From Nostoc sp. PCC 7524 (GTDB lineage: Bacteria > Cyanobacteriota > Cyanobacteriia > Cyanobacteriales > Nostocaceae), in assembly GCF_000316645.1 (NCBI RefSeq), contig NC_019684.1, positions 4,059,501-4,123,500 of the forward strand: DNA of 64,000 bases, given 5' to 3'. The notes beneath the pieces are model-generated. The model searched no databases and was not told the origin of the DNA. It saw only the letters and a list, made by a program, of their open reading frames with translations. Both the position numbers and the translations under genes were made by a program. Shown here piece after piece: positions 1 to 64,000 of the stretch. How positions within the stretch are numbered: the first letter of the stretch is position 1; each line of letters begins with the position of its first letter.

Positions 1-337
1 CATTAAAATCAGCATCACCTGTAATAAAAAAATCTGCCTCTGCGGCAATAGCACAAGCTAAAAATTTGGCATCTTTCCTATCTCTAGGAAAATCAACCTC
101 CATATTTACATTAATTAGTGTTGTTACAGAATCAATTAAATAAACCCATCTTTGGTATTGTGCCTCAGTTAACTTTAAACGAGGACGCTTTAAAACTTCC
201 TTATACTCTGCTAGAATCTCTGCTGAGACAACCCACTCAAAATCCGAATTAGCAACCACAAATAAAATTACTGCCTCTGGATTTTTATCAGCTATAGCAG
301 CAGAGACTAGGATGTTAGTATCAATAATAACCTTCAT
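1..337 (-). CDS. PIN-domain ribonuclease toxin, C-terminus beyond window
   Basis: About 112 residues are visible, and the gene runs off the left edge. The N-terminus MKVIIDTNILVSA carries the first conserved PIN aspartate. DRKDAKFLACAIA and ITGDADF supply later acidic residues of the metal-dependent RNase fold. The subtype is close to the PIN_3/COG1569 toxins, which cleave RNA unless bound by a partner antitoxin. Its ATG overlaps the stop of the upstream small gene by 4 nt (ATGA), the usual translationally coupled antitoxin-toxin order. RNA target and activity are inferred from the family. Confidence 0.85.
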   Translation of the reverse strand, partial: MKVIIDTNILVSAAIADKNPEAVILFVVANSDFEWVVSAEILAEYKEVLKRPRLKLTEAQYQRWVYLIDSVTTLINVNMEVDFPRDRKDAKFLACAIAAEADFFITGDADFN

Positions 338-573
338 TCCCCTCGCCTATATGCTTCAATTTCTGCTGCTATCTCTTCCTCAGTCAAGGGATGATCTGCG
401 TGTGTCGCTTGTATTTCTTTGAATAACTTTTTTAATTCTGCTGCTAAAGTAGCCCTTTGATTATCCTCAGCTAAAATAATCACCTCAACTTTCTGTCCTG
501 GTTGAAATGGTAAATCAGATAATACTAACTGTTTTGGATCTGCAATGGTGACGTAGGTTTTATAAGCGTTCAT
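334..573 (-). CDS. Antitoxin of PIN toxin pair
   Basis: A 79-residue acidic protein that begins MNAYKTYVTIADPKQLVL and ends EIEAYRRGE. The N-terminal part looks like a short beta-rich DNA-binding region with the motif PFQPGQKVEVIIL. The C-terminal half is charged and helical and probably wraps the toxin. Its stop overlaps the start of the PIN toxin gene by 4 nt, so the two should be co-translated. Such antitoxins neutralise the nuclease and usually autorepress the operon; the autorepression is inferred. The exact antitoxin family is not certain from sequence alone. Confidence 0.8.
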   Translation of the reverse strand: MNAYKTYVTIADPKQLVLSDLPFQPGQKVEVIILAEDNQRATLAAELKKLFKEIQATHADHPLTEEEIAAEIEAYRRGE

Positions 574-600
574 GATTTATCCTGTTACTTAACTTTGATC

Positions 601-783
601 TACCCTTGTTCTAACAACTTCGCCACATTCTCAGCAATTCTCTCCTCTAACATCCTCGCTTCTGTATTCAAAACTTCAATTTCTCTGTAAAGTCAAAATT
701 TTCTACTACTCGTTCCGCAACCCCCACATAACAGATGAGTTTTTAGCTTGCTCCCTAGACAAAACACGAGCATATGCGATCGC
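601..783 (-). pseudogene. Decayed short coding relic
   Basis: Read on the minus strand, three short peptide blocks line up only if frame breaks are allowed: YARVLSREQAKNSS, then VAERVVENFDFTEKLK, then LNTEARMLEERIAENVAKL before a stop. They are separated by a frameshift and by a stop next to a short slip. The last block looks like the charged helical C-terminus of a real protein, but I cannot name the family. Base usage is gene-like, with GCGATCGC at one end. It may be a remnant of an accessory gene near the toxin-antitoxin pair. Confidence 0.3.
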
Positions 784-793
784 TTATTCCTTC

Positions 794-1291
794 TTAACAA
801 TTTTCTCCTGACTGTTCACAAGCACCAATACTTACCCAGGTGCTAGAGCCATCTTGCCAGTGTTCCTTTTTCCAAATAGGTGCATTGTGTTTGAGGGTAT
901 CAATAGCATAACGACAAGCCTCAAACGCTTCACTACGATGAGGACAACCTACTGCCACTAAAACGCTAATCTCTCCAATCTGCAAGCGTCCGATACGGTG
1001 GTGAATTACCACCCGTTTGACATCAGTCCATATAACGCGAATATCAGCAGCAATTTGATAAAATACTTGTAACGCCATTGGTTCGTATGCTTGGTATTCT
1101 AGAGAGACTACAGGTTTACCATCAGTTTGATTACGAACCATACCACTCATCACTACAATTGCACCATTGCCTGGGTCGTCAGCTTTGGCGTAGATTTCTT
1201 CAAGAGATAATGGTGCAAAGGTAATGGCAAAGCTATCTTCAACTCTTGGTTTAATGGCAATAGTAGATTGATTTTGCACAATTGAATTCAT
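794..1291 (-). CDS. moaE: Molybdopterin synthase catalytic subunit MoaE
   Basis: 165 residues, a normal MoaE length with a short N-terminal extension. MoaE with thiocarboxylated MoaD converts precursor Z (cPMP) to molybdopterin in the cytoplasm. Diagnostic blocks are GAIVVMSGMVR (about 43-53), VVIHHRIGRL (94-103), CPHRSEAFEACR (116-127) and KHNAPIWKKE (134-143). The last holds the two lysines (K134, K141) that correspond to catalytic Lys119 and Lys126 of the E. coli enzyme. It lies 57 nt after the cupin gene on the same strand and could be co-transcribed. No moaD or molybdoenzyme gene is in the window. Confidence 0.95.
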   Translation of the reverse strand: MNSIVQNQSTIAIKPRVEDSFAITFAPLSLEEIYAKADDPGNGAIVVMSGMVRNQTDGKPVVSLEYQAYEPMALQVFYQIAADIRVIWTDVKRVVIHHRIGRLQIGEISVLVAVGCPHRSEAFEACRYAIDTLKHNAPIWKKEHWQDGSSTWVSIGACEQSGENC

Positions 1292-1348
1292 AGGGAGTAG
1301 GGATTAGGGAGTAGGGCAGAAGACAGTCAGCCGTTGCTATTTATCAGC

Positions 1349-1786
1349 TTATATTCTTCCTAATACTGCCATATCTTCTGCATCTAATTCCATTGGCGTA
1401 CCACTACGAATTAATTCCGAAAAATCTTCATTGGGAACCATAATTGTCAAAGTATATAAGCGTGTTGAACCTATATTTTTAATCAAATGAGTGCCAGTTG
1501 GAGGTACTAATAAACTATCTCCAGCAGCAATTGGTACTTTCTTTCCATCACAAATTGCTACACCTTCACCTTTGAGGACGAAAAACATTTCTACTGCCCA
1601 TTGATGGCGATTTGGTGGGGTTTGTCCGCCAATATCAAAAATTTCTACGCAGCACGTTAGAGAAGTATTAGCATTTGTGGAATCAAAGATAATTGCTAAC
1701 CGATTGGTATCGTGGGGACTGATGCGGTAAACTTGATAATCTTTGGGAGATTTAATAATAGGAATTACACAACGAGTAGCATACAT
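1349..1786 (-). CDS. Small cupin-domain protein
   Basis: A 145-residue single-domain cupin. Motif 1 is PPNRHQWAVEMFFVLKGEG (about 57-75), giving H61 and E66, with the expected six-residue spacing to glycine 73. The second histidine of the usual HxH is replaced by tryptophan (H-Q-W). Motif 2, PPTGTHLIKN, supplies H100. It probably binds a divalent metal, possibly with a changed coordination shell. It starts 3 nt after the stop of the cysteine hydrolase gene, so they form one operon and may act on the same metabolite. Substrate unknown. Confidence 0.85.
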   Translation of the reverse strand: MYATRCVIPIIKSPKDYQVYRISPHDTNRLAIIFDSTNANTSLTCCVEIFDIGGQTPPNRHQWAVEMFFVLKGEGVAICDGKKVPIAAGDSLLVPPTGTHLIKNIGSTRLYTLTIMVPNEDFSELIRSGTPMELDAEDMAVLGRI

Positions 1787-1789
1787 TGA

Positions 1790-2581
1790 CTATTCCCCTC
1801 CTGTTGCTTCAGGATGATTTAGGGCTGTTAAAATCGCTGACGAATCTGTAACAAAACCAAAACATTGTTTGACGTTATACAAGGTCGCTAGCCAACAGTA
1901 ATCAGGAGATGTTGTAGCAGTGCAGTCTTTAATTAAAATACAATCGTACCCTAGGAAATTAGCATCACATAACGTAGTTAATACACATTGATCAGCGTTG
2001 ACACCAGTAAAAAATAATGAAGTTATGCCCAAGTTTCGCAGGATACTATCTAAAGCTGTATCCCAAAAGCCACTCATGCGGTACTTATCCACACGGATAT
2101 CTTCTGGTAACTGTGGGAGTTCGTCTACAACAGCCGCCGCCCAACTACCTGCCATTAGTACCTTAGCACCGTTTTTTGGTAATGGATCGCCCAAGCCTAT
2201 ACCTTCTCCTGTGGGGTTGTAGACATGACGTAAACCAGCACTAATATTGAGTAAATCGGGACGATTACCCCAATTTAGCCAAATTACAGGCACGTTAACA
2301 GCACGCAGTTCTGGTAGTAAACTATTTAAAGGTTCGATAGGTTTGCGGGCTGGAGTGACATCTACGCCGATATGCGCCAACCACCCATCAGGATGACAGA
2401 AATCATTTTGCATATCTATGACGAGGATGGCAGATTTTGCTAAGTCAAGGCGCAGTGTTTTAGTTTCTGTTGGTAAAATCACAGTCTGTGGATTCTTTTG
2501 AGGACGTGTGATATCTGCGATCGCCTGATTCACCATCCACGCATTTGGCCTAACTCCCAATGTCCGCAAAGACTGATTCAT
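1790..2581 (-). CDS. Isochorismatase-family cysteine hydrolase
   Basis: 263 residues with the full catalytic triad: D56 in AILVIDMQNDFCHPDG, K166 in DIRVDKYRMSGF and C199 in TGVNADQCVLTT. The order and spacing match the RutB/nicotinamidase/isochorismatase hydrolases, which cleave amides, carbamates or ureido groups. The roughly 45-residue N-terminal extension is longer than in small nicotinamidases and recalls RutB-like ureidoacrylate or carbamoyl hydrolases. It is first in an operon with the cupin gene and is divergent from a TrzA-type amidohydrolase, so it may hydrolyse a product of ring opening or deamination. The substrate is inferred from context only. Confidence 0.88.
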   Translation of the reverse strand: MNQSLRTLGVRPNAWMVNQAIADITRPQKNPQTVILPTETKTLRLDLAKSAILVIDMQNDFCHPDGWLAHIGVDVTPARKPIEPLNSLLPELRAVNVPVIWLNWGNRPDLLNISAGLRHVYNPTGEGIGLGDPLPKNGAKVLMAGSWAAAVVDELPQLPEDIRVDKYRMSGFWDTALDSILRNLGITSLFFTGVNADQCVLTTLCDANFLGYDCILIKDCTATTSPDYCWLATLYNVKQCFGFVTDSSAILTALNHPEATGGE

Positions 2582-2662
2582 AAATTTCTATACCCAACAC
2601 AATTACTATTTTGTACCTTGAAATTATATTGAGCGTTTAATTACTTAATTAAGGTTAAAATC
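2582..2662. promoter_or_regulatory. Divergent promoter region, hydrolase/amidohydrolase
   Basis: An 81-bp AT-rich gap lies between two divergently transcribed enzyme genes. It must hold promoters for both directions. A TTAATTACTTAATTAA stretch just before the plus-strand start is close to palindromic and could be an operator or -10 region. No known factor site was recognised. Confidence 0.4.
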
Positions 2663-4060
2663 ATGGGTTTTACAATCCAAAATGTTTTGATTGCTACCGA
2701 TGAGGGTTATACCACTACAGATGTACAGATTGTAGATGGTAAAATTGCCGCCATAGCTCCCAATTTAGCTACCGTTGGTACAGCCATTGATGGTAAACAT
2801 AAACTTTTACTACCGGGTTTTATCAATGCTCACACCCATTCTTCCGAAAAATGGCAACGGGGTGTGATTCCACCTTTACCCCTAGAATTATGGCTAGCAC
2901 ACTTATATGATTTTGCTCCCCTAGATACTGAACAAGTTTATTTGAGTGCATTGGGTACGGCGGTGGAAACCCTGTTATCTGGTGGTACAAGTGTTGTAGA
3001 TCATTTGGTGTTAATTCCGGGACAAGAGTTAGAAACCATCGCTTGTGCGGTACGCGCCTATCAAGAAATCGGGATACGAGCTTTTATCGCCCCTCTCATT
3101 CAAGATGAATCCCTGACGGCTGGGATACCTGCCGGGGAATCAAACCCAACCCATGAACCATTTTTTCGTTCCACTGCCGCCACCCTCGAAATCATTGAAG
3201 CAGCAATTAAACAGTTCCACCGTCCCGATGAGGGTGTGAGTCTTTTAGTAGCACCAACAGGAATTCAGTTGTGTACCGATGCTTTATTTGAGGGGTGTAT
3301 TGACTTAAGCGATCGCTATCATATTTGTCGTCACTCTCATTTACTGGAAACCAAAGCCCAAGCCCTACTCGCCCAAGAAAAATACGGTTGTAGTGCTGTC
3401 ACCCATCTAAAACAAATTGGTTACTTGAGCGATCGCACTTCCTTAGCTCATTGTGTCTGGTTAAATGATGCAGATATTGCTATCCTGGCAGAAACTCAAT
3501 CAACAGTTGTACACAATCCCCTCAGTAATCTGCGCTTAGGTAGCGGCATCGCTCCGATTTTAAAATATCAGCAAGCTGGCGTAAATGTTACTTTTGGTTG
3601 TGATGGCGCTTCCAGTAATGACTCTCAAGACTTGTTAGAAGCCGTCAAAATTGGCTCTATTTTACACAACGTTACAGATTTAGATTATCGCTACTGGATT
3701 ACACCCCGAAAAGCCGTAGAAATGGCATCATTAGGCGGTGCCAAGGGGTTAAATATGGCAGATCAAATCGGTTCCCTCACAGTTGGTAAACAAGCTGATT
3801 TGGTACTTTATGACCTGACTAACTTATCATTATTACCCCGGACAGACCCCATCGGTTTATTAGTATTAGGTCGTCCCACCAATGTAGTAGATAGTGCTTG
3901 GGTGTATGGCAAACAAATTATTGCCAATGGTAAAGTTACTACTATTAACGTAGATGAACTGCGACAAGAATTATTTAACCGCAGCCAGTGGGAAACCAAG
4001 CGCCAATCCCAAACAGTAGCGCAAATAGAAACTCATTATCGTCAGATTATGGGTTTGTAA
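2663..4060 (+). CDS. TrzA/AtzB-type amidohydrolase or deaminase
   Basis: 465 residues, the normal size for COG0402 metal-dependent hydrolases (guanine, 8-oxoguanine, S-adenosylhomocysteine and triazine deaminases). Metal and catalytic residues are visible: H57 and H59 in GFINAHTHSSEKW, H226 in CRHSHLLET, H263 in SLAHCVWLN and D314 in FGCDGASSND. The C-terminus has the usual beta-sandwich block (IGSLTVGKQADLVLYDL). It is a cytoplasmic enzyme. It is divergent from a cysteine hydrolase/cupin operon and upstream of a CNT nucleoside transporter, which favours a purine, pyrimidine or related heterocycle as substrate. The exact substrate cannot be read from sequence. Confidence 0.88.
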   Translation: MGFTIQNVLIATDEGYTTTDVQIVDGKIAAIAPNLATVGTAIDGKHKLLLPGFINAHTHSSEKWQRGVIPPLPLELWLAHLYDFAPLDTEQVYLSALGTAVETLLSGGTSVVDHLVLIPGQELETIACAVRAYQEIGIRAFIAPLIQDESLTAGIPAGESNPTHEPFFRSTAATLEIIEAAIKQFHRPDEGVSLLVAPTGIQLCTDALFEGCIDLSDRYHICRHSHLLETKAQALLAQEKYGCSAVTHLKQIGYLSDRTSLAHCVWLNDADIAILAETQSTVVHNPLSNLRLGSGIAPILKYQQAGVNVTFGCDGASSNDSQDLLEAVKIGSILHNVTDLDYRYWITPRKAVEMASLGGAKGLNMADQIGSLTVGKQADLVLYDLTNLSLLPRTDPIGLLVLGRPTNVVDSAWVYGKQIIANGKVTTINVDELRQELFNRSQWETKRQSQTVAQIETHYRQIMGL

Positions 4061-4396
4061 AACGCTTCAGGGACGCAGTTAGTAGTGGCGTGGCAAGCCT
4101 TAAATGTTGCAATAAAACTCTCTTGTGGGATGGGCTTCTAGCCCGTCCAGTGCGGGCAAGATGTCCACACCACAATAACTTATTTTTGCACTACTTTAGC
4201 CTTGCCGCACCCTTGTATAGCTGTAGACAGGGCGATTAGGACACGACTAAAAGCTCAAACTCATTCATGGCATGGATCTTACTATTGCCTATTGCCTATT
4301 GCCTTCTGCCATATATTGAGCCTCGGCGTTGGAAATTTGGCAGATTATTGTGTATGCTTTGTGACCAAATATCTTAACGGTCATGAGGGAGTACAT
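4061..4396. other. Intergenic region with cyanobacterial repeat hairpin
   Basis: This 336-bp gap has no convincing gene. At 4128-4148 an imperfect inverted repeat, GGATGGGC-TTCTA-GCCCGTCC, resembles a repeat scattered in Nostocales genomes. A short TTGCCTA tandem run lies at about 4288-4305. An open frame extends upstream of the transporter start through this DNA but looks non-coding, with translated repeats and no ribosome site. Confidence 0.5.
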
Positions 4397-5605
4397 ATGG
4401 AACGCGCTATTTCTCTATTAGGCATTCTCGTGTTTATTGGTATATCTTACGCCATCTCGGTTAAACGTGAGGCTGTGCGTTGGCGAACCATCGCTTGGGG
4501 GCTGGGATTGGAGTTCGTTTTTGCCTTGGTGATTCTGAAAACACCTTGGGGATTAAATATTTTTAAGTCGTTGGGGGATATTGTTAGCAGTTTTTTAGCT
4601 TTTTCTGATGAAGGAGCAAAATTTGTGTTTGGAGATAATTTTAAGGAGCATTTATTTGCTTTTCAGGTGCTGCCTACGATTATCTTTTTTTCTGCTTTCA
4701 TTAGTGTTTTATACTACTACGGCATTTTGCAACGGGTAGTGTATGGGTTGGCATGGGTAATGATGAAGACAATGAAAACATCTGGCTCTGAGTCTTTATC
4801 TTGTGCCGGTAATATTTTTTTGGGGCCGACAGAAGCCGCATTAATGGTTAAGCCATATGTAGCAAAAATGACTCAATCGGAACTCCATGCGGTAATGACT
4901 GGCGGCTTTGCCACCATCGCCGGGGGGGTTTTAGGTGCTTATCTTTCCTTTGGTATCCCCCCAGAACACTTAATTGCAGCCTTTTTTATGACTGCGCCGA
5001 CTTCCTTAGTGGTATCAAAGCTGATGTACCCGGAAACGGAAGTATCTGAAACAGGTGGTAATGCCAACATGGATGTAGAAAATACTTATGTTAACGTCAT
5101 TGACGCTGCTACCAGTGGAGCCATTGACGGTGTAAAGCTAGCAGTTAATGTTGGGGTGATGATTATTGCCTTTTTAGGATTACTGGCTTGTGCCAATGCT
5201 TTACTCAGATGGTTGGGAGGGTATATTGGTTTACCACAGCTATCCTTAGAGTGGATTTTATCTTTTGTGATGGCTCCTGTGGCATTTTTAATGGGTGTAC
5301 CTTGGGCTGATTGTGGGCAAGTTGGGGCTTTATTAGGTAAGAAGACAATCCTCAATGAGTTTTTGGCTTATTTAGATTTAGGAGAACTGATTAAAAGTCA
5401 AAAAATTTCTCAACGAGGAGTAATTATTGCCACTTATGCTTTATGTAATTTTGCTAATATAGGTTCTATTGGTATTACGATTGGCGGTATTACCGGGATG
5501 GCTCCCCAACGCCAACATGATTTAGCGCGTATGGGCGTGAGAACAATGATTGGGGGATTACTAGCAAGTTTTATTACCGCTTGTATTGCTGGGATATTAA
5601 TCTAG
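4397..5605 (+). CDS. Concentrative nucleoside transporter, NupC/CNT family
   Basis: 402 residues from ATG 4397, preceded by a GAGGGAG ribosome site. This start fits the CNT N-terminus (MERAISLLGILVFIGISYA). The protein is very hydrophobic with about 8-10 membrane segments. Family blocks are SLSCAGNIFLGPTEAALMVKPY, MTGGFATIAGGVLGAYLSFG, and NFANIGSIGI near the end. CNT proteins import nucleosides with H+ or Na+ across the inner membrane. The amidohydrolase gene lies upstream on the same strand, 336 bp away, so a joint nucleoside/nucleobase salvage role is likely but not proven. Confidence 0.92.
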   Translation: MERAISLLGILVFIGISYAISVKREAVRWRTIAWGLGLEFVFALVILKTPWGLNIFKSLGDIVSSFLAFSDEGAKFVFGDNFKEHLFAFQVLPTIIFFSAFISVLYYYGILQRVVYGLAWVMMKTMKTSGSESLSCAGNIFLGPTEAALMVKPYVAKMTQSELHAVMTGGFATIAGGVLGAYLSFGIPPEHLIAAFFMTAPTSLVVSKLMYPETEVSETGGNANMDVENTYVNVIDAATSGAIDGVKLAVNVGVMIIAFLGLLACANALLRWLGGYIGLPQLSLEWILSFVMAPVAFLMGVPWADCGQVGALLGKKTILNEFLAYLDLGELIKSQKISQRGVIIATYALCNFANIGSIGITIGGITGMAPQRQHDLARMGVRTMIGGLLASFITACIAGILI

Positions 5606-5753
5606 TTGATGGTGTGAAACTCCCAACTTGAGGGCAATGATTGTGATCGCCTGAGTAGGACTGAGTAAACTAAACTCAATCCCATTAATTAATATTTACA
5701 TTTATCATAATCAGGGTTTCATCTCACCTACATGACTGTTAGGAGCCATATCA

Positions 5754-6278
5754 ATGACAGTAAATGTTTTTAAAGTAGAGGTTGTTCCACATAATCCAAA
5801 CTGGCGTAGCGAATTTGCTAGTGAGTCGCAGCAGATTGCACTTGCACTGAGGGAAAATCTAGTTGCTGTACATCATATCGGCAGTACAGCCATCCCCCAA
5901 ATTTATGCCAAGCCGATTATTGATATTTTAGTTGAGGTGAAAGAGATTACGAAAGTTGATGAGCAGAGTTCAGCAATAGAGGCATTGGGTTACGAAGTGA
6001 TGGGTGAGTATGGAATACCAGGCCGCCGTTATTTCCGCAAGCACAATAAAGCAGGTGTAAGAACACATCATATTCACACATTTGCAGTGGGTTCAGCAGA
6101 TATAAAACGTCACTTAGCATTTCGAGATTACATGATTGCTCATGTTGAAGACGCGCAAAAATATAGTGAACTCAAGCGCGAACTCGCCAAGAAATATCCT
6201 GATGATATTGAGGGGTATATGGATGGCAAGGATGGGTTTATTCAAGAGATGGAGAGGAAAGCATTAGAGTGGCTTTGA
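5754..6278 (+). CDS. GrpB/UPF0157 nucleotidyltransferase-like protein
   Basis: 174 residues matching the GrpB/UPF0157 family, a nucleotidyltransferase-fold group of uncertain reaction. Visible blocks are EVVPHNPNWRSEF, VHHIGSTAIPQIYAKPIIDILV (about 41-62; the GST...KPIIDI core is the NTase-like strand-turn), RTHHIHTF and HLAFRDYMIAHVEDAQKY. AGGAG ends 8 nt before the ATG. It stands alone between the transporter and the IS110 element. Function unknown; some relatives are annotated as dephospho-CoA kinase-linked domains. Confidence 0.9.
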   Translation: MTVNVFKVEVVPHNPNWRSEFASESQQIALALRENLVAVHHIGSTAIPQIYAKPIIDILVEVKEITKVDEQSSAIEALGYEVMGEYGIPGRRYFRKHNKAGVRTHHIHTFAVGSADIKRHLAFRDYMIAHVEDAQKYSELKRELAKKYPDDIEGYMDGKDGFIQEMERKALEWL

Positions 6279-6470
6279 GATGAGGACTCAGTACAGTAGG
6301 GCATACGGGAACTGACGCTACAGGAGATTTGCCACGCCACTTGCTTCTCTACGAGACGCTACGCGAACCAACTGGGAAACTCTTCCAAGGCAGTCCCGAT
6401 GAAGCAAGTTTCACTTTAAGAAGGCAGAAGGCAGAGGGCAGAGGGCAGTCCCAATGAAAAAATTTCATCA
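6279..6470. repeat. Dispersed cyanobacterial repeats
   Basis: This gap contains a GAGACGCTACGCGAAC block and a purine-rich AGGCAGAAGGCAGAGGGCAG run. Both are typical of repeats spread through Nostoc and Anabaena intergenic DNA. Another AGGCAG-like run occurs (complemented) near 8225-8265 on the other side of the insertion sequence. No gene seen. Confidence 0.5.
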
Positions 6471-6479
6471 CCATGAATG

Positions 6480-6702
6480 AAAATGTGGTAACTTCCAAGA
6501 TAAGGCTGATACAAGCGAGGTTGTTTCCTTATTAGAGCATCAGAGCCTGAAGGGCAGTCTAACCTGGATATCGAGAGGAATTACCAATTGTCGCCACTGA
6601 GCAATTTTTTGGTTTTAGTGAGCACGCAAGTCAGAATCTACTATTTAGATATCCACGTATTAGCCCCCTATCAATTTTGAAAGTTGTAGTAGCTCAAGAG
6701 AT
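6480..6702 (+). ncRNA. Candidate IS110 bridge RNA leader
   Basis: The non-coding stretch before the recombinase ATG is where IS110-subgroup elements encode a bridge RNA that pairs with target and donor DNA. It contains exact 8-bp arms TGGATATC (6565-6572) and GATATCCA (6648-6655). They enclose a smaller CACT/AGTG stem around a T-rich loop at about 6595-6620. This is consistent with a folded RNA of 100-200 nt, but I could not fold it or identify the guide loops. Location and family knowledge carry most of the weight. Confidence 0.4.
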
Positions 6703-7937
6703 ATGCAGGTAGTCTACAATCGTTGTGCAGGACTAGATGTACACAAAAAGACGGTGGTAGCTTGTGTAATTACCCCGAAGTCTTCGTCCGGATGGCACAA
6801 GGAAATACGCACATTCACTACAATGACTCAGGACTTGTTAAAACTTTCTGACTGGTTAACAAGTCACAATTGTACTCATGTAGCAATGGAGAGTACTGGA
6901 GAGTACTGGCGACCTGTATTTAATATCCTAGAAGGAAACTTTGAAGTTATGTTAGTTAATGCCCGTCATATAAAAGCGGTGCCAGGACGCAAAACAGACA
7001 TCAAAGATTCGCAGTGGATTGCCGAACTACTACAACATGGGTTGTTACGTGCGAGTTTTATTCCCCCTGTGGAGCAAAGAGATTTGCGCGATTTAACTCG
7101 TCATCGTAGCAATTTTATTCGCGAAAGAGTTAACTTAGTGAATCGAGTCCAAAAAGTGCTGGAAGCTGCTAATATCAAACTTGCCTCAGTTGCCAGTGAC
7201 GTAATGGGTGTGTCAGGACGAGCAATGCTAGCTGCGATTGTTGAAGGTAGCGCTAGTCCTGAACTGATGGCGGACTTGGCAAAAGGAACCATGCGAAAAA
7301 GCACGATTTACTGATTCAAGCACTTGAGGGTAGAGTTCGTCCTCATCAACGATTCATTCTTGCACAGCTACTGTGTCAAATTGATAGCATAGACGAAACA
7401 ATTAAATGTTTTGACCAACAAATTGAGGAATATTGCCGCCCTTTCGACCAAGCGGTTGAGTTAGTTGACACCATACCTGGTGTTGCTCGTCGAACTGCTG
7501 AGATCATTGTCTCGGAAATTGGCACGGATATGAGTCGCTTCCCAAGTGCCGAACATTTGGCTGCTTGGGCTGGGGTTGCCCCTGGAAACTATGAAAGTGG
7601 CGGTAAGAAGCTTTGTGACGGCACTCGCAAAGGTAATCGAGTTTTACGAACTATTTTGGTTCAAGCTGCCCATGCTTTGGCTCGAACTAAAACTTACCTT
7701 GCTGCACAGTTTCGTCGTCTGTCGGCACGACGCGGAAAAAAACGCGCTGCGGTTGCTGTTGCACATTCTATTTTAACGATCGCTTACCATCTCATATCAC
7801 GTCAAGAACCTTATAAAGATTTAGGAGCTGATTATTTCGACAAACATCGACATGTAAGTGTCAAGAAACGTTTGATTAAACGCCTAGAAAAACTTGGTTA
7901 TCAAGTTAGTGTTGAACCTGTTCCGGTCGCAATTTAA
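6703..7937 (+). pseudogene. IS110-family transposase, frameshifted
   Basis: Two frames join to about 411 residues, full IS110 length. The N-terminal DEDD (RuvC-like) part has AGLDVHKKTVVACV, MESTGEYWRPV and GRKTDIKDSQWIAELL. The C-terminal Transposase_20 part has VDTIPGVARRTAEIIVSEIG and AWAGVAPGNYESGGKK, with the catalytic serine. The break is at the A-run 7296-7300: five A residues are present, and one more would keep MRKKHDLLIQALEG in frame. It could be a disabling deletion or slippage-dependent expression. The rest of both halves is intact, so any damage is recent. Confidence 0.88.
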
Positions 7938-8040
7938 ACCTGTAATCAATATTTTGTTTCGGCTGTGTCGCCATTCAACGACAATAGCCACATACTTTCT
8001 TTAGTTTTTTACCAAAGTTTGATTTTCAAGTCAGAAGGAA

Positions 8041-8065
8041 ATCCCCATAAATCAATTTAGGGGAT
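8041..8065. terminator. Stem-loop after IS110 transposase
   Basis: ATCCCC-A-TAAAT-CA-ATTTA-GGGGAT forms an 11-bp stem with one bulged A. It lies about 100 nt after the transposase stop. It lacks a strong T-run, so it may be the IS right-end structure or a weak terminator. Confidence 0.4.
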
Positions 8066-8320
8066 TTAACAAGGACATCGTATTTTTTGGGCTGCGCGTC
8101 TCAAAATACATTTCCAATTTTTGTTCATAAATGAATTTAGGAGCCAGTTGTGTGGGCGGGTTTCCCGACTTGAGCAAACTGGCGTGGGCTTGTGACCCTT
8201 TTGGCAGAGGGCAAAAATTGCATTTTCCCCCTTCTGCCTTCTGCCTCCTGCCCTCTGCCTTTCTTTGGTCAAATTCACGGGGTTGTTAAATATAAATATA
8301 TTCAGCTAGTTATTAGCTAG
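8066..8320. repeat. Repeat-bearing gap after IS110
   Basis: No gene is supported here. The stretch holds a pyrimidine-rich CTTCTGCCTTCTGCCTCC run at about 8230-8260 of the dispersed type and short palindromic words. An open frame across it is built from translated repeat DNA and has no ribosome site. Confidence 0.4.
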
Positions 8321-8515
8321 TTAATATAACTCAGTTTTGACTTTGATTTTGCCAACCGCCCTCCCGACTTTCTCCCATTCTCTAGCAGTTTCGGGGTCTT
8401 GCCAATTGGCTCTCAGACTTTCAGCTTTTTCATAACAAACTTGAGACATGATTCTTAGCACATCCGACACACTCATACTATCGAGCATTGCCTTGATGTC
8501 GTCTTTATCGTACAT
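8321..8515 (-). CDS. Small conserved-looking protein of unknown function
   Basis: 64 residues, MYDKDDIKAMLDSMSVSDV at the start, mostly helical and charged, with no membrane segment or signal. A GGAG ribosome site sits 8 nt before the ATG, supporting real translation. The sequence contains tryptophans and a regular helix pattern (LRIMSQVCYEKAESLRANW), unlike random DNA. The family is not recognised. Its promoter region is shared with the divergent TPR gene. Confidence 0.6.
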   Translation of the reverse strand: MYDKDDIKAMLDSMSVSDVLRIMSQVCYEKAESLRANWQDPETAREWEKVGRAVGKIKVKTELY

Positions 8516-8741
8516 ATTTAAATCTCCATCCCCAAAATATAGTTAAATTTCTGGGAAATATAGTTATCTCTACTACTTTTAGTATTTGTGATGATACCTG
8601 GATTTTTACTGTCTGCACATATTGCAAGGGAATGAAATAAAAACTGCCTTAAACACATCTAGATATATATCTCATGACTAACTTAATTGTTTAATGAAGA
8701 CAAACTATCTTACTCTAGTAGTAGAGTCTTGAAAATACTTC

Positions 8742-8779
8742 AACTATGATCGGGAGTTAGCCCTACCTCAATCATAGTT
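8742..8779 (+). promoter_or_regulatory. Inverted repeat in leader of TPR gene
   Basis: Exact 9-bp arms AACTATGAT and ATCATAGTT are separated by 20 nt that contain GGGAG and CTACCTC, which could pair further. The hairpin lies 33 nt upstream of the TPR start and could be an operator or an mRNA structure. GGAG at 8785-8788 is too far from the ATG to act as a normal ribosome site. Confidence 0.45.
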
Positions 8780-8811
8780 TTAATGGAGTACAAAAAACCA
8801 AAAAAAGCTAG

Positions 8812-10626
8812 ATGGATGCTCAATATTATTACAATCAGGCAGTAAACGAAAATTTGCCAAAAGAGTACCAAGGAGCAATTACAGATGCACCCCAAAAAAT
8901 CGACCTAAATGCTGATGCAGAAACTTACTGTCATCGAGGACTTATTCTCAGCAGTGAACAGCAAGATTATCTGGGAGCGATCGCCTTTTTTAATTTGTCT
9001 GTAGAAATTAATCCGCATTTTGCGGAAGCTTACTATCACCGGGGCAATGCCCGTTACTGTTTAGCCGATTATTCTAGAGCGATCGCTGATTATCATCAAG
9101 CATTAGACATTAATCCCACATTTGCCGAATCATATTACTGCCGGGGTAGAGCCTATTTTGCGGTGGGAGATTACGACCAAGCGATCGCTGACTACATTAA
9201 TACCATAGAAGTAAATCCGCAATTAGCCAGTCATATCAATCTCGATATTGCTAACGCCTATTATCATCGGGGTATAGTTCATAATGGGTGCGGTGATTAT
9301 CCAGAAGCGATCGCAGACTTCCAGCAAGCCTTACAATGGCATCCTTATCTTGCCGCCGCTTACAGTAGTCGCGGTGTTGTCTACCATAATTTAGGGGAAT
9401 ATCAACAGGCGATCGCTGACCACAAACGAGCCATCCAGCTAGATCCCAACCTAGCAGAAGCTTACCATAACCGAGGTAATGTCTACTATGTCTTAGGAGA
9501 TTATCCAGCCGCAATCAGAGACTATAATCACGCCATAGAAATTAACCCTAACTTAGCCACAGCATACTATAACCGGGGTGCAATTCGTTCTCGACAAAAA
9601 GAATACCACCTCGCCCTAGAAGACTTTAACCAAGCCCTCAAGTTAAACCCAGAAGACGCACAAGCATATGCGGAACGGGGTTTAATTCGAGAAGTTAGGG
9701 GAGACTATCAAGGAGCGATCGCTGATTATAACCAAGCATTACAAATAAATCCCTATTTAGTTTTAGTTTACGGTTTTCGCGCCAATGTCCGCCGCCAACT
9801 AGGTGATTATCCCGGCGCACTAGCCGATAGTAATCAATTATTAACACTACATCCCCAACTGGCAGCAGGATACTGCGATCGCGCTACAGCTCGCCGTCAT
9901 TTAGGAGACTATCAAGGAGCTATTAGTGACTACAATCAAGCATTACAGATTAATCCCAACTTAGTAGAAGCATACTACGGTCGAGCTATTACCCATGAAG
10001 CCCTACAAGATTTCCTGGGAGCAATTGCAGATAACACCCAAGCTATCAGATTTGCACCCGATTTTGCCCCAGCTTATTGTAATCGCGGTAATGTCCGCCG
10101 CCAACTAGGAGATCACAGAGGGGCATTAGCCGACTATAATCAAGCATTAGCAATTAATCCCAACTTAGTGGAAAGTTATTTTAATCGGGGTGCGCTGCAC
10201 TATGCCCAACAAAACTATCAAGAGGCGATCGCTGACTACACCCAAGCTTTAGAAATTAATCCCCAGTCTGCCCTATTTTATAGCCATCGCGCCAATAGTT
10301 ACTATGCCCTCAATCAGTATCACCAAGCCATAGCAGATTATACCCAAGCCATTTTGATTGATTCTAGTGACGTAGAAGACTGGTATAACCGAGGACGTAG
10401 CCATGCCCAATTGGGAAACTTTCCAGAAGCCTTAGCTGATTTAAACACAGCCTTACAACGTCAACCTTATTGGGCTTCAGCATATCTTTTAAGGGCTGAG
10501 ATTCGCCGGAATTTAGGAGACAAAGAAGGTGCAATCAGTGATTTCCAGCAATCGGCTGAGATTTATCAGCAAGACGGTAATACGCAATACCATCAACAAA
10601 TTCTCGATATAATCGCTGCACTATAA
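8812..10626 (+). CDS. Large TPR-repeat protein
   Basis: 604 residues made almost wholly of tetratricopeptide repeats: about 15-16 copies of a 34-residue unit, recognisable by YYNRGNVYYVLGDYPAAI, ADYNQALQINPNL and similar blocks. There is no signal peptide, membrane segment or catalytic domain, so it is probably a cytoplasmic scaffold for protein-protein contacts. Repeat units carry HIP1 octamers at the same codons (GCGATCGC coding AIA), which shows internal duplication. The stop overlaps the convergent minus-strand gene by 6 nt. Partner unknown; the three unknown genes next to it are candidates only by position. Confidence 0.92.
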   Translation: MDAQYYYNQAVNENLPKEYQGAITDAPQKIDLNADAETYCHRGLILSSEQQDYLGAIAFFNLSVEINPHFAEAYYHRGNARYCLADYSRAIADYHQALDINPTFAESYYCRGRAYFAVGDYDQAIADYINTIEVNPQLASHINLDIANAYYHRGIVHNGCGDYPEAIADFQQALQWHPYLAAAYSSRGVVYHNLGEYQQAIADHKRAIQLDPNLAEAYHNRGNVYYVLGDYPAAIRDYNHAIEINPNLATAYYNRGAIRSRQKEYHLALEDFNQALKLNPEDAQAYAERGLIREVRGDYQGAIADYNQALQINPYLVLVYGFRANVRRQLGDYPGALADSNQLLTLHPQLAAGYCDRATARRHLGDYQGAISDYNQALQINPNLVEAYYGRAITHEALQDFLGAIADNTQAIRFAPDFAPAYCNRGNVRRQLGDHRGALADYNQALAINPNLVESYFNRGALHYAQQNYQEAIADYTQALEINPQSALFYSHRANSYYALNQYHQAIADYTQAILIDSSDVEDWYNRGRSHAQLGNFPEALADLNTALQRQPYWASAYLLRAEIRRNLGDKEGAISDFQQSAEIYQQDGNTQYHQQILDIIAAL

Positions 10627-11586
10627 AACACGACGCAAAATAAGTTTGATAATTTGCACCCAAATCAACCGGAGACTGTGCTGCATCACTAGAGGAGCTA
10701 AAGCAGAAATAACTAAGAATAATATAGTATTAATGAAATTAAAATCTTTAGTAAAACTCATAGCGATCGCAGGGATAATACAAGTGATGCCCCACGCTAA
10801 CCAATTAATATATTCATAATTAATAGCAATAAGCTTTTGGAGTTGTTGAAACAGTAGATAGCGACAAGCAGCAAGCAATAAAGTTGCTCCTAATAGACAC
10901 ACAATAAACAACAATACACCATTGATAGAATGAATTATATTTACAGGATATATTTTACTAATTACAAAAACAGTAGGAAATAGCGCCGCTAATTCCCAAA
11001 TCAGCACATTTAACTGATTTCTTAAACCACCTAACAATTGATTTACTAGCCAATAATGAGCAGAAATAATCATGGAGCAATTAGCATGATTTTGCAGAAA
11101 ATTTTGCTGAATTTTGTGAATAACATCCCCATGAAACAAAACAATACTTTGCAAAACACAGTCTGGCTCTTGATATTCATTGTCTGATGATTTCTCTTGT
11201 TGATAGTAAGAATTAAACGTACAGCCAGTCTGTAAAGTTGTTTTATCTTGTAAAGATTTACTTCTAAATATTTTGAATATATTCATCAAAAACGCCAGAT
11301 ATGACTTAGTAGTTTTCTGGCGAATTTTTTTTGTAAAATCTTCAGGGACAAAGTTATACTGAAAAAAAGTACAATACCAAAGTTGGAGCAGCAACTTTGG
11401 TGGAATATATAAAGAAAGTCCTGATTTTTTAGCTTGTTGAATCTGTTCTACAACTTTTTGGTTGAGGTAAAAATTATAATGAGACTGCTCAACCTGAAGT
11501 TTCACATGATTACCTTGAGGAATTTGTAATACAAAAGTCAGGTTAACATCAGCTAGAGTATTTATTTGTGTCTTATCTTTTACCAT
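10621..11586 (-). CDS. Unknown membrane protein, soluble N-terminal half
   Basis: 321 residues. Residues 1-190 are soluble and rich in Q, K and Y. The C-terminal third has about four hydrophobic segments (around 197-212, 220-245, 258-277, 283-303), ending in a basic tail (KLILRRVL). The start overlaps the end of the upstream gene by 14 nt, a tight translational coupling. No family recognised. It is the distal gene of a minus-strand set with two other unknown proteins, and it converges on the TPR gene. Confidence 0.75.
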   Translation of the reverse strand: MVKDKTQINTLADVNLTFVLQIPQGNHVKLQVEQSHYNFYLNQKVVEQIQQAKKSGLSLYIPPKLLLQLWYCTFFQYNFVPEDFTKKIRQKTTKSYLAFLMNIFKIFRSKSLQDKTTLQTGCTFNSYYQQEKSSDNEYQEPDCVLQSIVLFHGDVIHKIQQNFLQNHANCSMIISAHYWLVNQLLGGLRNQLNVLIWELAALFPTVFVISKIYPVNIIHSINGVLLFIVCLLGATLLLAACRYLLFQQLQKLIAINYEYINWLAWGITCIIPAIAMSFTKDFNFINTILFLVISALAPLVMQHSLRLIWVQIIKLILRRVL

Positions 11587-12487
11587 TGGGAGCTAAGTTC
11601 GCCAGACTTTGTACCAGATTAATCATGAATTCTAAGATTCCCCGCCACTGTTTTTCGCCAGCAACTACCCCTTCATTATGAATTTGCAGAATTAAATTTT
11701 TTGCATCTTCCGATAAATCAAATAAGTCTTTATGGTATCTAGTAATAATATCTCCATCTAGCTGCATCACAGTTTGAGCATAAATCGTATCAATTTCGGT
11801 ACTGGCGACATTACCACCATCTAAAGCGGCTTTTAATTCAATAATTTTACGCAAAGTACGCACAAATTTATCATTATTCAAGAGAGTCTGAATTTCTGCA
11901 CAATTTCTTTGCCATTCTTGTCGCCAGTTCTTTTGTTTTTCTGGACTAACATCATCTATTACAGGCGCAGGTGCAGGTAATATTGGTCTAGCTAACTCCA
12001 CATATCTGGGATCAGATTCAACGATTTTACCCTTTTTAATTTCTTTTAATAAACGTAGACGTTTATGATATCTATCTACTTTATCGTTATGGGATTTATT
12101 TAATGTGTAATTAGCATCTTCAATGAGAATATAAAAATACTCACACTCTAATTGTGCGAATAAACTTTTATAGCGATCGCGTAGTTCTGGAGATGCGGGA
12201 ATTTCCATCATTTCAAAGTAATCTTTATCATGTATGGAATAGATTTCTTGGTATGCTTCCCAAGCATTAAACTTTGAACCACTAATCCTTGTAACAACCA
12301 TAGTATTCACTTCTAAGGCTGTAATATCTTCAATTAACACCTGCACCGAAGATACTAAGTTATTCAATAAGCATCTAGCTTTAAATGGAACATCAATTTT
12401 GCCTTGCTTCTCCTCCGATGGCTGATTATTATTTCTATTTGGGTTGGCAAGACTGCCTCCAGTTTGAGTTTGAATCTTATTAACCAT
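11573..12487 (-). CDS. Unknown soluble protein, coupled to membrane partner
   Basis: 304 residues from the ATG at 12487, chosen because GGAGGG lies 9 nt upstream; a longer frame to 12553 has no ribosome site. The protein is hydrophilic and mainly helical. A Q/N-rich start (about 1-30) is followed by a charged helical body (LRLLKEIKKGKIVESD, RNCAEIQTLLNNDKFVRTLRKII). An IHNEGVVAGEKQWRGILEFM segment precedes the C-terminus. No family recognised. It overlaps the next gene by 14 nt. Confidence 0.75.
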   Translation of the reverse strand: MVNKIQTQTGGSLANPNRNNNQPSEEKQGKIDVPFKARCLLNNLVSSVQVLIEDITALEVNTMVVTRISGSKFNAWEAYQEIYSIHDKDYFEMMEIPASPELRDRYKSLFAQLECEYFYILIEDANYTLNKSHNDKVDRYHKRLRLLKEIKKGKIVESDPRYVELARPILPAPAPVIDDVSPEKQKNWRQEWQRNCAEIQTLLNNDKFVRTLRKIIELKAALDGGNVASTEIDTIYAQTVMQLDGDIITRYHKDLFDLSEDAKNLILQIHNEGVVAGEKQWRGILEFMINLVQSLANLAPNGKR

Positions 12488-12681
12488 AGTAAGCAACCCT
12501 CCAATCTTGGCTAAATATCTACTCGATAATTGTACATTTTCATCTGCAATCAACAGCCAGAATAACTACAGACCAATCAAAATTACTGTAGATATATGTG
12601 TTACAAATTCACTGATTAAATAACTCAAGAACTGATTAAACTAGATATGTAAAAATAAATCTTTTATCCTCCTACTTCTAT

Positions 12682-13134
12682 TTATAATGTTCTACGAGAA
12701 TTAGCCATTTCCTTGAGAATTCTATAGACCTTATGCACACTTTCTATATTCTTTTGCATAATTTCTCGGCTATCTTTAACTTGTTCTAAATGAAAACCGA
12801 GCAGTTCTGCATAAGGGCCGCTAGAAAGAAATTGACTGCCAACCTCATTTTCGATATCACCATCAATTAAATTTATTTTGGTACAAATTCTGTTTCCTGG
12901 TTGAGCAGCCGTACTATTTTGTAAATCATCCCCTAACTGAGTAGATGGTTCGGCAACCCAAGTAGTAATTTTTAATTCCACAACATCAGCTAAGGCTGCT
13001 TTCATCACATCAAAAACGTTGTCAGCATTCAGGTTATTAGAATTAAGCTGCTTGATTATTTCTTGAAAATTTCCACTTTCGGCTTTGATCAGTTGACCGT
13101 TTTGAATAGATTCTTCCTTCACAGTAAATCCCAT
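12682..13134 (-). CDS. Unknown protein, first gene of three-gene set
   Basis: 150 residues from ATG 13134 (MGFTVKEESIQNGQLIKAES); a TTG at 13170 would add 12 residues. Neither start has a good ribosome site. The N-terminal 65 residues alternate strand and helix (VFDVMKAALADVVELKITTW). The C-terminus is a long amphipathic helix (REIMQKNIESVHKVYRILKE). The next gene is 194 nt downstream, so co-transcription is possible but not certain. Function unknown. Confidence 0.65.
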   Translation of the reverse strand: MGFTVKEESIQNGQLIKAESGNFQEIIKQLNSNNLNADNVFDVMKAALADVVELKITTWVAEPSTQLGDDLQNSTAAQPGNRICTKINLIDGDIENEVGSQFLSSGPYAELLGFHLEQVKDSREIMQKNIESVHKVYRILKEMANSRRTL

Positions 13135-13170
13135 GATGTAACTAGAGGTAAAAGGTTGCAATGTAGACAA

Positions 13171-13571
13171 GATACAATTTTAAGTGTTGTGGAAAATTTG
13201 ACTAGCCTTACTTAATAAAATTAAGTAAAACGAACAAACAATTGTAGTGTATACTCTATAATTCCTTGGCGCTAGCAGTATAACACAACACTTATTAAAT
13301 TAGATTTACCTTAACTTATCCCACAATCTCCCACGCCTGGGGATGTATCGCATACTCGTTATAGATTGTTCAGATTTGTTAAAAAGCTGGGTTTGATCTA
13401 AAGTTCGCTAAATGATTTGCTAAGGTAACTTTAAACTCTGGGTAGTCATAAGCGTCACATCCTAATGAATGGCTGAAGCTTTGCTATTTCATCTAAGTGA
13501 GTGATACCAAGGGGGATAGTTACGGGCAGACTACTATATACAACGAATACCTTACGAGGAAGACAATCAAA
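13171..13571. promoter_or_regulatory. Divergent intergenic region
   Basis: 400 bp separates two divergent genes and must contain promoters for both. TTGTAGTGTATACTCTATAAT near 13241-13261 offers a possible -10 (TATAAT at 13256-13261) for plus-strand transcription. No factor site could be named. Confidence 0.35.
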
Positions 13572-14360
13572 ATGATGCTGTTGTCTCGTCAAACCCTCAT
13601 CACGCCTGTGATAGTCTGCCTATGTATATTAGGAATTAGCTCTATGCAATTTCCTAGGTTGCAAAAGCTGTTAAATAGTCAACAATATACTGCTTTAGAA
13701 ACTCTAGAAAAAGAATTACAAGCAGAACAATTACGGCTGAAATTACTCAAACAAATGCCCAGTTTTGGTTACGATAACTTAATAGCAAATTGGTCGTATT
13801 TGAACTTTTTACAATACTTTGGTGATGATGAAATCCGAGCAAGAACTGGCTATAGTCTTAGCCCCGAATATTTTGAAGTAATTATAGAACGTGATCCAAG
13901 ATTTTTAATGGCTTATTTAAGTCTTTCTACCAGCACTTCCCTATATGCTGCCATGCCAGAACGTGCAGTAGCTTTAATGGACAAAGGTTTAAAATCCTTA
14001 TCGCCCAAGGTTCCCGAAAGGTCTTATTACGCATGGCGTTATAAAGGAATTGATGAGTTACTATTTTTAGGAAATGCCCAAGCTGCCCAGCAATCTTTTC
14101 TAACAGCAGCAAATTGGGCGAGTCAATACCCAGATGAAGAAAGTCAACTTGTAGCTTTAACTTCTCAAAAAACTGCCGAATTTCTTAGCCGTAATCCTAA
14201 TAGCAAGTATGCACAAATTGCGACTTGGGGAATGATTTTAAGCAATCCACTTGACGACAGAACTCGTAAACGAGCTATTAGCGCCATTGAGAAATTAGGA
14301 GGAGAAGTAATTACCAACCCAGACGGCACTAATAGAATTAAATTGCCACCACAAGATTAA
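13572..14360 (+). CDS. Membrane-anchored protein of unknown function
   Basis: 262 residues from ATG 13572, with GAGGA upstream; a longer GTG frame from 13497 adds a less plausible leader. The N-terminus MMLLSRQTLITPVIVCLCIL is one hydrophobic segment, a signal anchor. A coiled-coil-like charged helix follows (ALETLEKELQAEQLRLKLL). The body is helical-repeat-like and TPR-related by eye (PERAVALMDKGLKSLSP, ERSYYAWRYKGIDELLFLGNAQAAQQSF). It probably faces the periplasm. Family not recognised with certainty. Confidence 0.75.
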   Translation: MMLLSRQTLITPVIVCLCILGISSMQFPRLQKLLNSQQYTALETLEKELQAEQLRLKLLKQMPSFGYDNLIANWSYLNFLQYFGDDEIRARTGYSLSPEYFEVIIERDPRFLMAYLSLSTSTSLYAAMPERAVALMDKGLKSLSPKVPERSYYAWRYKGIDELLFLGNAQAAQQSFLTAANWASQYPDEESQLVALTSQKTAEFLSRNPNSKYAQIATWGMILSNPLDDRTRKRAISAIEKLGGEVITNPDGTNRIKLPPQD

Positions 14361-14372
14361 ATATTAGGCAAT

Positions 14373-14416
14373 AGGTGACAGGTGACAGGTGACAGGTGAT
14401 AGGTGACAGGTGATAG
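14373..14416. repeat. TGACAGG-type short tandem repeat
   Basis: Five to six heptamer units of GGTGACA/GGTGATA occur directly after a gene, typical of the short tandemly repeated sequences of heterocystous cyanobacteria. Confidence 0.8.
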
Positions 14417-14459
14417 TCAATCTCTACCTTGTCTCCTCTGCTCCCCTGCTCCTCTGCTT

Positions 14460-14515
14460 TCCCAGTCCCCAATCCCCAATCCCCAATCCCCAATCCCCAG
14501 TCCCCAATCCCCAAA
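14460..14515. repeat. CCCCAAT short tandem repeat up to a start codon
   Basis: About seven CCCCAAT/CCCCAGT heptamers run to within 4 nt of the ATG of the aminotransferase gene, so no Shine-Dalgarno can be seen. The run inflates the open frame upstream of the true start. Confidence 0.85.
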
Positions 14516-15304
14516 ATGTTCTGGTACAACGGCAAACTCATCCAGTCCCAAACTTTGGAATTAAATATTAATGATCCAGGGTTACTTTATGGTGCAACAG
14601 TTTTTACAACCCTACGGGTGTATGGCAACTCCCTAGATAGTAGTTTAACTAACTGGCAGGCGCACTGCGATCGCCTACTTTTCTCCCTCAAATCTTTTGC
14701 TTGGACACAACCAGACTGGAAACGTCTGCGTCAAGGTGCAGAAATGATGCTGGCTCACTTCCCAGTTCTCAGAATTGCCATCTTTCCCGATGGTAGGGAA
14801 TGGATAATTGGCAGACTTTTACCAGAGGATTTGTTAGCTAAACAACAGCATGGTGTAATTTGTGCCGTTGCCAATGCCGAATTATTTCGTAGTCTAGCTT
14901 CTCATAAAACGGGTAACTATCTGGGTGCATGGTTAGCCATCAACCAAGCCAAATCCCACGCCCAAGAAGCAATACTTGTAGATACTACAGGTAATTGGCT
15001 AGAAACCGCCACAGGCAATCTTTGGGGGTGGGGTGACGGGAACTGGTGGACACCGCCATTAACTGCGGGTATATTACCTGGAATTAGCCGTCAGCAACTA
15101 ATTGGCTGGCTGTACAACCATCAGCAGATAGTATGTGAACAACCTTGGACACCAGAATTAGTTAAAGGCTTAGAAGCGATCGCCTACACTAATAGTGTGA
15201 TGGAAATAATCCCCATTCATACAGTTGTTCAGCCCACAGGCTCGCTACAATATGATCCCTATCATCCTCACTTTCAGCAACTTAAAGAGCTATTCCTAAC
15301 ATGA
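14516..15304 (+). CDS. Aminotransferase class IV, probable ADC lyase (PabC-like)
   Basis: 262 residues of the PLP fold-type IV family. MFWYNGKLIQSQTLELNIND opens the fold, and GLLYGATVFTTLRVYG fits the PabC/branched-chain aminotransferase N-terminus. AILVDTTGNWLETATGNLWGW and PPLTAGILPGISRQQLI are the cofactor-binding blocks. The catalytic lysine is probably the one in LAINQAKSHAQEAILVD. 4-Amino-4-deoxychorismate lyase for folate is the best guess; a D-amino acid or branched-chain aminotransferase is possible. ATG 14516 is chosen because the upstream frame is translated tandem repeat. Confidence 0.85.
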   Translation: MFWYNGKLIQSQTLELNINDPGLLYGATVFTTLRVYGNSLDSSLTNWQAHCDRLLFSLKSFAWTQPDWKRLRQGAEMMLAHFPVLRIAIFPDGREWIIGRLLPEDLLAKQQHGVICAVANAELFRSLASHKTGNYLGAWLAINQAKSHAQEAILVDTTGNWLETATGNLWGWGDGNWWTPPLTAGILPGISRQQLIGWLYNHQQIVCEQPWTPELVKGLEAIAYTNSVMEIIPIHTVVQPTGSLQYDPYHPHFQQLKELFLT

Positions 15305-15391
15305 CAGACCAGCGATTTTGTTATACCTTAAGATAAGTTAACATAATTCTAATAATGCCCTACGCACAAAAATACGGGAGGATAAACCTCA

Positions 15392-17233
15392 GTGAATAAA
15401 AGATGGAGAAATGCGGGGCTGTACGCGCTGCTATTTATTGTTGTAATTGCGCTTGGCACAGCTTTCTTTGATAAACAACCCCAAAGTCGGGAAACATGGC
15501 GTTATAGCCAGTTTATTCAAGAAGTTGAAAAAGGCAGAGTAGAAAAAGTTAGTTTAAGTGCAGACCGTTCCACAGCGTTGGTAACGCCCAAGTACGACCC
15601 TAGTAAAAAACTTGTTACCTTAGTCAACGACCCAGATTTAGTAAATACGCTTACTTCCAAAGGTGTTGATATTTCTGTGCTGCCCCAAACCGACGAAGGA
15701 TTTTGGTTTAAGGCACTCAGCAGCCTATTCTTCCCTGTATTGCTTCTAGTCGGCTTATTCTTCTTGCTCCGTCGCGCTCAAAGTGGCCCAGGTAGCCAAG
15801 CCATGAACTTTGGGAAATCCAAAGCGAGAGTGCAGATGGAACCCCAAACTCAAGTCACCTTTGGGGATGTGGCTGGGATTGACCAAGCCAAACTAGAACT
15901 AAATGAAGTCGTAGACTTTCTGAAAAACGCTGACCGCTTTACCGCAGTCGGTGCCAAAATTCCCAAAGGTGTACTGTTAGTAGGCCCCCCTGGTACTGGT
16001 AAAACCCTCCTAGCTCGTGCTGTGGCTGGGGAAGCAGGTGTACCATTTTTCTCCATCTCTGGTTCTGAGTTTGTGGAAATGTTCGTTGGTGTGGGTGCGT
16101 CCCGCGTCCGCGACTTGTTCGAGCAAGCTAAAACCAATGCGCCTTGTATCGTATTCATCGATGAAATTGACGCTGTAGGTCGTCAACGCGGTGCAGGTTT
16201 AGGTGGTGGTAACGATGAACGGGAACAAACCCTTAACCAGTTACTTACCGAAATGGACGGTTTTGAAGGTAACACTGGTATCATTATTATCGCTGCCACC
16301 AACCGTCCCGACGTACTCGACGCAGCCCTATTGCGTCCCGGTCGTTTTGACCGTCAAGTTGTCGTAGACCGTCCCGATTATGGTGGACGCAGTGAAATTC
16401 TCAAAGTTCATGCCCGTGGCAAGACCCTAGCCAAAGACGTAGACTTAGATAAAATCGCTCGTCGTACCCCTGGCTTTACCGGTGCAGATTTATCTAATCT
16501 GCTCAACGAAGCCGCAATTTTGGCAGCCAGACGCAACTTAACTGAAATTTCGATGGATGAAATCAATGATGCCATCGATCGCGTCCTTGCAGGCCCAGAG
16601 AAGAAAGACAGGGTAATGAGCGAAAAACGCAAAACCCTAGTAGCTTATCACGAAGCTGGTCATGCTTTAGTTGGTGCATTGATGCCCGACTATGACCCAG
16701 TACAAAAAATCAGCATTATTCCCCGTGGTCGTGCCGGTGGTTTAACTTGGTTCACCCCCAGCGAAGACCGCATGGATACAGGCTTATACAGCCGCGCTTA
16801 TCTTGAAAATCAGATGGCTGTGGCTTTAGGTGGTCGTTTAGCTGAAGAAATTGTCTTCGGTGAAGAAGAAGTTACCACTGGTGCTTCCAACGACTTGCAA
16901 CAGGTAGCGCGTGTAGCCCGTCAGATGATTACCCGATTTGGCATGAGTGACAAACTCGGCCCCGTCGCCCTCGGTCGCCAGCAGGGTAATATGTTCCTCG
17001 GTCGCGATATCATGTCAGAGCGTGATTTCTCTGAAGAAACTGCCGCTACCGTTGACGAAGAAGTTCGCAAACTTGTAGACACAGCCTACAACCGCGCTAA
17101 AGACGTGTTGGTAAGTAACCGCCACATCTTAGATCAAATCGCGCAAATGCTGGTTGATAAAGAAACCGTAGATGCCGACGAACTGCAAGAAATCCTCGCA
17201 AATAACGACGTGAAAACCGCCGCTTTTGCCTAG
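15392..17233 (+). CDS. ftsH: ATP-dependent zinc metalloprotease FtsH
   Basis: 613 residues. Two membrane segments (about 9-25 and 107-126) flank a periplasmic/lumenal loop. Then come the AAA module with GPPGTGKT (198-205), Walker [10 protein letters not shown] (255-263) and the SRH arginines (RPGRFDR), and the M41 protease with HEAGH (420-424). FtsH hexamers degrade damaged membrane proteins; cyanobacterial forms in thylakoids turn over photosystem II D1. Start is GTG 15392 behind a GGGAGG site. A strong terminator follows. Which of the several cyanobacterial FtsH paralogues it is cannot be settled by eye. Confidence 0.97.
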
Positions 17234-17287
17234 TTTTCCAGGTTTATAGTCGGCACTTGAGTGCTGATAAACATCAAAAATAATCAT

Positions 17288-17325
17288 AAAAATGGGGTAA
17301 TTATTACCATAATTACCCCATTTTT
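17288..17325. terminator. Bidirectional rho-independent terminator after ftsH
   Basis: Perfect 16-bp arms, AAAAATGGGGTAATTA and TAATTACCCCATTTTT, surround a 6-nt loop and have T-runs on both strands. It can end ftsH transcripts. It lies 139 nt beyond the stop of the convergent laccase-domain gene and can serve that one too. Confidence 0.9.
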
Positions 17326-17364
17326 TTAACCACAATCACAACCTCGTGATTTATGTAGCAGAAG

Positions 17365-17460
17365 GCAATAGGCAATAGTCATGAGTTTTTCTCCCCTGCC
17401 CCTCTGCCCCTCTGCCCCTCTGCTCCCCTGCTTCTTCCCTGTCACCTGTCACCTGTCACC
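17365..17460. repeat. CCCCTCTG / CACCTGT tandem repeats
   Basis: A run of CTCTGCCC units is followed by three CACCTGT units ending at the stop of the convergent gene. This is the same repeat class as at 14373 (complement of ACAGGTG). Confidence 0.75.
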
Positions 17461-17463
17461 TGC

Positions 17464-18234
17464 TTAACTACTAACAATCCCTGACCACTGGACTTTTTTC
17501 TGTTGTTCACGACGATAAGAAAAGAAATGTTCTGGAGTTTGGTAGGTACAGTAAGGCGCGATCGCTATTTGCTCTACACTAATCCCTAAACTCGTCATTT
17601 GCAAAGCATTCACTCGTCTGACATCTAGCCTCACCCTTCCCGGTTCTGGGTCAGCTAACAATGGTGAATGGGGTAGCTCATGTAATATATGGACAATTTT
17701 TTGAGTATCATCATGTGATATAATACTGGCTCCAATTTCTGCTGCTACCTCTACAGCAACTTGGTAAACCTCCCCAGCAATGGCTGGCCCCATAGCAATC
17801 CGCAAGTCGGCTAGATTACTACCTTGGGCTTGCATCCGAGCGATCGCTTGGGGGACAATCTTCTTTGCTGTCCCCCGCCAACCTGCGTGTAGTGCAGCTA
17901 CCTGTCCAGTTTTCATATCCCCAATCAATACCGGTGTACAATCGGCACTCGCTACCCAAACAGCTTGTAATGGTTGCTCACTCATTAAACCATCTGCCAA
18001 AGCTAGCGCATCTTCTGGATCAAGATTGCTGTCAATTTCCTTGGGTGTGAGAACTGTGTTGCCATGTACCTGTTTTAAACGATATGCTGATGCTTCTGGG
18101 TGCAGCACCTTTGTTAATTCCTGGGGCGATCGCGGCCAAAACTGTTGGGTAAAAAAGCCGTGCTGCCAATGTCCTAAGAGACTACAAGTTAGGTATGGTA
18201 GTCCCTCCCAATTATGCCAATGCCAAGTGTGCAT
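17464..18234 (-). CDS. Laccase-domain protein (PgeF/YfiH family)
   Basis: 256 residues, full length for the multicopper-polyphenol-oxidase-like DUF152 family. The metal-site residues are visible: HGFFTQ (first His), VASADCTPVLIGD (Cys) and AALHAGWRGTAKKI (His). Members are described as purine-nucleoside phosphorylase-like enzymes or, in enterobacteria, peptidoglycan-editing factor PgeF, which removes misplaced L-Ser. The older name polyphenol oxidase is doubtful. It is divergent from birA by 69 bp, so they may share a promoter region. Confidence 0.9.
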   Translation of the reverse strand: MHTWHWHNWEGLPYLTCSLLGHWQHGFFTQQFWPRSPQELTKVLHPEASAYRLKQVHGNTVLTPKEIDSNLDPEDALALADGLMSEQPLQAVWVASADCTPVLIGDMKTGQVAALHAGWRGTAKKIVPQAIARMQAQGSNLADLRIAMGPAIAGEVYQVAVEVAAEIGASIISHDDTQKIVHILHELPHSPLLADPEPGRVRLDVRRVNALQMTSLGISVEQIAIAPYCTYQTPEHFFSYRREQQKKVQWSGIVSS

Positions 18235-18303
18235 CTTGAACCAAACCTAAACAGAAACTTATCAGCCCATTAATGCTAACTTGAAACAACGGAATTTCGG
18301 TCA

Positions 18304-19116
18304 ATGGCTGTAGCACTTGATCAGCAAAAGTTAGAAGCAGCCCTGCAATTGGGGCATGATTCTACATATTTACCCTTTTCTCTGCATATCTTTGACAGCG
18401 TAGCCTCAACTAACCGCACCCTTTGGGACTTACTCAACCAAGGTGCTAACCCAGGTACTGTAGTTATTGCCACACAACAAACAGCCGGACGGGGACAATG
18501 GGGTCGTCAGTGGGTGTCTCCATCTGGAGGACTATACCTTTCTGTCGCCATTGCTCCCAATGTAGAAGCTAACACCAGCTACCAGCTAACTTTAGCTAGT
18601 GCTTGGGGTATTGCTCACCAATTGCGTCAATGTGGTATCAATGTAGGGATTAAATGGCCTAATGATTTAGTATTAGATGGTCGCAAATTAGGCGGCATTC
18701 TAACAGAAACTAAAGTCAACCAAGGCATGATTACACAAGCAGTAATTGGCGTTGGCATTAACTGGAGTAATCCAGTACCGGAGACAGGAATCAATTTAAA
18801 ATCCTGGCAAGCTCATCAATCAAATCAGCCTATTTCTGGGCTGGAAATGCTCACCTGCCAGGTTTTGCAGGGAATAGCATCCGGTATGAGTTGCCTTTGC
18901 CAAGCAGGAGTAAACATACTCCTGTCACGCTATTTAGAATTACTGGTGAATCTGGGCGATCGCGTATCCGTCAATAATCTGGCTGGAACTATAATTGGCG
19001 TTACGCCGCAAGGTAATTTACGGGTGGCTTTAGAAACAGAATCCATAAATGATATAAAAACACCAGAAATTTCTTTAGAACCCGGTACAATCAGTTTGGG
19101 TTATCGTAGGTCTTGA
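18304..19116 (+). CDS. birA: Biotin-[acetyl-CoA-carboxylase] ligase
   Basis: 270 residues. The biotinyl-ligase core shows STNRTLWDLL (about 34-43), QQTAGRGQWGRQWVSPSGGLYLS (biotin/ATP loop, split over about 59-81), GIKWPNDLVLDGRKLGGILTE (about 116-136) and VIGVGINW. A small C-terminal domain follows. There is no N-terminal helix-turn-helix, so it is a monofunctional class I ligase without the E. coli repressor activity. It attaches biotin to the BCCP subunit of acetyl-CoA carboxylase. Confidence 0.95.
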   Translation: MAVALDQQKLEAALQLGHDSTYLPFSLHIFDSVASTNRTLWDLLNQGANPGTVVIATQQTAGRGQWGRQWVSPSGGLYLSVAIAPNVEANTSYQLTLASAWGIAHQLRQCGINVGIKWPNDLVLDGRKLGGILTETKVNQGMITQAVIGVGINWSNPVPETGINLKSWQAHQSNQPISGLEMLTCQVLQGIASGMSCLCQAGVNILLSRYLELLVNLGDRVSVNNLAGTIIGVTPQGNLRVALETESINDIKTPEISLEPGTISLGYRRS

Positions 19117-19216
19117 GGTACATATTTAGGTTTGTTTAAAATATTGCTATTAGGGCAAGACAAACCATTAGCATCATCCTTTAGGCAAATAAGACACAAC
19201 TCAACTGAGAGAAAAA

Positions 19217-20947
19217 ATGACGCAGCGCAATCACTCTGCCCATAATCCGCAAAAACGCCTAGCATACACTATACCAGCACAAGGTCTGTGTTGGTTAAGT
19301 AGCGTTAGCCTCCTCAGTGGCGGCCTGGTGTTTGCCCAAACGGAAACATCAATAGATAACATCGTTCCTACTATTGAAAATGCCCAGCCCTCAGCCGGGA
19401 CAAATTTTGTAAAAAAAGATATTGTTGTACCAGCAGCATCTCCAGCCCAGCCAAAAGCATCTCAAAGACAAGCCACTCTGAGGCAAAGGCTACGTAAGTC
19501 CGAGGTTTCCCAAACACAAGCGCCTGTTAGACAATCTCAACCCAAAATGGCGGTTGAGTCTAATAAGCCAGTTGTGAACGTCAAAAAATCACAACCTCAA
19601 GTAGAAACTTCGCGGGTGACTCCATCTCCAAACTCAGAGGTGAAACCCAAACTAGAAGTAGCTACTCCTGTGAACGTCAAAAAGTCACAACCTCAAGTAG
19701 AAACTTCGCGGGTGACTCCATCTCCAAACTCAGAGGTGAAACCCAAATTAGAAGTCGCTACCCCTGTGAAAATTAAAAAGTCACAGCCGCAAGTGGAAAC
19801 TTCGCGAGTAGCCCCGACTCCAAACTCACAGGTCAAACCCAAACTAGAAGTAGCTACTCCCACTCGCTCTTTACCTGAGCAAAAGCCGACAGCTACCCAA
19901 CCATCAAATAACTCTGAGAGTAATAACAGCGTCACAGCACGACCACCCAAAAAGGATTATAAAGACGCTTATATTGACCGCAACGATTACAGCAACGATA
20001 CTGCGACTTATCAAGCACCAAATTCTGTAATTCTCACAGAACGCTCTAGCGGTTGTCGCACAACTCTGGCCACAGGACAAGGGGTATCTGGTAGTGCCTG
20101 CGCCAAAACATCTAACGAACGAGTAGCCAATTCTAGTAACAAATCAACGCCCACATGGCTGAGAAGAAGTCAAACTGCTCAGTTAGCTACTCCATCACCT
20201 GTACGTTCACTGGCTAATGCTGACAGCCCCAGCAGATGGCGGAGTTCTCCAGTGGCTACTGGTAGAACGACTAAAACTGCATTTCACTCAAATCGGTTTA
20301 TTCCTAACCCCAGTGAATTCGCCACCACCAGAGTCAGTGCTACACCCATCGCCCCTAGTGGTGGTACATTGCCCGCACCAATGGCAGAAGGTAACATTGC
20401 CCCTCGTGCCAGCACGGTAGCTTATGACATCCCCTTGGCATCAGTATTGCCGCAAATCCCCTACACGGGTACTTTAGCGTATCGTGGTGGCTCTGGCATG
20501 GTGTATCCCCTAGCTGTAGCAGCCCCGATTACATCCGTCTTCGGCTGGCGAATTCACCCCATCACAGGCAATCGCCGCTTCCACGCCGGTGCTGACCTAG
20601 GTGCGCCTATGGGTACACCCATTTTGGCAGCAGCCAAGGGTCAAGTAGAAACTGCTGATTGGGTAGGTGGTTACGGTCTAACCGTCATTCTCAACCACAG
20701 TTCTGCTCAACAAACCCTCTACGGTCATATGTCAGAAATCTTTGTTCGCCCCGGACAGTGGGTAGAACCAGGAATGGTGATTGGGAGAGTGGGTAGCACC
20801 GGTAACTCCACAGGCCCCCACCTGCACTTTGAAGTCCGCCACATGACACAAAACGGTTGGGTAGCTGTTGACCCAGGTGTACAATTACAAATTGCCCTCA
20901 GCCAATTATTGCAAGGCGTACAGACAGCGCAGGCGATTAGGGAGTAG
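19217..20947 (+). CDS. M23 peptidoglycan metallopeptidase, long disordered linker
   Basis: 576 residues. An N-terminal hydrophobic stretch (about 20-42, LCWLSSVSLLSGGLVF) is a signal peptide or anchor. A P/Q/S/K-rich linker includes three copies of a 32-residue repeat (about residues 120-215). The catalytic LytM/M23 domain occupies about 430-560: GWRIHPITGNRRFHAGADLG (H and D zinc ligands), YGHMSE and GPHLHFEVR (H-x-H). It should cleave or regulate cleavage of peptidoglycan cross-links in the periplasm. The 4-nt-spaced GAGAGA before the ATG is a weak ribosome site. The linker repeats may vary in copy number between strains. Confidence 0.93.
   Translation: MTQRNHSAHNPQKRLAYTIPAQGLCWLSSVSLLSGGLVFAQTETSIDNIVPTIENAQPSAGTNFVKKDIVVPAASPAQPKASQRQATLRQRLRKSEVSQTQAPVRQSQPKMAVESNKPVVNVKKSQPQVETSRVTPSPNSEVKPKLEVATPVNVKKSQPQVETSRVTPSPNSEVKPKLEVATPVKIKKSQPQVETSRVAPTPNSQVKPKLEVATPTRSLPEQKPTATQPSNNSESNNSVTARPPKKDYKDAYIDRNDYSNDTATYQAPNSVILTERSSGCRTTLATGQGVSGSACAKTSNERVANSSNKSTPTWLRRSQTAQLATPSPVRSLANADSPSRWRSSPVATGRTTKTAFHSNRFIPNPSEFATTRVSATPIAPSGGTLPAPMAEGNIAPRASTVAYDIPLASVLPQIPYTGTLAYRGGSGMVYPLAVAAPITSVFGWRIHPITGNRRFHAGADLGAPMGTPILAAAKGQVETADWVGGYGLTVILNHSSAQQTLYGHMSEIFVRPGQWVEPGMVIGRVGSTGNSTGPHLHFEVRHMTQNGWVAVDPGVQLQIALSQLLQGVQTAQAIRE
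19574..19861 (+). repeat. Three 96-bp in-frame tandem repeats
   Basis: Copies start at GTG 19574, 19670 and 19766, each 96 bp, with few differences between the first two and more in the third. They encode the VKKSQPQVETSRV unit within the linker of the M23 peptidase. The near-identity at DNA level implies recent duplication. Confidence 0.9.
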
Positions 20948-21035
20948 GAAGGAGCAGGGGAGCAGGGGAGGCAGGGGAGGCAGGGGGAGAGAAATCCCAT
21001 TATGACCAATCCCCAGTCCCCAATCCCCAGTCCCT
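20945..21035. repeat. GGGAGCAGG and CCCCAGT tandem repeats
   Basis: GCAGGGGAG units (20952-20990) are followed by CCCCAGTCCCCAAT units (21008-21034). They lie between the stops of two convergent genes and are typical of Nostocales intergenic repeats. Confidence 0.75.
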
Positions 21036-21711
21036 ACAAATACCCGTGTTCTGCTAAAAATGCGGGTGAAACTTCACTTAGACTGGAATCATCTGTGGTT
21101 GTGAGATATCTTTTGCCAGGGTGAAGAAACTTTTCTACATATTTACCTAAAATATCCCCTTCTAGGTTTACCAAACTGCCAGCAACAAGATAGCGGAGAT
21201 TTGTATCAGCATAGGTGAGAGGAATAACGGCCAAGGTAAACTGAGATAATTCCGGCTCGTAAGCAGCTATCGTGAGACTAACGCCGTTGACAGCAATACT
21301 GCCTTTGGGGACAATGTAACGGGCGATCGCTTCTGGTGCAGTAAAAGTCATTTCCCATGAACTTTTAGTCTGTTGAGCTTCTACCAATTGACCTACACCG
21401 TCTACATGACCCATCACAAAATGACCGCCAACTTTGCCACCTACTCGTAATGAGGTTTCGAGGTTAACGTATCCTTGTTGTGTTTGCTCTGTCCCTAACG
21501 TTGTGCGGCGTAAAGTTTCCGGTGACGCTGAGGCGATAAACCCATCTTTTAAAATTTCTTCCACTGTCAGGCAAACACCGTCTACGGCAACACTATCACC
21601 ATAAGCCAGATCCTGCATAATTAATGATGACTGACTCACACAAGTAATTTGCCAAGAATCACCCCCTAGGGGTTTGATTGTTCCTAATGCTTGGATTAAT
21701 CCTGTAAACAC
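21034..21711 (-). CDS. ribE: Riboflavin synthase alpha chain
   Basis: 225 residues formed by two lumazine-binding barrels. The first begins MFTGLIQALGTI, with VDGVCLTVEE at about residue 44. The second begins GKVGGHFVMGHVDGVG (about 92-107), with VNGVSLTIAAYE. The enzyme dismutates two 6,7-dimethyl-8-ribityllumazine molecules to riboflavin. Both repeats are intact. No FMN riboswitch was recognised upstream, and no other rib gene is near, as is usual in cyanobacteria. Confidence 0.95.
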   Translation of the reverse strand: MFTGLIQALGTIKPLGGDSWQITCVSQSSLIMQDLAYGDSVAVDGVCLTVEEILKDGFIASASPETLRRTTLGTEQTQQGYVNLETSLRVGGKVGGHFVMGHVDGVGQLVEAQQTKSSWEMTFTAPEAIARYIVPKGSIAVNGVSLTIAAYEPELSQFTLAVIPLTYADTNLRYLVAGSLVNLEGDILGKYVEKFLHPGKRYLTTTDDSSLSEVSPAFLAEHGYL

Positions 21712-22048
21712 GGCTCTTTTGTAAAACTAACTCTATTTATTGCCTAAAAATGCCGAAAAACCACTGGTAATTCTCACAAGAATGCAGGAAATTTTGAGTA
21801 TATTTTCTGACTGTTTCTATTATAAGTTTATTAACACAATGACATCTTTCACAAGGCATACTTGGTTAAGGAGGTGATTGTCTATCAAGACCAAATTGAC
21901 TTACTCTGGTGTTCACAAGCAGTTAGGAGTTTAATAGAAGCAATTATAGAGAACAATGCCTATGTTTATTTCTGCTCCTACTTACCCAATTAAGGGTAGT
22001 ATTTATCACTTAACATTAAGCGAACAAATGATTTTAGAGGCATAGCCA
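21712..22048. other. Intergenic region ribE to DUF151 gene
   Basis: 337 bp without an assigned gene. It holds the divergent promoters and, at 21868-21879, a sequence matching the full anti-Shine-Dalgarno complement (AAGGAGGTGATT), with only short frames behind it. Confidence 0.4.
21862..21993 (+). CDS. Possible small ORF overlapping a perfect SD (doubtful)
   Basis: From TTG 21862 a 43-residue frame reads LVKEVIVYQDQIDLLWCSQ and continues to a stop at 21991. The strong AAGGAGGTGATT lies inside the frame, not in front of it, so the start is unclear. A TTG at 21878 in another frame would give 18 residues. The peptide matches nothing I know. Chance occurrence is quite possible. Confidence 0.15.
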   Translation: MVKEVIVYQDQIDLLWCSQAVRSLIEAIIENNAYVYFCSYLPN

Positions 22049-22546
22049 ATGATTGAAATGAAAGTCGCTGGCATAGCATTAGATGCCATTACCCGCAGCC
22101 CGATCGTACTATTAAAAGATGCCACAGACCGACGAGCTTTACCAATTTATATTGGTCAAGAACAAGCTAGGGCAATTATGGGCGCATTGGAGAATCAAAA
22201 GCCGCCTCGACCATTAACCCACGACCTGATGGTAAATATTCTGGAAGCATGGGATATGACTTTAGAAAAAGTCATAATTCATTCTTTGCAGAAAGATACA
22301 TTTTATGCAGCTTTGATTGTTCAGCAAGGCGAAGTCAAAAAAGAAATTGACGCACGTCCTAGTGATGCGATCGCAGTTGCTCTCCGTACAAATACTCCTA
22401 TTTGGGTAATGGAAGAAGTGATTGCAGATGCTTCTATTCCTGTTGATCGTGACGCTGATGAAGCAGAACAACAAGCTTTCCGGGAATTTATCTCCAATCT
22501 TCGTCCTGAAGATTTGATCAAGCGTTTCGGTAATGGTGATAGTTAG
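22049..22546 (+). CDS. Bifunctional nuclease family protein (DUF151)
   Basis: 165 residues, the standard size of bacterial DUF151 proteins. Blocks seen are PIVLLKDATDRRALPIYIG (about 19-37), RPLTHDLMVNILEAW and ARPSDAIAVALRTNTPIWV (about 102-120). Plant and bacterial members have DNase/RNase activity and take part in stress responses; the cyanobacterial role is not settled. The acidic C-terminus (DRDADEAEQQAFREFISN) is typical. It is monocistronic. Confidence 0.9.
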   Translation: MIEMKVAGIALDAITRSPIVLLKDATDRRALPIYIGQEQARAIMGALENQKPPRPLTHDLMVNILEAWDMTLEKVIIHSLQKDTFYAALIVQQGEVKKEIDARPSDAIAVALRTNTPIWVMEEVIADASIPVDRDADEAEQQAFREFISNLRPEDLIKRFGNGDS

Positions 22547-22724
22547 AAAAGTCACGAGTGCTGAGTGTAGAGTTTTGAGTTTTGAGACAGAAAAAGTAGA
22601 AATTCCAGGGAAATAACGACTCTTGTGTTGCTTATTGCTCATATTTCACGCAATCATGTTTTACTCAGCACGCGGCTCATCGCCCCGCTACCCCTAACAG
22701 CACTTTTGACTCAAAACTGAACTT

Positions 22725-23855
22725 ATGCAGTACCGACGCTTTGGGAAAACGAATCTACATCTTTCAGTTTTTTCTTTAGGAACAATGCGCTACTTAGCTG
22801 ATGCTGAAAATGTTCAGCAAACTATCAACAAAGCTTTAGCGCAGGGAATCAATCATATAGAAACAGCCAGAGGATATGGTAACAGTGAGGAGTATCTTGG
22901 TAAAGCCATCAAAACTGGATTGTCACTACCTCGTTCCCAACTGTACATCACTACCAAAATCCCACCTACAGCTGATGCTGATAGTATGCGTCGGTACATC
23001 AATGAATCCCTAGAAAGATTGCATATAAATTACTTAGATTGTCTAGGAATTCATGGCTTAAATACTTGGGAACATTTAGAGTGGGTGCAAAGCCAAGATG
23101 GCTGTATGAAAGCGGTAGCAGAAGCTATTAACGATGGTAGAGTCAGACACGTTGGTTTTTCCACCCACGGTGCATTAGAGGTAATACAAGCTGCTATCAA
23201 TACAAATTTATTTGCATTTGTCAATCTACATTATTACTATTTTTTTCAAAGAAACGCACCAGCAATTCAGTTAGCAACTGAAAAAGATATGGGCGTTTTT
23301 ATTATTTCCCCAGCCGATAAGGGAGGAAGATTATACACGCCTCCCCCAACTCTCAAAGATTTATGTCAACCGTTTTCACCTTTAGAATTAAACTATCGAT
23401 TTTTACTCAGTGACAAACGCATTACTACTTTGAGTGTAGGCCCAGCAAACCCAGAAGAATTAATAGAACCGTTAAAGGTTGCTGATAGTGATAGTGAGTT
23501 AACATCAGCAGAAATTTCAACTTTTAAACGTTTAGAACATCATCAAAAAACAGTTTTGGCAACTGAAAAGTGTAGCCAATGCTATGCTTGTTTACCTTGT
23601 CCAGAAAAGATTAATATTCCAGAGGTTTTGCGCTTACGGAATTTAGCAGTTGCATATGATATGAGCGATTACGGGCAGTACCGTTATGGAATGTTTGAAA
23701 ATGCTGGACATTGGTTTCCAGGAATGAAAGCCAACCGTTGTACAGAATGTGGTGATTGTTTACCTCGGTGTCCAGAAAATTTAGATATTCCAGCTTTATT
23801 AGCAGATACTCACAATCGATTAAATGGTAAAGCAGGTAGAAGATTGTGGGGATAA
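22725..23855 (+). CDS. Aldo/keto reductase with C-terminal 4Fe-4S motifs
   Basis: 376 residues. The N-terminal AKR barrel (about 1-280) shows FGKTNLHLSVFSLGTMR, ETARGYGNSEEYLGKAI (with the catalytic Asp region replaced by E-T-A-R-G-Y) and RHVGFSTHG. The C-terminal segment has CSQCYACLPCPEKINIPEV and CTECGDCLPRCPENLDIP, ferredoxin-like clusters of four cysteines each. Such fusions occur in anaerobes and cyanobacteria and probably couple carbonyl reduction to ferredoxin. The usual AKR tetrad (Asp-Tyr-Lys-His) looks incomplete here, so the reaction is uncertain. Confidence 0.9.
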   Translation: MQYRRFGKTNLHLSVFSLGTMRYLADAENVQQTINKALAQGINHIETARGYGNSEEYLGKAIKTGLSLPRSQLYITTKIPPTADADSMRRYINESLERLHINYLDCLGIHGLNTWEHLEWVQSQDGCMKAVAEAINDGRVRHVGFSTHGALEVIQAAINTNLFAFVNLHYYYFFQRNAPAIQLATEKDMGVFIISPADKGGRLYTPPPTLKDLCQPFSPLELNYRFLLSDKRITTLSVGPANPEELIEPLKVADSDSELTSAEISTFKRLEHHQKTVLATEKCSQCYACLPCPEKINIPEVLRLRNLAVAYDMSDYGQYRYGMFENAGHWFPGMKANRCTECGDCLPRCPENLDIPALLADTHNRLNGKAGRRLWG

Positions 23856-24178
23856 TTAATAATGGAAAATTTACATAAATTCTGAAGGAATAGCGGTAGC
23901 ATATCTTGCCGAACAACTGCGTTAAACTCTTTGGTAAGATAATTAGATAGGACTTTCGCAACTAGCAAACTAAAACAAAAGTGCAGGTATTTAATGGTTA
24001 TTAGTTCTACTTTTGACTAGGGACTATTGACTGCCACAAAGAAAAATGTATGATACCTACCTAAGTCCCGTTGAGGTTGTAGAAACTGAAGGGGAAATTG
24101 GTAATGTGGAGTAGTGGAGCGATCGCTCCTTACTACTACAGCGATAAGTGTCAAGACTGCTTACACTAAATACAAATC
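23856..24178. other. Intergenic region before ATPase gene
   Basis: 323 bp with no gene found. It contains a 14-bp HIP1-centred palindrome (GGAGCGATCGCTCC) at about 24116-24129 and AT-rich DNA that should hold the promoter of the ATPase/TOPRIM unit. Confidence 0.4.
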
Positions 24179-25360
24179 ATGAAGTCTTTGTCGTCTTTGG
24201 CGAGTAAGATTATGTTTACAAAAGTAAAAATAGAGAATTTTCGGGGTTTTCATTCTTTCCAACTGGAACAACTTGGTAGAGTCAACCTGCTGGTGGGTAA
24301 AAATAATACTGGTAAAACATCAATACTAGAAGCTATTCAAATGCTGTGTTCAAGAACTAATCTTGAGCCAATGCGTGAAGTCATGATAAATAGAGGTGAG
24401 TATTTTTGGAATTATAATCCAACAGAAATAGAAGAACGTGAGCTTGATATTTGTCATTTGTATCCTGCACATAAACTTCAATCTGGAAACAAATTTAGTA
24501 TATCTGGAATGAATGACAATATTGAAGAAAAAATTGTTGTAGCTATAGGAAAACATAAATTACGTTTAAATGACAATTCAAGTCAAGCATATATGCAAGT
24601 AGATAGTGAATTAGAGCCATCTTTAATAGAGATAGAAGCTTTTAATTTACAAGTAAATTGGATTTATGGTAATAAAAGCAAAGAAATTTTAAATATACCT
24701 TTATCAGAAAATAATGGCTTACCTTTAAAGTATATTCATCATTTCAGTCAAGATACTAATTTAGCACCCAGAACCATATTAGTTACATCATCTTCTTTAA
24801 CAACCGCAAAAATGACTGAGTTGTTTGAAAGAATTGTATTAACTCCTGATGAAAAATTAGTAGAAGAGGCACTTCATATTATTGATGGTCGAATTGAACG
24901 TATTGCATCAGTTAATCTGCAAAACGTCAGATCATTAAGAGTCAGAAATACTTTTGATTCACGCAGTGGTTTTTTTGTAAGTTTGTCTGATAGTGAGCAG
25001 CGCGTACCAATTGGCAGTATGGGTGATGGAATTTGGCGTATTTTGGGACTGGCGCTAGCTATTATATACGCTAAAGATGGATATTTGTTTGTAGATGAGA
25101 TTGATACTGGACTTCATTTCACTGCTATGTCTAATATGTGGCAGATGATTTGTAAAACTGCACAAAGATTGAACGTACAAGTTTTTGCAACTACTCATAA
25201 TAGTGATTGTTGGATGAGTTTAGCCAGTATTGCACAACAGGAAGATGTCACTGAGGATGGTATTAGAATTCATCGAATTGAGAAAGGTAAAGAAAAAAGT
25301 GTAGTCTTCACAGAACCGCAAATTGTCATTGCTGCTGAAAGAGAAATTGAGGTACGTTAG
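24179..25360 (+). CDS. OLD-like AAA ATPase (ABC-type), putative defence gene
   Basis: 393 residues, or 382 from the internal ATG at 24212 (MFTKVKIENFRGFHSF, the usual RecF/OLD-like N-terminus, which I find more likely). Walker A is LVGKNNTGKTSILEAI (about 39-54), the ABC-like signature region is VPIGSMGDGIWRILGLA, Walker B is YLFVDEIDTGLH and the switch histidine is in FATTHNSDCW. There is no TOPRIM in this protein; it is in the next gene, 2 nt away. Family knowledge links such ATPases (OLD, PARIS AriA, GajA) to anti-phage or conflict systems. AT-rich composition unlike its neighbours suggests horizontal transfer. Confidence 0.88.
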   Translation: MKSLSSLASKIMFTKVKIENFRGFHSFQLEQLGRVNLLVGKNNTGKTSILEAIQMLCSRTNLEPMREVMINRGEYFWNYNPTEIEERELDICHLYPAHKLQSGNKFSISGMNDNIEEKIVVAIGKHKLRLNDNSSQAYMQVDSELEPSLIEIEAFNLQVNWIYGNKSKEILNIPLSENNGLPLKYIHHFSQDTNLAPRTILVTSSSLTTAKMTELFERIVLTPDEKLVEEALHIIDGRIERIASVNLQNVRSLRVRNTFDSRSGFFVSLSDSEQRVPIGSMGDGIWRILGLALAIIYAKDGYLFVDEIDTGLHFTAMSNMWQMICKTAQRLNVQVFATTHNSDCWMSLASIAQQEDVTEDGIRIHRIEKGKEKSVVFTEPQIVIAAEREIEVR

Positions 25361-25362
25361 CA

Positions 25363-26013
25363 ATGACAAAAGGTTACGTAACTAAGAAGCTTTTAGTTGA
25401 AGGAAAAGATGATCTGAGAGTTATACCAGAATTGATAGAAAAGAATGGAATCATTTGGGTTGCACCAAACGGTAAACCTGTGGTTTACATACAAGACTGT
25501 GACGGTTATGAAAATATTAATGCAGACCTTATAACTACCGAATTGCAAGCATCAGGACTGACTCATCTGGGTTTGATCGTAGATGCTGATGCAGATTTAT
25601 CTGAACGATGGATCAGCATAAGAAATGCTTGTTTATCAAGTATACCAGACATTCCAGAAGACATACCAAACACAGGACTAATCCATGTCACAAACACAGG
25701 AATTAAATTTGGTGTCTGGATTATGCCGGATAACCTAATGCAAGGAATGTTAGAGACTTTTTTAGCTTATATGATTCCAGATGAGAGTGAGCCACTCTGG
25801 AAATATGCTCAGGAAGTCGTAGGAAAAGCAAAAGATAAAGGAGCATCATTTATAGATGCTCATCTTGATAAAGCTACAATTTACACTTGGTTAGCTTGGC
25901 AAGAAGAACCAGGAAGACAATTACATCAAGCTATCAAGTATAAAATTTTAAATCCCCAACATCCAAAAGCACAGATATTTGTGAATTGGTTTAAGGTTTT
26001 GTATGATCTCTGA
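25363..26013 (+). CDS. TOPRIM-like (DUF3226-type) partner protein
   Basis: 216 residues. The N-terminus KKLLVEGKDDLRVIPELI has the TOPRIM glutamate (E13), and HLGLIVDADADLSERW has the DxD acidic pair (about D74, D76). These are the Mg2+-binding positions of TOPRIM nucleases. The rest, with WIMPDNLMQGMLETFL and DKATIYTWLAWQ, fits the DUF3226 group as I remember it. Only 2 nt separate it from the ATPase stop, so the two form an operon and probably a complex, like a split OLD nuclease. Nuclease activity is inferred. Confidence 0.8.
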   Translation: MTKGYVTKKLLVEGKDDLRVIPELIEKNGIIWVAPNGKPVVYIQDCDGYENINADLITTELQASGLTHLGLIVDADADLSERWISIRNACLSSIPDIPEDIPNTGLIHVTNTGIKFGVWIMPDNLMQGMLETFLAYMIPDESEPLWKYAQEVVGKAKDKGASFIDAHLDKATIYTWLAWQEEPGRQLHQAIKYKILNPQHPKAQIFVNWFKVLYDL

Positions 26014-26115
26014 TTTTTTGATGGCAAAAAACAGCGATTAAATAATATAATTATGCAGCTATATTGAGAGTTTAGCTATTAATTATGATTAAAGGATTTT
26101 GTTTCAAATTGTAAT

Positions 26116-27789
26116 ATGAACAATATTTTAAAGGTGAAAAATTTTAGCCATTATGTTTTTTTATTGGGAGCGATCGCACTCGGTGCTATTTTGCGTTTTT
26201 GGCATTTAGATTTAAAGTCTCTATGGATGGATGAGGTGATTACTGCCATATTCAGTTTAGGTAAAAATTATCAGGATTTGCCTTTGGATGTGGTTTTTCC
26301 CCTGAACCGGATACAGGAAATTTTTACTTTTAAGTCTGGGGTTAGCTGCTCAGAAATTGCTCATAACATTGCTACTCAATCTACTCATCCACCGTTATTT
26401 TTTTGTGGAATGTATCGTTGGTTGGGGTGGCTGACTCCTTTAGGAAACGATTGGGTGACAAAATTGCGATCGCTACCGGCTTTATTTGGTGTGGGTGCGA
26501 TCGCAGCTATTTATGGTGTCAATCGGATCGCCTTTTCACGAACATCAGGAATTGTCGCTGCATTCCTCATGGCTGTATCCCCCTTTGCTGTATACCTTTC
26601 TCAAGAAGCACGACACTATACCTTACCCATGTTCCTGATAACTTTATCATTGCTGGGACTCATGCAAATTCAGCAAGATATTGTTCAAGGCAGGATGAGA
26701 TTTTGGGTTTGGCTATTCTGGGGAGTTATTAATATTTTTGGTTTGTACGTCCACTATTTTTTTATTCTGGCTTGGATTGCGGAAATTGCTACTTTACTGA
26801 TAGTCACTTATAGGGGAGAATTTCAGCAAGTAAGTAAGCATAAAATTTTGCTAGCTTTAACTATCTCTACTGGTAGTGTGATTATTGGTTTTCTACCTTG
26901 GATACTGGTAACTTTTAGTCATGCTCAACGTTCAGAAACTCACTGGCTACCTTCCCCAATGATCATTGCACCTTTTTATCAAACTCTAATTAATTGGATG
27001 TTGATGATCATAGCTTTACCTGTAGAAAATCAATCATTAATAATTACCATATTCTGTGGATTATTAATGTTAACCTTTGCTATTTGGGCTGGGTTAATAA
27101 TCTTTCAAGGTTTAAAGCAATTGTGGTTACAAGATACAACCCATTTAGCTACATTCACACTAATAAGCTTTACAGGTTTTATATTATTACAGTGCTTTGG
27201 TATTGCTTATTTATTTGGTGAAGATATTACTGCAATTCCCCGTTATAGCTTTGTCTACTATCCTAGCTTCTGCACTCTTTTAGCAGCCAGCATAGTTAAA
27301 AGTAAAAAACTACAAAGTCAAAGGAAGAAGATAATTACAATTTTTATATTTGTGGGTTTATTAAGTAGTATCTTCGTTGTATTTAATTTAATATTTCAAA
27401 AGCCATTTCAACCTGAAAGAGTGGCTCAAAATATGAATCAAAAACCTTCTATTTCTCTCATGTTAGTGGTGACATATGAAAATTATCAAGATGTAGCTTT
27501 AGGACTGAGTTTTGCTTTGGCGTTAGAACAAATCAGAAGTCAAACATCTGAGTTTGATAGTTTTGCTGCTTTACAGAGATATCCTAGTTTATCTGCTGTT
27601 TGGGAAAAACTTTCACAACTATCCATATCAGTAACATCCCCGCTCAATTTATGGATAGTTGGCCCAGGTATGCGGCGACGGGATTATCCTCAACAGTTGA
27701 CGCTATCTGAGCAAAGAACTTGCACAATTGATCCTAAACAACACTACCGCATCGGTATTCCTTATCAGCTTTACCGATGTGGTAAGTAG
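26116..27789 (+). CDS. GT39/ArnT-like membrane glycosyltransferase
   Basis: 557 residues with about 11-12 membrane segments. The first loop holds SLWMDEVITAIFSLG (about 36-50). The M-D-E motif is the acidic site used by lipid-phosphate-sugar glycosyltransferases of the GT39/GT83/PMT clan. AVSPFAVYLSQEARHYTLP (about 154-172) is a second conserved block. A soluble C-terminal domain follows (about 440-557). It probably transfers a sugar from a polyprenyl phosphate donor outside the cytoplasmic membrane; the acceptor is unknown. Confidence 0.85.
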   Translation: MNNILKVKNFSHYVFLLGAIALGAILRFWHLDLKSLWMDEVITAIFSLGKNYQDLPLDVVFPLNRIQEIFTFKSGVSCSEIAHNIATQSTHPPLFFCGMYRWLGWLTPLGNDWVTKLRSLPALFGVGAIAAIYGVNRIAFSRTSGIVAAFLMAVSPFAVYLSQEARHYTLPMFLITLSLLGLMQIQQDIVQGRMRFWVWLFWGVINIFGLYVHYFFILAWIAEIATLLIVTYRGEFQQVSKHKILLALTISTGSVIIGFLPWILVTFSHAQRSETHWLPSPMIIAPFYQTLINWMLMIIALPVENQSLIITIFCGLLMLTFAIWAGLIIFQGLKQLWLQDTTHLATFTLISFTGFILLQCFGIAYLFGEDITAIPRYSFVYYPSFCTLLAASIVKSKKLQSQRKKIITIFIFVGLLSSIFVVFNLIFQKPFQPERVAQNMNQKPSISLMLVVTYENYQDVALGLSFALALEQIRSQTSEFDSFAALQRYPSLSAVWEKLSQLSISVTSPLNLWIVGPGMRRRDYPQQLTLSEQRTCTIDPKQHYRIGIPYQLYRCGK

Positions 27790-27897
27790 TTGGGGATTGG
27801 GGACTGGGGACTGGGTAAAAGTTCTTCTCCTCTGCTCCCCTGCTCCCCTGCTCCTTCCTACTCCCTACTCCCTACTCCCAATTCCCTACTCCCTACT
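27787..27897. repeat. GGGGACT and CTACTCC tandem repeats
   Basis: TTGGGGATTGGGGACTGGGG is followed by GCTCCCCT units and then repeated CTACTCC units up to 27897. They fill the gap between convergent genes. Confidence 0.8.
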
Positions 27898-27902
27898 TAT
27901 AT

Positions 27903-28988
27903 TTATTCATCAATTTGCCAGGAATCTTTAGTTACTTCTTCATCCAAGATTCTGCGAGGGCGAACGATGATAATTACTTTTCCTAAGATGGCAAATTCTG
28001 GTTCTGTTTCAAACCACTGAAAATCTAATTCGCCACTGTTATCAATCACAAAGTAACTAAAGTCATTCCATTGACGCTGGGAACGATCTACAACCACTAA
28101 TACAGGCCCTGGTTGGGTTTGGGACTGGCTAGGGAAGCGATCGCTAGTTGCTAAAATCACTACTGGATCTTCTGCACTCAACAGCACTTGCCAACCTGGT
28201 AAGGCTACCCAAGCTTGATCTCCAGCAAATTTTACGATCCGGAATGGTTCAATCTCTTCTATCAGAGGAACTGCTTGTAGTTCTTGTGGTTTTAAAGGTA
28301 ACTCACCCACTACAGGTACAATCCGGGGTAATTCTTCTTCGGAATCGCAACGAAAAAAGGGAGGAATGGGAGCCGGACGCTGGGAAACAACGGTAAAATC
28401 AGTCAGCAACTGTTCGATTTGTTTCCTAGCTGTTTGTGTATGGGCAAAGCGTAAACCCTTAGCAATTAAACGCGATCGCTCTTGCAAATCAGTGTTTTGC
28501 CGTGCTAATTTCCACGCTTGATAAGCGACGGCATCCCCAGGATGGTTAGAAAATCCTTCTGGTAAAGTGCGGAAGCGAGAAAAATCTTTCACAGCTTTGG
28601 CGACTTCTCGCGCCTCATCAACATCGAGTTTATGTTGGTAAGTCAACTCAGCCGCCGCCGCCCGTTCTTCTTGGGTGAGTAATCGCAATTCATATAAAAC
28701 ATCGCTACCACGCATAGCATAATGCGATCGCGTAGCTGCCGATGCACCAGATTTTTCTAGAGAACTATACACTTGTGCGCCAACAATCACCTGATTTTGT
28801 TGAATTGGCTCAAATCCAGTGGCTTCAAAAATTTCTTGGGGGTTGTAACCGTTTTTTTGCAAAGCAGCGATCGCTAATCCCCATTCCACCCAATTACCTT
28901 GTTTTTGTCTTAGCTTGAGTAGTAACTCTTGTGCTGAATCATTAGCAGCATTCTCAGAATTGGGTGCGTTGGGTGGTAGGTCAGTCAT
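27903..28988 (-). CDS. raf1: RuBisCO accumulation factor 1 (Raf1)
   Basis: 361 residues, the expected size. Raf1 is a dimeric cytosolic chaperone that binds Rubisco large-subunit dimers and helps L8 core assembly before RbcS replaces it. The N-terminal alpha domain covers about 15-200 (GNWVEWGLAIAALQKNGY, EIFEATGFEPIQQNQV, SHYAMRGSDVLYELRLL). The C-terminal beta domain covers about 215-360 (PRIVPVVGELPLKP, VKFAGDQAWVALPGWQVLL). A proline-rich flexible linker lies between them. The gene is restricted to oxygenic phototrophs, which supports the cyanobacterial assignment. rbc genes are not in the window. Confidence 0.95.
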   Translation of the reverse strand: MTDLPPNAPNSENAANDSAQELLLKLRQKQGNWVEWGLAIAALQKNGYNPQEIFEATGFEPIQQNQVIVGAQVYSSLEKSGASAATRSHYAMRGSDVLYELRLLTQEERAAAAELTYQHKLDVDEAREVAKAVKDFSRFRTLPEGFSNHPGDAVAYQAWKLARQNTDLQERSRLIAKGLRFAHTQTARKQIEQLLTDFTVVSQRPAPIPPFFRCDSEEELPRIVPVVGELPLKPQELQAVPLIEEIEPFRIVKFAGDQAWVALPGWQVLLSAEDPVVILATSDRFPSQSQTQPGPVLVVVDRSQRQWNDFSYFVIDNSGELDFQWFETEPEFAILGKVIIIVRPRRILDEEVTKDSWQIDE

Positions 28989-29056
28989 AATCTAAAATGT
29001 AAGCTTCTACTTGAGAGGCTAATTGATACCGCATTGGCAAATATTATTGTAATCTT

Positions 29057-29191
29057 TTACCGCTCAATATCTCTACACTCTAGCGCCATAGAAAATTTTG
29101 CATTATCACTATGACTCATTAAACCAGCAGTAATCATATCAGTACATTCCCGCAAGGCTTGATAGCCATAATCTACTAAGCTGGTTAGCAA
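29057..29191 (-). CDS. Small cysteine-containing ORF or gene fragment (doubtful)
   Basis: A 44-codon frame with a TTG start reads LVDYGYQALRECTDMITAG, then MSHSDNAKFSMALECRDIER, and stops. The codons look natural, and the C-x(n)-C pattern recalls the start of four-helix-bundle copper proteins (DUF326), which are about twice as long. An in-frame stop lies just upstream, so it is either a short gene or a truncated remnant. No ribosome site was seen. Confidence 0.25.
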   Translation of the reverse strand: MLTSLVDYGYQALRECTDMITAGLMSHSDNAKFSMALECRDIER

Positions 29192-29219
29192 TATAAATAA
29201 TTCTTACAAGCAATATCTT

Positions 29220-30176
29220 ATGGCTGACACCATTTCCGACATCCAGATGACTCACCGTCCAATGGCAACTCTAGAAAGACCAAAAAAACTCAAAATATTG
29301 GTAGTTGACGATGAGCCAGATAATCTTGACTTGCTTTATCGGACTTTTCGCCGAGATTTTAATGTCCTCAAAGCTGATAGTGGCATCAATGCCTTAGAAG
29401 TCTTAGCAGTAGAAGGGGAAGTAGCGGTAATTATTTCCGATCAACGGATGCCAGAAATGAAAGGTACGGAATTTCTCAGTAAGACTGTACCCCAGTTCCC
29501 CGACACGGTGAGAATAATTCTGACAGGATTTACTGACATAGAAGACTTAGTAGAAGCCATTAACGCCGGGCAAGTCTATAAATATATTACTAAGCCTTGG
29601 GACCCTGGTGAACTCAAGGCAGTTGTGCAGCGTGCAGCCGAAACCTATGACTTACTCAAGCAGAGAACCGAGGAACTACGCCGCGCCAATGCTCAAATGT
29701 CCCTACTGACTGTTTTGGTACAGGTAACTCAAGCATCCCAAAGTTTAGAAGCAACCCTCACACCAATCGCCACAGCATTTAATGACAGTTTTGCAGCTGA
29801 CACTTGTATTTTGCAGCTAGTTGAGGGTAAGGCACTGACTGCAACACAAGGGTTTTACTGTAGTGAAGGTACTGTCCAAAATTGGTTAGAGCAAGATCCA
29901 CTGACACAGGAAGCGATCGCCACCGGTCAAATTCAAGTTTCCCTAAATATCCCCAAAGACGCTAAATTTGCTAATGTGGCTCATTACCAACACAGTGGTA
30001 TTCAAGCTCATTTAGTTATACCAGTTACCTACCGTGAGCAGATGTTAGGAGTGTTGTCCCTGCAATGGAAACAATCAATCTCCTTACGAGAAGATGAATT
30101 AAACCTGATTCACTTATCAGCACAACTGGTAGCGATCGCCTTAGCTAGTAGTCTCTGTCTTGAAACAAAAGTTTAG
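29220..30176 (+). CDS. Response regulator with REC and GAF domains
   Basis: 318 residues. The receiver domain (about 23-140) has the acidic pair D30/D31, the phosphoacceptor D74 in IISDQRMPEMKG, T102 in ILTGFTD and K125 in YITKPWDPGEL. A helical linker (QRTEELRRANAQMSLL) leads to a GAF domain (about 165-312). There is no HTH, cyclase or kinase output, so it probably works through protein contacts or GAF ligand sensing. The GAF cysteine needed for bilin binding is not obvious. It lies 67 bp before menG on the same strand. Confidence 0.92.
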   Translation: MADTISDIQMTHRPMATLERPKKLKILVVDDEPDNLDLLYRTFRRDFNVLKADSGINALEVLAVEGEVAVIISDQRMPEMKGTEFLSKTVPQFPDTVRIILTGFTDIEDLVEAINAGQVYKYITKPWDPGELKAVVQRAAETYDLLKQRTEELRRANAQMSLLTVLVQVTQASQSLEATLTPIATAFNDSFAADTCILQLVEGKALTATQGFYCSEGTVQNWLEQDPLTQEAIATGQIQVSLNIPKDAKFANVAHYQHSGIQAHLVIPVTYREQMLGVLSLQWKQSISLREDELNLIHLSAQLVAIALASSLCLETKV

Positions 30177-30179
30177 TTA

Positions 30180-30255
30180 ACAGTCAATAGTCAATAGTCC
30201 ACAGTCCATAGTTAAATAACTAATGACCATTGACTAATGACTAATGACTAACGAA
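30180..30255. repeat. AGTCAAT and TGACTAA tandem repeats crossing menG start
   Basis: CAGTCAATAGTCAATAGTCC is followed by TGACTAATGACTAATGACTAA. The last units contain the menG start codon and its first codons. Confidence 0.85.
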
Positions 30256-30930
30256 ATTCGTGCCATTTTTGACCGGATTGCTCCTGTGTATGATCAATTC
30301 AATGATTGGTTGAGTCTCGGACAACACCGGATATGGAAAGAAATGGCCATTAAATGGAGTGCAGCTAAACCAGGAGATACCTGCCTAGATTTATGTTGTG
30401 GTAGTGGTGATTTAGCCTTTAGTTTAGCCAGACGTGTCAAAACAGGCAAAGTTTACGGAGTGGACTTTTCCGGCAATCTGCTAGCAATGGCAAAAGAACG
30501 TTCCCAAACCCAATACCCTCAATTTGAGATTTCTTGGGTAGAAGCCGATGTGTTAAATTTGCCTTTTGATGACAATCTATTTGATGCTGCGACAATGGGC
30601 TACGGTTTAAGAAATGTTACAGATATTCGCCGTAGCCTTCAAGAATTACACCGTGTCCTTAAGCCGGATGGTAAGGCAGCCATATTAGACTTTCATCGCC
30701 CCAAAAACCAGCAATTTCGCGCTTTTCAGCAGTGGTATTTAGATCATATAGTTGTGCCTATGGCCGAGCGTATGGGGATGAAGGAAGAGTACGCTTACAT
30801 CAGCCCCAGCTTAGATCGCTTTCCTCAAGGACAAGAGCAAGTAGAATTCGCCCATCAAGCTGGTTTTGTCTCAGCCACCCACTACCCCATTGCGAACGGT
30901 ATGATGGGAATATTGGTAGTTAGTAAATAG
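30244..30930 (+). CDS. menG: 2-phytyl-1,4-naphthoquinone methyltransferase (MenG/UbiE)
   Basis: 228 residues of the UbiE/MenG class I SAM methyltransferase family. VYDQFNDWLSLGQHRIWK is the family-specific N-terminus. The SAM motif is CLDLCCGSGDLAFSL (about 47-61), with acidic VYGVDFSGNLLAMAK and DNLFDAATMGYGLRNVTD. In cyanobacteria it methylates demethylphylloquinone in the last step of vitamin K1 synthesis for photosystem I. The start ATG is inside a TGACTAA repeat and has no clear SD. Confidence 0.94.
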   Translation: MTNEIRAIFDRIAPVYDQFNDWLSLGQHRIWKEMAIKWSAAKPGDTCLDLCCGSGDLAFSLARRVKTGKVYGVDFSGNLLAMAKERSQTQYPQFEISWVEADVLNLPFDDNLFDAATMGYGLRNVTDIRRSLQELHRVLKPDGKAAILDFHRPKNQQFRAFQQWYLDHIVVPMAERMGMKEEYAYISPSLDRFPQGQEQVEFAHQAGFVSATHYPIANGMMGILVVSK

Positions 30931-31009
30931 GTAATTGGTAATTGGGCGTAGGGCATGGGGTATTGGAAAGAGACAAGGTAGACAAGGTAGAGGGTGAAGA
31001 TAGGGTAGA

Positions 31010-31095
31010 ATTGCTTCCTAGTCCCCAGTCCCTAATCCCTAATCCCCTGCTTCCCCAATCCCTAATCCCCTGCTTCCCAATCCCCAATCCCCACT
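31010..31095. repeat. CCCCAATCCCTAAT tandem repeats before DUF445 gene
   Basis: Two copies of a 28-nt compound unit of CCCTAATCCCCTGCTTCCC type plus CCCCAAT heptamers end about 17 nt before the GTG start of the next gene. Confidence 0.8.
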
Positions 31096-31111
31096 CTTAA
31101 CCCAAAAAACT

Positions 31112-32347
31112 GTGGATTGGTCTCATCTGTTACTGTATGTATCTCCCCCTATCTTGGGTGGAATTATTGGCTATTTCACCAATGATATAGCCATCAAAAT
31201 GCTATTTCGTCCTTACCGAGCAATTTATATTGCTGGGCGACGAGTGCCATTCACCCCTGGATTGATTCCTCGCAACCAGGAACGTTTGGCTAAGAATATT
31301 TCTGATACGATCATGGGGTCGCTACTGACACCAGATGAATTGCAAAAACTGGCACGCAGGTTATTAGAAACTGAACGGGTACAGTCAGCAATTTTGTGGT
31401 TATTGCGACTAGCTATTGATCAAATTAAAATAGACAAAAATCAGAAAAGTGCCAAAGTTGTGGCGGGGATTCTGCGCGATTTATTGGGGGAATCCTTACC
31501 GCGTCTACTGAAAGTTTTGGCGAGACAGGAAGATTTTTTAGAAGCACAAATTAACCAGATTTTTGACCAGATATTACTGGAATTACAATTAAGTGAAGAG
31601 CAATCAACACGGTTGGCTGATTGGTTTTTAGAAGTAGTTTTGCCGCCAGATGTATTACGGCAGGCAATTGTAGATTTTTTAACCGATCGCACGATTCAAA
31701 TTATTGATGAAAGCTTTCGGGAAAAAACCAGTGGTACTTATTGGGTAGTAGCTAATCTGTTTGGTTTGCGGAATACGCTTACAAGACTCAGAACTTTTTG
31801 CCTAGATGAAAAAGAAGCAACTAACGCCCGATTGCAGGAATTAATTCAAGATTTGCAGATGCGCGATCGCCTCAAGAAAATCTTGCTGAATTTATCATTG
31901 CAAAATTTACCCATTGGTACAGTCCGCCAACTGCGAAAAACCACGCGGGAAACAGTCCGCCAGTATATTCAAACCAGTGGTAGCGATTTGTTACAAGGAT
32001 TAACTGAGTCTGTCAATTGGGACAATATCGCTAAATTACTATTAAATCGTCTGAGCAATTCACCTGTAGTTCTTAATTCTTTAGAGGTTGTCAGTCAAGA
32101 ATTGGCACTAATTTTAGAGCGATATTTAGAAAAGGATTTAGAAATTATTGTAGCTCAGGTAATTCCTATTTTATCTATAGATCAGGTAATCGTTGACCGG
32201 GTAAAATCAACATCCCCGGCTGATTTGGAAGCAGCAATTGAAGGAATTGTGAAAAATGAATTACAGGCAATTGTCACCTTGGGTGGAATATTAGGGTTTA
32301 TTGTTGGTTTATTCCAAACAGGATTCTTATTTTTTACTCAACAGTAG
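31112..32347 (+). CDS. DUF445 (YheB-type) membrane-anchored protein
   Basis: 411 residues from a GTG start. An N-terminal hydrophobic segment (about 5-22) leads into the conserved [20 protein letters not shown] and [19 protein letters not shown] blocks. A long helical region (about 60-375) follows, and a second membrane segment at the C-terminus ([16 protein letters not shown]) ends the protein. This hairpin topology and the first-loop motif are those of DUF445. Its molecular function is unknown; some relatives affect envelope or sporulation. Confidence 0.92.
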
Positions 32348-32379
32348 AAACGTTGTAATAAAACTGAGACACCACAAGG

Positions 32380-32425
32380 TTTTTAACCCAATCCCCAGTC
32401 CCCAATCCCCAATCCCCAGTCCCTC
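32380..32425. repeat. CCCCAGT/CCCCAAT short tandem repeat
   Basis: About five heptamers lie in the gap between the convergent DUF445 gene and the following minus-strand gene. Confidence 0.8.
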
Positions 32426-32431
32426 ATCCCC

Positions 32432-33916
32432 CTAATTAACCGACTGAAATCTATTTTTCATAATTGCATTAATAGCCGTGTAATTTGTTTTATAGTTGGG
32501 TAAAGTTTCTTGAGCCTGTTTATAGACAGAACTACTTTTAGGAATAGCTTCTAATAGCTTAATAGACTGCTGCCATTTATCTTTTGCTTGTTGCCAAGCT
32601 AATAAAGAAGTAGGAGAAGTTTCCATCAGGTAATTAGCTTCTGTAGCTAATTTTCCGGCTAACTCTAAGTTGCCTACAGCTTGCTTTTCAGTTGCGGCTC
32701 TTTTTTTGATGGCAAGATAATTAAGTTGATAACGAATTAGTCTTTCTTGGGCTTGTGCAGATACAGATGTTCCATCAGGAATGGTTTTTAATATTTGTAT
32801 GGCTTCCTGCCATTTAGATGCAGCTTGTTGCCAAACTGAAAGAGGATGAGGGGGATTTTGTGCGAGGAAAGAAGCTTGCATACCCAGTTTTAAAGCAGAT
32901 TTAAAATTGCTAACTGCTGTACTTTCCTTAGTAAAATTGAAACTGAATGACTGATTTTGTGGAATATTATCTTTGATTAGCCAACCACCAAAACCCAAGA
33001 CAGCTAAACTGGAAGCCATAACTAAAGTTCTACGTATAATCTTCGGTGTGTCGAAATTCTGCTTTCTTGTTTGGGTAGGATGATTAATAACTATTGTTGG
33101 AGGCTTTCTTGGCTGATGTTTTTGCTCTTTTATTTCTTCACTAAATAAATCAATTTTATTTTGATAATTTTCACAATCATTGAGAATATCAGTCAACTCT
33201 CGAAAATTATTATCACTGGATATAATTAATTCATGAGCATCATCTAACCATTCTATAGCAAAGCCAGATTGACCACAAAATGATGAGACAGCTAGTATTA
33301 TTGTTAATAGATTTTGGCTGTTTTTAATGGTATCAATGACGTAAGTAAGTCGATTTTTAACTTGTAAAACTTCCTCGCTAATATTATTTAATTTTTTTTT
33401 GAAAAACCGATTTTTACCTGCTATATTTTGTTCTAAATATTTTTTTATATCTTGAATTTTAATCAACAAACTGGGATATTTAATATTCAAATTAATTTGG
33501 TTAACTAAATTAGCATCCACTAAAATATCTGCGGCGATCGCTTGCAACAAATCACCCCATTCCAACCAGCAATTAATTTTGGATTTTAAATTAACTAAAG
33601 ATATTTCTGTTTCTGGATTGCCAAACTTTTCAGCAATTAATCTGGGGTTGCCAGTAATCGCAGGATTAACTTGTAAAATACTAGGGATTATCAATCCTGT
33701 TACCTTATGCTCATCAGGTAGCATACTGATAACAGCACTTTTACTAGCCACAAGACTTAAATTCTGGGTAATCGCTTGTTGAATCTGACGTAGTTGTTCC
33801 TGAGCATTATTGATCAGGATAACCTGCTGCATAATTTCCTGAGAATTGCCAATCGTCAGTTTGAGGTGATAAACAATTTTTGGCAGTTCATTAATCAGTG
33901 ATTCTAAGTCAGCCAT
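32432..33916 (-). CDS. Unknown single-span protein with duplicated C-terminal module
   Basis: 494 residues. Residues 1-260 are helical, leucine- and isoleucine-rich and probably cytoplasmic. One membrane segment (about 293-312) follows a basic stretch. The periplasmic C-terminus has two copies of a module: SVWQQAASKWQEAIQILKTI and LAWQQAKDKWQQSIKLLEAI, each followed by AQE-x-L-x(2)-Y and NYLAI or NYTAI. The repeat suggests a helical protein-binding domain related in style to TPRs. No catalytic motif is visible. Relatives with this repeat may occur in other cyanobacteria, but I cannot name a family. Confidence 0.8.
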   Translation of the reverse strand: MADLESLINELPKIVYHLKLTIGNSQEIMQQVILINNAQEQLRQIQQAITQNLSLVASKSAVISMLPDEHKVTGLIIPSILQVNPAITGNPRLIAEKFGNPETEISLVNLKSKINCWLEWGDLLQAIAADILVDANLVNQINLNIKYPSLLIKIQDIKKYLEQNIAGKNRFFKKKLNNISEEVLQVKNRLTYVIDTIKNSQNLLTIILAVSSFCGQSGFAIEWLDDAHELIISSDNNFRELTDILNDCENYQNKIDLFSEEIKEQKHQPRKPPTIVINHPTQTRKQNFDTPKIIRRTLVMASSLAVLGFGGWLIKDNIPQNQSFSFNFTKESTAVSNFKSALKLGMQASFLAQNPPHPLSVWQQAASKWQEAIQILKTIPDGTSVSAQAQERLIRYQLNYLAIKKRAATEKQAVGNLELAGKLATEANYLMETSPTSLLAWQQAKDKWQQSIKLLEAIPKSSSVYKQAQETLPNYKTNYTAINAIMKNRFQSVN

Positions 33917-34255
33917 AAATATCCCTTGGGGATTAGTTGCAAGTAGATGTAATTAGCCAGAGGTTAGGGGCTAGAGAGATTGAGTAATTAAACTTGAGTT
34001 TTATAATCAAAATGGCTTGACAAAACCAAAAACCCCTTATTTGTAGACATTCTGCCCGTATAAGTCTAAAAAATCACAGCAAAGAGATCATAAATCCCAT
34101 CAACAACAGATTTATAGTTCCCGGAAACTTTGCTAAAGTAACAAGCTCTCCCTCCCCTGCTCCCCCTGCTACCCCTCGCGATTGTATATTTTTTTAGTTG
34201 GAAGTCCCCTAGTCCCCCATCCCCAATTGCCCCTTATGCCCAAACCCCAAACCTT
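33917..34255. other. Intergenic region, nothing beyond C-rich repeats
   Basis: 339 bp. CTCCCTCCCCTGCTCCCCC and CCCCTAGTCCCC-type runs (34148-34225) lie near the amidase gene. I see no gene, RNA or clear operator. Confidence 0.4.
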
Positions 34256-35653
34256 ATGAATGAAACTGATTTAGCTTTTACCCCAGCATTAGAGTTAGCG
34301 CAATTGATTCGCCGCCGGGAAATATCACCGTTAGAGTTGGTTGAAATATATTTAAATCGGATTCAGCAATTGAATCCGCAATTGGGCAGTTATTTTACAG
34401 TTACAGCAGATTTGGCGATCGCTGATGCTACAGCCAAAACAGAATTACTCACAACGGCTGCTGAACTACCAGCATTTTTTGGTGTACCAATTTCTATTAA
34501 AGACCTCAATGCTGTAGCCGGTGTACCTTGTACCTATGGCAGTCCAGCATTACTGGACAATATCCCAGAATTTGATGATGGAGTTGTCACACGTATAAAA
34601 CAAGCTGGATTTATTATCCTCGGAAAAACAGCTACTTCCGAACTAGGTTCATTTCCTTACACTGAACCTACAGGATTTCCCCCTGCCAGAAATCCCTGGA
34701 ATTTAGAATATACCCCTGGTGGTTCCAGTGGTGGGGCAGCCGCCGCAGTCGCCGCCGGATTATGTGCGATCGCCCAAGGTTCTGACGGTGGTGGTTCAAT
34801 TCGAGGTCCTGCTGCTTGTTGCGGGTTGGTGGGGATTAAGCCAGCACGAGGTAGAGTCAGTAAAGCACCCGTAGGCGATCGCCTCGCAGGACTTGGTGTC
34901 AATGGCCCTATTGCCCGTACGGTTGCTGATGCGGCTGCTATGTTAGATAGTATTTCTGGCTACATCACAGGTGATCCTTACTGGCTACCCGATCCAGAAC
35001 CATCATTTTTAACGGCTGCACAAACCCCTCCAGGGAGTTTGCGAATTGCCTTTGCTACGGATATTCCGCCCTTGGGTGCAGCAGACGCTAACTGTCAACA
35101 GGCTGTGTTACATACCGTTAAATTATTAGCAGAATTAGGTCATCAAGTTGAAGAAAAAAGTCTTGATTTTAGTGCGTTAGTCGAACCGTTTCAAATTGTT
35201 TGGCAATCTGGAATTGCAGCTGCTGGTATACCACCAGAGGTATTACAGCCTGTAAACCGTTGGCTATTGTCACGGGTTGGAACTGTGGGCGAATACATCC
35301 AAGCAGTTTATAAAATGCAGATAGTTGCTCGGCAAATTGTGGCATTTTTTGATACCGTGGATGTGGTGATATTGCCCGTGTACTTACACTCACCTATTCG
35401 TGTGGGGGAATGGGCTAATTTAAGTCCTGAAGATACATTCCAACAAATTGTTAACTGGGTTGCCCCTTGTCCTCCAGCCAACGCTACTGGACAACCTGCG
35501 ATCGCTTTACCTGTAGGTTTTGATAGTAATGGTTTACCCATGAGTGTGCAGCTAATTGGCAAACCTGCGGCGGAAGCCACCATTATCAGCCTAGCTGCCC
35601 AACTAGAAGCTGCTAATCCCTGGATTCATCACCGTCCAGGTTTGGTAGTCTAG
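34256..35653 (+). CDS. Amidase-signature-family amidase
   Basis: 465 residues with the complete Ser-cisSer-Lys triad: K82 in VPISIKDLNAVAG, S157 in YTPGGSSGGAAAA and S181 in QGSDGGGSIRGPAACCG. The C-terminal block NATGQPAIALPVGFDSNGLP is also typical. It hydrolyses carboxamides in the cytoplasm. GatA, the glutamyl-tRNA amidotransferase subunit, belongs to the same family; this protein is somewhat short and has GDRLAGLGVNGPIARTVAD, closer to free amidases. No gatB or gatC is nearby. Substrate unknown. Confidence 0.9.
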   Translation: MNETDLAFTPALELAQLIRRREISPLELVEIYLNRIQQLNPQLGSYFTVTADLAIADATAKTELLTTAAELPAFFGVPISIKDLNAVAGVPCTYGSPALLDNIPEFDDGVVTRIKQAGFIILGKTATSELGSFPYTEPTGFPPARNPWNLEYTPGGSSGGAAAAVAAGLCAIAQGSDGGGSIRGPAACCGLVGIKPARGRVSKAPVGDRLAGLGVNGPIARTVADAAAMLDSISGYITGDPYWLPDPEPSFLTAAQTPPGSLRIAFATDIPPLGAADANCQQAVLHTVKLLAELGHQVEEKSLDFSALVEPFQIVWQSGIAAAGIPPEVLQPVNRWLLSRVGTVGEYIQAVYKMQIVARQIVAFFDTVDVVILPVYLHSPIRVGEWANLSPEDTFQQIVNWVAPCPPANATGQPAIALPVGFDSNGLPMSVQLIGKPAAEATIISLAAQLEAANPWIHHRPGLVV

Positions 35654-35950
35654 AGAGACAAGGGAGACAAGGGAGAAGTGTTTACCCAATCCCCAATCCC
35701 TACTCCCTACTCTGTAAGTTTGCAACCTTATTCTCCAGTGCAAGGTTACGGGAAAGGGGAGATTATTTTTCATGAAGGCGTTAATCTGTCAAATTTTATA
35801 CTTTTGTTAGTGACATAATTCAAGTCACCAAAGTAGCAACTACAAGTAAAGAAACTATTGTGCGGTATTTAAATTATTGATAGTCAAAAATCAGAAGCGA
35901 TCGCATCTGGTGCAGTATCCTCTGAACATATTTAAGACCTACGAAATCCT
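35654..35950. other. Intergenic region
   Basis: About 300 bp. GAGACAAGGGAGACAAGGGAG and CCCCAATCCCTACTCCCTAC repeat runs follow the amidase stop. The remainder is AT-rich with one HIP1 site. No gene seen. Confidence 0.35.
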
Positions 35951-36250
35951 CTAAAATGTAGGGCTATGTTCCTCATCCCAACATTTATTTTCATGCCAAT
36001 TACGTCCAGTCTCTTGACAACTGGATTGATTATCAAGCCAAGGAATTGACGTAGCCTGAAATGAAGTATCATTTGTGGCAGCTAGGCAAGATATGAGAAA
36101 AGGATAGATAGCCGTAACAGTAGCAACTGTACACGCCATTAATGTGATTGACAATCCACAATATAAAACAGCGTTGCCAGCACGGTTAAGATTTTTCTTT
36201 TTATTTGTCAGACAAGTATTTTTTGTAAAACTGGAATTTTGTAGAAACAT
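35951..36250 (-). CDS. Small one-span protein with cysteine-rich tail
   Basis: 99 residues. A lysine-rich N-terminus (TNKKKNLNRAGNA) precedes one hydrophobic segment (about 28-54, VLYCGLSITLMACTVATVTA). After it comes a tail with paired cysteines (QSSCQETGRNWHENKCWDEE). By the positive-inside rule the tail faces the periplasm or lumen. The C-x(10)-C spacing with W and H looks conserved rather than random. Possible but unproven as a small envelope protein. Its ribosome site is weak. Confidence 0.55.
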   Translation of the reverse strand: MFLQNSSFTKNTCLTNKKKNLNRAGNAVLYCGLSITLMACTVATVTAIYPFLISCLAATNDTSFQATSIPWLDNQSSCQETGRNWHENKCWDEEHSPTF

Positions 36251-36562
36251 TATGCAAGCCCTATGAATGTTAATTACTTCATGGGATGCACCCTGAGATT
36301 AGTTCCATTTTGTGTTTTAATATATACAATTAACAGGTAGAGATTACTTATTTAAATAATTCGTCTCTAATGAAAGCAATCATCCAATCTCAATCAGTTA
36401 TTCCACTATGAAATTGTCAAGATATTATCTAGACTTCATGTAGTTTTTATAATTATGCAGTATCTATTAATACTTGAATAGATTATTTTTGTCTGCATAC
36501 ACTGGATGACACACTAATGTAAACTTCTGATGTATCCCGGATATATGCTTTAATCCAGCTTT
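36251..36562. other. Intergenic region, divergent promoters
   Basis: 312 bp of AT-rich DNA between divergent genes. No RNA or repeat was recognised. TTGTCAAGATATTATC at 36414-36429 is a possible promoter element only. Confidence 0.3.
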
Positions 36563-37459
36563 ATGCAAGCAAATTTGTTGACTAACGTGATTTTACCCCT
36601 GTCCTTGGCTATTATCATGCTAGGAATGGGTTTATCTTTGCAACCAAAAGATTTTCAACGCGTCACTAAGTATCCAAAAGCAGTCTCAGTAGGCTTGGTA
36701 AGCCAGTTAATAGTTTTACCAATCATTGGCTTTTGCATTGCTAAAACTGTACCCATGCAGCCTGTCATCGCGGTGGGATTAATTATCTTGGCATTATGTC
36801 CTGGGGGCGTATCATCAAATATGGTGACATATCTAGCCCGTGGTGATGTGGCGTTGTCGGTTACTCTCACTGTGTTGAGTAGTATCATCACAATATTTAC
36901 CATTCCCATATTTGCTAATTTGGCACTGCAACATTTTTTAGGGCAAGGTGCAGCGATCGCACTACCAATTGGTTCGACAATGTTACAAATATTCCTAATT
37001 ACAATGGTGCCGATTGGGTTAGGAATGTATATACGCCAGAGGTTTACAGATACGGCTTTGCGCTTAGAAAAAGTAACTAATCGCCTAGCGATCGCCTTAC
37101 TTGCCCTGATTATTTTGTTAATCTTGATTCGAGAGTGGAATCGCCTCCCAGAATTTATTGTGCAAGTGGGTATTGGGGTGGTGATGTTGAATCTGATTTC
37201 AATCTTGGCAGGATTTTTTCTTAGCAAACTATTCCAACTCAATATTGCCCAGCAAATATGTATTGCCATTGAAGTTGGGTTTCAAAATGGCACGCTAGCG
37301 ATCGCTATCACTGCGGGGCTGCTGAATAATCCAGATATGGCAGTTCCTGGTGCGATTTATGGCTTGTTTATGAATTTTACTGGTTTTGCCATCATTAGCT
37401 ATGGCAGAAAATTATTTGCCACTAATTCCATGAGTAGAGATTTAGTAGGTAAAGTCTAA
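36563..37459 (+). CDS. Bile acid:sodium symporter (BASS) family transporter
   Basis: 298 residues with 8-9 membrane segments. Conserved blocks are PLSLAIIMLGMGLSLQPKDF (about 12-31), LALCPGGVSSNMVTYLARGD (about 77-96, the G-G-x-x-S-N Na+-site region) and EVGFQNGTLAIAIT (about 239-252, with the E and Q-N of the crossover). BASS proteins move organic acids with Na+. This one is the general COG0385 type rather than the bicarbonate transporter SbtA. Substrate unknown. Confidence 0.93.
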   Translation: MQANLLTNVILPLSLAIIMLGMGLSLQPKDFQRVTKYPKAVSVGLVSQLIVLPIIGFCIAKTVPMQPVIAVGLIILALCPGGVSSNMVTYLARGDVALSVTLTVLSSIITIFTIPIFANLALQHFLGQGAAIALPIGSTMLQIFLITMVPIGLGMYIRQRFTDTALRLEKVTNRLAIALLALIILLILIREWNRLPEFIVQVGIGVVMLNLISILAGFFLSKLFQLNIAQQICIAIEVGFQNGTLAIAITAGLLNNPDMAVPGAIYGLFMNFTGFAIISYGRKLFATNSMSRDLVGKV

Positions 37460-37537
37460 GGGCAGCATCAAAATACACAGGTATTAACTACAAACTGGGC
37501 GATCGCATAGATAATATTTGTGGAATCCCCAGTCAGG

Positions 37538-37682
37538 TGCGTCAGTCAGATAAACCCTTAGCAGACAGAAGACATCTCCAAACAAGAATGTAGAGACGTT
37601 CTATAGAACGTCTCTACAAGGTTTCTGGAAAACGCATATTGAATTTCTGGAGATGTCTAGAGAAATTATTTGTACTGACGCA
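37538..37682. repeat. MITE-like nested inverted-repeat element (145 bp)
   Basis: Ends are exact 9-bp inverted repeats, TGCGTCAGT (37538-37546) and ACTGACGCA (37674-37682). Inside are 11-bp arms, AGACATCTCCA (37570-37580) and TGGAGATGTCT (37648-37658). The centre is a perfect 30-bp palindrome at 37589-37618 with half-site TGTAGAGACGTTCTA. No coding capacity. Three nested symmetric pairs make a chance origin very unlikely; it resembles a miniature inverted-repeat transposable element. No target duplication was obvious. Confidence 0.7.
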
Positions 37683-37797
37683 TTCTACCTATACCTCCAG
37701 CACGTTAAGCTGGATGAAGGTAGCAATTCATTGCACTTTTTAGATTAAATTGTCTATCCCTGTTATTTTTAGATTTTCCCTGCTTGAGAAACCTGGA

Positions 37798-38520
37798 ATG
37801 CTAGACCAAATTTTTGACTACCTGCACTTTCATCTCAGCATTGAAGCTTCTATAGTCCTGCTGATATTGATATTTTTAGAAGCAGTGCTATCTGCTGACA
37901 ATGCGATCGCTCTTGCAGCCATTGCCCAAGGACTAGAAGATAAAAAACTGGAACGTCAGGCGCTGAACATTGGTTTAGTCGTTGCTTATGTGCTGCGAAT
38001 TACCTTGTTGTTGACTGCTACCTGGGTACAAAAGTTCTGGCAATTTGAACTCTTGGGTGCTGCATACCTTCTATGGTTGGTATTCCAACACTTTACCTCG
38101 GAAGAAGCTGAAGGCGAACATCACCACGGGCCGCGTTTTACTTCTTTGTGGCAAGCAATACCAGTAATTGCCTTTACAGATTTAGCCTTCTCTTTAGATA
38201 GTGTCACAACTGCGATCGCAGTATCTCAAGAAAAGTGGTTAGTGCTAACGGGGACAACCATAGGCATTATCACCCTGCGCTTCATGGCTGGCTTATTTAT
38301 CCGTTGGTTAGATGAATTTGAAAACCTAGAAGATGCAGGATACATCACCGTTGCCTTAGTGGGGTTACGCCTGTTATTGAAGGTAGTAAACGAAGATTTT
38401 GTCCCACCAGAATGGGTAATGATTACCGCGATCGCTCTAATTTTAACTTGGGGATTTGCCAAACGCACTCTCACAGAAGCACCCCAAGTAGAAGCAGAAA
38501 AGAGTGAAGTAACGAAGTGA
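37798..38520 (+). CDS. TerC-family integral membrane protein
   Basis: 240 residues from ATG 37798; an in-frame TTG at 37750 would add 16 residues. The TerC blocks are FLEAVLSADNAIALAAIAQ (about 31-49, with the N-A-I metal site) and PVIAFTDLAFSLDSVTTAIAVS (about 123-144, second acidic D-x(5)-S-L-D-S repeat). Seven or so membrane segments. TerC proteins are linked to tellurite resistance and manganese homeostasis or export; thylakoid relatives act in protein insertion. An Mn2+ role is plausible but inferred. Confidence 0.92.
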   Translation: MLDQIFDYLHFHLSIEASIVLLILIFLEAVLSADNAIALAAIAQGLEDKKLERQALNIGLVVAYVLRITLLLTATWVQKFWQFELLGAAYLLWLVFQHFTSEEAEGEHHHGPRFTSLWQAIPVIAFTDLAFSLDSVTTAIAVSQEKWLVLTGTTIGIITLRFMAGLFIRWLDEFENLEDAGYITVALVGLRLLLKVVNEDFVPPEWVMITAIALILTWGFAKRTLTEAPQVEAEKSEVTK

Positions 38521-38640
38521 GGGAATGGGGACTGTTAAGAAGCAGGGGTGCAGAAGAGAAAAATCCAATGCCCCACTCCCTACTTCTAGGCTGTTGACTT
38601 GGATGAGATTTACCCATGTCATCATCGGTGAACCAAATTA

Positions 38641-38700
38641 AATGAGTAATGAGTAATGAGTAATGAGTAAATACCCATTACTTATTACTCATTACTTAAA
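38641..38700. repeat. TAATGAG tandem repeat with inverted copy
   Basis: Four TAATGAG units are followed, after ATACCC, by ATTACTTATTACTCATTACTT, the inverted copy. The whole can form a long hairpin. Confidence 0.8.
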
Positions 38701-38792
38701 GAAGGAAAGGATTAGGCATGAATTTTTAACCCCTGAAAAGGTACAAAGTCAACACCCTACTCCCTACTCCCCACTCCCCACTCCCTACTCTA

Positions 38793-39242
38793 CTATTCGT
38801 GCAACCAAGGTGTTAAATGAGGTTGCCAATTAACTAATTCTGCATCTGTGAACCACAGGCTGACTTCTCGTACAGCAGTTTCTGGTGCATCAGAACCGTG
38901 GATCAGATTACGACCAATATTAATGCCGAAATCGCCCCGAATGGTTCCTGGTTCTGCGGTTAGGGGATTTGTCGCACCAATCATTTTTCTGGCAGCAGCA
39001 ATTACACCATCGCCTTCCCATACCATCGCTACCACTGGGCCAGAAGTGATAAATTCAACTAGACTGGGAAAGAATGGTCTTTCGCGGTGTACATCATAGT
39101 GCTTTTCAGCCAATTCGCGGCTGACTTGCAAAAACTTCAAACCAACCAGGGTAAAACCTTTGGTTTCAAAACGACGGATAATTTCACCTACCAGTCCACG
39201 CTGTACGCCGTCAGGTTTAATTGCTAAGAATGTGCGTTCCAA
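38793..39242 (-). CDS. ndk: Nucleoside diphosphate kinase
   Basis: 149 residues, full length. It begins [19 protein letters not shown] (ATP-site lysine) and has the active-site histidine in [22 protein letters not shown] (H115; quoted to show NxxHGSD). It balances NTP pools by phospho-transfer through that histidine. Cytoplasmic, hexameric in the family. The start ATG has GGGAGATAG upstream. It stands alone, divergent from speA. Confidence 0.97.
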
Positions 39243-39279
39243 AGCTATCTCCCAAAAATTAATAAAATTCTTATTTAGT

Positions 39280-39370
39280 CAATAGTCAAGAGTCTATAGT
39301 TCAAAGTCCATAGCTTCAGAGTCTTGCCTAATGACTAATAACTAATCACTAATGACTAATGACCAATCAG
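39280..39370. repeat. AGTCAAT / ACTAATG short repeats before speA
   Basis: Degenerate AGTCAATAGTCAAGAGTC and CTAATGACTAATAACTAATC heptamer units lie in the ndk-speA divergent gap, like those before menG. Confidence 0.7.
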
Positions 39371-39461
39371 AGTTTATCTCAGAAATTATCTCTGAGTGCA
39401 TATACGTTGCCAAATTAATGCGTTAAATTGTTTATTCGTGGGTGAAACACAGAGGTCAGAC

Positions 39462-41474
39462 ATGGGTGTTGAGTCAACTGCTACATCAGATGAGGTGGTA
39501 AAAGTACCCTCCAACGGCAACAAGCTAGAAGGAAAAGGTCATAAACAGAAAAAGCTGTTACCATCCAGTACCGGAGATGTATCTCGCGCTTGGAAAATTG
39601 AGGATAGTGAAGCTTTATACCGGATTGAAGGTTGGGGACAGCCTTATTTTTCGATTAATGCTGCCGGTCATGTGACTGTTTCTCCCAAGGGCGATCGCGG
39701 GGGTTCTCTGGATTTATTTGAGTTGGTTAACGCTTTAAAACAGCGTAATTTGGGGCTACCCTTACTGATTCGCTTTTCGGATATTTTAGAAGACCGCATT
39801 GAAAGGTTAAATGCTTGTTTTGCGAAAGCGATCGCCCGCTACAATTACCCTGGTGTATATCGTGGCGTGTTTCCTGTCAAGTGCAATCAACAACGGCATT
39901 TGATCGAAGATTTGGTGAGATTTGGCAAGCCCCATCAGTTTGGTTTAGAGGCTGGTTCTAAACCAGAATTAATGATTGCCTTAGCTTTATTGGATACCCC
40001 AGGCGCATTACTCGTTTGCAACGGCTACAAAGACCGGGAATACATCGAAACGGCAATGTTAGCCCAAAAACTAGGGCAAACGCCAATTATCGTCTTAGAG
40101 CAGGTAGAAGAAGTCGATTTGGTGATTGCGGCTAGTCATCAGTTGGGAATTAAACCAATTTTGGGTGTACGTGCCAAATTAAGTACCCAAGGGATGGGAC
40201 GCTGGGGAACATCCACAGGCGATCGCGCTAAGTTTGGGTTGACAATTCCCGAAATTATCCAGGCAGTTGACAAGTTGCGGGACGCTGATTTGCTGGGTTC
40301 TTTACAGTTGTTGCACTTCCATATCGGCTCGCAAATTTCTGCAATTAATGTGATTAAAGATGCCATTCAAGAGGCTAGCCGCATTTACGTGGAACTAGCA
40401 GCCCAAGGTGCAGATATGAAATATCTCGATGTGGGCGGTGGCTTGGGTGTAGATTATGACGGTTCTCAAACCAACTTCTATGCCTCGAAAAACTACAATA
40501 TGCAGAACTATGCTAACGATATCGTGGCAGAGTTAAAAGATACCTGTGCAGAACGGCAAATACCCGTACCTACCCTGATTAGTGAAAGTGGTCGAGCGAT
40601 CGCTTCCCATCAATCGGTGCTGATTTTTGATATTCTCAGTACCAGTGATGTCCCCCTAGATGTCCCAGAACCACCACAAGAGGGCGAGTCCCCAGTCATC
40701 AAATACCTGTGGGAAACCTACCAATCCATCAATGTAGAGAACTATCAAGAGTTCTACCACGACGCAGCCCAATTTAAAGAAGAAGCCATCAGCCGCTTTA
40801 ATTTAGGTATTTTGCGTCTCAGGGAACGAGCCAAAGCTGAACGTTTGTACTGGGCTTGCTGCCAGAAAATACTAAACATTATTCGTCAGCATGATTACGT
40901 ACCCGACGAATTGGAAGACCTAGAAAAAATCATGGCTTCCATCTACTACGTCAATCTATCGGTGTTTCAATCAGCACCAGACTGTTGGGCGATCGATCAG
41001 CTATTTCCAATTATGCCCATTCATCGTTTAGACGAAGAACCAACACGGCGAGGTATCTTAGCAGACCTCACCTGCGACAGCGATGGCAAAATCGACCGCT
41101 TTATTGACTTACGTGATGTCAAATCAGTTCTGGAACTACACCCCTTCCAAGCAGGGGAACCCTACTACCTGGGAATGTTCCTCAATGGTGCGTACCAGGA
41201 AATCATGGGCAACTTACACAACTTATTTGGCGATACCAACGCTGTTCATATCCAATTGACCCCCAAAGGCTATCAAATTGAACACGTAGTTAAAGGCGAC
41301 ACCATGAGCGAAGTTGTCAGCTATGTGCAGTATGATTCCGAGGATATGGTGGAAAACATCCGTCAGCGTTGTGAGAAAGCCTTAGAAGAAAAACGTATCA
41401 CTCTAGCTGAATCTCAACGACTCCTGCAAACCTACGAACAGAGTCTTAGAAGATACACATATCTTAATAGCTAG
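39462..41474 (+). CDS. speA: Biosynthetic arginine decarboxylase
   Basis: 670 residues from ATG 39462, which has AGAGG 8 nt upstream; a longer frame from 39396 has no such site. The family is fold-type III PLP decarboxylase, with the PLP lysine K140 in GVFPVKCNQQRHL, SLQLLHFHIGSQIS, and the GGGLGVDYDG phosphate loop. The DKFIDLRDVKSVLELHP-type C-terminal block includes the second active-site half (the D/C region near LADLTCDSDGKID). It converts arginine to agmatine for polyamine synthesis. No downstream agmatinase gene is in the window. Confidence 0.96.
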   Translation: MGVESTATSDEVVKVPSNGNKLEGKGHKQKKLLPSSTGDVSRAWKIEDSEALYRIEGWGQPYFSINAAGHVTVSPKGDRGGSLDLFELVNALKQRNLGLPLLIRFSDILEDRIERLNACFAKAIARYNYPGVYRGVFPVKCNQQRHLIEDLVRFGKPHQFGLEAGSKPELMIALALLDTPGALLVCNGYKDREYIETAMLAQKLGQTPIIVLEQVEEVDLVIAASHQLGIKPILGVRAKLSTQGMGRWGTSTGDRAKFGLTIPEIIQAVDKLRDADLLGSLQLLHFHIGSQISAINVIKDAIQEASRIYVELAAQGADMKYLDVGGGLGVDYDGSQTNFYASKNYNMQNYANDIVAELKDTCAERQIPVPTLISESGRAIASHQSVLIFDILSTSDVPLDVPEPPQEGESPVIKYLWETYQSINVENYQEFYHDAAQFKEEAISRFNLGILRLRERAKAERLYWACCQKILNIIRQHDYVPDELEDLEKIMASIYYVNLSVFQSAPDCWAIDQLFPIMPIHRLDEEPTRRGILADLTCDSDGKIDRFIDLRDVKSVLELHPFQAGEPYYLGMFLNGAYQEIMGNLHNLFGDTNAVHIQLTPKGYQIEHVVKGDTMSEVVSYVQYDSEDMVENIRQRCEKALEEKRITLAESQRLLQTYEQSLRRYTYLNS

Positions 41475-41567
41475 GGACTGGGGACTGGGGACTGGGGACT
41501 GGGGACTGGGTTTTAAGAATAAATACCTCCCTTATCTCCCTTGTCTCCCTTGTCTCCCTTGTCTCAC
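41475..41567. repeat. GGGACTG pentad and CCCTTGTCTC repeats
   Basis: Five exact GGGACTG units (41475-41512) and four CCCTTGTCTC-like units (41529-41567) lie between convergent genes. Confidence 0.85.
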
Positions 41568-41595
41568 AGGCTTCCTAGCTGCTCACTTCTATCTT

Positions 41596-42762
41596 CTAAC
41601 CGGAAGTTCCCAGCAACTCTTCAATCGCTTGCCGTTCCACTGGGGTAGTCTCTGGTGGTGTCTGTCTTGCGTCGGTAATTAACCAGTCTAAAGCCGCAGC
41701 TTGGACATCAATGGCTGCACCTGTTTTATCTACGCAATAACGTCCAAACACCAACTTATCAACCAGTCTCACACCTGCGCCCAAACGTGACCATTCAAAG
41801 ATGACACTGTTATCCACAGTCGCGCCACTGCATATCCAGCAGTTAGGGCCAATCATCGCCGGTCCGACGATTTTCGCTCCATCTTCGATTCTGGTCATAC
41901 CACCAATATAAACGGGGCCTGTGATATCCACTTTGTCCCAATTCACCGCCACATTTAAACCAGTGTAGATACCAGGCGCTACTTCATGGCCAGGAATCTG
42001 CACGTTTTTGATTTCACCCAACAATACACCGCGAATGGCTCGCCAGTAGTCTGGGACTTTACCGATATCCACCCATTCAAAATCCATCGGAATGGCGTAG
42101 AAAGGCGCACCAATTTCTACCAATTTGGGAAATAATTGACCACCAATGTCATATTCCACACCAGAAGGTATGTATTTAAATACCTCTGGCTCAAAAATGT
42201 AAATACCCGTGTTGATATTGGTGCTAAGTGCTTCCTCTACAGAGGGTTTTTCTTGGAACGCTTTTACACGACCTTCTTCGTCGGTGACGACTACACCGTA
42301 ACTAGAAACTTCTTCTAAGGGGACAGTTTTGGAAATGATGGTTGCAATTGACCCTTTTGATTTGTGCCACTTGACTGCTGCTGTCAAATCCAGGTCAATT
42401 AAGGCATCGCCGCACAATACGACAAAGGTATCATCAAAAAATGGTGAGAAGTCTTGGATGCGGCGCATTCCTCCGGCTGAACCAATGGCTTCCCCTACGA
42501 GTTTACCGTCGTCGTCGATTTTTCCTTCAAAGGAATAGGCAATCTGTACTCCAAAACGTTGACCGTCACGGAAATAGTTTTCAATTTCCTCCGCCAAATG
42601 GCTGACGTTGACCATAATTTGGTCAAAACCATGTTGGCGTAAAAGTTCCAGTAAAAACTCCATCACTGGCTTTTGCAGGATGGGAATCATCGGTTTGGGA
42701 ATTGTATAGGTAATCGGACGGACACGAGTACCTTTACCTGCTGCGAGAATCATCGCTTTCAT
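41596..42762 (-). CDS. Sugar-phosphate nucleotidyltransferase, GDP-mannose pyrophosphorylase-like
   Basis: 388 residues. The NTP-transferase domain (about 1-235) begins MKAMILAAGKGTRVRPITY and has PKPMIPILQKPVMEFLLE and GDALIDLDLTAA. The C-terminal left-handed beta-helix (about 250-345; PVYIGGMTRIEDGAKIVGP) is of the mannose-1-phosphate guanylyltransferase/GlmU type. It forms an NDP-sugar from NTP and a sugar 1-phosphate, probably for polysaccharide or glycolipid synthesis. Sugar specificity cannot be read by eye. Monocistronic. Confidence 0.9.
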   Translation of the reverse strand: MKAMILAAGKGTRVRPITYTIPKPMIPILQKPVMEFLLELLRQHGFDQIMVNVSHLAEEIENYFRDGQRFGVQIAYSFEGKIDDDGKLVGEAIGSAGGMRRIQDFSPFFDDTFVVLCGDALIDLDLTAAVKWHKSKGSIATIISKTVPLEEVSSYGVVVTDEEGRVKAFQEKPSVEEALSTNINTGIYIFEPEVFKYIPSGVEYDIGGQLFPKLVEIGAPFYAIPMDFEWVDIGKVPDYWRAIRGVLLGEIKNVQIPGHEVAPGIYTGLNVAVNWDKVDITGPVYIGGMTRIEDGAKIVGPAMIGPNCWICSGATVDNSVIFEWSRLGAGVRLVDKLVFGRYCVDKTGAAIDVQAAALDWLITDARQTPPETTPVERQAIEELLGTSG

Positions 42763-42996
42763 AAAAGTTTATTCCTCAACCACCAGCCAGTTTACTTTTA
42801 ATGAGTGATACTTAATCATCAGTTTTAATTTCTGTTCTAAGTTACCCCTGACAACAGGGATAACAGGAATTTACCGATTATTGCAACCAAGAGACAAGTC
42901 ATAGTCATCTTTTTAATTTAATCGGATTTTTGCTGTGACTGAAGTACAACTGGTAAATTCCCCGAATATTTTATCTTGCTTTTGCTAGAAATTCTT

Positions 42997-43827
42997 TTAG
43001 CTCGTCGATTGTGGCAAAATTGGGTCGGTGTGATTGGCATCTGTAATTAACCGAATTTTGATATCTTGGTAAAATTCTTCTTGAAACAGCTCTACTTTAG
43101 ATTGTGCCGATAGCAGTAGTAAAGCCCAGAAAACGCTGACTATATGACTATTTTCTGATTCATGGTGGGAAGGATCTTGTTGTGCTGGCTTTGTCTGCGT
43201 CCACAATTGCACAAGCTGTTCCAGATTCAGGAAATTTTGTTCTAACAGTATTTCGCTCGCGGAACTACGCAATACTTGTTCTAGTTCACCAGCCACTTCC
43301 GTCAAATTTTCCTGGTGTGCTAACTCCAGCGCCTCTCGCATAGTTTTGACACTGGGCTGACGCTTGATACGAGCAGGTTTACTGACTTTCTGCACCAGTT
43401 TTAGCTGGTTCGCCATGATTTGTAGTTGCTCGATTAACTCTGGTAGAGTCACACGGCGTTTTGGTGGTGGCATGGCGGCGGGGCGACGACGCAAATATCG
43501 CTCTAGTTGTAAACGATGACCTTGATGCAATAATCCGTTTTCAATATCTAGGAGAGTATCATCTATGACATCTTCTAGTTCTTCGGTTGCTGTTGACAAT
43601 TGCATCAAAGTATTTGCTTTGAATAAAACTAACATTGACGCTGATAAAAAAGCCTGTCCAGATTGTGACAAATCAGCTTCGTAGCCTCTAGCTGTTGTCT
43701 TTGGTGTCATTAGTTCTAAATAATTGTCAATCACCTCAATGACTTGAACATCCCAAGGATCTATTTCTCCCCGTTCAGCTTGCTCAATTAAGAGTGTGAT
43801 TGTTTCTAATAGCTCGGAAGTATCCAT
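42997..43827 (-). CDS. scpA: Segregation and condensation protein A
   Basis: 276 residues of the kleisin ScpA family. The N-terminal LLETITLLIEQAERGEIDPW (about 5-24; binds the SMC neck) and a central FLSASMLVLFKANTLMQL block are typical. The C-terminal winged helix is seen in VSVFWALLLLSAQSKVELFQEE (about 231-252). With SMC and ScpB it compacts and helps segregate the chromosome. Its scpB and smc partners are not in the window. The linker (KRRVTLPELIEQL) is somewhat variable. Confidence 0.92.
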   Translation of the reverse strand: MDTSELLETITLLIEQAERGEIDPWDVQVIEVIDNYLELMTPKTTARGYEADLSQSGQAFLSASMLVLFKANTLMQLSTATEELEDVIDDTLLDIENGLLHQGHRLQLERYLRRRPAAMPPPKRRVTLPELIEQLQIMANQLKLVQKVSKPARIKRQPSVKTMREALELAHQENLTEVAGELEQVLRSSASEILLEQNFLNLEQLVQLWTQTKPAQQDPSHHESENSHIVSVFWALLLLSAQSKVELFQEEFYQDIKIRLITDANHTDPILPQSTS

Positions 43828-44313
43828 TCTGATTTCCGATTGTAGAAGTTTAGGCAGGGGACTGGGGATTGGGGATTGGGGACTGGGGATTGGGTGTTAA
43901 GAATAAATTCTTGTTTGTCTATCCTTGTCTCTAAATTCCTACTTCCTCTTCCCTACTGACAAGTTTGATAGCTATGTAACCACATTATGTGGTTTAAAAC
44001 CAGCTTTATATTATCACATAATATTTTTATACATTATATTTCAGTAAATACTCGATATTAAAAGTTTTTCTAAGTTGGAAATATTGACCAGGAAAATTTT
44101 TGGTATCACAAACAGACTGGTTTGAGAAGATGGAAAAGTTTTGATCAGTTGTTTTTAGGGAAGCAGATTTTTGGTGAGGGTATTTCTCTCTCTGAAGAAT
44201 GGTGTACACATAGGCTAATTTCTTATCAAAAGAAAGATGTATTTTTTGGCTGAAAGCTTTGCAATAAAACTAACTTCTTTAACTTTAATGACCAAGGATA
44301 GGAATTTAATAAT
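43828..44313. other. Intergenic region with palindromes and tandem repeats
   Basis: 486 bp between divergent genes. GGGGATT/GGGGACT repeats occupy 43856-43896. At 43978-43994 AACCACA-TTA-TGTGGTT is a perfect 7-bp inverted repeat, overlapping GGTTT-A-AAACC. It may be an operator. A short open frame on the minus strand here lacks a ribosome site and is not called. Confidence 0.4.
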
Positions 44314-45486
44314 ATGACACTACTATCTATTGATGAATTAAAAACTTTAGTCGCTAACTCTCAGTTGCCTTGTGTTTCTTTGTATATGCCTATGCAAAAA
44401 GCAGGGCCAGAAGTTCGACAAAATCCCATTCGCTTTAAAAATTTAATGCGTGAGGCTGAAGAACGTTTAGATGGGATGGGTATGCGTCATACTGAGGCTG
44501 TAAATTTGCTTCAAGCAGCGAGGGAACTTGATCAAAACGATTTCTGGGAACACCAAGAGCAGGGATTGGCAATCTTTATTTCTCCCCAGGTATTCCGTTA
44601 TTACTGTCTGCCAACTGAGTTGCCAGAATTGGTAGTTGTGGGCAATCAGTTTCATCTTAAGCCATTGCTGCATTTACTCAATAGCGATCGCAAATTTTAC
44701 CTCCTGGCTCTAAGCCAAAACAATGTCCGCTTCTTTGAGGGCAACCACTATGGTATTCAAGAAGTGGAAGTAGAAAATATGCCGCAGAATTTAGACGAAG
44801 TTCTGCTGATACAGGATAGCTCAGAAAAAGGTGTACAGCACCGAATTGCCTCACCGAGAGGGGGAACTGCTAATTCTTTTCAGCAACCAGGCCAGTTTCA
44901 TGGCCAGGGAAGTCCCGAACAGGATAGACATCAAGTCGGCATTTTACAATTTTGCTATGCCATAGATAAGGCACTACATGAAAAACTGCGGGATGAACAA
45001 GCACCTCTAATTGTGGCTGGAGTTGAGTATCTCCATCCGCTTTATCGGGAGGCGAATACATATCCTCATTTACTAGCAGAAGGTATTACTGGCAATCAGG
45101 AAATTATCCAGCCGGAAGACTTACATCATCAGGCTTGGCCAATTGTGTCTCCTCTGTTGCATGAACATCAGCAGGAGGCGATCGCACTTTATCAACAACT
45201 ATCCGCAGAGGATACCGCTAAAGCCTCTAGTGATATCAAAGAAATTGTCCCAGCCGCTTACTACCAAAAGGTTGACACTTTGTTGGTACCTTGGCGGCAG
45301 CAAGTTTGGGGTAAGTTTGACCCCGATACGATGAATGTGGATTTACACTCAGAACCAGAGCCAGATGATGAAGATATGTTAGATGTGGCAGCTGTTTATA
45401 CCTTTTTAAACGGTGGTCAGGTTTATACTGTTACTCCCGAACAAATGCCCAATGGTCAAGCAATAGCAGCCATTTTCCGATATTGA
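44314..45486 (+). CDS. baeRF-like (release-factor-fold) protein of unknown role
   Basis: 390 residues. The N-terminal block PCVSLYMPMQKAGPEVRQNP and the order of the domains resemble the bacterial/archaeo-eukaryotic release factor families (baeRF). FYLLALSQNNVRFFEG (about 128-143) is the typical second-domain strand, and AGVEYLHPLYREANTYPHLL is in the third, L7Ae-like region. Those families are proposed to act on ribosomes or RNA, sometimes in conflict or stress contexts. Role unknown here. The 3' end is 11 nt from the convergent PEP-synthase-like gene. Confidence 0.7.
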   Translation: MTLLSIDELKTLVANSQLPCVSLYMPMQKAGPEVRQNPIRFKNLMREAEERLDGMGMRHTEAVNLLQAARELDQNDFWEHQEQGLAIFISPQVFRYYCLPTELPELVVVGNQFHLKPLLHLLNSDRKFYLLALSQNNVRFFEGNHYGIQEVEVENMPQNLDEVLLIQDSSEKGVQHRIASPRGGTANSFQQPGQFHGQGSPEQDRHQVGILQFCYAIDKALHEKLRDEQAPLIVAGVEYLHPLYREANTYPHLLAEGITGNQEIIQPEDLHHQAWPIVSPLLHEHQQEAIALYQQLSAEDTAKASSDIKEIVPAAYYQKVDTLLVPWRQQVWGKFDPDTMNVDLHSEPEPDDEDMLDVAAVYTFLNGGQVYTVTPEQMPNGQAIAAIFRY

Positions 45487-45497
45487 TTTGGATGAGT

Positions 45498-47816
45498 CTA
45501 ATTACTCAGTTGACGCTGTGCTGCTGCCAAAAGCAAACGCTGTTCAGCACGAGCGATCGCTTGATATGTTCGCTCTAGGGCTTCGGGTTCTACGGAAATA
45601 GCAGTAATACCCCATTGCACCAGTTGATCAATAATTTCTGGATAGATAGCTGGTGCTTGTCCACAGATGGAACAAGGGATACCGGCAGTTTTAGCCATCT
45701 GGATGAATTGGGCGATCGCACCCATGACGGCTGGATGCCGTTCATTCAGTACCCTGGTTAATTGTGGGTGTTCGCGATCTACTCCCAAAAGTAGTTGTGT
45801 GAGGTCATTTGTACCTATGGAAATGCCTGCTACACCTGCTTTTACGTATTCTGGCAGTAAAAACAGGACGCTGGGAACTTCTGCCATGATCCACAGTTGA
45901 AACTGCGGTATTTGGGTGAGTCCCATTTGTTCTACTTTTTGCCGACAAAAGGTAAATTCTGGAACACTGCGAACAAAGGGTAACAACAGGTGAATATTGC
46001 TATAGCCAGCCTTTTGGACATTGGCTAGGGCTGTCAATTCTAAATCAAAAACCTCTGCATTTTGGATGTAGCTGAAGGTGCCGCGATCGCCCAAAATTGA
46101 TTTTGCTGATGGCGGTGAGGGATGAGTAGATAATTCATGCGATCGCCAATCTAAGGAGCGATAAAACACTGGTCTGGGGGCAAAACCGCGAGCAAACTGT
46201 ATAATCTGCTCAGTTAATTTTTCTAATAATTCTGTTTGTTTTCCTTCTAAGAGCCAAAGATGAGGATGTTGTCCTTTCAATAGCGGGATGAGCATGAGTT
46301 CTGATCGCAATAATCCCACCCCATCCACAGGTAATTTTTGTACTTGCTCGATTAAACTGGGTTGGCTCAGATTTACTAATAGTTGGGTAGCAATCATGGG
46401 GAATTGAGGAGCAACAACAGTTTCAGGTGTTCGGGTGAGCTGAGGTACATGGATGTGTGGAGTTTCTTCTTGATTCGCTTCATCTGCCCTCATCCGATAA
46501 ACTTCACCGCGATCGCCATCTAGAAGGAGTCGTTCACCATTTTGAATCAGCAGTGTGGCATCTGTGGCACTTACCACGGCTGGAATGCCTAATTCTCTAG
46601 CCAAAATCGCCGCATGGCTAGTTAATCCTCCCTGTGTTGTGACTACACCCGCAACTTGTTGCAGTAGCGGCAACCAATCAGGTGTAATCTGTGGTACTAC
46701 TAAAATTATTCCTTTGGGTAATTGTTCTGGTTTTGATTGCGTATTGACTACTACATGAGCGTTGGCGGTGACTCTACCTCCGGCTGCTCCTACTCCTTTA
46801 ATGAACTGTAAGCTGGGAATTGCTAATTGGGGAGTGTTGACTTGGGTGATGTAGAGATGGGGAACTGAATTGTGTTCTGCAATTGTCCACTCAATGGTAA
46901 AGTGTCTACCTAGTTCACTGACAAGTTGATGCCCCAGAGTAATCATTTGTTGTAGAGATGCTTCTGGTAAAGCGTATTGTTTTTGCTGGGTTTCCTCAAG
47001 TAAGTACGCACTGAGGCAATTGTGATCAATGGTTAGTATTGATGGGAGTATGGGTTGGTGAGAATCTTGAGGTGTACCATGATTCAAGCGATAAGCCAGC
47101 ATTTTATTACCCAAGTGTCTTTCTAGAACTACACCTGTGTGCTGCTGCACATGATATGTATCCGGTAGTACCTCGCCTTGAGCGATCGCTATTCCCAATC
47201 CCCAAGTTGCTTCAATTTTCCAGCCGGAAGTGTTCACCTTGAGTAAGCCACTAGCGATCGCATTCTCCACAGGCTGCACTAAGATGGCTAAATTCACTTG
47301 TTGCAGATTAATTCCCATCCGCCGCCAATAAAACAAGCTTTTGGCACGAAACAGTTGACTCCAGACTTCTTTTAAAGCTATTGCGATCGCTTCTTCGTTA
47401 CAGTTGCAGAAAACAGACTCCAGCAATCCAGAGGTATTCCTGAGTTTCGGTATTGCTAGAGTTGGACGCAAAATTAAATGACTTCCTTGCCATTCTTGAG
47501 CAGCAGTAAAAATTGTACTCACCCAATGGGGTGGTACGGGTGCATTCATAATTTCCTGACGCAAACGAAAAGCCACCTGCTGGAGTTGTCGCCAGTTTCC
47601 TACATCCAAGTGCAAGGAAGAATCAGGTAAATGAGCGACTAACAAGTCTGAACTGTTGATAGTTGCTAAAAATAGTCGCAAAACTTCCTCTGGAACCACA
47701 AAACCAGGAACAACCGGGTAGCCACGCTGCCTGATTTTGCTTAAGTAAAACGCTTTGTCACCTACTTTGGTGCGGTCTTGCAGTTTAATTTGGTCAAGCC
47801 AGTAGAGTCTATCCAC
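45498..47816 (-). CDS. PEP synthase-like phosphotransferase
   Basis: 772 residues. An ATP-grasp PPDK_N domain occupies about 1-330 (KVGDKAFYLSKIRQRGYPVVPGF). The swivelling phosphohistidine domain is at about 365-440, with GVVTTQGGLTSHAAILAREL (catalytic H). The PEP-utilising TIM barrel is at about 480-770, with GISIGTNDLTQLLLGVDR and SICGQAPA (catalytic C). It is slightly shorter than E. coli PpsA (about 790). It may be phosphoenolpyruvate synthase (pyruvate + ATP to PEP) or a divergent relative; the arrangement of domains is complete. Confidence 0.87.
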   Translation of the reverse strand: MDRLYWLDQIKLQDRTKVGDKAFYLSKIRQRGYPVVPGFVVPEEVLRLFLATINSSDLLVAHLPDSSLHLDVGNWRQLQQVAFRLRQEIMNAPVPPHWVSTIFTAAQEWQGSHLILRPTLAIPKLRNTSGLLESVFCNCNEEAIAIALKEVWSQLFRAKSLFYWRRMGINLQQVNLAILVQPVENAIASGLLKVNTSGWKIEATWGLGIAIAQGEVLPDTYHVQQHTGVVLERHLGNKMLAYRLNHGTPQDSHQPILPSILTIDHNCLSAYLLEETQQKQYALPEASLQQMITLGHQLVSELGRHFTIEWTIAEHNSVPHLYITQVNTPQLAIPSLQFIKGVGAAGGRVTANAHVVVNTQSKPEQLPKGIILVVPQITPDWLPLLQQVAGVVTTQGGLTSHAAILARELGIPAVVSATDATLLIQNGERLLLDGDRGEVYRMRADEANQEETPHIHVPQLTRTPETVVAPQFPMIATQLLVNLSQPSLIEQVQKLPVDGVGLLRSELMLIPLLKGQHPHLWLLEGKQTELLEKLTEQIIQFARGFAPRPVFYRSLDWRSHELSTHPSPPSAKSILGDRGTFSYIQNAEVFDLELTALANVQKAGYSNIHLLLPFVRSVPEFTFCRQKVEQMGLTQIPQFQLWIMAEVPSVLFLLPEYVKAGVAGISIGTNDLTQLLLGVDREHPQLTRVLNERHPAVMGAIAQFIQMAKTAGIPCSICGQAPAIYPEIIDQLVQWGITAISVEPEALERTYQAIARAEQRLLLAAAQRQLSN

Positions 47817-48367
47817 TCAATTTTTTTAATTGCTCAGTTGTTATTTTACAGCTATAGCTATCCGCTTCTCAGCAAAATTTCCAGGATAATATTTGCCAGG
47901 AAGTGTTTTTAGTATTTACATTTGATTATTGTGCCAAATTATTCATTTGGCTAATTCCTCACGATATTAATGACTGTGATCATCCCCCCTGCAAATGTCT
48001 ATATTTTTCATCCCTACCTCAAATCCATAATTGAAAATACTGGTTCAATGTAATTATTGAGTCTTTATTATGACTCCATCTATTGATTTAAGTAAAAATG
48101 CTAGCGTTCGATGATTTTGGAGATATGTCTTTACTCCTACAGTTGAGATATGAATTAATTAATATTGCCATATATTCTTGGAGAAATTCTACAGACCTGC
48201 AAACAGTTTATATTGACTGTTGTATAAGTTTTATTTAGCATAATTACTAATTAAGTTAATTTTTTTAGGAAAATATTTGCCGCCAAACCAACACTCAATT
48301 CTAGACTGTTTGGATACTCAGCTATAAGCTCACCCAAAATATAGTATTATTGATCTAAACCATAAGA
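47817..48367. other. Intergenic region, no gene found
   Basis: 551 bp of AT-rich DNA. I see only scattered short hairpins and no coding frame with a ribosome site. It holds promoters for two divergent genes. An M-box upstream of mgtC was sought and not recognised. Confidence 0.35.
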
Positions 48368-48844
48368 TTGTTAAAGTTTTATCACCTGGAAATCAATAAT
48401 TTTTGGCATCTCATCTCTAGACTTGGCTTGGCTGTGCTAATTGGCGCAATTATTGGTATAGAACGTGAATTTCGCCAAAAACCAGCAGGTTTAAGAACCC
48501 ATATGTTAGTAAGTTTGGGTTCAGCTTTGTTCATTATTATCCCTCTACAAATAACTACATTTCAAGATAATCCTGATGCTCTGAGTCGGGTAATTCAAGG
48601 TATTGCTACTGGTGTAGGATTTCTGGGTGCAGGAGAAATAGTCCGTGAGTCTTCGAGGCGATCGCCTACTGTCGAGTCTAATTCATCGCCGCGCCTGGAA
48701 GTTCATGGACTCACATCCGCAGCCGCTATTTGGGTGTCAGCTGGGTTGGGAATTACAGCTGGGTGTGGTTTGTGGCAATTGGGGTTAGTTGGTGCTGTGC
48801 TGACTTTTGCGATTCTCAACTTATTTAAACGCTTAGAAAGATAA
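48368..48844 (+). CDS. MgtC/SapB family membrane protein
   Basis: 158 residues from a TTG start, as there is no ATG in frame. Four or so membrane segments. The MgtC signature is visible: GAIIGIEREFRQKPAGLRTHMLVSLG (cited in parts: IGIEREF, KPAGLRTH), GTGVGFLGAGEIVRE (about 79-93; a C-to-G variant of the usual GxGFLGAG) and GLTSAAAIWVSAGLGITAGCG. MgtC binds or modulates membrane proteins, including the F-ATPase, under low Mg2+ in pathogens; in free-living bacteria the role is unsettled. Confidence 0.9.
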   Translation: MLKFYHLEINNFWHLISRLGLAVLIGAIIGIEREFRQKPAGLRTHMLVSLGSALFIIIPLQITTFQDNPDALSRVIQGIATGVGFLGAGEIVRESSRRSPTVESNSSPRLEVHGLTSAAAIWVSAGLGITAGCGLWQLGLVGAVLTFAILNLFKRLER

Positions 48845-48902
48845 TGTTTGGGGATTGGGGAGAATTTACTTGCCCTACACCTTGATATCCTTGCACCCTT
48901 GA

Positions 48903-49772
48903 CTATTTGAGGTAAAACAATAAGCCAATCCCGATGATTGCCATGATCACACCTGCGATCGCTCGCCAAGTGACTTTTTCCCCCATAGCAACAGCAATGG
49001 GAATAACAAATAAGGGGCTAGTCTGTAACAGCGTAGAAGCAATTCCAGCCGCAGTCAATTTGATGGCTGTCTGTTGTAGCCAGATTCCCAAGTATGTACC
49101 ACAAAAAGCTGCAAAGCAGGTAACAAAAACGACACGCCTAGATTGCCAGTAGGGATATAAAAATTCTGCTGGTTGGCGTTTGGGAAACAAAATCCAGGCT
49201 AAAAGAATTAACTCGGCTGCACTGAGGCGCAATAAGGCAGCCCACAAAGGGGTAACACTACCTGTAGTAAAGGCGGCGCGAGAGATAACTGTAGCGATCG
49301 CATTGGTAATTGCTGCTAATAAACCAAAGCCTACTCCTACCCATAGGTGTTTCGGGGAATCATTGCTGGTATTGGGAACCCGTTCTGTGATTACCCAAGC
49401 GACTCCTAAAATTGTCAGCAAAATCCCACACCACGCCCTAATGTTCAGTTGTTCTTGCAGGACGATATTAGCAGCGATCGCTGTTAAGGCGGGGGAAAGC
49501 GTGCCGATCAGTAAAACCCGCCGCGCCCCTAAGTAATTGATCGCCCGCAAAAAAGCTGTATCACCCCAACTAATACCAATAACCCCACTCAAACACAACA
49601 GCAAAATCGGCATGGGGGCAGAAATAGGTAAGGATTCTCTGGTGAATAGGATAGTCAGAACTAGAAAGGCGATCGCTACTATCCCTTTAATGAAATTCAA
49701 CTTTAAAGGCGGGATACGTTGCCCGACAATCCCGTACACCGTTGAAGCGATCGCCCACAAAGCAGCAGCCAA
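48903..49772 (-). CDS. EamA/DMT-family transporter
   Basis: 289 residues from a TTG at 49772, with two EamA repeats (about 1-130 and 142-287) and about 10 membrane segments. Motifs are PLKLNFIKGIVAIAFL, NYLGARRVLLIGTLSPALTA and, in the second half, AAGIASTLLQTSPLFVIPIAV. The frame stays open upstream: a possible ATT start at 49832 has AGGGAG 7 nt before it and would add 20 residues (MFNNSLSFILTNSQGELAAL). That start may be the real one. It exports metabolites or amino acids; substrate unknown. A CIRCE-like site lies 65-125 bp upstream. Confidence 0.88.
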   Translation of the reverse strand: MAAALWAIASTVYGIVGQRIPPLKLNFIKGIVAIAFLVLTILFTRESLPISAPMPILLLCLSGVIGISWGDTAFLRAINYLGARRVLLIGTLSPALTAIAANIVLQEQLNIRAWCGILLTILGVAWVITERVPNTSNDSPKHLWVGVGFGLLAAITNAIATVISRAAFTTGSVTPLWAALLRLSAAELILLAWILFPKRQPAEFLYPYWQSRRVVFVTCFAAFCGTYLGIWLQQTAIKLTAAGIASTLLQTSPLFVIPIAVAMGEKVTWRAIAGVIMAIIGIGLLFYLK

Positions 49773-49896
49773 TAAAGCCGCTAGTTCACCCTGACTATTA
49801 GTAAGTATAAAACTTAAAGAATTATTAAAAATCGAATCTCTCCCTAAATTTATGCCTGAAACTCTTTAATAATACATCAAACAAATACATAAAAAA

Positions 49897-49923
49897 TTAG
49901 CACTCACAGCTAGCAAGTGCTAA
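49897..49923. promoter_or_regulatory. CIRCE-like operator (HrcA site)
   Basis: TTAGCACTC-N9-AAGTGCTAA differs by one base from the consensus TTAGCACTC-N9-GAGTGCTAA. CIRCE is the operator of the heat-shock repressor HrcA and normally precedes groESL. The 9-9-9 spacing is exact. Here it lies 115 bp before a small unknown gene on the plus strand and 65-125 bp before the DMT transporter on the minus strand. No chaperonin gene is in the window. Confidence 0.75.
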
Positions 49924-50038
49924 TTTATCTAGAACCTTAAAAGCCTAATAAATAGGTAAAAATCTTGATTTTCCCAGGTGATGTTTAGGCATTTTCAACA
50001 AGAAATAAAACCAGACAACTAACTATTGGGAGGAAGGT

Positions 50039-50389
50039 ATGCAATATACTTTTGATATTGTTGGCGTGTCTCCGATATTGCAATTTTTCAATCATCAACA
50101 GCAAAACTGGAACAAACCAGAACTTCAAGCTATAGAATATTTAGGAACCCATAAATGCACCCTTGACGCATTACTAGAAACTGTGGAACCAGTACCAATA
50201 AAATGGGGTTGGAATACTGAGCAAGTTATAGAGACAGTCGTGCAGTTTTGGATGAATAATGCTGAAAGTATTCGTTATTGGAAAACCCGTTTGAGTGATG
50301 CCGGGAATGATAATATTCTCGTTGCTAGGTTAGCTGATATCACAGCTTTGCAAGCTGAATTTGAGTCTCTACTAGGGAAGAATTGGTGA
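50039..50389 (+). CDS. Small unknown protein behind a CIRCE-like site
   Basis: 116 residues with a strong GGGAGGAAGG ribosome site. The sequence starts MQYTFDIVGVSPILQFF, is soluble, and has W-rich segments (IKWGWNTEQVIETVVQFW). No signal peptide or known domain is visible. The CIRCE-like element upstream suggests HrcA-controlled, heat-inducible expression, which is inference. A paralogous heat-shock family is not recalled. Confidence 0.75.
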   Translation: MQYTFDIVGVSPILQFFNHQQQNWNKPELQAIEYLGTHKCTLDALLETVEPVPIKWGWNTEQVIETVVQFWMNNAESIRYWKTRLSDAGNDNILVARLADITALQAEFESLLGKNW

Positions 50390-50421
50390 AGATTCCAGCA
50401 AGTATCAGGGAGAGCGATCGG

Positions 50422-50472
50422 GGTGACAGGTGATAGGTGACAGGTTACAGGTTACAGGTTACAGGTTACAGG
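50422..50472. repeat. ACAGGTG/ACAGGTT short tandem repeat
   Basis: About seven heptamer units between two genes, four of them exact ACAGGTT copies. Confidence 0.85.
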
Positions 50473-50571
50473 AAGAAACGATATGAGGTGTACCTAACTT
50501 CGTAAAAATCTAATAGGAGACTTGTAGATAAAAACCGTTAACCTTGTAGACAGACAATAATAGTTCTCGTG

Positions 50572-50781
50572 ATGGAAACCGATAACTCTTCTGAACAAAG
50601 ACTACTGAATAAAATTCGCAGACTACCTCCTGAGAAAGTGAGTGAAGTTGAAGATTTCATAGATTTTCTCTATCAGAAAAATGCAGACCATTCCTTGGTA
50701 ATAGCAGCAGCCAAGCTGTCAGAATCAGTTCTGCACGAAATTTGGGATAATCCGGCTGACGCTGAGTATGACAACTTATAG
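50572..50781 (+). CDS. Antitoxin of MazF-type pair
   Basis: 69 residues from ATG 50572; a GTG lies 3 nt earlier. The sequence EQRLLNKIRRLPPEKVSEVEDFIDFLYQK recalls DUF2281-type antitoxins, and the acidic C-terminus (IWDNPADAEYDNL) would fill the toxin cleft. It overlaps the toxin gene by 14 nt, indicating coupled translation. It probably neutralises the toxin and autoregulates the operon. Confidence 0.82.
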   Translation: METDNSSEQRLLNKIRRLPPEKVSEVEDFIDFLYQKNADHSLVIAAAKLSESVLHEIWDNPADAEYDNL

Positions 50782-51115
50782 TTTTGGTGATGTTGTTTTG
50801 GTTCCTTTTCCCTTTACAGATCAAACAGCTAGCAAGAAACGTCCCGCAGTGGTTGTCAGTTCAGATGAATACCATCGTGAGCGATTTGATCTCATTTTGA
50901 TAGCTGTTACCAGTCAATTCAATCCAGGCAATGTATTTGGTGAACTGACAATTACACACTGGCAAGCTGCTGGTCTTTTGAAACCTTCAATCATTAAGCC
51001 TGTTCTTACTACAATTGAAACAAGTATGGTATTCAGGAAACTTGGTCAACTTCAGGATTTAGATAGGCAAAATCTTCAGCACCTCTTACAAATAATTTTG
51101 GGTGTATCAACTTGA
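50768..51115 (+). CDS. MazF/PemK-type mRNA interferase toxin
   Basis: 115 residues. The MazF fold is clear: YSFGDVVLVPFPFTDQTASK at the N-terminus, KKRPAVVVSSDEYH (R in the active-site S1-S2 loop) and VLTTIETSMVFRKLGQL (T in the second catalytic block). Such toxins cut mRNA at specific short sites. The start overlaps the antitoxin end by 14 nt. Together these form a type II TA module, probably stable in the chromosome. Confidence 0.92.
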   Translation: MTTYSFGDVVLVPFPFTDQTASKKRPAVVVSSDEYHRERFDLILIAVTSQFNPGNVFGELTITHWQAAGLLKPSIIKPVLTTIETSMVFRKLGQLQDLDRQNLQHLLQIILGVST

Positions 51116-51153
51116 TGTAGATTAATATATTAGGTTGCATGAGTCAGATAAAC

Positions 51154-52716
51154 TTAACGAGCTGTTACTAACGGCTGAGTTCGAGAAACTGTGCGCCGCA
51201 CTGATTCCCCAGTCAACAGTTCCACAACGTTCATGCCATTGCCAATCACACCTGGAACACTAGGATAACCAGCAGTTGCACCCACTAAAAACAGATTGGG
51301 TAATTCTGTTATGTATCCTATGCGATTTAACCCGACTTGCGACGGTACTAATTTGGCACCGTAAATATTACCTTGTGGTTGTCCTAAATAAAACTCGCTT
51401 GTCGTGGGTGTCCCGAACACTTTCATGCGGATGTAATTGTCTACATCAGGAATCAAATCCCTGACACTGTTCATGATTTGTTGGTAAACTTCCCGCTTTT
51501 TAGCTTTGTAAGCTTGTGAGTCTGTTTGGTGCAGGTGTGCAAATGGTTCGTAAGGGCAGACAGTGGCAATTTCTAAGATATGATGTCCCTCTGGAGCCAT
51601 ACCTGGTGCATCAGATTTCATTGTCGGACAGGAGAGGAAAATCCACGGACTACTGAAGTCACCTTGCAATTGTTGTTGATATTCTCTGTTTAAGTCCCCA
51701 GTGGGATAATACCAGAGATTCCAGTTACCAATGCCATAGCTTTGCGGATCAAAGCGACTATCTAAACCCAGGTAAATATTAAAAGCACTAGCTGAGTATT
51801 CATAGCCAGTTAATCGCTGACGTTCTTTGTAGCTGATGGCTTCTGCATCGTGCATCAACTCTACTGTTAATTTAGGGTCAAGGTCACTAATATAAGCCTT
51901 AGTAGCGCGATAGGTTTTACCATCGGCCAGTACACTATGTACACTACCGTTGCTGACTTGAATATGATTCACTGTGGTTGCGTAGGCAATGACACCGCCA
52001 CCTGCGGTAATTACATCAACAATAGTGTCTACAAAGTCCTTAAAGTGATGTTTGGGATAGTACGCACCTTCCGCATAGTCCCAAACTAGGGAAGTGTGGG
52101 TAATTAAGGCAATTTCGTCAGGCGGTAAGGCATAGTCACCACTCTGCCCCGCTAAAATTGCTTGTACTTTCGGTGATAATCCCACATAGTTATATAAATC
52201 TTGTAGTGTCCAATTCCGCTTACGGAAGAGATTGAAATATTTGGGTAACTTTAACCAATCAGACCACTTTTGATCATACCAATGTACTTCATTACCTAAA
52301 CTGCGAATTTCTTGGTGCAGTTGTTGAATTTCATCACAGTAGCGGTTGATGGCCTTAGCTTCTTCTGGAAATGTAGACAACAAGCGGTAACGCAGACTTT
52401 CCCAACCTAGGGGAATTCTAAAATCTGCCTCTGGTGTGATGACACGATCTATACATTTGGAGTCAAGGCTATTAAATGCGACATCCCGACCAATATAGTT
52501 GAGAAATTGCCCTATGGTCTGACCAGAACCACATTGAGAAATATAATGCACGTCAGCACAAAAACTGTATTCACCATAGTCAAATGTGTGGCAACAACCA
52601 CCCGGTAAATAGTGTTTTTCTAAAACTGCTACGTTATATCCTTGTTTAGTTAAACAGGCGGCAGTTGCTAATCCACCTAATCCAGCACCTAAAATTACAT
52701 AATCAAAGATTTCCAT
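51154..52716 (-). CDS. CrtISO-like FAD oxidoreductase (carotenoid/retinol saturase family)
   Basis: 520 residues. The dinucleotide motif ILGAGLGGLATAACL (about 8-22) and the following EKHYLPGGCCHTFDYG are those of phytoene-desaturase-like enzymes. The central region with NIYLGLDSRFDPQSYG and the C-terminal NLFLVGATAGYPSVPGVIGNGMNV (a CrtI-like FAD block, given here in parts) resemble CrtISO and all-trans-retinol 13,14-reductase. Cyanobacterial CrtH isomerises polycis-lycopene. This could be CrtH or a related paralogue; the substrate cannot be set by eye. Confidence 0.85.
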   Translation of the reverse strand: MEIFDYVILGAGLGGLATAACLTKQGYNVAVLEKHYLPGGCCHTFDYGEYSFCADVHYISQCGSGQTIGQFLNYIGRDVAFNSLDSKCIDRVITPEADFRIPLGWESLRYRLLSTFPEEAKAINRYCDEIQQLHQEIRSLGNEVHWYDQKWSDWLKLPKYFNLFRKRNWTLQDLYNYVGLSPKVQAILAGQSGDYALPPDEIALITHTSLVWDYAEGAYYPKHHFKDFVDTIVDVITAGGGVIAYATTVNHIQVSNGSVHSVLADGKTYRATKAYISDLDPKLTVELMHDAEAISYKERQRLTGYEYSASAFNIYLGLDSRFDPQSYGIGNWNLWYYPTGDLNREYQQQLQGDFSSPWIFLSCPTMKSDAPGMAPEGHHILEIATVCPYEPFAHLHQTDSQAYKAKKREVYQQIMNSVRDLIPDVDNYIRMKVFGTPTTSEFYLGQPQGNIYGAKLVPSQVGLNRIGYITELPNLFLVGATAGYPSVPGVIGNGMNVVELLTGESVRRTVSRTQPLVTAR

Positions 52717-53217
52717 ATGCCTCTCCTCTGGTAATCTTGATTGCTCTTGATTTAATTAGTGATTTTTTATGAATGTTTTGGGTAAATGCTAAAAAACTCA
52801 AAAAATCAGTATCCAGTTTTGCAGATTTTGACTAAAAAATTTCAAAACTCGTGCAGAAGACTTGGCTATTTATTGGTGTTTAATCTATTGGTAGTAACAA
52901 TGGGGTAGTAGCAATCAGCTAATATGCAATTACCCTGATCATCTAAAAGTATAGAACGGGTTAGCTAAGAAGTTTCTTAAGTGGTAGATACTGGCTACCT
53001 ATTTGATGATTATCAATCTAGGTACTTTTTCTTTGTGAATGTGATATGAATATATTTTATCTAAAAACTCAATATTTAGACATTAAAATTTGTTTTGCTA
53101 GAAAAAATGTATCAAAAGTTATAAAAAAATGCTCTCGAAGAAATCAATCTTATGGATGATATTGATGCAACTGGGAAAAGATTTTATTTTTAATAGTTGA
53201 AATAGCAAAAATGTATG
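52717..53217. other. AT-rich intergenic region
   Basis: 501 bp with a low GC content and no coding frame. Poly-A/T tracts (AAAAAACTCAAAAAATCAG and others) may bend DNA. It carries upstream regions for the RNA gene and the minus-strand oxidoreductase. Confidence 0.4.
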
Positions 53218-53247
53218 TTGCATGACAGAAAATTATGTTAATATAAA
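53218..53247 (+). promoter_or_regulatory. Likely promoter of the RNA gene
   Basis: TTGCAT (53218-53223) and TATAAA (53242-53247) are separated by 18 nt, a sigma70-like arrangement. TAATAT at 53239 is an alternative -10. Transcription would begin near 53251-53254 (GGGATTG). Confidence 0.5.
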
Positions 53248-53250
53248 AGT

Positions 53251-53540
53251 GGGATTGCAAAGAACCTCTGACATAAAAAGAAGTGGCAACACCCTTGGTA
53301 ACAGGCATCGCCCAAGAGTAAGGCCAAACCAGGATCTAAAGAAGAGGCGACTATGGGAGGTTCGGGTAAAGATTGCAAGACCAGCAAACCAAAGTGCGTG
53401 ATGGAGGATACATTGCACCAAACAGAAAAGCAGAACTGAGGGGTCTGGTTGAACGCAACTAGACCCCTTAGCATTATCCTTTAATTACAGCAAGCAGAAA
53501 AAGGACTAAAGTCCTTACTACAAACTTTAGTTTATTTTTA
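53251..53540 (+). ncRNA. Putative structured non-coding RNA
   Basis: Sequence is far less AT-rich than its surroundings and carries no credible protein. Pairing blocks include GAACCTC near 53263 with GAGGTTC near 53357, a GTGC...GCAC stem, and a 12-bp stem at 53440-53467 (GGGGTCTGGTTG with CAACTAGACCCC, one G-U, loop AACG). A rho-independent terminator follows at 53505. The length of about 220-290 nt and the shape fit a housekeeping-type sRNA, with 6S RNA as one option, but I could not identify it. It points towards the 3' end of the phosphatase gene. Confidence 0.6.
53505..53540 (+). terminator. Rho-independent terminator of the RNA gene
   Basis: ACTAAAGT (53505-53512) pairs with ACTTTAGT (53524-53531), followed by TTATTTTT. 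It overlaps AAGGACT-AA-AGTCCTT, an alternative hairpin. Its T-run is on the plus strand, so it ends the RNA; it lies at the stop codon of the convergent phoD-like gene. Confidence 0.7.
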
Positions 53541-55100
53541 AGCTGTTTGTGCGCCTGGTTGACCGTTTTCCACTACAAAGGAAGCTAGGGTACTAACGGT
53601 AGCATTTTGGTCAAGAATACTGGAAACAACGCGATAATCACTTTGCCACTTATCTCTAGTCAATTTGCAACGCACATAACCCCGGTTAGCACCATCAAAG
53701 AATTTTGTATGGGGGTTATCGCTGAGTGCGGCTTGCACTGGTGCAATAAATTGGGTGGGAAAGTCAGAAGAAATGGAAGTACAAATAAATTCAGTACCGA
53801 TGGTTGCTGATAGGGGATTATTAAAATCAGCTTTTAAATCATGTACCCAACTGGAATGAATATCTCCAGTAATCACCACTGGGTTAGAAGGTTGGCGCTG
53901 TTCTAAAAATCTTAACAGGCGATCGCGCGCAGCAACATAACCATCCCACTGATCTACATTAAATAGTCCTATCCCTGGTCGGGGATCAAAATCAAATTGC
54001 GCCAGCATGGTTTGTTGTGCAATCACATTCCACCTTGCTTGTGATTTGTCTAATCCCCTCAACAGCCAAGCTTCCTGTCTTGCACCTGTCATCGTCGCCT
54101 TGGGATCTACAGCCGCATCACACAGGGGTTTGAGTCCGTCACCACAAGGTTGATCTGTACGGTACTGGCGAGTATCTAGGACGTTGAACTCAGCTAAATC
54201 ACCGAAAGTAAACCGCCGATACAGCAGCATACTAGATTTTTTTGGTAAGGAAGATAGGCGCAATGGCATATGCTCATAATATGCTTGGTAAGCATTGGCT
54301 CGTCGAGTGATAAATGCTTCGCGACTTTGACTATCTTCTGGTATGACGTTGGCGTAGTTGTTATCTACCTCATGATCATCCCAAGTAACTACCCAAGGGA
54401 AGTTAGTATGAACCGCTTGTAAATTTACGTCGGTTCTATACAACGCATAACGGTTGCGGTAGTCATCTAGAGTAATAATTTCTGGGCCGATGTGTTGACG
54501 TGGCGCACCAGTTTCGGGGCCATATTCGTAGATGTAGTCACCCAAATGCACAACTAAATCTAAGTCTTCTTCAGCCATGTGTTTGTAGGCTGTATAAAAG
54601 CCGTTTTGCCAATCTTGGCAGGAGGCAAAAGCAAAGTTTAGCTGTGTAATAGAACTATAGAGTGCAGGGGCTGTACGAGTGCGGCCAATAGGACTGACTT
54701 CATTACCAACTTTAAATTGATACCAGTACCAACGATGAGGTTCTAATCCCCGCACATCGACGTGTACAGAGTGTCCCAGTTCTGGTGTTGCCAAAACTGT
54801 GCCTTTTTGTACAACCTGAGTCATGTTTTCATCCCGTGCAATTTGCCATTGTACGGGTACATTTACAGGACGCATCCCGCCACCATTGAGCGGTTCTGGT
54901 GCGAGACGAGTCCATAACACCACACTATCCGGTAGAGGATCACCAGAGGCGACACCAAGCTTAAATGGATAGTCAGAAAATCTACCTTGCGCCATTACAG
55001 GTCGCCATTGGCTAGTAACGGCCAACCCTGAAACAAATCCAGCACCTATTAAAAAATTACGCCGTTTGAGCAGGCGATCGCCTATAAATTCCATACTCAC
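53538..55100 (-). CDS. PhoD-type alkaline phosphatase, Tat-exported
   Basis: 520 residues. A twin-arginine signal (R13-R14 in LKRRNFLIGAGFVSGLAV) indicates folded export. The PhoD metallophosphatase domain starts with PLPDSVVLWTRLAP and has FAFASCQDWQNGFYTAY, LDLVVHLGDYIYEYGP, VTWDDHEVDNNYAN and VVITGDIHSSWVHD, the metal-ligand blocks. It hydrolyses phosphodiesters and monoesters in the periplasm and is typically induced by phosphate starvation. A Pho box was not identified. It lies 126 bp after mysE on the same strand, probably coincidentally. Confidence 0.94.
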   Translation of the reverse strand: MSMEFIGDRLLKRRNFLIGAGFVSGLAVTSQWRPVMAQGRFSDYPFKLGVASGDPLPDSVVLWTRLAPEPLNGGGMRPVNVPVQWQIARDENMTQVVQKGTVLATPELGHSVHVDVRGLEPHRWYWYQFKVGNEVSPIGRTRTAPALYSSITQLNFAFASCQDWQNGFYTAYKHMAEEDLDLVVHLGDYIYEYGPETGAPRQHIGPEIITLDDYRNRYALYRTDVNLQAVHTNFPWVVTWDDHEVDNNYANVIPEDSQSREAFITRRANAYQAYYEHMPLRLSSLPKKSSMLLYRRFTFGDLAEFNVLDTRQYRTDQPCGDGLKPLCDAAVDPKATMTGARQEAWLLRGLDKSQARWNVIAQQTMLAQFDFDPRPGIGLFNVDQWDGYVAARDRLLRFLEQRQPSNPVVITGDIHSSWVHDLKADFNNPLSATIGTEFICTSISSDFPTQFIAPVQAALSDNPHTKFFDGANRGYVRCKLTRDKWQSDYRVVSSILDQNATVSTLASFVVENGQPGAQTA

Positions 55101-55226
55101 CCCTACTAAGATTTAAATTGGCTAGCTGTAACTTAATTTGCAACCAAGCACAAAGACGCTAGCAACCTAGAATCAAAACAGGATTAAGAAATTGTTAAGA
55201 CAACACCAAATTATTCACACTACTCA

Positions 55227-57872
55227 TTAATTCAGACAAGCTTTTAAACATTCTGCTAAAACCTGTACATGAGGTTCTAAAACAAACGAATAATGATTTC
55301 CTGGCACATCAATAATATTAATTTCCTCTGCTGCCATTACAGAAAATAACTCCACCCAAACTAAAGTGGGATCAGGAGCCATAATATGTTTCTCCCTAGC
55401 TCTAAAAATTGTTACTTTTCCAGGATATGGCTGTCTTTTATAGGAATAAGTTGCTTTTAAAGTTCCCACCAATACATCTAAAATGCGGCGATTATTTTGA
55501 CGTTCCACACCAGGAGGAAAAATTTTCGCTTTTCTGGCTTTGTCAATGATATAATTAATTTTTTCTTCTAAACTTAAATGCTGGATTTCTTCTGGTGTAA
55601 CTAAATTATCTTGACCAAACATTCCCCCGAAGACTCTAGAAAGTACACCCACGAGATAAACATCATCAATTTGTTTTTGTTTATCTAATAAAATGGGTAC
55701 GTAAGAATCAAGTATGGCTAACAAAGATACTTCTTGTCCTTGCTTTATTAGCTGCTGTGCTACCTCATAAGCAACCACTCCCCCAAACGACCAACCCCCT
55801 AATTGATAAGGCCCTTGGGGTTGAAATTCTCTGATAGTTTTCACATAGAGGCTGGCCATATCTTCAACTTTAGTTAAAGGTTCCTCTTTCCCATAAAAAC
55901 CCTGAGCTTGCAAACCATAAAACGGTTGTTCATTGCCCATGTTATGGGCTAATTTGAAGTAACATAAAACATGACCACCGGCAGGATGTATACAAAAGAA
56001 AGGTTGCTTCTTACCTTGTGGCTGAATGGGAACTAAAGGAGAATTCTGAATCAGATTACTGGAATCTTGAATAACTGCTGCTAAATCTGTAATTACTGGG
56101 TTCTTTAATAGTGTTGCTAGAGGGATTTCTTTTCCAAAATCTTGTTCAATTTTAGAGATTAAATGTAGTGCTTTAAGTGAATTTCCACCTAACGCGAAAA
56201 AGTTATCTTTTACTCCTATTTGTGGTAAATTTAGGATGTCTGACCAAATTTTTACTAATTGTGCTTCTACTTGATTACGAGGAGCGACAAAATCATTAAT
56301 TTCAATGAAATGAGAAATATCAGGTTGTGGTAAAGCTTTACGGTCTACTTTTCCACTAGGAGTTAAAGGTAGTGCTTCCAGCATGACAAAAGCGGCTGGA
56401 ATCATAAAATCAGGTAGCTTTGCTTTCAAAAAATCACGTAGGCTGTTAAGTGTTGGTTTTTCTGAATCGTAGGTAATGTAAGCAACAAGTTGTTTTTCTA
56501 AATTTTGATGATTACGCGCAATAATTACAGCTTCTCGCACTTGCGAATGTAAGCAGAGAGTATTTTCAATTTCGCCAATTTCAATCCGATAACCTCGGAT
56601 TTTTACTTGATAGTCTACTCTGCCAATATATTCAAGATTGCCATCTGGTAAATAACGAGCTAAATCACCAGTTTTGTAGAGACGTTCCGATACTAATTTT
56701 GATTTTTTAAAAGGATTGGGAATAAATTTTTCATTAGTTAATTCTGGACGATTCCAGTAACCACGTGCTACGCCGACACCACCAATATACATTTCACCGA
56801 TGACACCGACATCTACAGGCTGCAAGTGTTCATTAAGGATGTAAATTTGGGTGTTAGCAATGGGACGACCAATTGGTACAGTTTTTAAATTACTGTGCTT
56901 TTGACACTGCCAAAAAGTGACATCAATAGCTGCTTCTGTAGGGCCGTACAGGTTATATAATTCGCAGTCCAAACGCTCAAAAAATCTATTTTGTAAATCT
57001 ACAGGTAAAGCTTCACCACTACAAATTACTCTTTGAAGAGAAGTACATTTTTCTATACCACGACTAGCTAAAAACATTTGCAGCATGGAGGGGACAAAAT
57101 GCACAGTAGTGATTTGCTCTTGAATAATCAGATTAATTAAATAATTACTATCTCTATGTCCACCCGGTTGAGCAATTACTAGGCGCGCGCCTGTTAATAA
57201 AGTCCAAAAGAATTCCCAGACAGAGACATCAAAGCTAAAAGGTGTTTTTTGTAAAATGCTATCTGTAGAATTTATTTGATAAGTTTCTTGCATCCACAGC
57301 AAGCGATTACATATACCTTTGTGGGTGTTCATTGCACCCTTGGGTTTACCAGTAGAACCAGAAGTGTAGATGACATAAGCAAGATTATCTGCTTTTACTT
57401 CACTTTGGGGATTAGTCTTTGGTTGTGTAGAAATTTTGTTCCATTCTGTATCTACACAAATAGTATGTGCTTGATGGTGGGGAATTTGATTTAGTAATTT
57501 TTCTTGGGTTAGTAATACCTGAATTTGGGAATCTTCTAGCATATAAGCTATGCGTTCTTGGGGATATTCTGGGTCAATGGGTACATAAGCACCACCAGCT
57601 TTGAGAATTCCCAATAAACACACAACCATTTCTAAGGAACGTTCTAGACAAACACCAACTAATGTTTCTTGTTGAACTCCTAGTGTGTGTAAATGATGTG
57701 CTAGTTGATTGGCTCTATTATTTAATTCTTGATAGGTTATTTGTTGCTGTTCAAACTTTACAGCTATGGCGTTGGGGGTGCGTTCTACTTGCGTTGTAAA
57801 TAACTCATGTAAACCTTGAGAAAGGTCGTAATCTCTGTGTGTAGCGTCGGGATTTATTTGTGTGGTTTGCAT
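55227..57872 (-). CDS. mysE: NRPS-like mycosporine ligase (A-T-TE), shinorine synthase
   Basis: 881 residues in order adenylation (about 1-510), carrier (about 530-605) and thioesterase (about 630-880), with no condensation domain. A3 is YTSGSTGKPKGA (169-180). The carrier serine is in FFALGGNSLKALHLI, and the TE nucleophile is in GGWSFGGVVAYEV, with a GNHYSFVLEPH histidine. The substrate pocket read by hand is D-V-W-H-I-S-L-I-D, close to the serine code. It attaches serine to mycosporine-glycine to give shinorine. Last gene of the mys operon, 138 bp after mysC. Confidence 0.93.
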   Translation of the reverse strand: MQTTQINPDATHRDYDLSQGLHELFTTQVERTPNAIAVKFEQQQITYQELNNRANQLAHHLHTLGVQQETLVGVCLERSLEMVVCLLGILKAGGAYVPIDPEYPQERIAYMLEDSQIQVLLTQEKLLNQIPHHQAHTICVDTEWNKISTQPKTNPQSEVKADNLAYVIYTSGSTGKPKGAMNTHKGICNRLLWMQETYQINSTDSILQKTPFSFDVSVWEFFWTLLTGARLVIAQPGGHRDSNYLINLIIQEQITTVHFVPSMLQMFLASRGIEKCTSLQRVICSGEALPVDLQNRFFERLDCELYNLYGPTEAAIDVTFWQCQKHSNLKTVPIGRPIANTQIYILNEHLQPVDVGVIGEMYIGGVGVARGYWNRPELTNEKFIPNPFKKSKLVSERLYKTGDLARYLPDGNLEYIGRVDYQVKIRGYRIEIGEIENTLCLHSQVREAVIIARNHQNLEKQLVAYITYDSEKPTLNSLRDFLKAKLPDFMIPAAFVMLEALPLTPSGKVDRKALPQPDISHFIEINDFVAPRNQVEAQLVKIWSDILNLPQIGVKDNFFALGGNSLKALHLISKIEQDFGKEIPLATLLKNPVITDLAAVIQDSSNLIQNSPLVPIQPQGKKQPFFCIHPAGGHVLCYFKLAHNMGNEQPFYGLQAQGFYGKEEPLTKVEDMASLYVKTIREFQPQGPYQLGGWSFGGVVAYEVAQQLIKQGQEVSLLAILDSYVPILLDKQKQIDDVYLVGVLSRVFGGMFGQDNLVTPEEIQHLSLEEKINYIIDKARKAKIFPPGVERQNNRRILDVLVGTLKATYSYKRQPYPGKVTIFRAREKHIMAPDPTLVWVELFSVMAAEEINIIDVPGNHYSFVLEPHVQVLAECLKACLN

Positions 57873-58010
57873 TTTTAAATCAGGGAAAAATGTCGGTTAA
57901 TGGCTTTGTGGAATGGGGGTGATTTACTCACCCAGAGATGCAAAGACGCAAAAAAACCTAATCTTTTCTTCTTTGCGCCTTTGCGCCTTTGCGTGAGATA
58001 AAAAAAATCC

Positions 58011-59396
58011 TTAATCTCCCCCGAATTCGACTAATTTACCGATGTTGAAATCTATCCGCGTCCAGCCTTTGAGTTGACGGAGATTATTTAACAACAACAG
58101 AGGAATTTGCCAGTGATGTACCATCAAAAATGGTAGGGGATCATGTAGCTGTAAAATTGCATCTGTTCCGCGCCAAATGTTTTTCAGCCATGTCTTCAAC
58201 TGGGTGAAGGAACGAATACCAGTCAAGCGCCAAATTTCGTGATAAGTCCAATAGGTTGGTTTGCTGGTTGCTAATGGTTGTAAGGTTTCCGCCATTGGTT
58301 GTTTACCAATGTAAGCTTCTGCAACTTGGGGGTGGTTGTAGAAGGTGGTAATAGCTGAGTGTGTGCGGGGGTTACACTCGATCGCGTATACTTGTCCGTC
58401 TTCAGTTTGGATGAAGTCGAAGGATATCTGTCCTGTGAGTTTGAGTTCTTTGACAAAGTGTCTCACCCATTCCAAGATTTGCGGGTTTTCTATGTTCTCA
58501 TAGTTGACTTGGAAGGCTGATGATTCGCAACAACAGTGTAGTCGAATTTCTCCGTCCCTAACTGTGCTGTGGGTGCAGAATTCTTTTCCTGGGATGAATT
58601 CTTGCATAATCCACGGTTTTTCGGGACTGATGGGTAGTTTTCTGACGAAGGCTGCTGTTTCCTCTGGGGTGGCGCAGGGGAGTTTGGTTAAGTCCAAACG
58701 CCGCACTGAGTCGTAAGCAATGCTTTTGAGGATGTATTTGCGAGTCTCACGGGAAAAGTCGAAGTTGATGACTTGTTCGCCAGAGGTGATTTTAAAGGAT
58801 TTGGGTACTGATAAACCAAGCGATCGCGCTTTCTCTGCCATTGCAAATTTATCATCCAACATTTGGGTGATCTCTGCATCAAAATGAAACACTTCGCAAT
58901 GGTGAGATAACTCTGGTTTGGCTAAGGAGTCGTAATAACTCCCGACAGGACTGGTAACGGGAATGTATACATCAATGTTTTCCCGTTTGACTATATCTAC
59001 TAAAGCTTTGATATAGTCTTCTGGTTTTTTTTGCGGTGCGGGAGTTGTGTAAAATTTATCGACCGCTTGGGAAAATCGATGTCCCGTTAACCAATATTTA
59101 TGTGTTTCCAGCAATACCACCCGATGTCCATCTGCGTGGAATGACCTTGCTAGTTGCAAAGCTTTGGTCATTTTTCCGCCACTGATCAGGATATTTTTGG
59201 GGTTGCTGGTTTTTGTAGTTTGGGGACGGAAGATAGTACCCAAAACCAAAGCTATGCAAACAATAATGGCGTTGATGGGCAATGCTAATAGTAGCAAAGC
59301 CAAAGTCAGAATATTTTGGATAATTGCGGCTATTTTTGTCTCTAAACCTAGAGACGGTGTAGCAGGTGAGGAGTCAAAGGAAATAGATTGTGCCAT
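58011..59396 (-). CDS. mysC: ATP-grasp mycosporine-glycine synthase
   Basis: 461 residues. A hydrophobic N-terminal stretch (about 25-57, ILTLALLLLALPINAIIVC) suggests membrane association. Then comes an ATP-grasp fold with GGKMTKALQLARSFHADGH, VPKSFKITSGEQ, MQEFIPGKEFCTHSTVRDG and CNPRTHSAITTFYNH. It activates 4-deoxygadusol and adds glycine to form mycosporine-glycine. It starts 3 nt after mysB. Known role established for the A. variabilis homologue (Ava_3856, from memory). Confidence 0.93.
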   Translation of the reverse strand: MAQSISFDSSPATPSLGLETKIAAIIQNILTLALLLLALPINAIIVCIALVLGTIFRPQTTKTSNPKNILISGGKMTKALQLARSFHADGHRVVLLETHKYWLTGHRFSQAVDKFYTTPAPQKKPEDYIKALVDIVKRENIDVYIPVTSPVGSYYDSLAKPELSHHCEVFHFDAEITQMLDDKFAMAEKARSLGLSVPKSFKITSGEQVINFDFSRETRKYILKSIAYDSVRRLDLTKLPCATPEETAAFVRKLPISPEKPWIMQEFIPGKEFCTHSTVRDGEIRLHCCCESSAFQVNYENIENPQILEWVRHFVKELKLTGQISFDFIQTEDGQVYAIECNPRTHSAITTFYNHPQVAEAYIGKQPMAETLQPLATSKPTYWTYHEIWRLTGIRSFTQLKTWLKNIWRGTDAILQLHDPLPFLMVHHWQIPLLLLNNLRQLKGWTRIDFNIGKLVEFGGD

Positions 59397-59399
59397 AGT

Positions 59400-60233
59400 T
59401 TACACTCGGCGGATAATCGTCAAACCGTCGCGCAGGGGAAGTAAAACCTGTTCTACACGGATATCAAGGGCTACGGTACGATTGAAGTCAGCGATCGCTT
59501 GACCGTTAGCACTGCGTTTTTGGGGAGGTAAATATACCTCTCCTTGTAGGAGTGTGTTATCAACACAAATAAAGCCTTGCGGTGCTAACAAATTAGTATC
59601 TAGCAGCATTTGCAAGTAAGCTGTGTACTCTTTTTTATCGGCATCAATAAATACCAAGTCAAAAGTTTCTCCAGCCGTTGCTAATTTCTCCAAAGTTGCT
59701 AAAGCTGCACCCAATTCCACACGTATCTTTCCACCGTGGGGAGATTGGTTAAAAGCCTTCTGTGCAACTTCCGCCGCATAAGGGTCTACTTCACAAGCCA
59801 CCAATACCCCATCTTCTGGTAAAGCTTCCGCCATCGCTAAGGCTGAATAACCCGTGAACATCCCAATTTCCAGAACTCTTTTCGCTTTAGTCATGTGAAC
59901 AAACATCTTTAAAGTTTGTCCTTCGATATGACCAGAAAGCATTTCCTGTTCTAGAGGACGCACAGTTGCACCGGCTGTAAAATGCTCACCCCAAGCCTCT
60001 TTTACAGTTATCTTAGCGAGTGCTGCTAAAGCCTCTGATTCTGGGGTAGTACATTCCTCTAAATAAGGGTCAATACCTGCTGCTAACTCCCAAGCTTGGG
60101 TAATCTCAGCTACCAAATCAGCAGGTAAATCTTGGCGTTGTTTAACCTCTCGAACAACAGCTTCCAACTTCTTAGTTAAAATTCCCAAGGGTGTGACAGG
60201 TCTAGCTGTCGGTATGTCTATCAAATTCGTCAT
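59400..60233 (-). CDS. mysB: O-methyltransferase for 4-deoxygadusol
   Basis: 277 residues of the caffeoyl-CoA-type class I SAM methyltransferases. VLEIGMFTGYSALAMAEALP (about 116-135) is the SAM loop. DLVFIDADKKEYTAYLQMLL gives the metal-binding D, and ICVDNTLLQGE follows. It methylates desmethyl-4-deoxygadusol from MysA. It starts 82 nt after mysA and is almost joined to mysC (3 nt), so it is part of one transcript. Confidence 0.94.
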   Translation of the reverse strand: MTNLIDIPTARPVTPLGILTKKLEAVVREVKQRQDLPADLVAEITQAWELAAGIDPYLEECTTPESEALAALAKITVKEAWGEHFTAGATVRPLEQEMLSGHIEGQTLKMFVHMTKAKRVLEIGMFTGYSALAMAEALPEDGVLVACEVDPYAAEVAQKAFNQSPHGGKIRVELGAALATLEKLATAGETFDLVFIDADKKEYTAYLQMLLDTNLLAPQGFICVDNTLLQGEVYLPPQKRSANGQAIADFNRTVALDIRVEQVLLPLRDGLTIIRRV

Positions 60234-60315
60234 GATTTAAAGGTGTAGCCACATAAATTAGAAAATTGCTGATTGCTCAAAGCCTGAAAGCAACTGAATT
60301 AAGACTCAGCACTCA

Positions 60316-61557
60316 TCACTTTCCTACAGCACTCCCTACAAGTTCCTTCTGACTGCTGAGAGGATACATATCTACACCCTCACCACCACGAGGATATTGA
60401 CTACAAAGTTCCTTATGTTCAGCTAAAGCTGCGGCTGATTCGGCTTTTGTCAGGTCATTGACGAAGAAACATTCTCCAATAGGTCTTGGCATAGCAGCTC
60501 TGAGTAAACCATCTCTAGTTAGGGTGATAGACTCAGTAGCACGCCATAATAACTCCTCATCCAACAGAGGATGGTCGAGGGCTAGACCTATACGACTCAT
60601 CAATCCTAAAATGCGATCGCGCTCTTGAGTAGTAATGTAGCCTCTCCGTGCTGCAATAGTCGCAGACAAAGCCATATCAATATTGACTGCGTGACCGTGG
60701 AACATAGGTATATGTGGCGCAAGTTCCAAGGTCGGACTCCAAGTATGACCGTAAGCAATTACCCTATCTAGGTCTAATTCGTGGAGGTTGGGTACTTCCA
60801 ACTCCAACATCTTTTTAATCGCTTTGTAGGTCACTTCATGGGCTACATCTTTAATTTCTGGCATAGCGTCAATATTGCCAAAATGCGTATGCAGTAAGTC
60901 TTCCCCGTACTTCTCCAACAACTCAAATACTTCTTTGTGAGCAACTACGGCGATTTTGACTAATTCCGCCATACCGTTACGTACTTGGTCAGTTGGTAGA
61001 GTCCGTAAAAAGGAGAAATCTAAGAAAACTTGACGAGAAGCATGATATGCACCCAAACGGTTTTTCAGCTTCTTGTGGTTAACTGCGACCTTGATGGCAA
61101 CACTAGCATCAATTAAGCCAATTAATGTAGTAGGAATACGGATATAATTACTGCTGCGACGGTATGCAGAGCAAGCAAAACCGACAACATCTGTAATCAA
61201 GCCACCACCAACTACTAATACTGGTTCTTTGCGAACTAATTTGAAATCTGCAAAGACATCTACCACTTTCTCAAATGTTTGAATGGTCTTGTTTGGCTCA
61301 GTAATAGTAATGGGGAAAAGAGTCAAGTCAATGCCGTGATACTGGAAATATTTTTGAATTTGTGTACTGTAGAACTGACTCACATTAGCATCTACAACAG
61401 CCAAGCAACGTCCAAAATTTTTGTAGATATCTGCTAATTGGTGATTTTTAATCTCAAAAACTCCATCTACATAAACTAAGTCGTACTCAATTTTTTCGTA
61501 GCCTTCAATGTGAAAAGCTGCTGCTTGCGCTTCAAACTTTGCTTGGACGATGCTCAT
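60316..61557 (-). CDS. mysA: Desmethyl-4-deoxygadusol synthase (sugar phosphate cyclase)
   Basis: 413 residues of the dehydroquinate-synthase-like sugar phosphate cyclases. The NAD+ site is [19 protein letters not shown] (about 115-133). [47 protein letters not shown] and [13 protein letters not shown] (Zn2+ ligand His) agree with the EVS/DDGS subgroup rather than shikimate-pathway AroB. It converts sedoheptulose 7-phosphate to desmethyl-4-deoxygadusol. First gene of the operon, so its promoter drives the set; UV-B and other stresses induce such operons in the literature. Confidence 0.95.
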
Positions 61558-62163
61558 ATTCTTTGACCTTTAGTGCAGTAAATGACTGTATGTGTTGACT
61601 GGAATATTTGACTCAAGCCAAAATTGAATAATTCTAGTCCTAGAATTAAACCGATTGATTGGCATACCAAATAACTCTAATTTCTCATCAAGAAATAGAG
61701 GTAATCGCTGGCAGAATTTGAGGTAATCAAAACTTGATTGTAAAAAGCAGAACGTTGATTATATATAACGTACAGCTTTTTAAATATAGTGAATGACTTG
61801 TGAGTCTTGGTTGAACTGTAAGACTCTGCAAATACGAGCAAACTACATTAAGTTTCTACTGTTTTGCAGTGATGGTACTAAATGAAGTCCATCATGATTG
61901 ATCTGATTGTAGACAGATATAGTATGCCAGAAGTTAGTAGAAATTTGCTCAAAAATCTTAAGATTTTCTTCACGATTTTAAAGATAACATTATTTGCGAA
62001 ATATTTGTACATAATTATGAGATTTTTCTAAGAAATCTCATAACTATAAGCTGCAACTTAGTTTATATAAGCATCATAATTTTTGATCTGAACTGCAAAC
62101 CAAAGAAATTAGAGGAGAGTTTGATATTAATTTTTATCATAAGTATCAGCACTACTAAAAACC

Positions 62164-62259
62164 ATGAATTTTAATCAACACACAGCAAATGTTTCCCCTA
62201 ATTCTGAATCAAGAACAGGAGTATGGAAGGAAAATTTACAGCAGATTGTTGTTAATTAG
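62164..62259 (+). CDS. Possible 31-residue small ORF (doubtful)
   Basis: MNFNQHTANVSPNSESRTGV begins the frame, which ends in a basic/hydrophobic tail (WKENLQQIVVN). GAGGAG at about 62113-62118 is too far to serve as its ribosome site. A terminator at 62413 could end its transcript. The sequence may be a truncated remnant of a longer protein. Confidence 0.3.
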   Translation: MNFNQHTANVSPNSESRTGVWKENLQQIVVN

Positions 62260-62412
62260 AAATACAAAAATGGAGTGCTAAAGATAAAGCACATCTACTT
62301 TTATGAGCGCAGCAGAAATGTCATTGGCATTGGCTAAAACTTAAGGCTTCTACCAATACTTGTAACAAAACTTAACTAATTTGCTCTCATTTTTAAGTTA
62401 GTGACACTAATG

Positions 62413-62439
62413 AAAGTCCTAAGCAATAGCGGACTTTTT
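62413..62439 (+). terminator. Putative rho-independent terminator
   Basis: AAAGTCC (62413-62419) pairs with GGACTTT (62431-62437), loop 11 nt, followed by a five-T run. No coding gene ends here, so it implies an uncharacterised plus-strand transcript. Confidence 0.5.
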
Positions 62440-62640
62440 GCAGTTGGGCAGAAGATTACAAGCTAGCTAGAGCAGTTATCTAATCCGCTCAAATGCTTAA
62501 GCTTAACTTTACATTTCTCAATGTAACATCCTTTGTAAAATAATGCACCTAGACTAAAGATACATTTTAAATAATCTATAAAAGGAAGCTAATTTTTCTA
62601 TTTGTTAGTTTAAGCAAAAATACTTATTGACAAAATGGAT

Positions 62641-63819
62641 TTATCCTAAATTACTAAATAAATCAGCCAATACCACATTAGAAAATAAAAATCCCTCTGG
62701 GTCACACAGGCGTAATCTTTCATTGACCACTTCTACCCAACCTTTAGCTAGATAAGGTTTTAGACATTGGTAAACTGCTGCGATTTTCGCTTGACCAAAT
62801 TTTTCCCTCAATGCTTCTACATTTACACCCTCAGCCAAACGCAACCCCAACATTAAAGTTTCTAATAATACGTCTTCTGGGGGTGTGACTTCACAATCAA
62901 TCACACAGCCAGCTTGTATCCATTGGTAATATTCTTTAGTGGTACGGGGACGAGTAAAGCGTTTACCTTCTATGTAACTCGCTGCACCCATACCAAAGCC
63001 ATAATAGGGTCGATTTTCCCAATAAACTCGATTATGTTGGCATTGATGCCCTGTTTGAGCATAGTTAGAAATTTCATAATGTTCATAACCCGCAGATGTT
63101 AAGACTTGTTGCGCTAGTCGATACATTTGGACTGTGGTTTCATCTGTGGGTAAGGGTTTGTCTCCTGGTTTGTAGTAACGACCAAAAGGTGTTCCTGGCT
63201 CAATGGTGAGATCATATATAGATATGTGATTGGGTGTAATCGCTACTGCTTTAGTGAGAGAATCCTGCCATTGATCTAAAGACTGATGCGGCAACCCAGA
63301 AATCAAGTCTAAGCTAAACTCTGGAATCTCGGCTTGGTGAATTAATTCTACAGCTGCAAAAATATCTTCTACCGAGTGCGATCGCCCAGCTACTTTTAAC
63401 AATTCGGCTTGAAACGCTTGTACACCCAAACTCACCCGATTCACACCTGCGCCACGATAGCCTGCGATATGTGCGAAATCAAATGTTCCTGGGTCTACTT
63501 CCATAGAAATTTCGGCACCAGATAACACACCAAACTGCTTCTCTAACACCTGTAAGATGTGTTGTAATTGCGCTGTAGATAGCAACGAAGGAGTCCCACC
63601 ACCAAAGAAAATTGTCTGGAGTGGTTGACCATAACTTGGTGTCATGGTGATTTCTTGACACAGCACATCAACATATTGAGAGATAGTACCAGATGTTTCT
63701 CCCCGCAGGCGATCGCCCACCACAAACACCGGGAAATCACAATAAAAACACCGTCGTCTACAAAAGGGAATATGTACGTAAGCAGAACTCGCAACGCCAA
63801 AAACATTAACTTTTTGCAT
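62641..63819 (-). CDS. hemW: HemW-like radical SAM protein
   Basis: 392 residues. The radical SAM cluster is CRRRCFYCDFP (C20, C24, C27; C-x3-C-x2-C). FFGGGTPSLLSTAQLQ, SMEVDPGTFD, VNRVSLGVQAFQAELLK and LDLISGLPHQSLDQWQ are typical of the HemN/HemW family. The short N-terminus and the C-terminal EDVLLETLMLGLRLAEGV favour HemW, a heme chaperone, over the oxygen-independent coproporphyrinogen oxidase HemN. The older label oxidase would be misleading. It is separated from the mys operon by about 1.1 kb. Confidence 0.93.
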   Translation of the reverse strand: MQKVNVFGVASSAYVHIPFCRRRCFYCDFPVFVVGDRLRGETSGTISQYVDVLCQEITMTPSYGQPLQTIFFGGGTPSLLSTAQLQHILQVLEKQFGVLSGAEISMEVDPGTFDFAHIAGYRGAGVNRVSLGVQAFQAELLKVAGRSHSVEDIFAAVELIHQAEIPEFSLDLISGLPHQSLDQWQDSLTKAVAITPNHISIYDLTIEPGTPFGRYYKPGDKPLPTDETTVQMYRLAQQVLTSAGYEHYEISNYAQTGHQCQHNRVYWENRPYYGFGMGAASYIEGKRFTRPRTTKEYYQWIQAGCVIDCEVTPPEDVLLETLMLGLRLAEGVNVEALREKFGQAKIAAVYQCLKPYLAKGWVEVVNERLRLCDPEGFLFSNVVLADLFSNLG

Positions 63820-64000
63820 GATCGTGAAAAATAATAAACTTAACTAACAGAAAATTAGAAATAATGAAAATAAGTAGTTTATTTACAGTTATTATCTTTT
63901 TCTGACGAAACTATGAGAAATCTGAAGAGAAAACACTTTAGTTATAATGTTTGCAGACATTGCCTGCATCAAACCCTAGTCTAAGTCAATATAGGTTAGT
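63820..64000. other. AT-rich upstream region at window edge
   Basis: 181 bp before the HemW-like gene, presumably its promoter. No gene or recognised site is visible before the window ends. Confidence 0.35.

Follow-up and report, generated by a model that had tools for sequence, protein, structure and literature searches.

The two genes at positions 24,179 to 26,013 of the window (the whole 64,000-nucleotide stretch of Nostoc sp. PCC 7524 DNA analysed here) encode an ABC/OLD-type ATPase and a DUF3226 protein that bears the sequence hallmarks of TOPRIM, and together they probably constitute an abortive-infection module, toxin-antitoxin-like in its logic and directed against phages, with the ATPase restraining the nuclease until infection. 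The pairing already has a catalogue name, PDC-M38, under which it is listed as a defence candidate only. A preliminary description of this DNA, as a split OLD-type or PARIS-like defence system recently acquired, was correct as to the kind of system but mistaken about recent arrival. Of the new features, the conserved tail of the ATPase is the most interesting. The features referred to below are as follows.

22725..23855, + strand: aldo/keto reductase (AKR), a flanking core gene outside the system that anchors the site (match at E <= 1e-100 in 13/13 genomes of the genus)
24071..24115, + strand: 45 nt left over from the 3' end of a Uma2-like gene, immediately ahead of the ATPase gene (blastn 80% over 45 nt to congener G004, E 4.7e-4)
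24179..25360, + strand: ATPase gene, ABC/OLD-type (AAA_15), 393 aa as listed (Pfam and PADLOC-DB matches, kept motifs)
25346..25360, + strand: codons of the C-terminal ATPase tail, Ile-Glu-Val-Arg-stop (sequence; tails and codons of 109 distinct ATPases; Glu codon statistics; four plasmid copies)
25349-25353, + strand: Shine-Dalgarno-like GAGGT inside the ATPase tail, 9 nt before the DUF3226 ATG
25363..26013, + strand: DUF3226 TOPRIM protein, predicted two-metal nuclease effector, 216 aa (Pfam, PADLOC-DB, profile comparison, residues)

Both open reading frames were confirmed on the + strand, 2 nt apart, and the ATPase contains both the Walker A motif GKNNTGKT and the Walker B motif FVDEIDTG attributed to it earlier. 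Pfam assigned the ATPase to AAA_15 (PF13175; 99 bits, 5.8e-28, cut-off 32.1) and to AAA_21 (70.7 bits, 2.9e-19), and its relatives in the PDB by profile include the PtuA, OLD, and RecF ATPases. Walker A, an SMGDG signature-like motif, D306-E307, and TTH were kept in all or nearly all rows of a 49-row alignment. Because M12 of the listed protein is conserved in at least 90% of the same rows, and an ATG lies at 24212, translation probably begins at this internal codon, giving a product of 382 aa rather than 393. Promoter-like sites numbered 5, as compared to 10.1 in shuffles; terminator-like sites numbered 2, as compared to 0.7, both of them inside genes.

The second protein matched DUF3226 (PF11536) at 239 bits (5.1e-71, cut-off 27). 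The acidic TOPRIM positions previously proposed for it, E13, D74, and D76, proved nearly invariant: across 74 aligned rows, that of the window among them, E13 was present in 73, D74 in all 74, and D76 in 69 (N in the other five), while E131 was found in 74 and K170 in 73. The E, G, and DxD motifs of the TOPRIM superfamily are present and invariant or nearly so. In the OLD protein of B. pseudomallei (BpOLD), E400, D455, and D457 are reported to serve metal A, E508 to serve metal B, and K562 to be the catalytic lysine (PMC6755086); judged by the order of the residues, E131 and K170 would be the corresponding metal-B glutamate and catalytic lysine. OLD-like_TOPRIM was matched by 11 of 21 DUF3226 members (best 2.2e-4) and DUF4435 by a single one (0.015), and the DUF3226 model gave weak matches, mostly close to its cut-off or under it, in the TOPRIM section of long fused OLD-type ORFs. 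In profile comparison, DUF4435 (11 rows, the AriB family) scored 45.1 and a set of five OLD-type proteins 47.1; the highest score among 30 column shuffles of each was 19.1, and the reversed profiles gave 15.5 and 14.5. The part that aligned was the N-terminal half of DUF3226, spanning the catalytic E and DxD. The score against RloB was 20.0, close to the maximum of 30 shuffles (19.3), and therefore no relation between DUF3226 and RloB is claimed. The closest PDB profile match was 1T6T, at an E value (0.049) that makes it suggestive only; 1T6T is described as a putative RNase M5 (PMC6755086). Pfam, the OLD-like_TOPRIM matches, and the profile comparison all support the earlier reading of an OLD-type ATPase next to a separate TOPRIM protein. 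Elsewhere in the same genome (G000:C2:1392729-1392860), an open frame of 636 aa that matches OLD-like TOPRIM at E 1.9e-5 is probably a fused OLD protein.

Whether this exact pairing was already on record had been left open, and PADLOC-DB provides the answer. The ATPase is PDC-M38A (2.4e-91) and the DUF3226 protein PDC-M38B (9.7e-81), both by nearly full-length matches, and the two genes are adjacent, as the PDC-M38 entry specifies; PDC stands for 'phage defence candidate' (PMC11514479). A literature search, with subscription journals and preprints mostly outside its scope, returned no paper on DUF3226 or PDC-M38 and no experiment on any DUF3226 pair. As far as these searches reach, the pairing is catalogued yet uncharacterised.

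Three known systems lie nearest. PARIS (AriA + AriB) is recognised by AAA_15 (32 bits) or AAA_21 (27 bits) together with an adjacent DUF4435 (27 bits), according to the rule given in PMC9122126. The window ATPase exceeds both of the ATPase thresholds, at 99 and 70.7 bits, but Pfam found no DUF4435 match in the window nuclease up to E 1, so that by the published rule the pair is not PARIS. What stands of the 'PARIS-like' label is the layout, in which the ATPase and the TOPRIM protein have separate genes in this order, along with a TOPRIM core related to DUF4435; what falls is identity with PARIS itself, whose effector is DUF4435 where here it is DUF3226. The ATPases also differ: those of DUF3226 pairs are about 380 aa long with an -EVR tail, whereas seven of nine cyanobacterial ATPases beside DUF4435 are 443-476 aa long, the remaining two are 355 and 359 aa, and none of the nine has the tail. 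Among the cyanobacterial loci L209-L256, DUF4435 and RloB proteins are likewise placed after ATPase genes, and the DUF4435 proteins of L228 and L229 adjoin short ATPases of 355-359 aa ending RLEV or RLKV. AbiL (AbiLi + AbiLii) shares the plan of a two-gene abortive-infection system of ATPase and TOPRIM protein, and AbiLi (PDLC02336, PADLOC) matches the window ATPase over residues 12-393 at 6.5e-50; PDC-M38A matches it much better. The AbiL partner differs, AbiLii being described as RloB-like (PMC10440598), and neither AbiLii nor RloB was matched by the window nuclease up to E 1 in Pfam or PADLOC-DB. Finally, OLD nucleases and the Gabija protein GajA combine ATPase and TOPRIM modules with the same order of catalytic residues, but in one fused polypeptide, and GajA works with a helicase; the window pair is split and is without one. 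No ORF among the loci examined matched both the ATPase and the DUF3226 profiles, which places the pair outside OLD classes 1-3, and the GajB helicase is absent beside the window pair, where the next genes encode a glycosyltransferase-like membrane protein (label assigned here) and a reductase.

The kinship with OLD raises the alternative of a split OLD enzyme, in which both proteins would nick or degrade invading DNA directly without killing the cell. The catalytic set of E, DxD, E, and K follows the order found in the DNA nuclease BpOLD, and the profile of DUF3226 resembles fused OLD-type proteins. Set against this, no helicase or other third gene was regularly adjacent to the pair in the loci listed, AriB, the closest of the split relatives whose target is known, is described as cutting tRNA (PMC12409363), and the DUF4435 and OLD scores are about equal; we regard this alternative as unlikely, if the best placed of the three considered here. 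The readings discussed are not exclusive of one another and their odds overlap.

The abortive-infection reading draws on how consistently the two genes travel together. At least 557 DUF3226 matches were confirmed, and the best 80 were taken as named loci. An intact DUF3226 ORF directly follows a same-strand ATPase ORF in 70 of these best 80 of at least 557, which upholds the earlier proposal of a two-gene unit. ATPase sequence was detected by tblastn directly upstream in nine of the other ten; eight of the nine have one or both genes broken and the ninth (L098) is cut by the end of the sequence. The last of the best 80 (L111) is a truncated DUF3226 gene without an ATPase. Among the 69 intact pairs measured in the same set, the gap between the genes is 2 or 3 nt in 56. 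Cyanobacteria make up most of the taxa among the matches listed; planctomycetes, desulfobacteria, acidobacteria, a myxobacterium, and gammaproteobacteria are also represented, although labels on metagenome-assembled genomes may be wrong (L083, for example, has a planctomycete label and lies inside the cyanobacteria on the tree). The distribution is patchy: of the 13 genomes of the genus, five, the host's own included, have a DUF3226 match and eight have none, and in the phylum the count is 59 of 292 genomes, 56 of them above the cut-off. In the host genome, a second, diverged pair occurs near G000:C2 1769015 (L002 1498-3197), with the tail WEIR. A third small ORF (98 aa) follows this second pair, with transposase-like ORFs (label assigned here) nearby. 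In one subfamily (L006, L047, L048, L049), the DUF3226 proteins are longer, at 256-282 aa, and have their own adjacent ATPases, with ends such as LDIR, DIRR, and EVRW in place of EVR.

The pair is also found on mobile carriers. Matches occurred in nine of 72,556 plasmid records, and in all four that were opened an ATPase gene adjoins the match. Three plasmids with the pair are only 4,071, 6,449, and 14,301 bases long; on a Plesiomonas plasmid of 396 kb, phage tail genes precede the pair by some 3 kb. The pair also occurs on five IMG/VR contigs, whose 53 other ORFs, pooled, include an integrase family with four members and baseplate and tail families with two each (among the first 25 of 120 families). 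One viral contig (L135) has a restriction/methylase protein ahead of the pair and a baseplate gene behind it. No match was found in 50,697 named phage records. This spread over plasmids and phage-like contigs is defence-like, in keeping with the earlier reading.

The ATPases of these pairs share a distinctive C-terminus. E-x-R-stop closes 103 of the 109 distinct upstream ATPase ORFs that have a stop codon, and in 98 of those the ending is EVR. Four of the six exceptions (L006, L047, L048, L049) pair with the longer DUF3226 proteins, and in three of the six (L035, L047, L049) EVR or DIR lies one or two residues short of the C-terminus. The codon for the final Glu is GAG in 97 of the 103, as compared to 861 of 3,064 Glu codons elsewhere in the same genes (Fisher p 2.5e-44, a value that overstates the case because the rows are related). 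With the following GT, this codon yields GAGGT, a sequence complementary to the end of 16S rRNA, which in the window stands 9 nt before the DUF3226 start. Since the ribosome-binding sequence of the nuclease gene thus sits in the last codons of the ATPase gene, translation of the nuclease is probably coupled to completion of the ATPase. A purely RNA-level explanation of the tail is disfavoured, because six copies that use GAA nevertheless retain Glu, and because the last Arg, though outside GAGGT, is kept through both CGN (94) and AGR (9) codons. The four plasmid copies all end VEVR, the final Glu being encoded by GAG in two of them and by GAA in the other two. Both a translational and a protein role for the tail therefore seem likely from its sequence, and as an exposed element -EVR is a candidate for docking. 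No E-x-R end was found in 40 Walker-A ORFs at DUF4435/RloB loci (some of them fused or unrelated); one (L256) ends DVR. Our literature search found no earlier report of the E-x-R tail or of the GAG bias.

Recent arrival of the pair at the window site had been proposed from its AT-richness. The ATPase and nuclease genes have GC contents of 33.3% and 36.6%, against 41.2% for the window, but the next gene is at 36.8% and several other stretches of the window drop to 33-36%, so base composition is weak evidence of acquisition. The flanks point the other way. Upstream of the pair lie M23, RibE, BFN, and AKR (labels assigned here from Pfam names). AKR has a single match in each of 13 genomes of the genus and was found in 58 of 60 genomes of the family; it precedes the pair in 11 of the 80 named loci (the best 80 of at least 557, some of whose flanks do not extend far enough to judge) and in 3 of the 20 regions sampled around pairs. 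Because the same core flanks occur in many Nostocales, alongside intact, broken, and deleted copies, the pair at the AKR site is an old resident under repeated loss rather than a fresh insertion. A recent acquisition was rejected on the AKR flanks and on the grouping of site copies on the tree. That tree is a quick one of 81 pairs with SH-aLRT support only. The 12 rows labelled as at the AKR site fall within one 25-row part of it, and the site label needs 7 changes on the tree as compared to an average of 11.3-11.4 in shuffles; the 12 rows do not form one clade, which argues against one uncomplicated history. The grouping of the window with L052 has a support of 89, below the 95 mark. L052 is apparently the same record as congener G001, having the same gene places.

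Among the 13 genomes of the genus, the site holds two intact pairs, two broken pairs, three deletion traces, and six cases of no trace. The intact pairs are those of the window and of G001. In G008, an insertion of about 900 bp containing two transposase-like ORFs (label assigned here) lies some 20-25 nt into the DUF3226 gene, and the ATPase frame is split; in G012, two stop codons interrupt the DUF3226 frame. The flanks of G002 and G012 are about 94-95% identical, and G002 is without 1,834 bp at one junction. Its scar (L190 13939-13986, after AKR) retains the last 16 DUF3226 codons and the 3' end of the Uma2-like gene; a 75-nt block there, 84% identical to the window, spans those 16 codons and the bases after them. 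In G003 and G004, the flanking blocks are contiguous without the pair, with about 200 unmatched bases between them in G004. The pair-free junction of G003 (L191) falls on the octamer GCGATCGC, which is found on both sides of the pair in G001 (L189), and excision mediated by this repeat is possible in G003. We take the GCGATCGC octamer to be the HIP1 repeat of cyanobacteria. The window copy itself could be heading towards decay, though both of its genes are open and their motifs kept. In several relatives a Uma2-like gene lies between AKR and the ATPase gene; the window has lost it except for 45 nt. Uma2, which precedes the pair at the AKR site in many Nostocales, was considered as a third component and rejected, given this loss and given that 3 of 107 pair-region proteins match it as compared to 2 of 127 control proteins.

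Neighbouring genes were compared between 16 of 20 pair regions (107 proteins of at least 150 aa, the pair left out) and 16 of 20 control regions on the same contigs (127 proteins). PADLOC at 1e-15 returned 90 families in the pair regions and 83 in the controls, and in this blunt test, which compared the first 25 families of each, there was no clear excess of defence genes near cyanobacterial pairs. Within those first 25, HEC-01A (2 members) and PDC-S03 (3) were unique to the pair list, and GajB, Cas12f, and DRT were unique to the control list. The Pfam families in excess around pairs (AKR 5, Lum_binding 3, BFN 3) largely reflect the shared AKR site and not defence. The preliminary description had named residence in conserved housekeeping loci, away from mobility or defence neighbours, as grounds for abandoning the defence reading; this holds in part and locally, in the core flanks and the want of a clear defence excess, and does not hold for the plasmids and phage-like contigs. 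A housekeeping pair for DNA or RNA maintenance in cyanobacteria is very improbable: the shared site beside core genes across Nostocales and the cell-cycle role described for an OLD protein in Sulfolobales (PMC12796447) would suit it, but DUF3226 goes unmatched in 8 of the 13 genomes of the genus, stops, frameshifts, or insertions have disrupted copies, and the pair rides on plasmids and phage-like contigs.

A selfish addiction pair, a toxin and antitoxin that stabilise plasmids and prophages without a real defence role, is better placed than housekeeping, if still doubtful. It would explain the carriage on plasmids as small as 4,071 bases, the apparent coupling of the nuclease gene to its restraining partner, and the decay on chromosomes; the large conserved ATPase and the restriction/methylase neighbour in L135 fit defence better, although the two roles are not exclusive. 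The abortive-infection module, for its part, is supported by the ATPase and TOPRIM families, the kept catalytic residues, the pairing, the mobile carriers, the patchiness, the loss and breakage, and the PADLOC listing. It is weakened by the core flanks, by the lack of a clear excess of defence neighbours in the regions compared and of any named-phage match, and by a similarity to RloB that is not significant.

The proposed order of events in such a module is as follows. The ATPase would bind ATP, dimerise or oligomerise as ABC/OLD ATPases do, and hold the DUF3226 TOPRIM nuclease inactive. Infection would alter the state of the ATPase and so release or activate the nuclease, which would cut nucleic acid with two metal ions (E13, D74, and D76 with E131 and K170); the cutting would stop both cell and phage. 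This division of labour, with the ATPase sensing and restraining and the nuclease executing, is proposed by analogy with two described cases: AAA:TOPRIM_OLD pairs are reported to act as toxin and antitoxin, with toxicity neutralised in E. coli (PMC10440598), and an AriA hexamer is described as sequestering AriB until a phage protein triggers release, whereupon AriB cuts tRNA (PMC12409363). By comparison with AriB, RNA, perhaps tRNA, is the more likely target, and DNA is possible by comparison with OLD; the nearly equal profile scores (45.1 for DUF4435, 47.1 for OLD) favour neither. More tentatively, DUF3226 pairs may form a third branch of split ATPase-TOPRIM immunity, with the -EVR tail as a docking or inhibitory peptide and its codons as the ribosome-binding site of the nuclease, which would then be made only after a complete partner.

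If the abortive-infection reading is true, a widespread, uncharacterised branch would be added to the split OLD/PARIS/AbiL kind, ranging across cyanobacteria, planctomycetes, acidobacteria, desulfobacteria, gammaproteobacterial plasmids, and phage-like contigs. The -EVR tail with its embedded GAGGT would offer a precise, mutable handle on how the cell keeps such a nuclease safe, and a chromosomal site at which the pair is variously intact, broken, or deleted would make the turnover of a defence-like locus directly readable.
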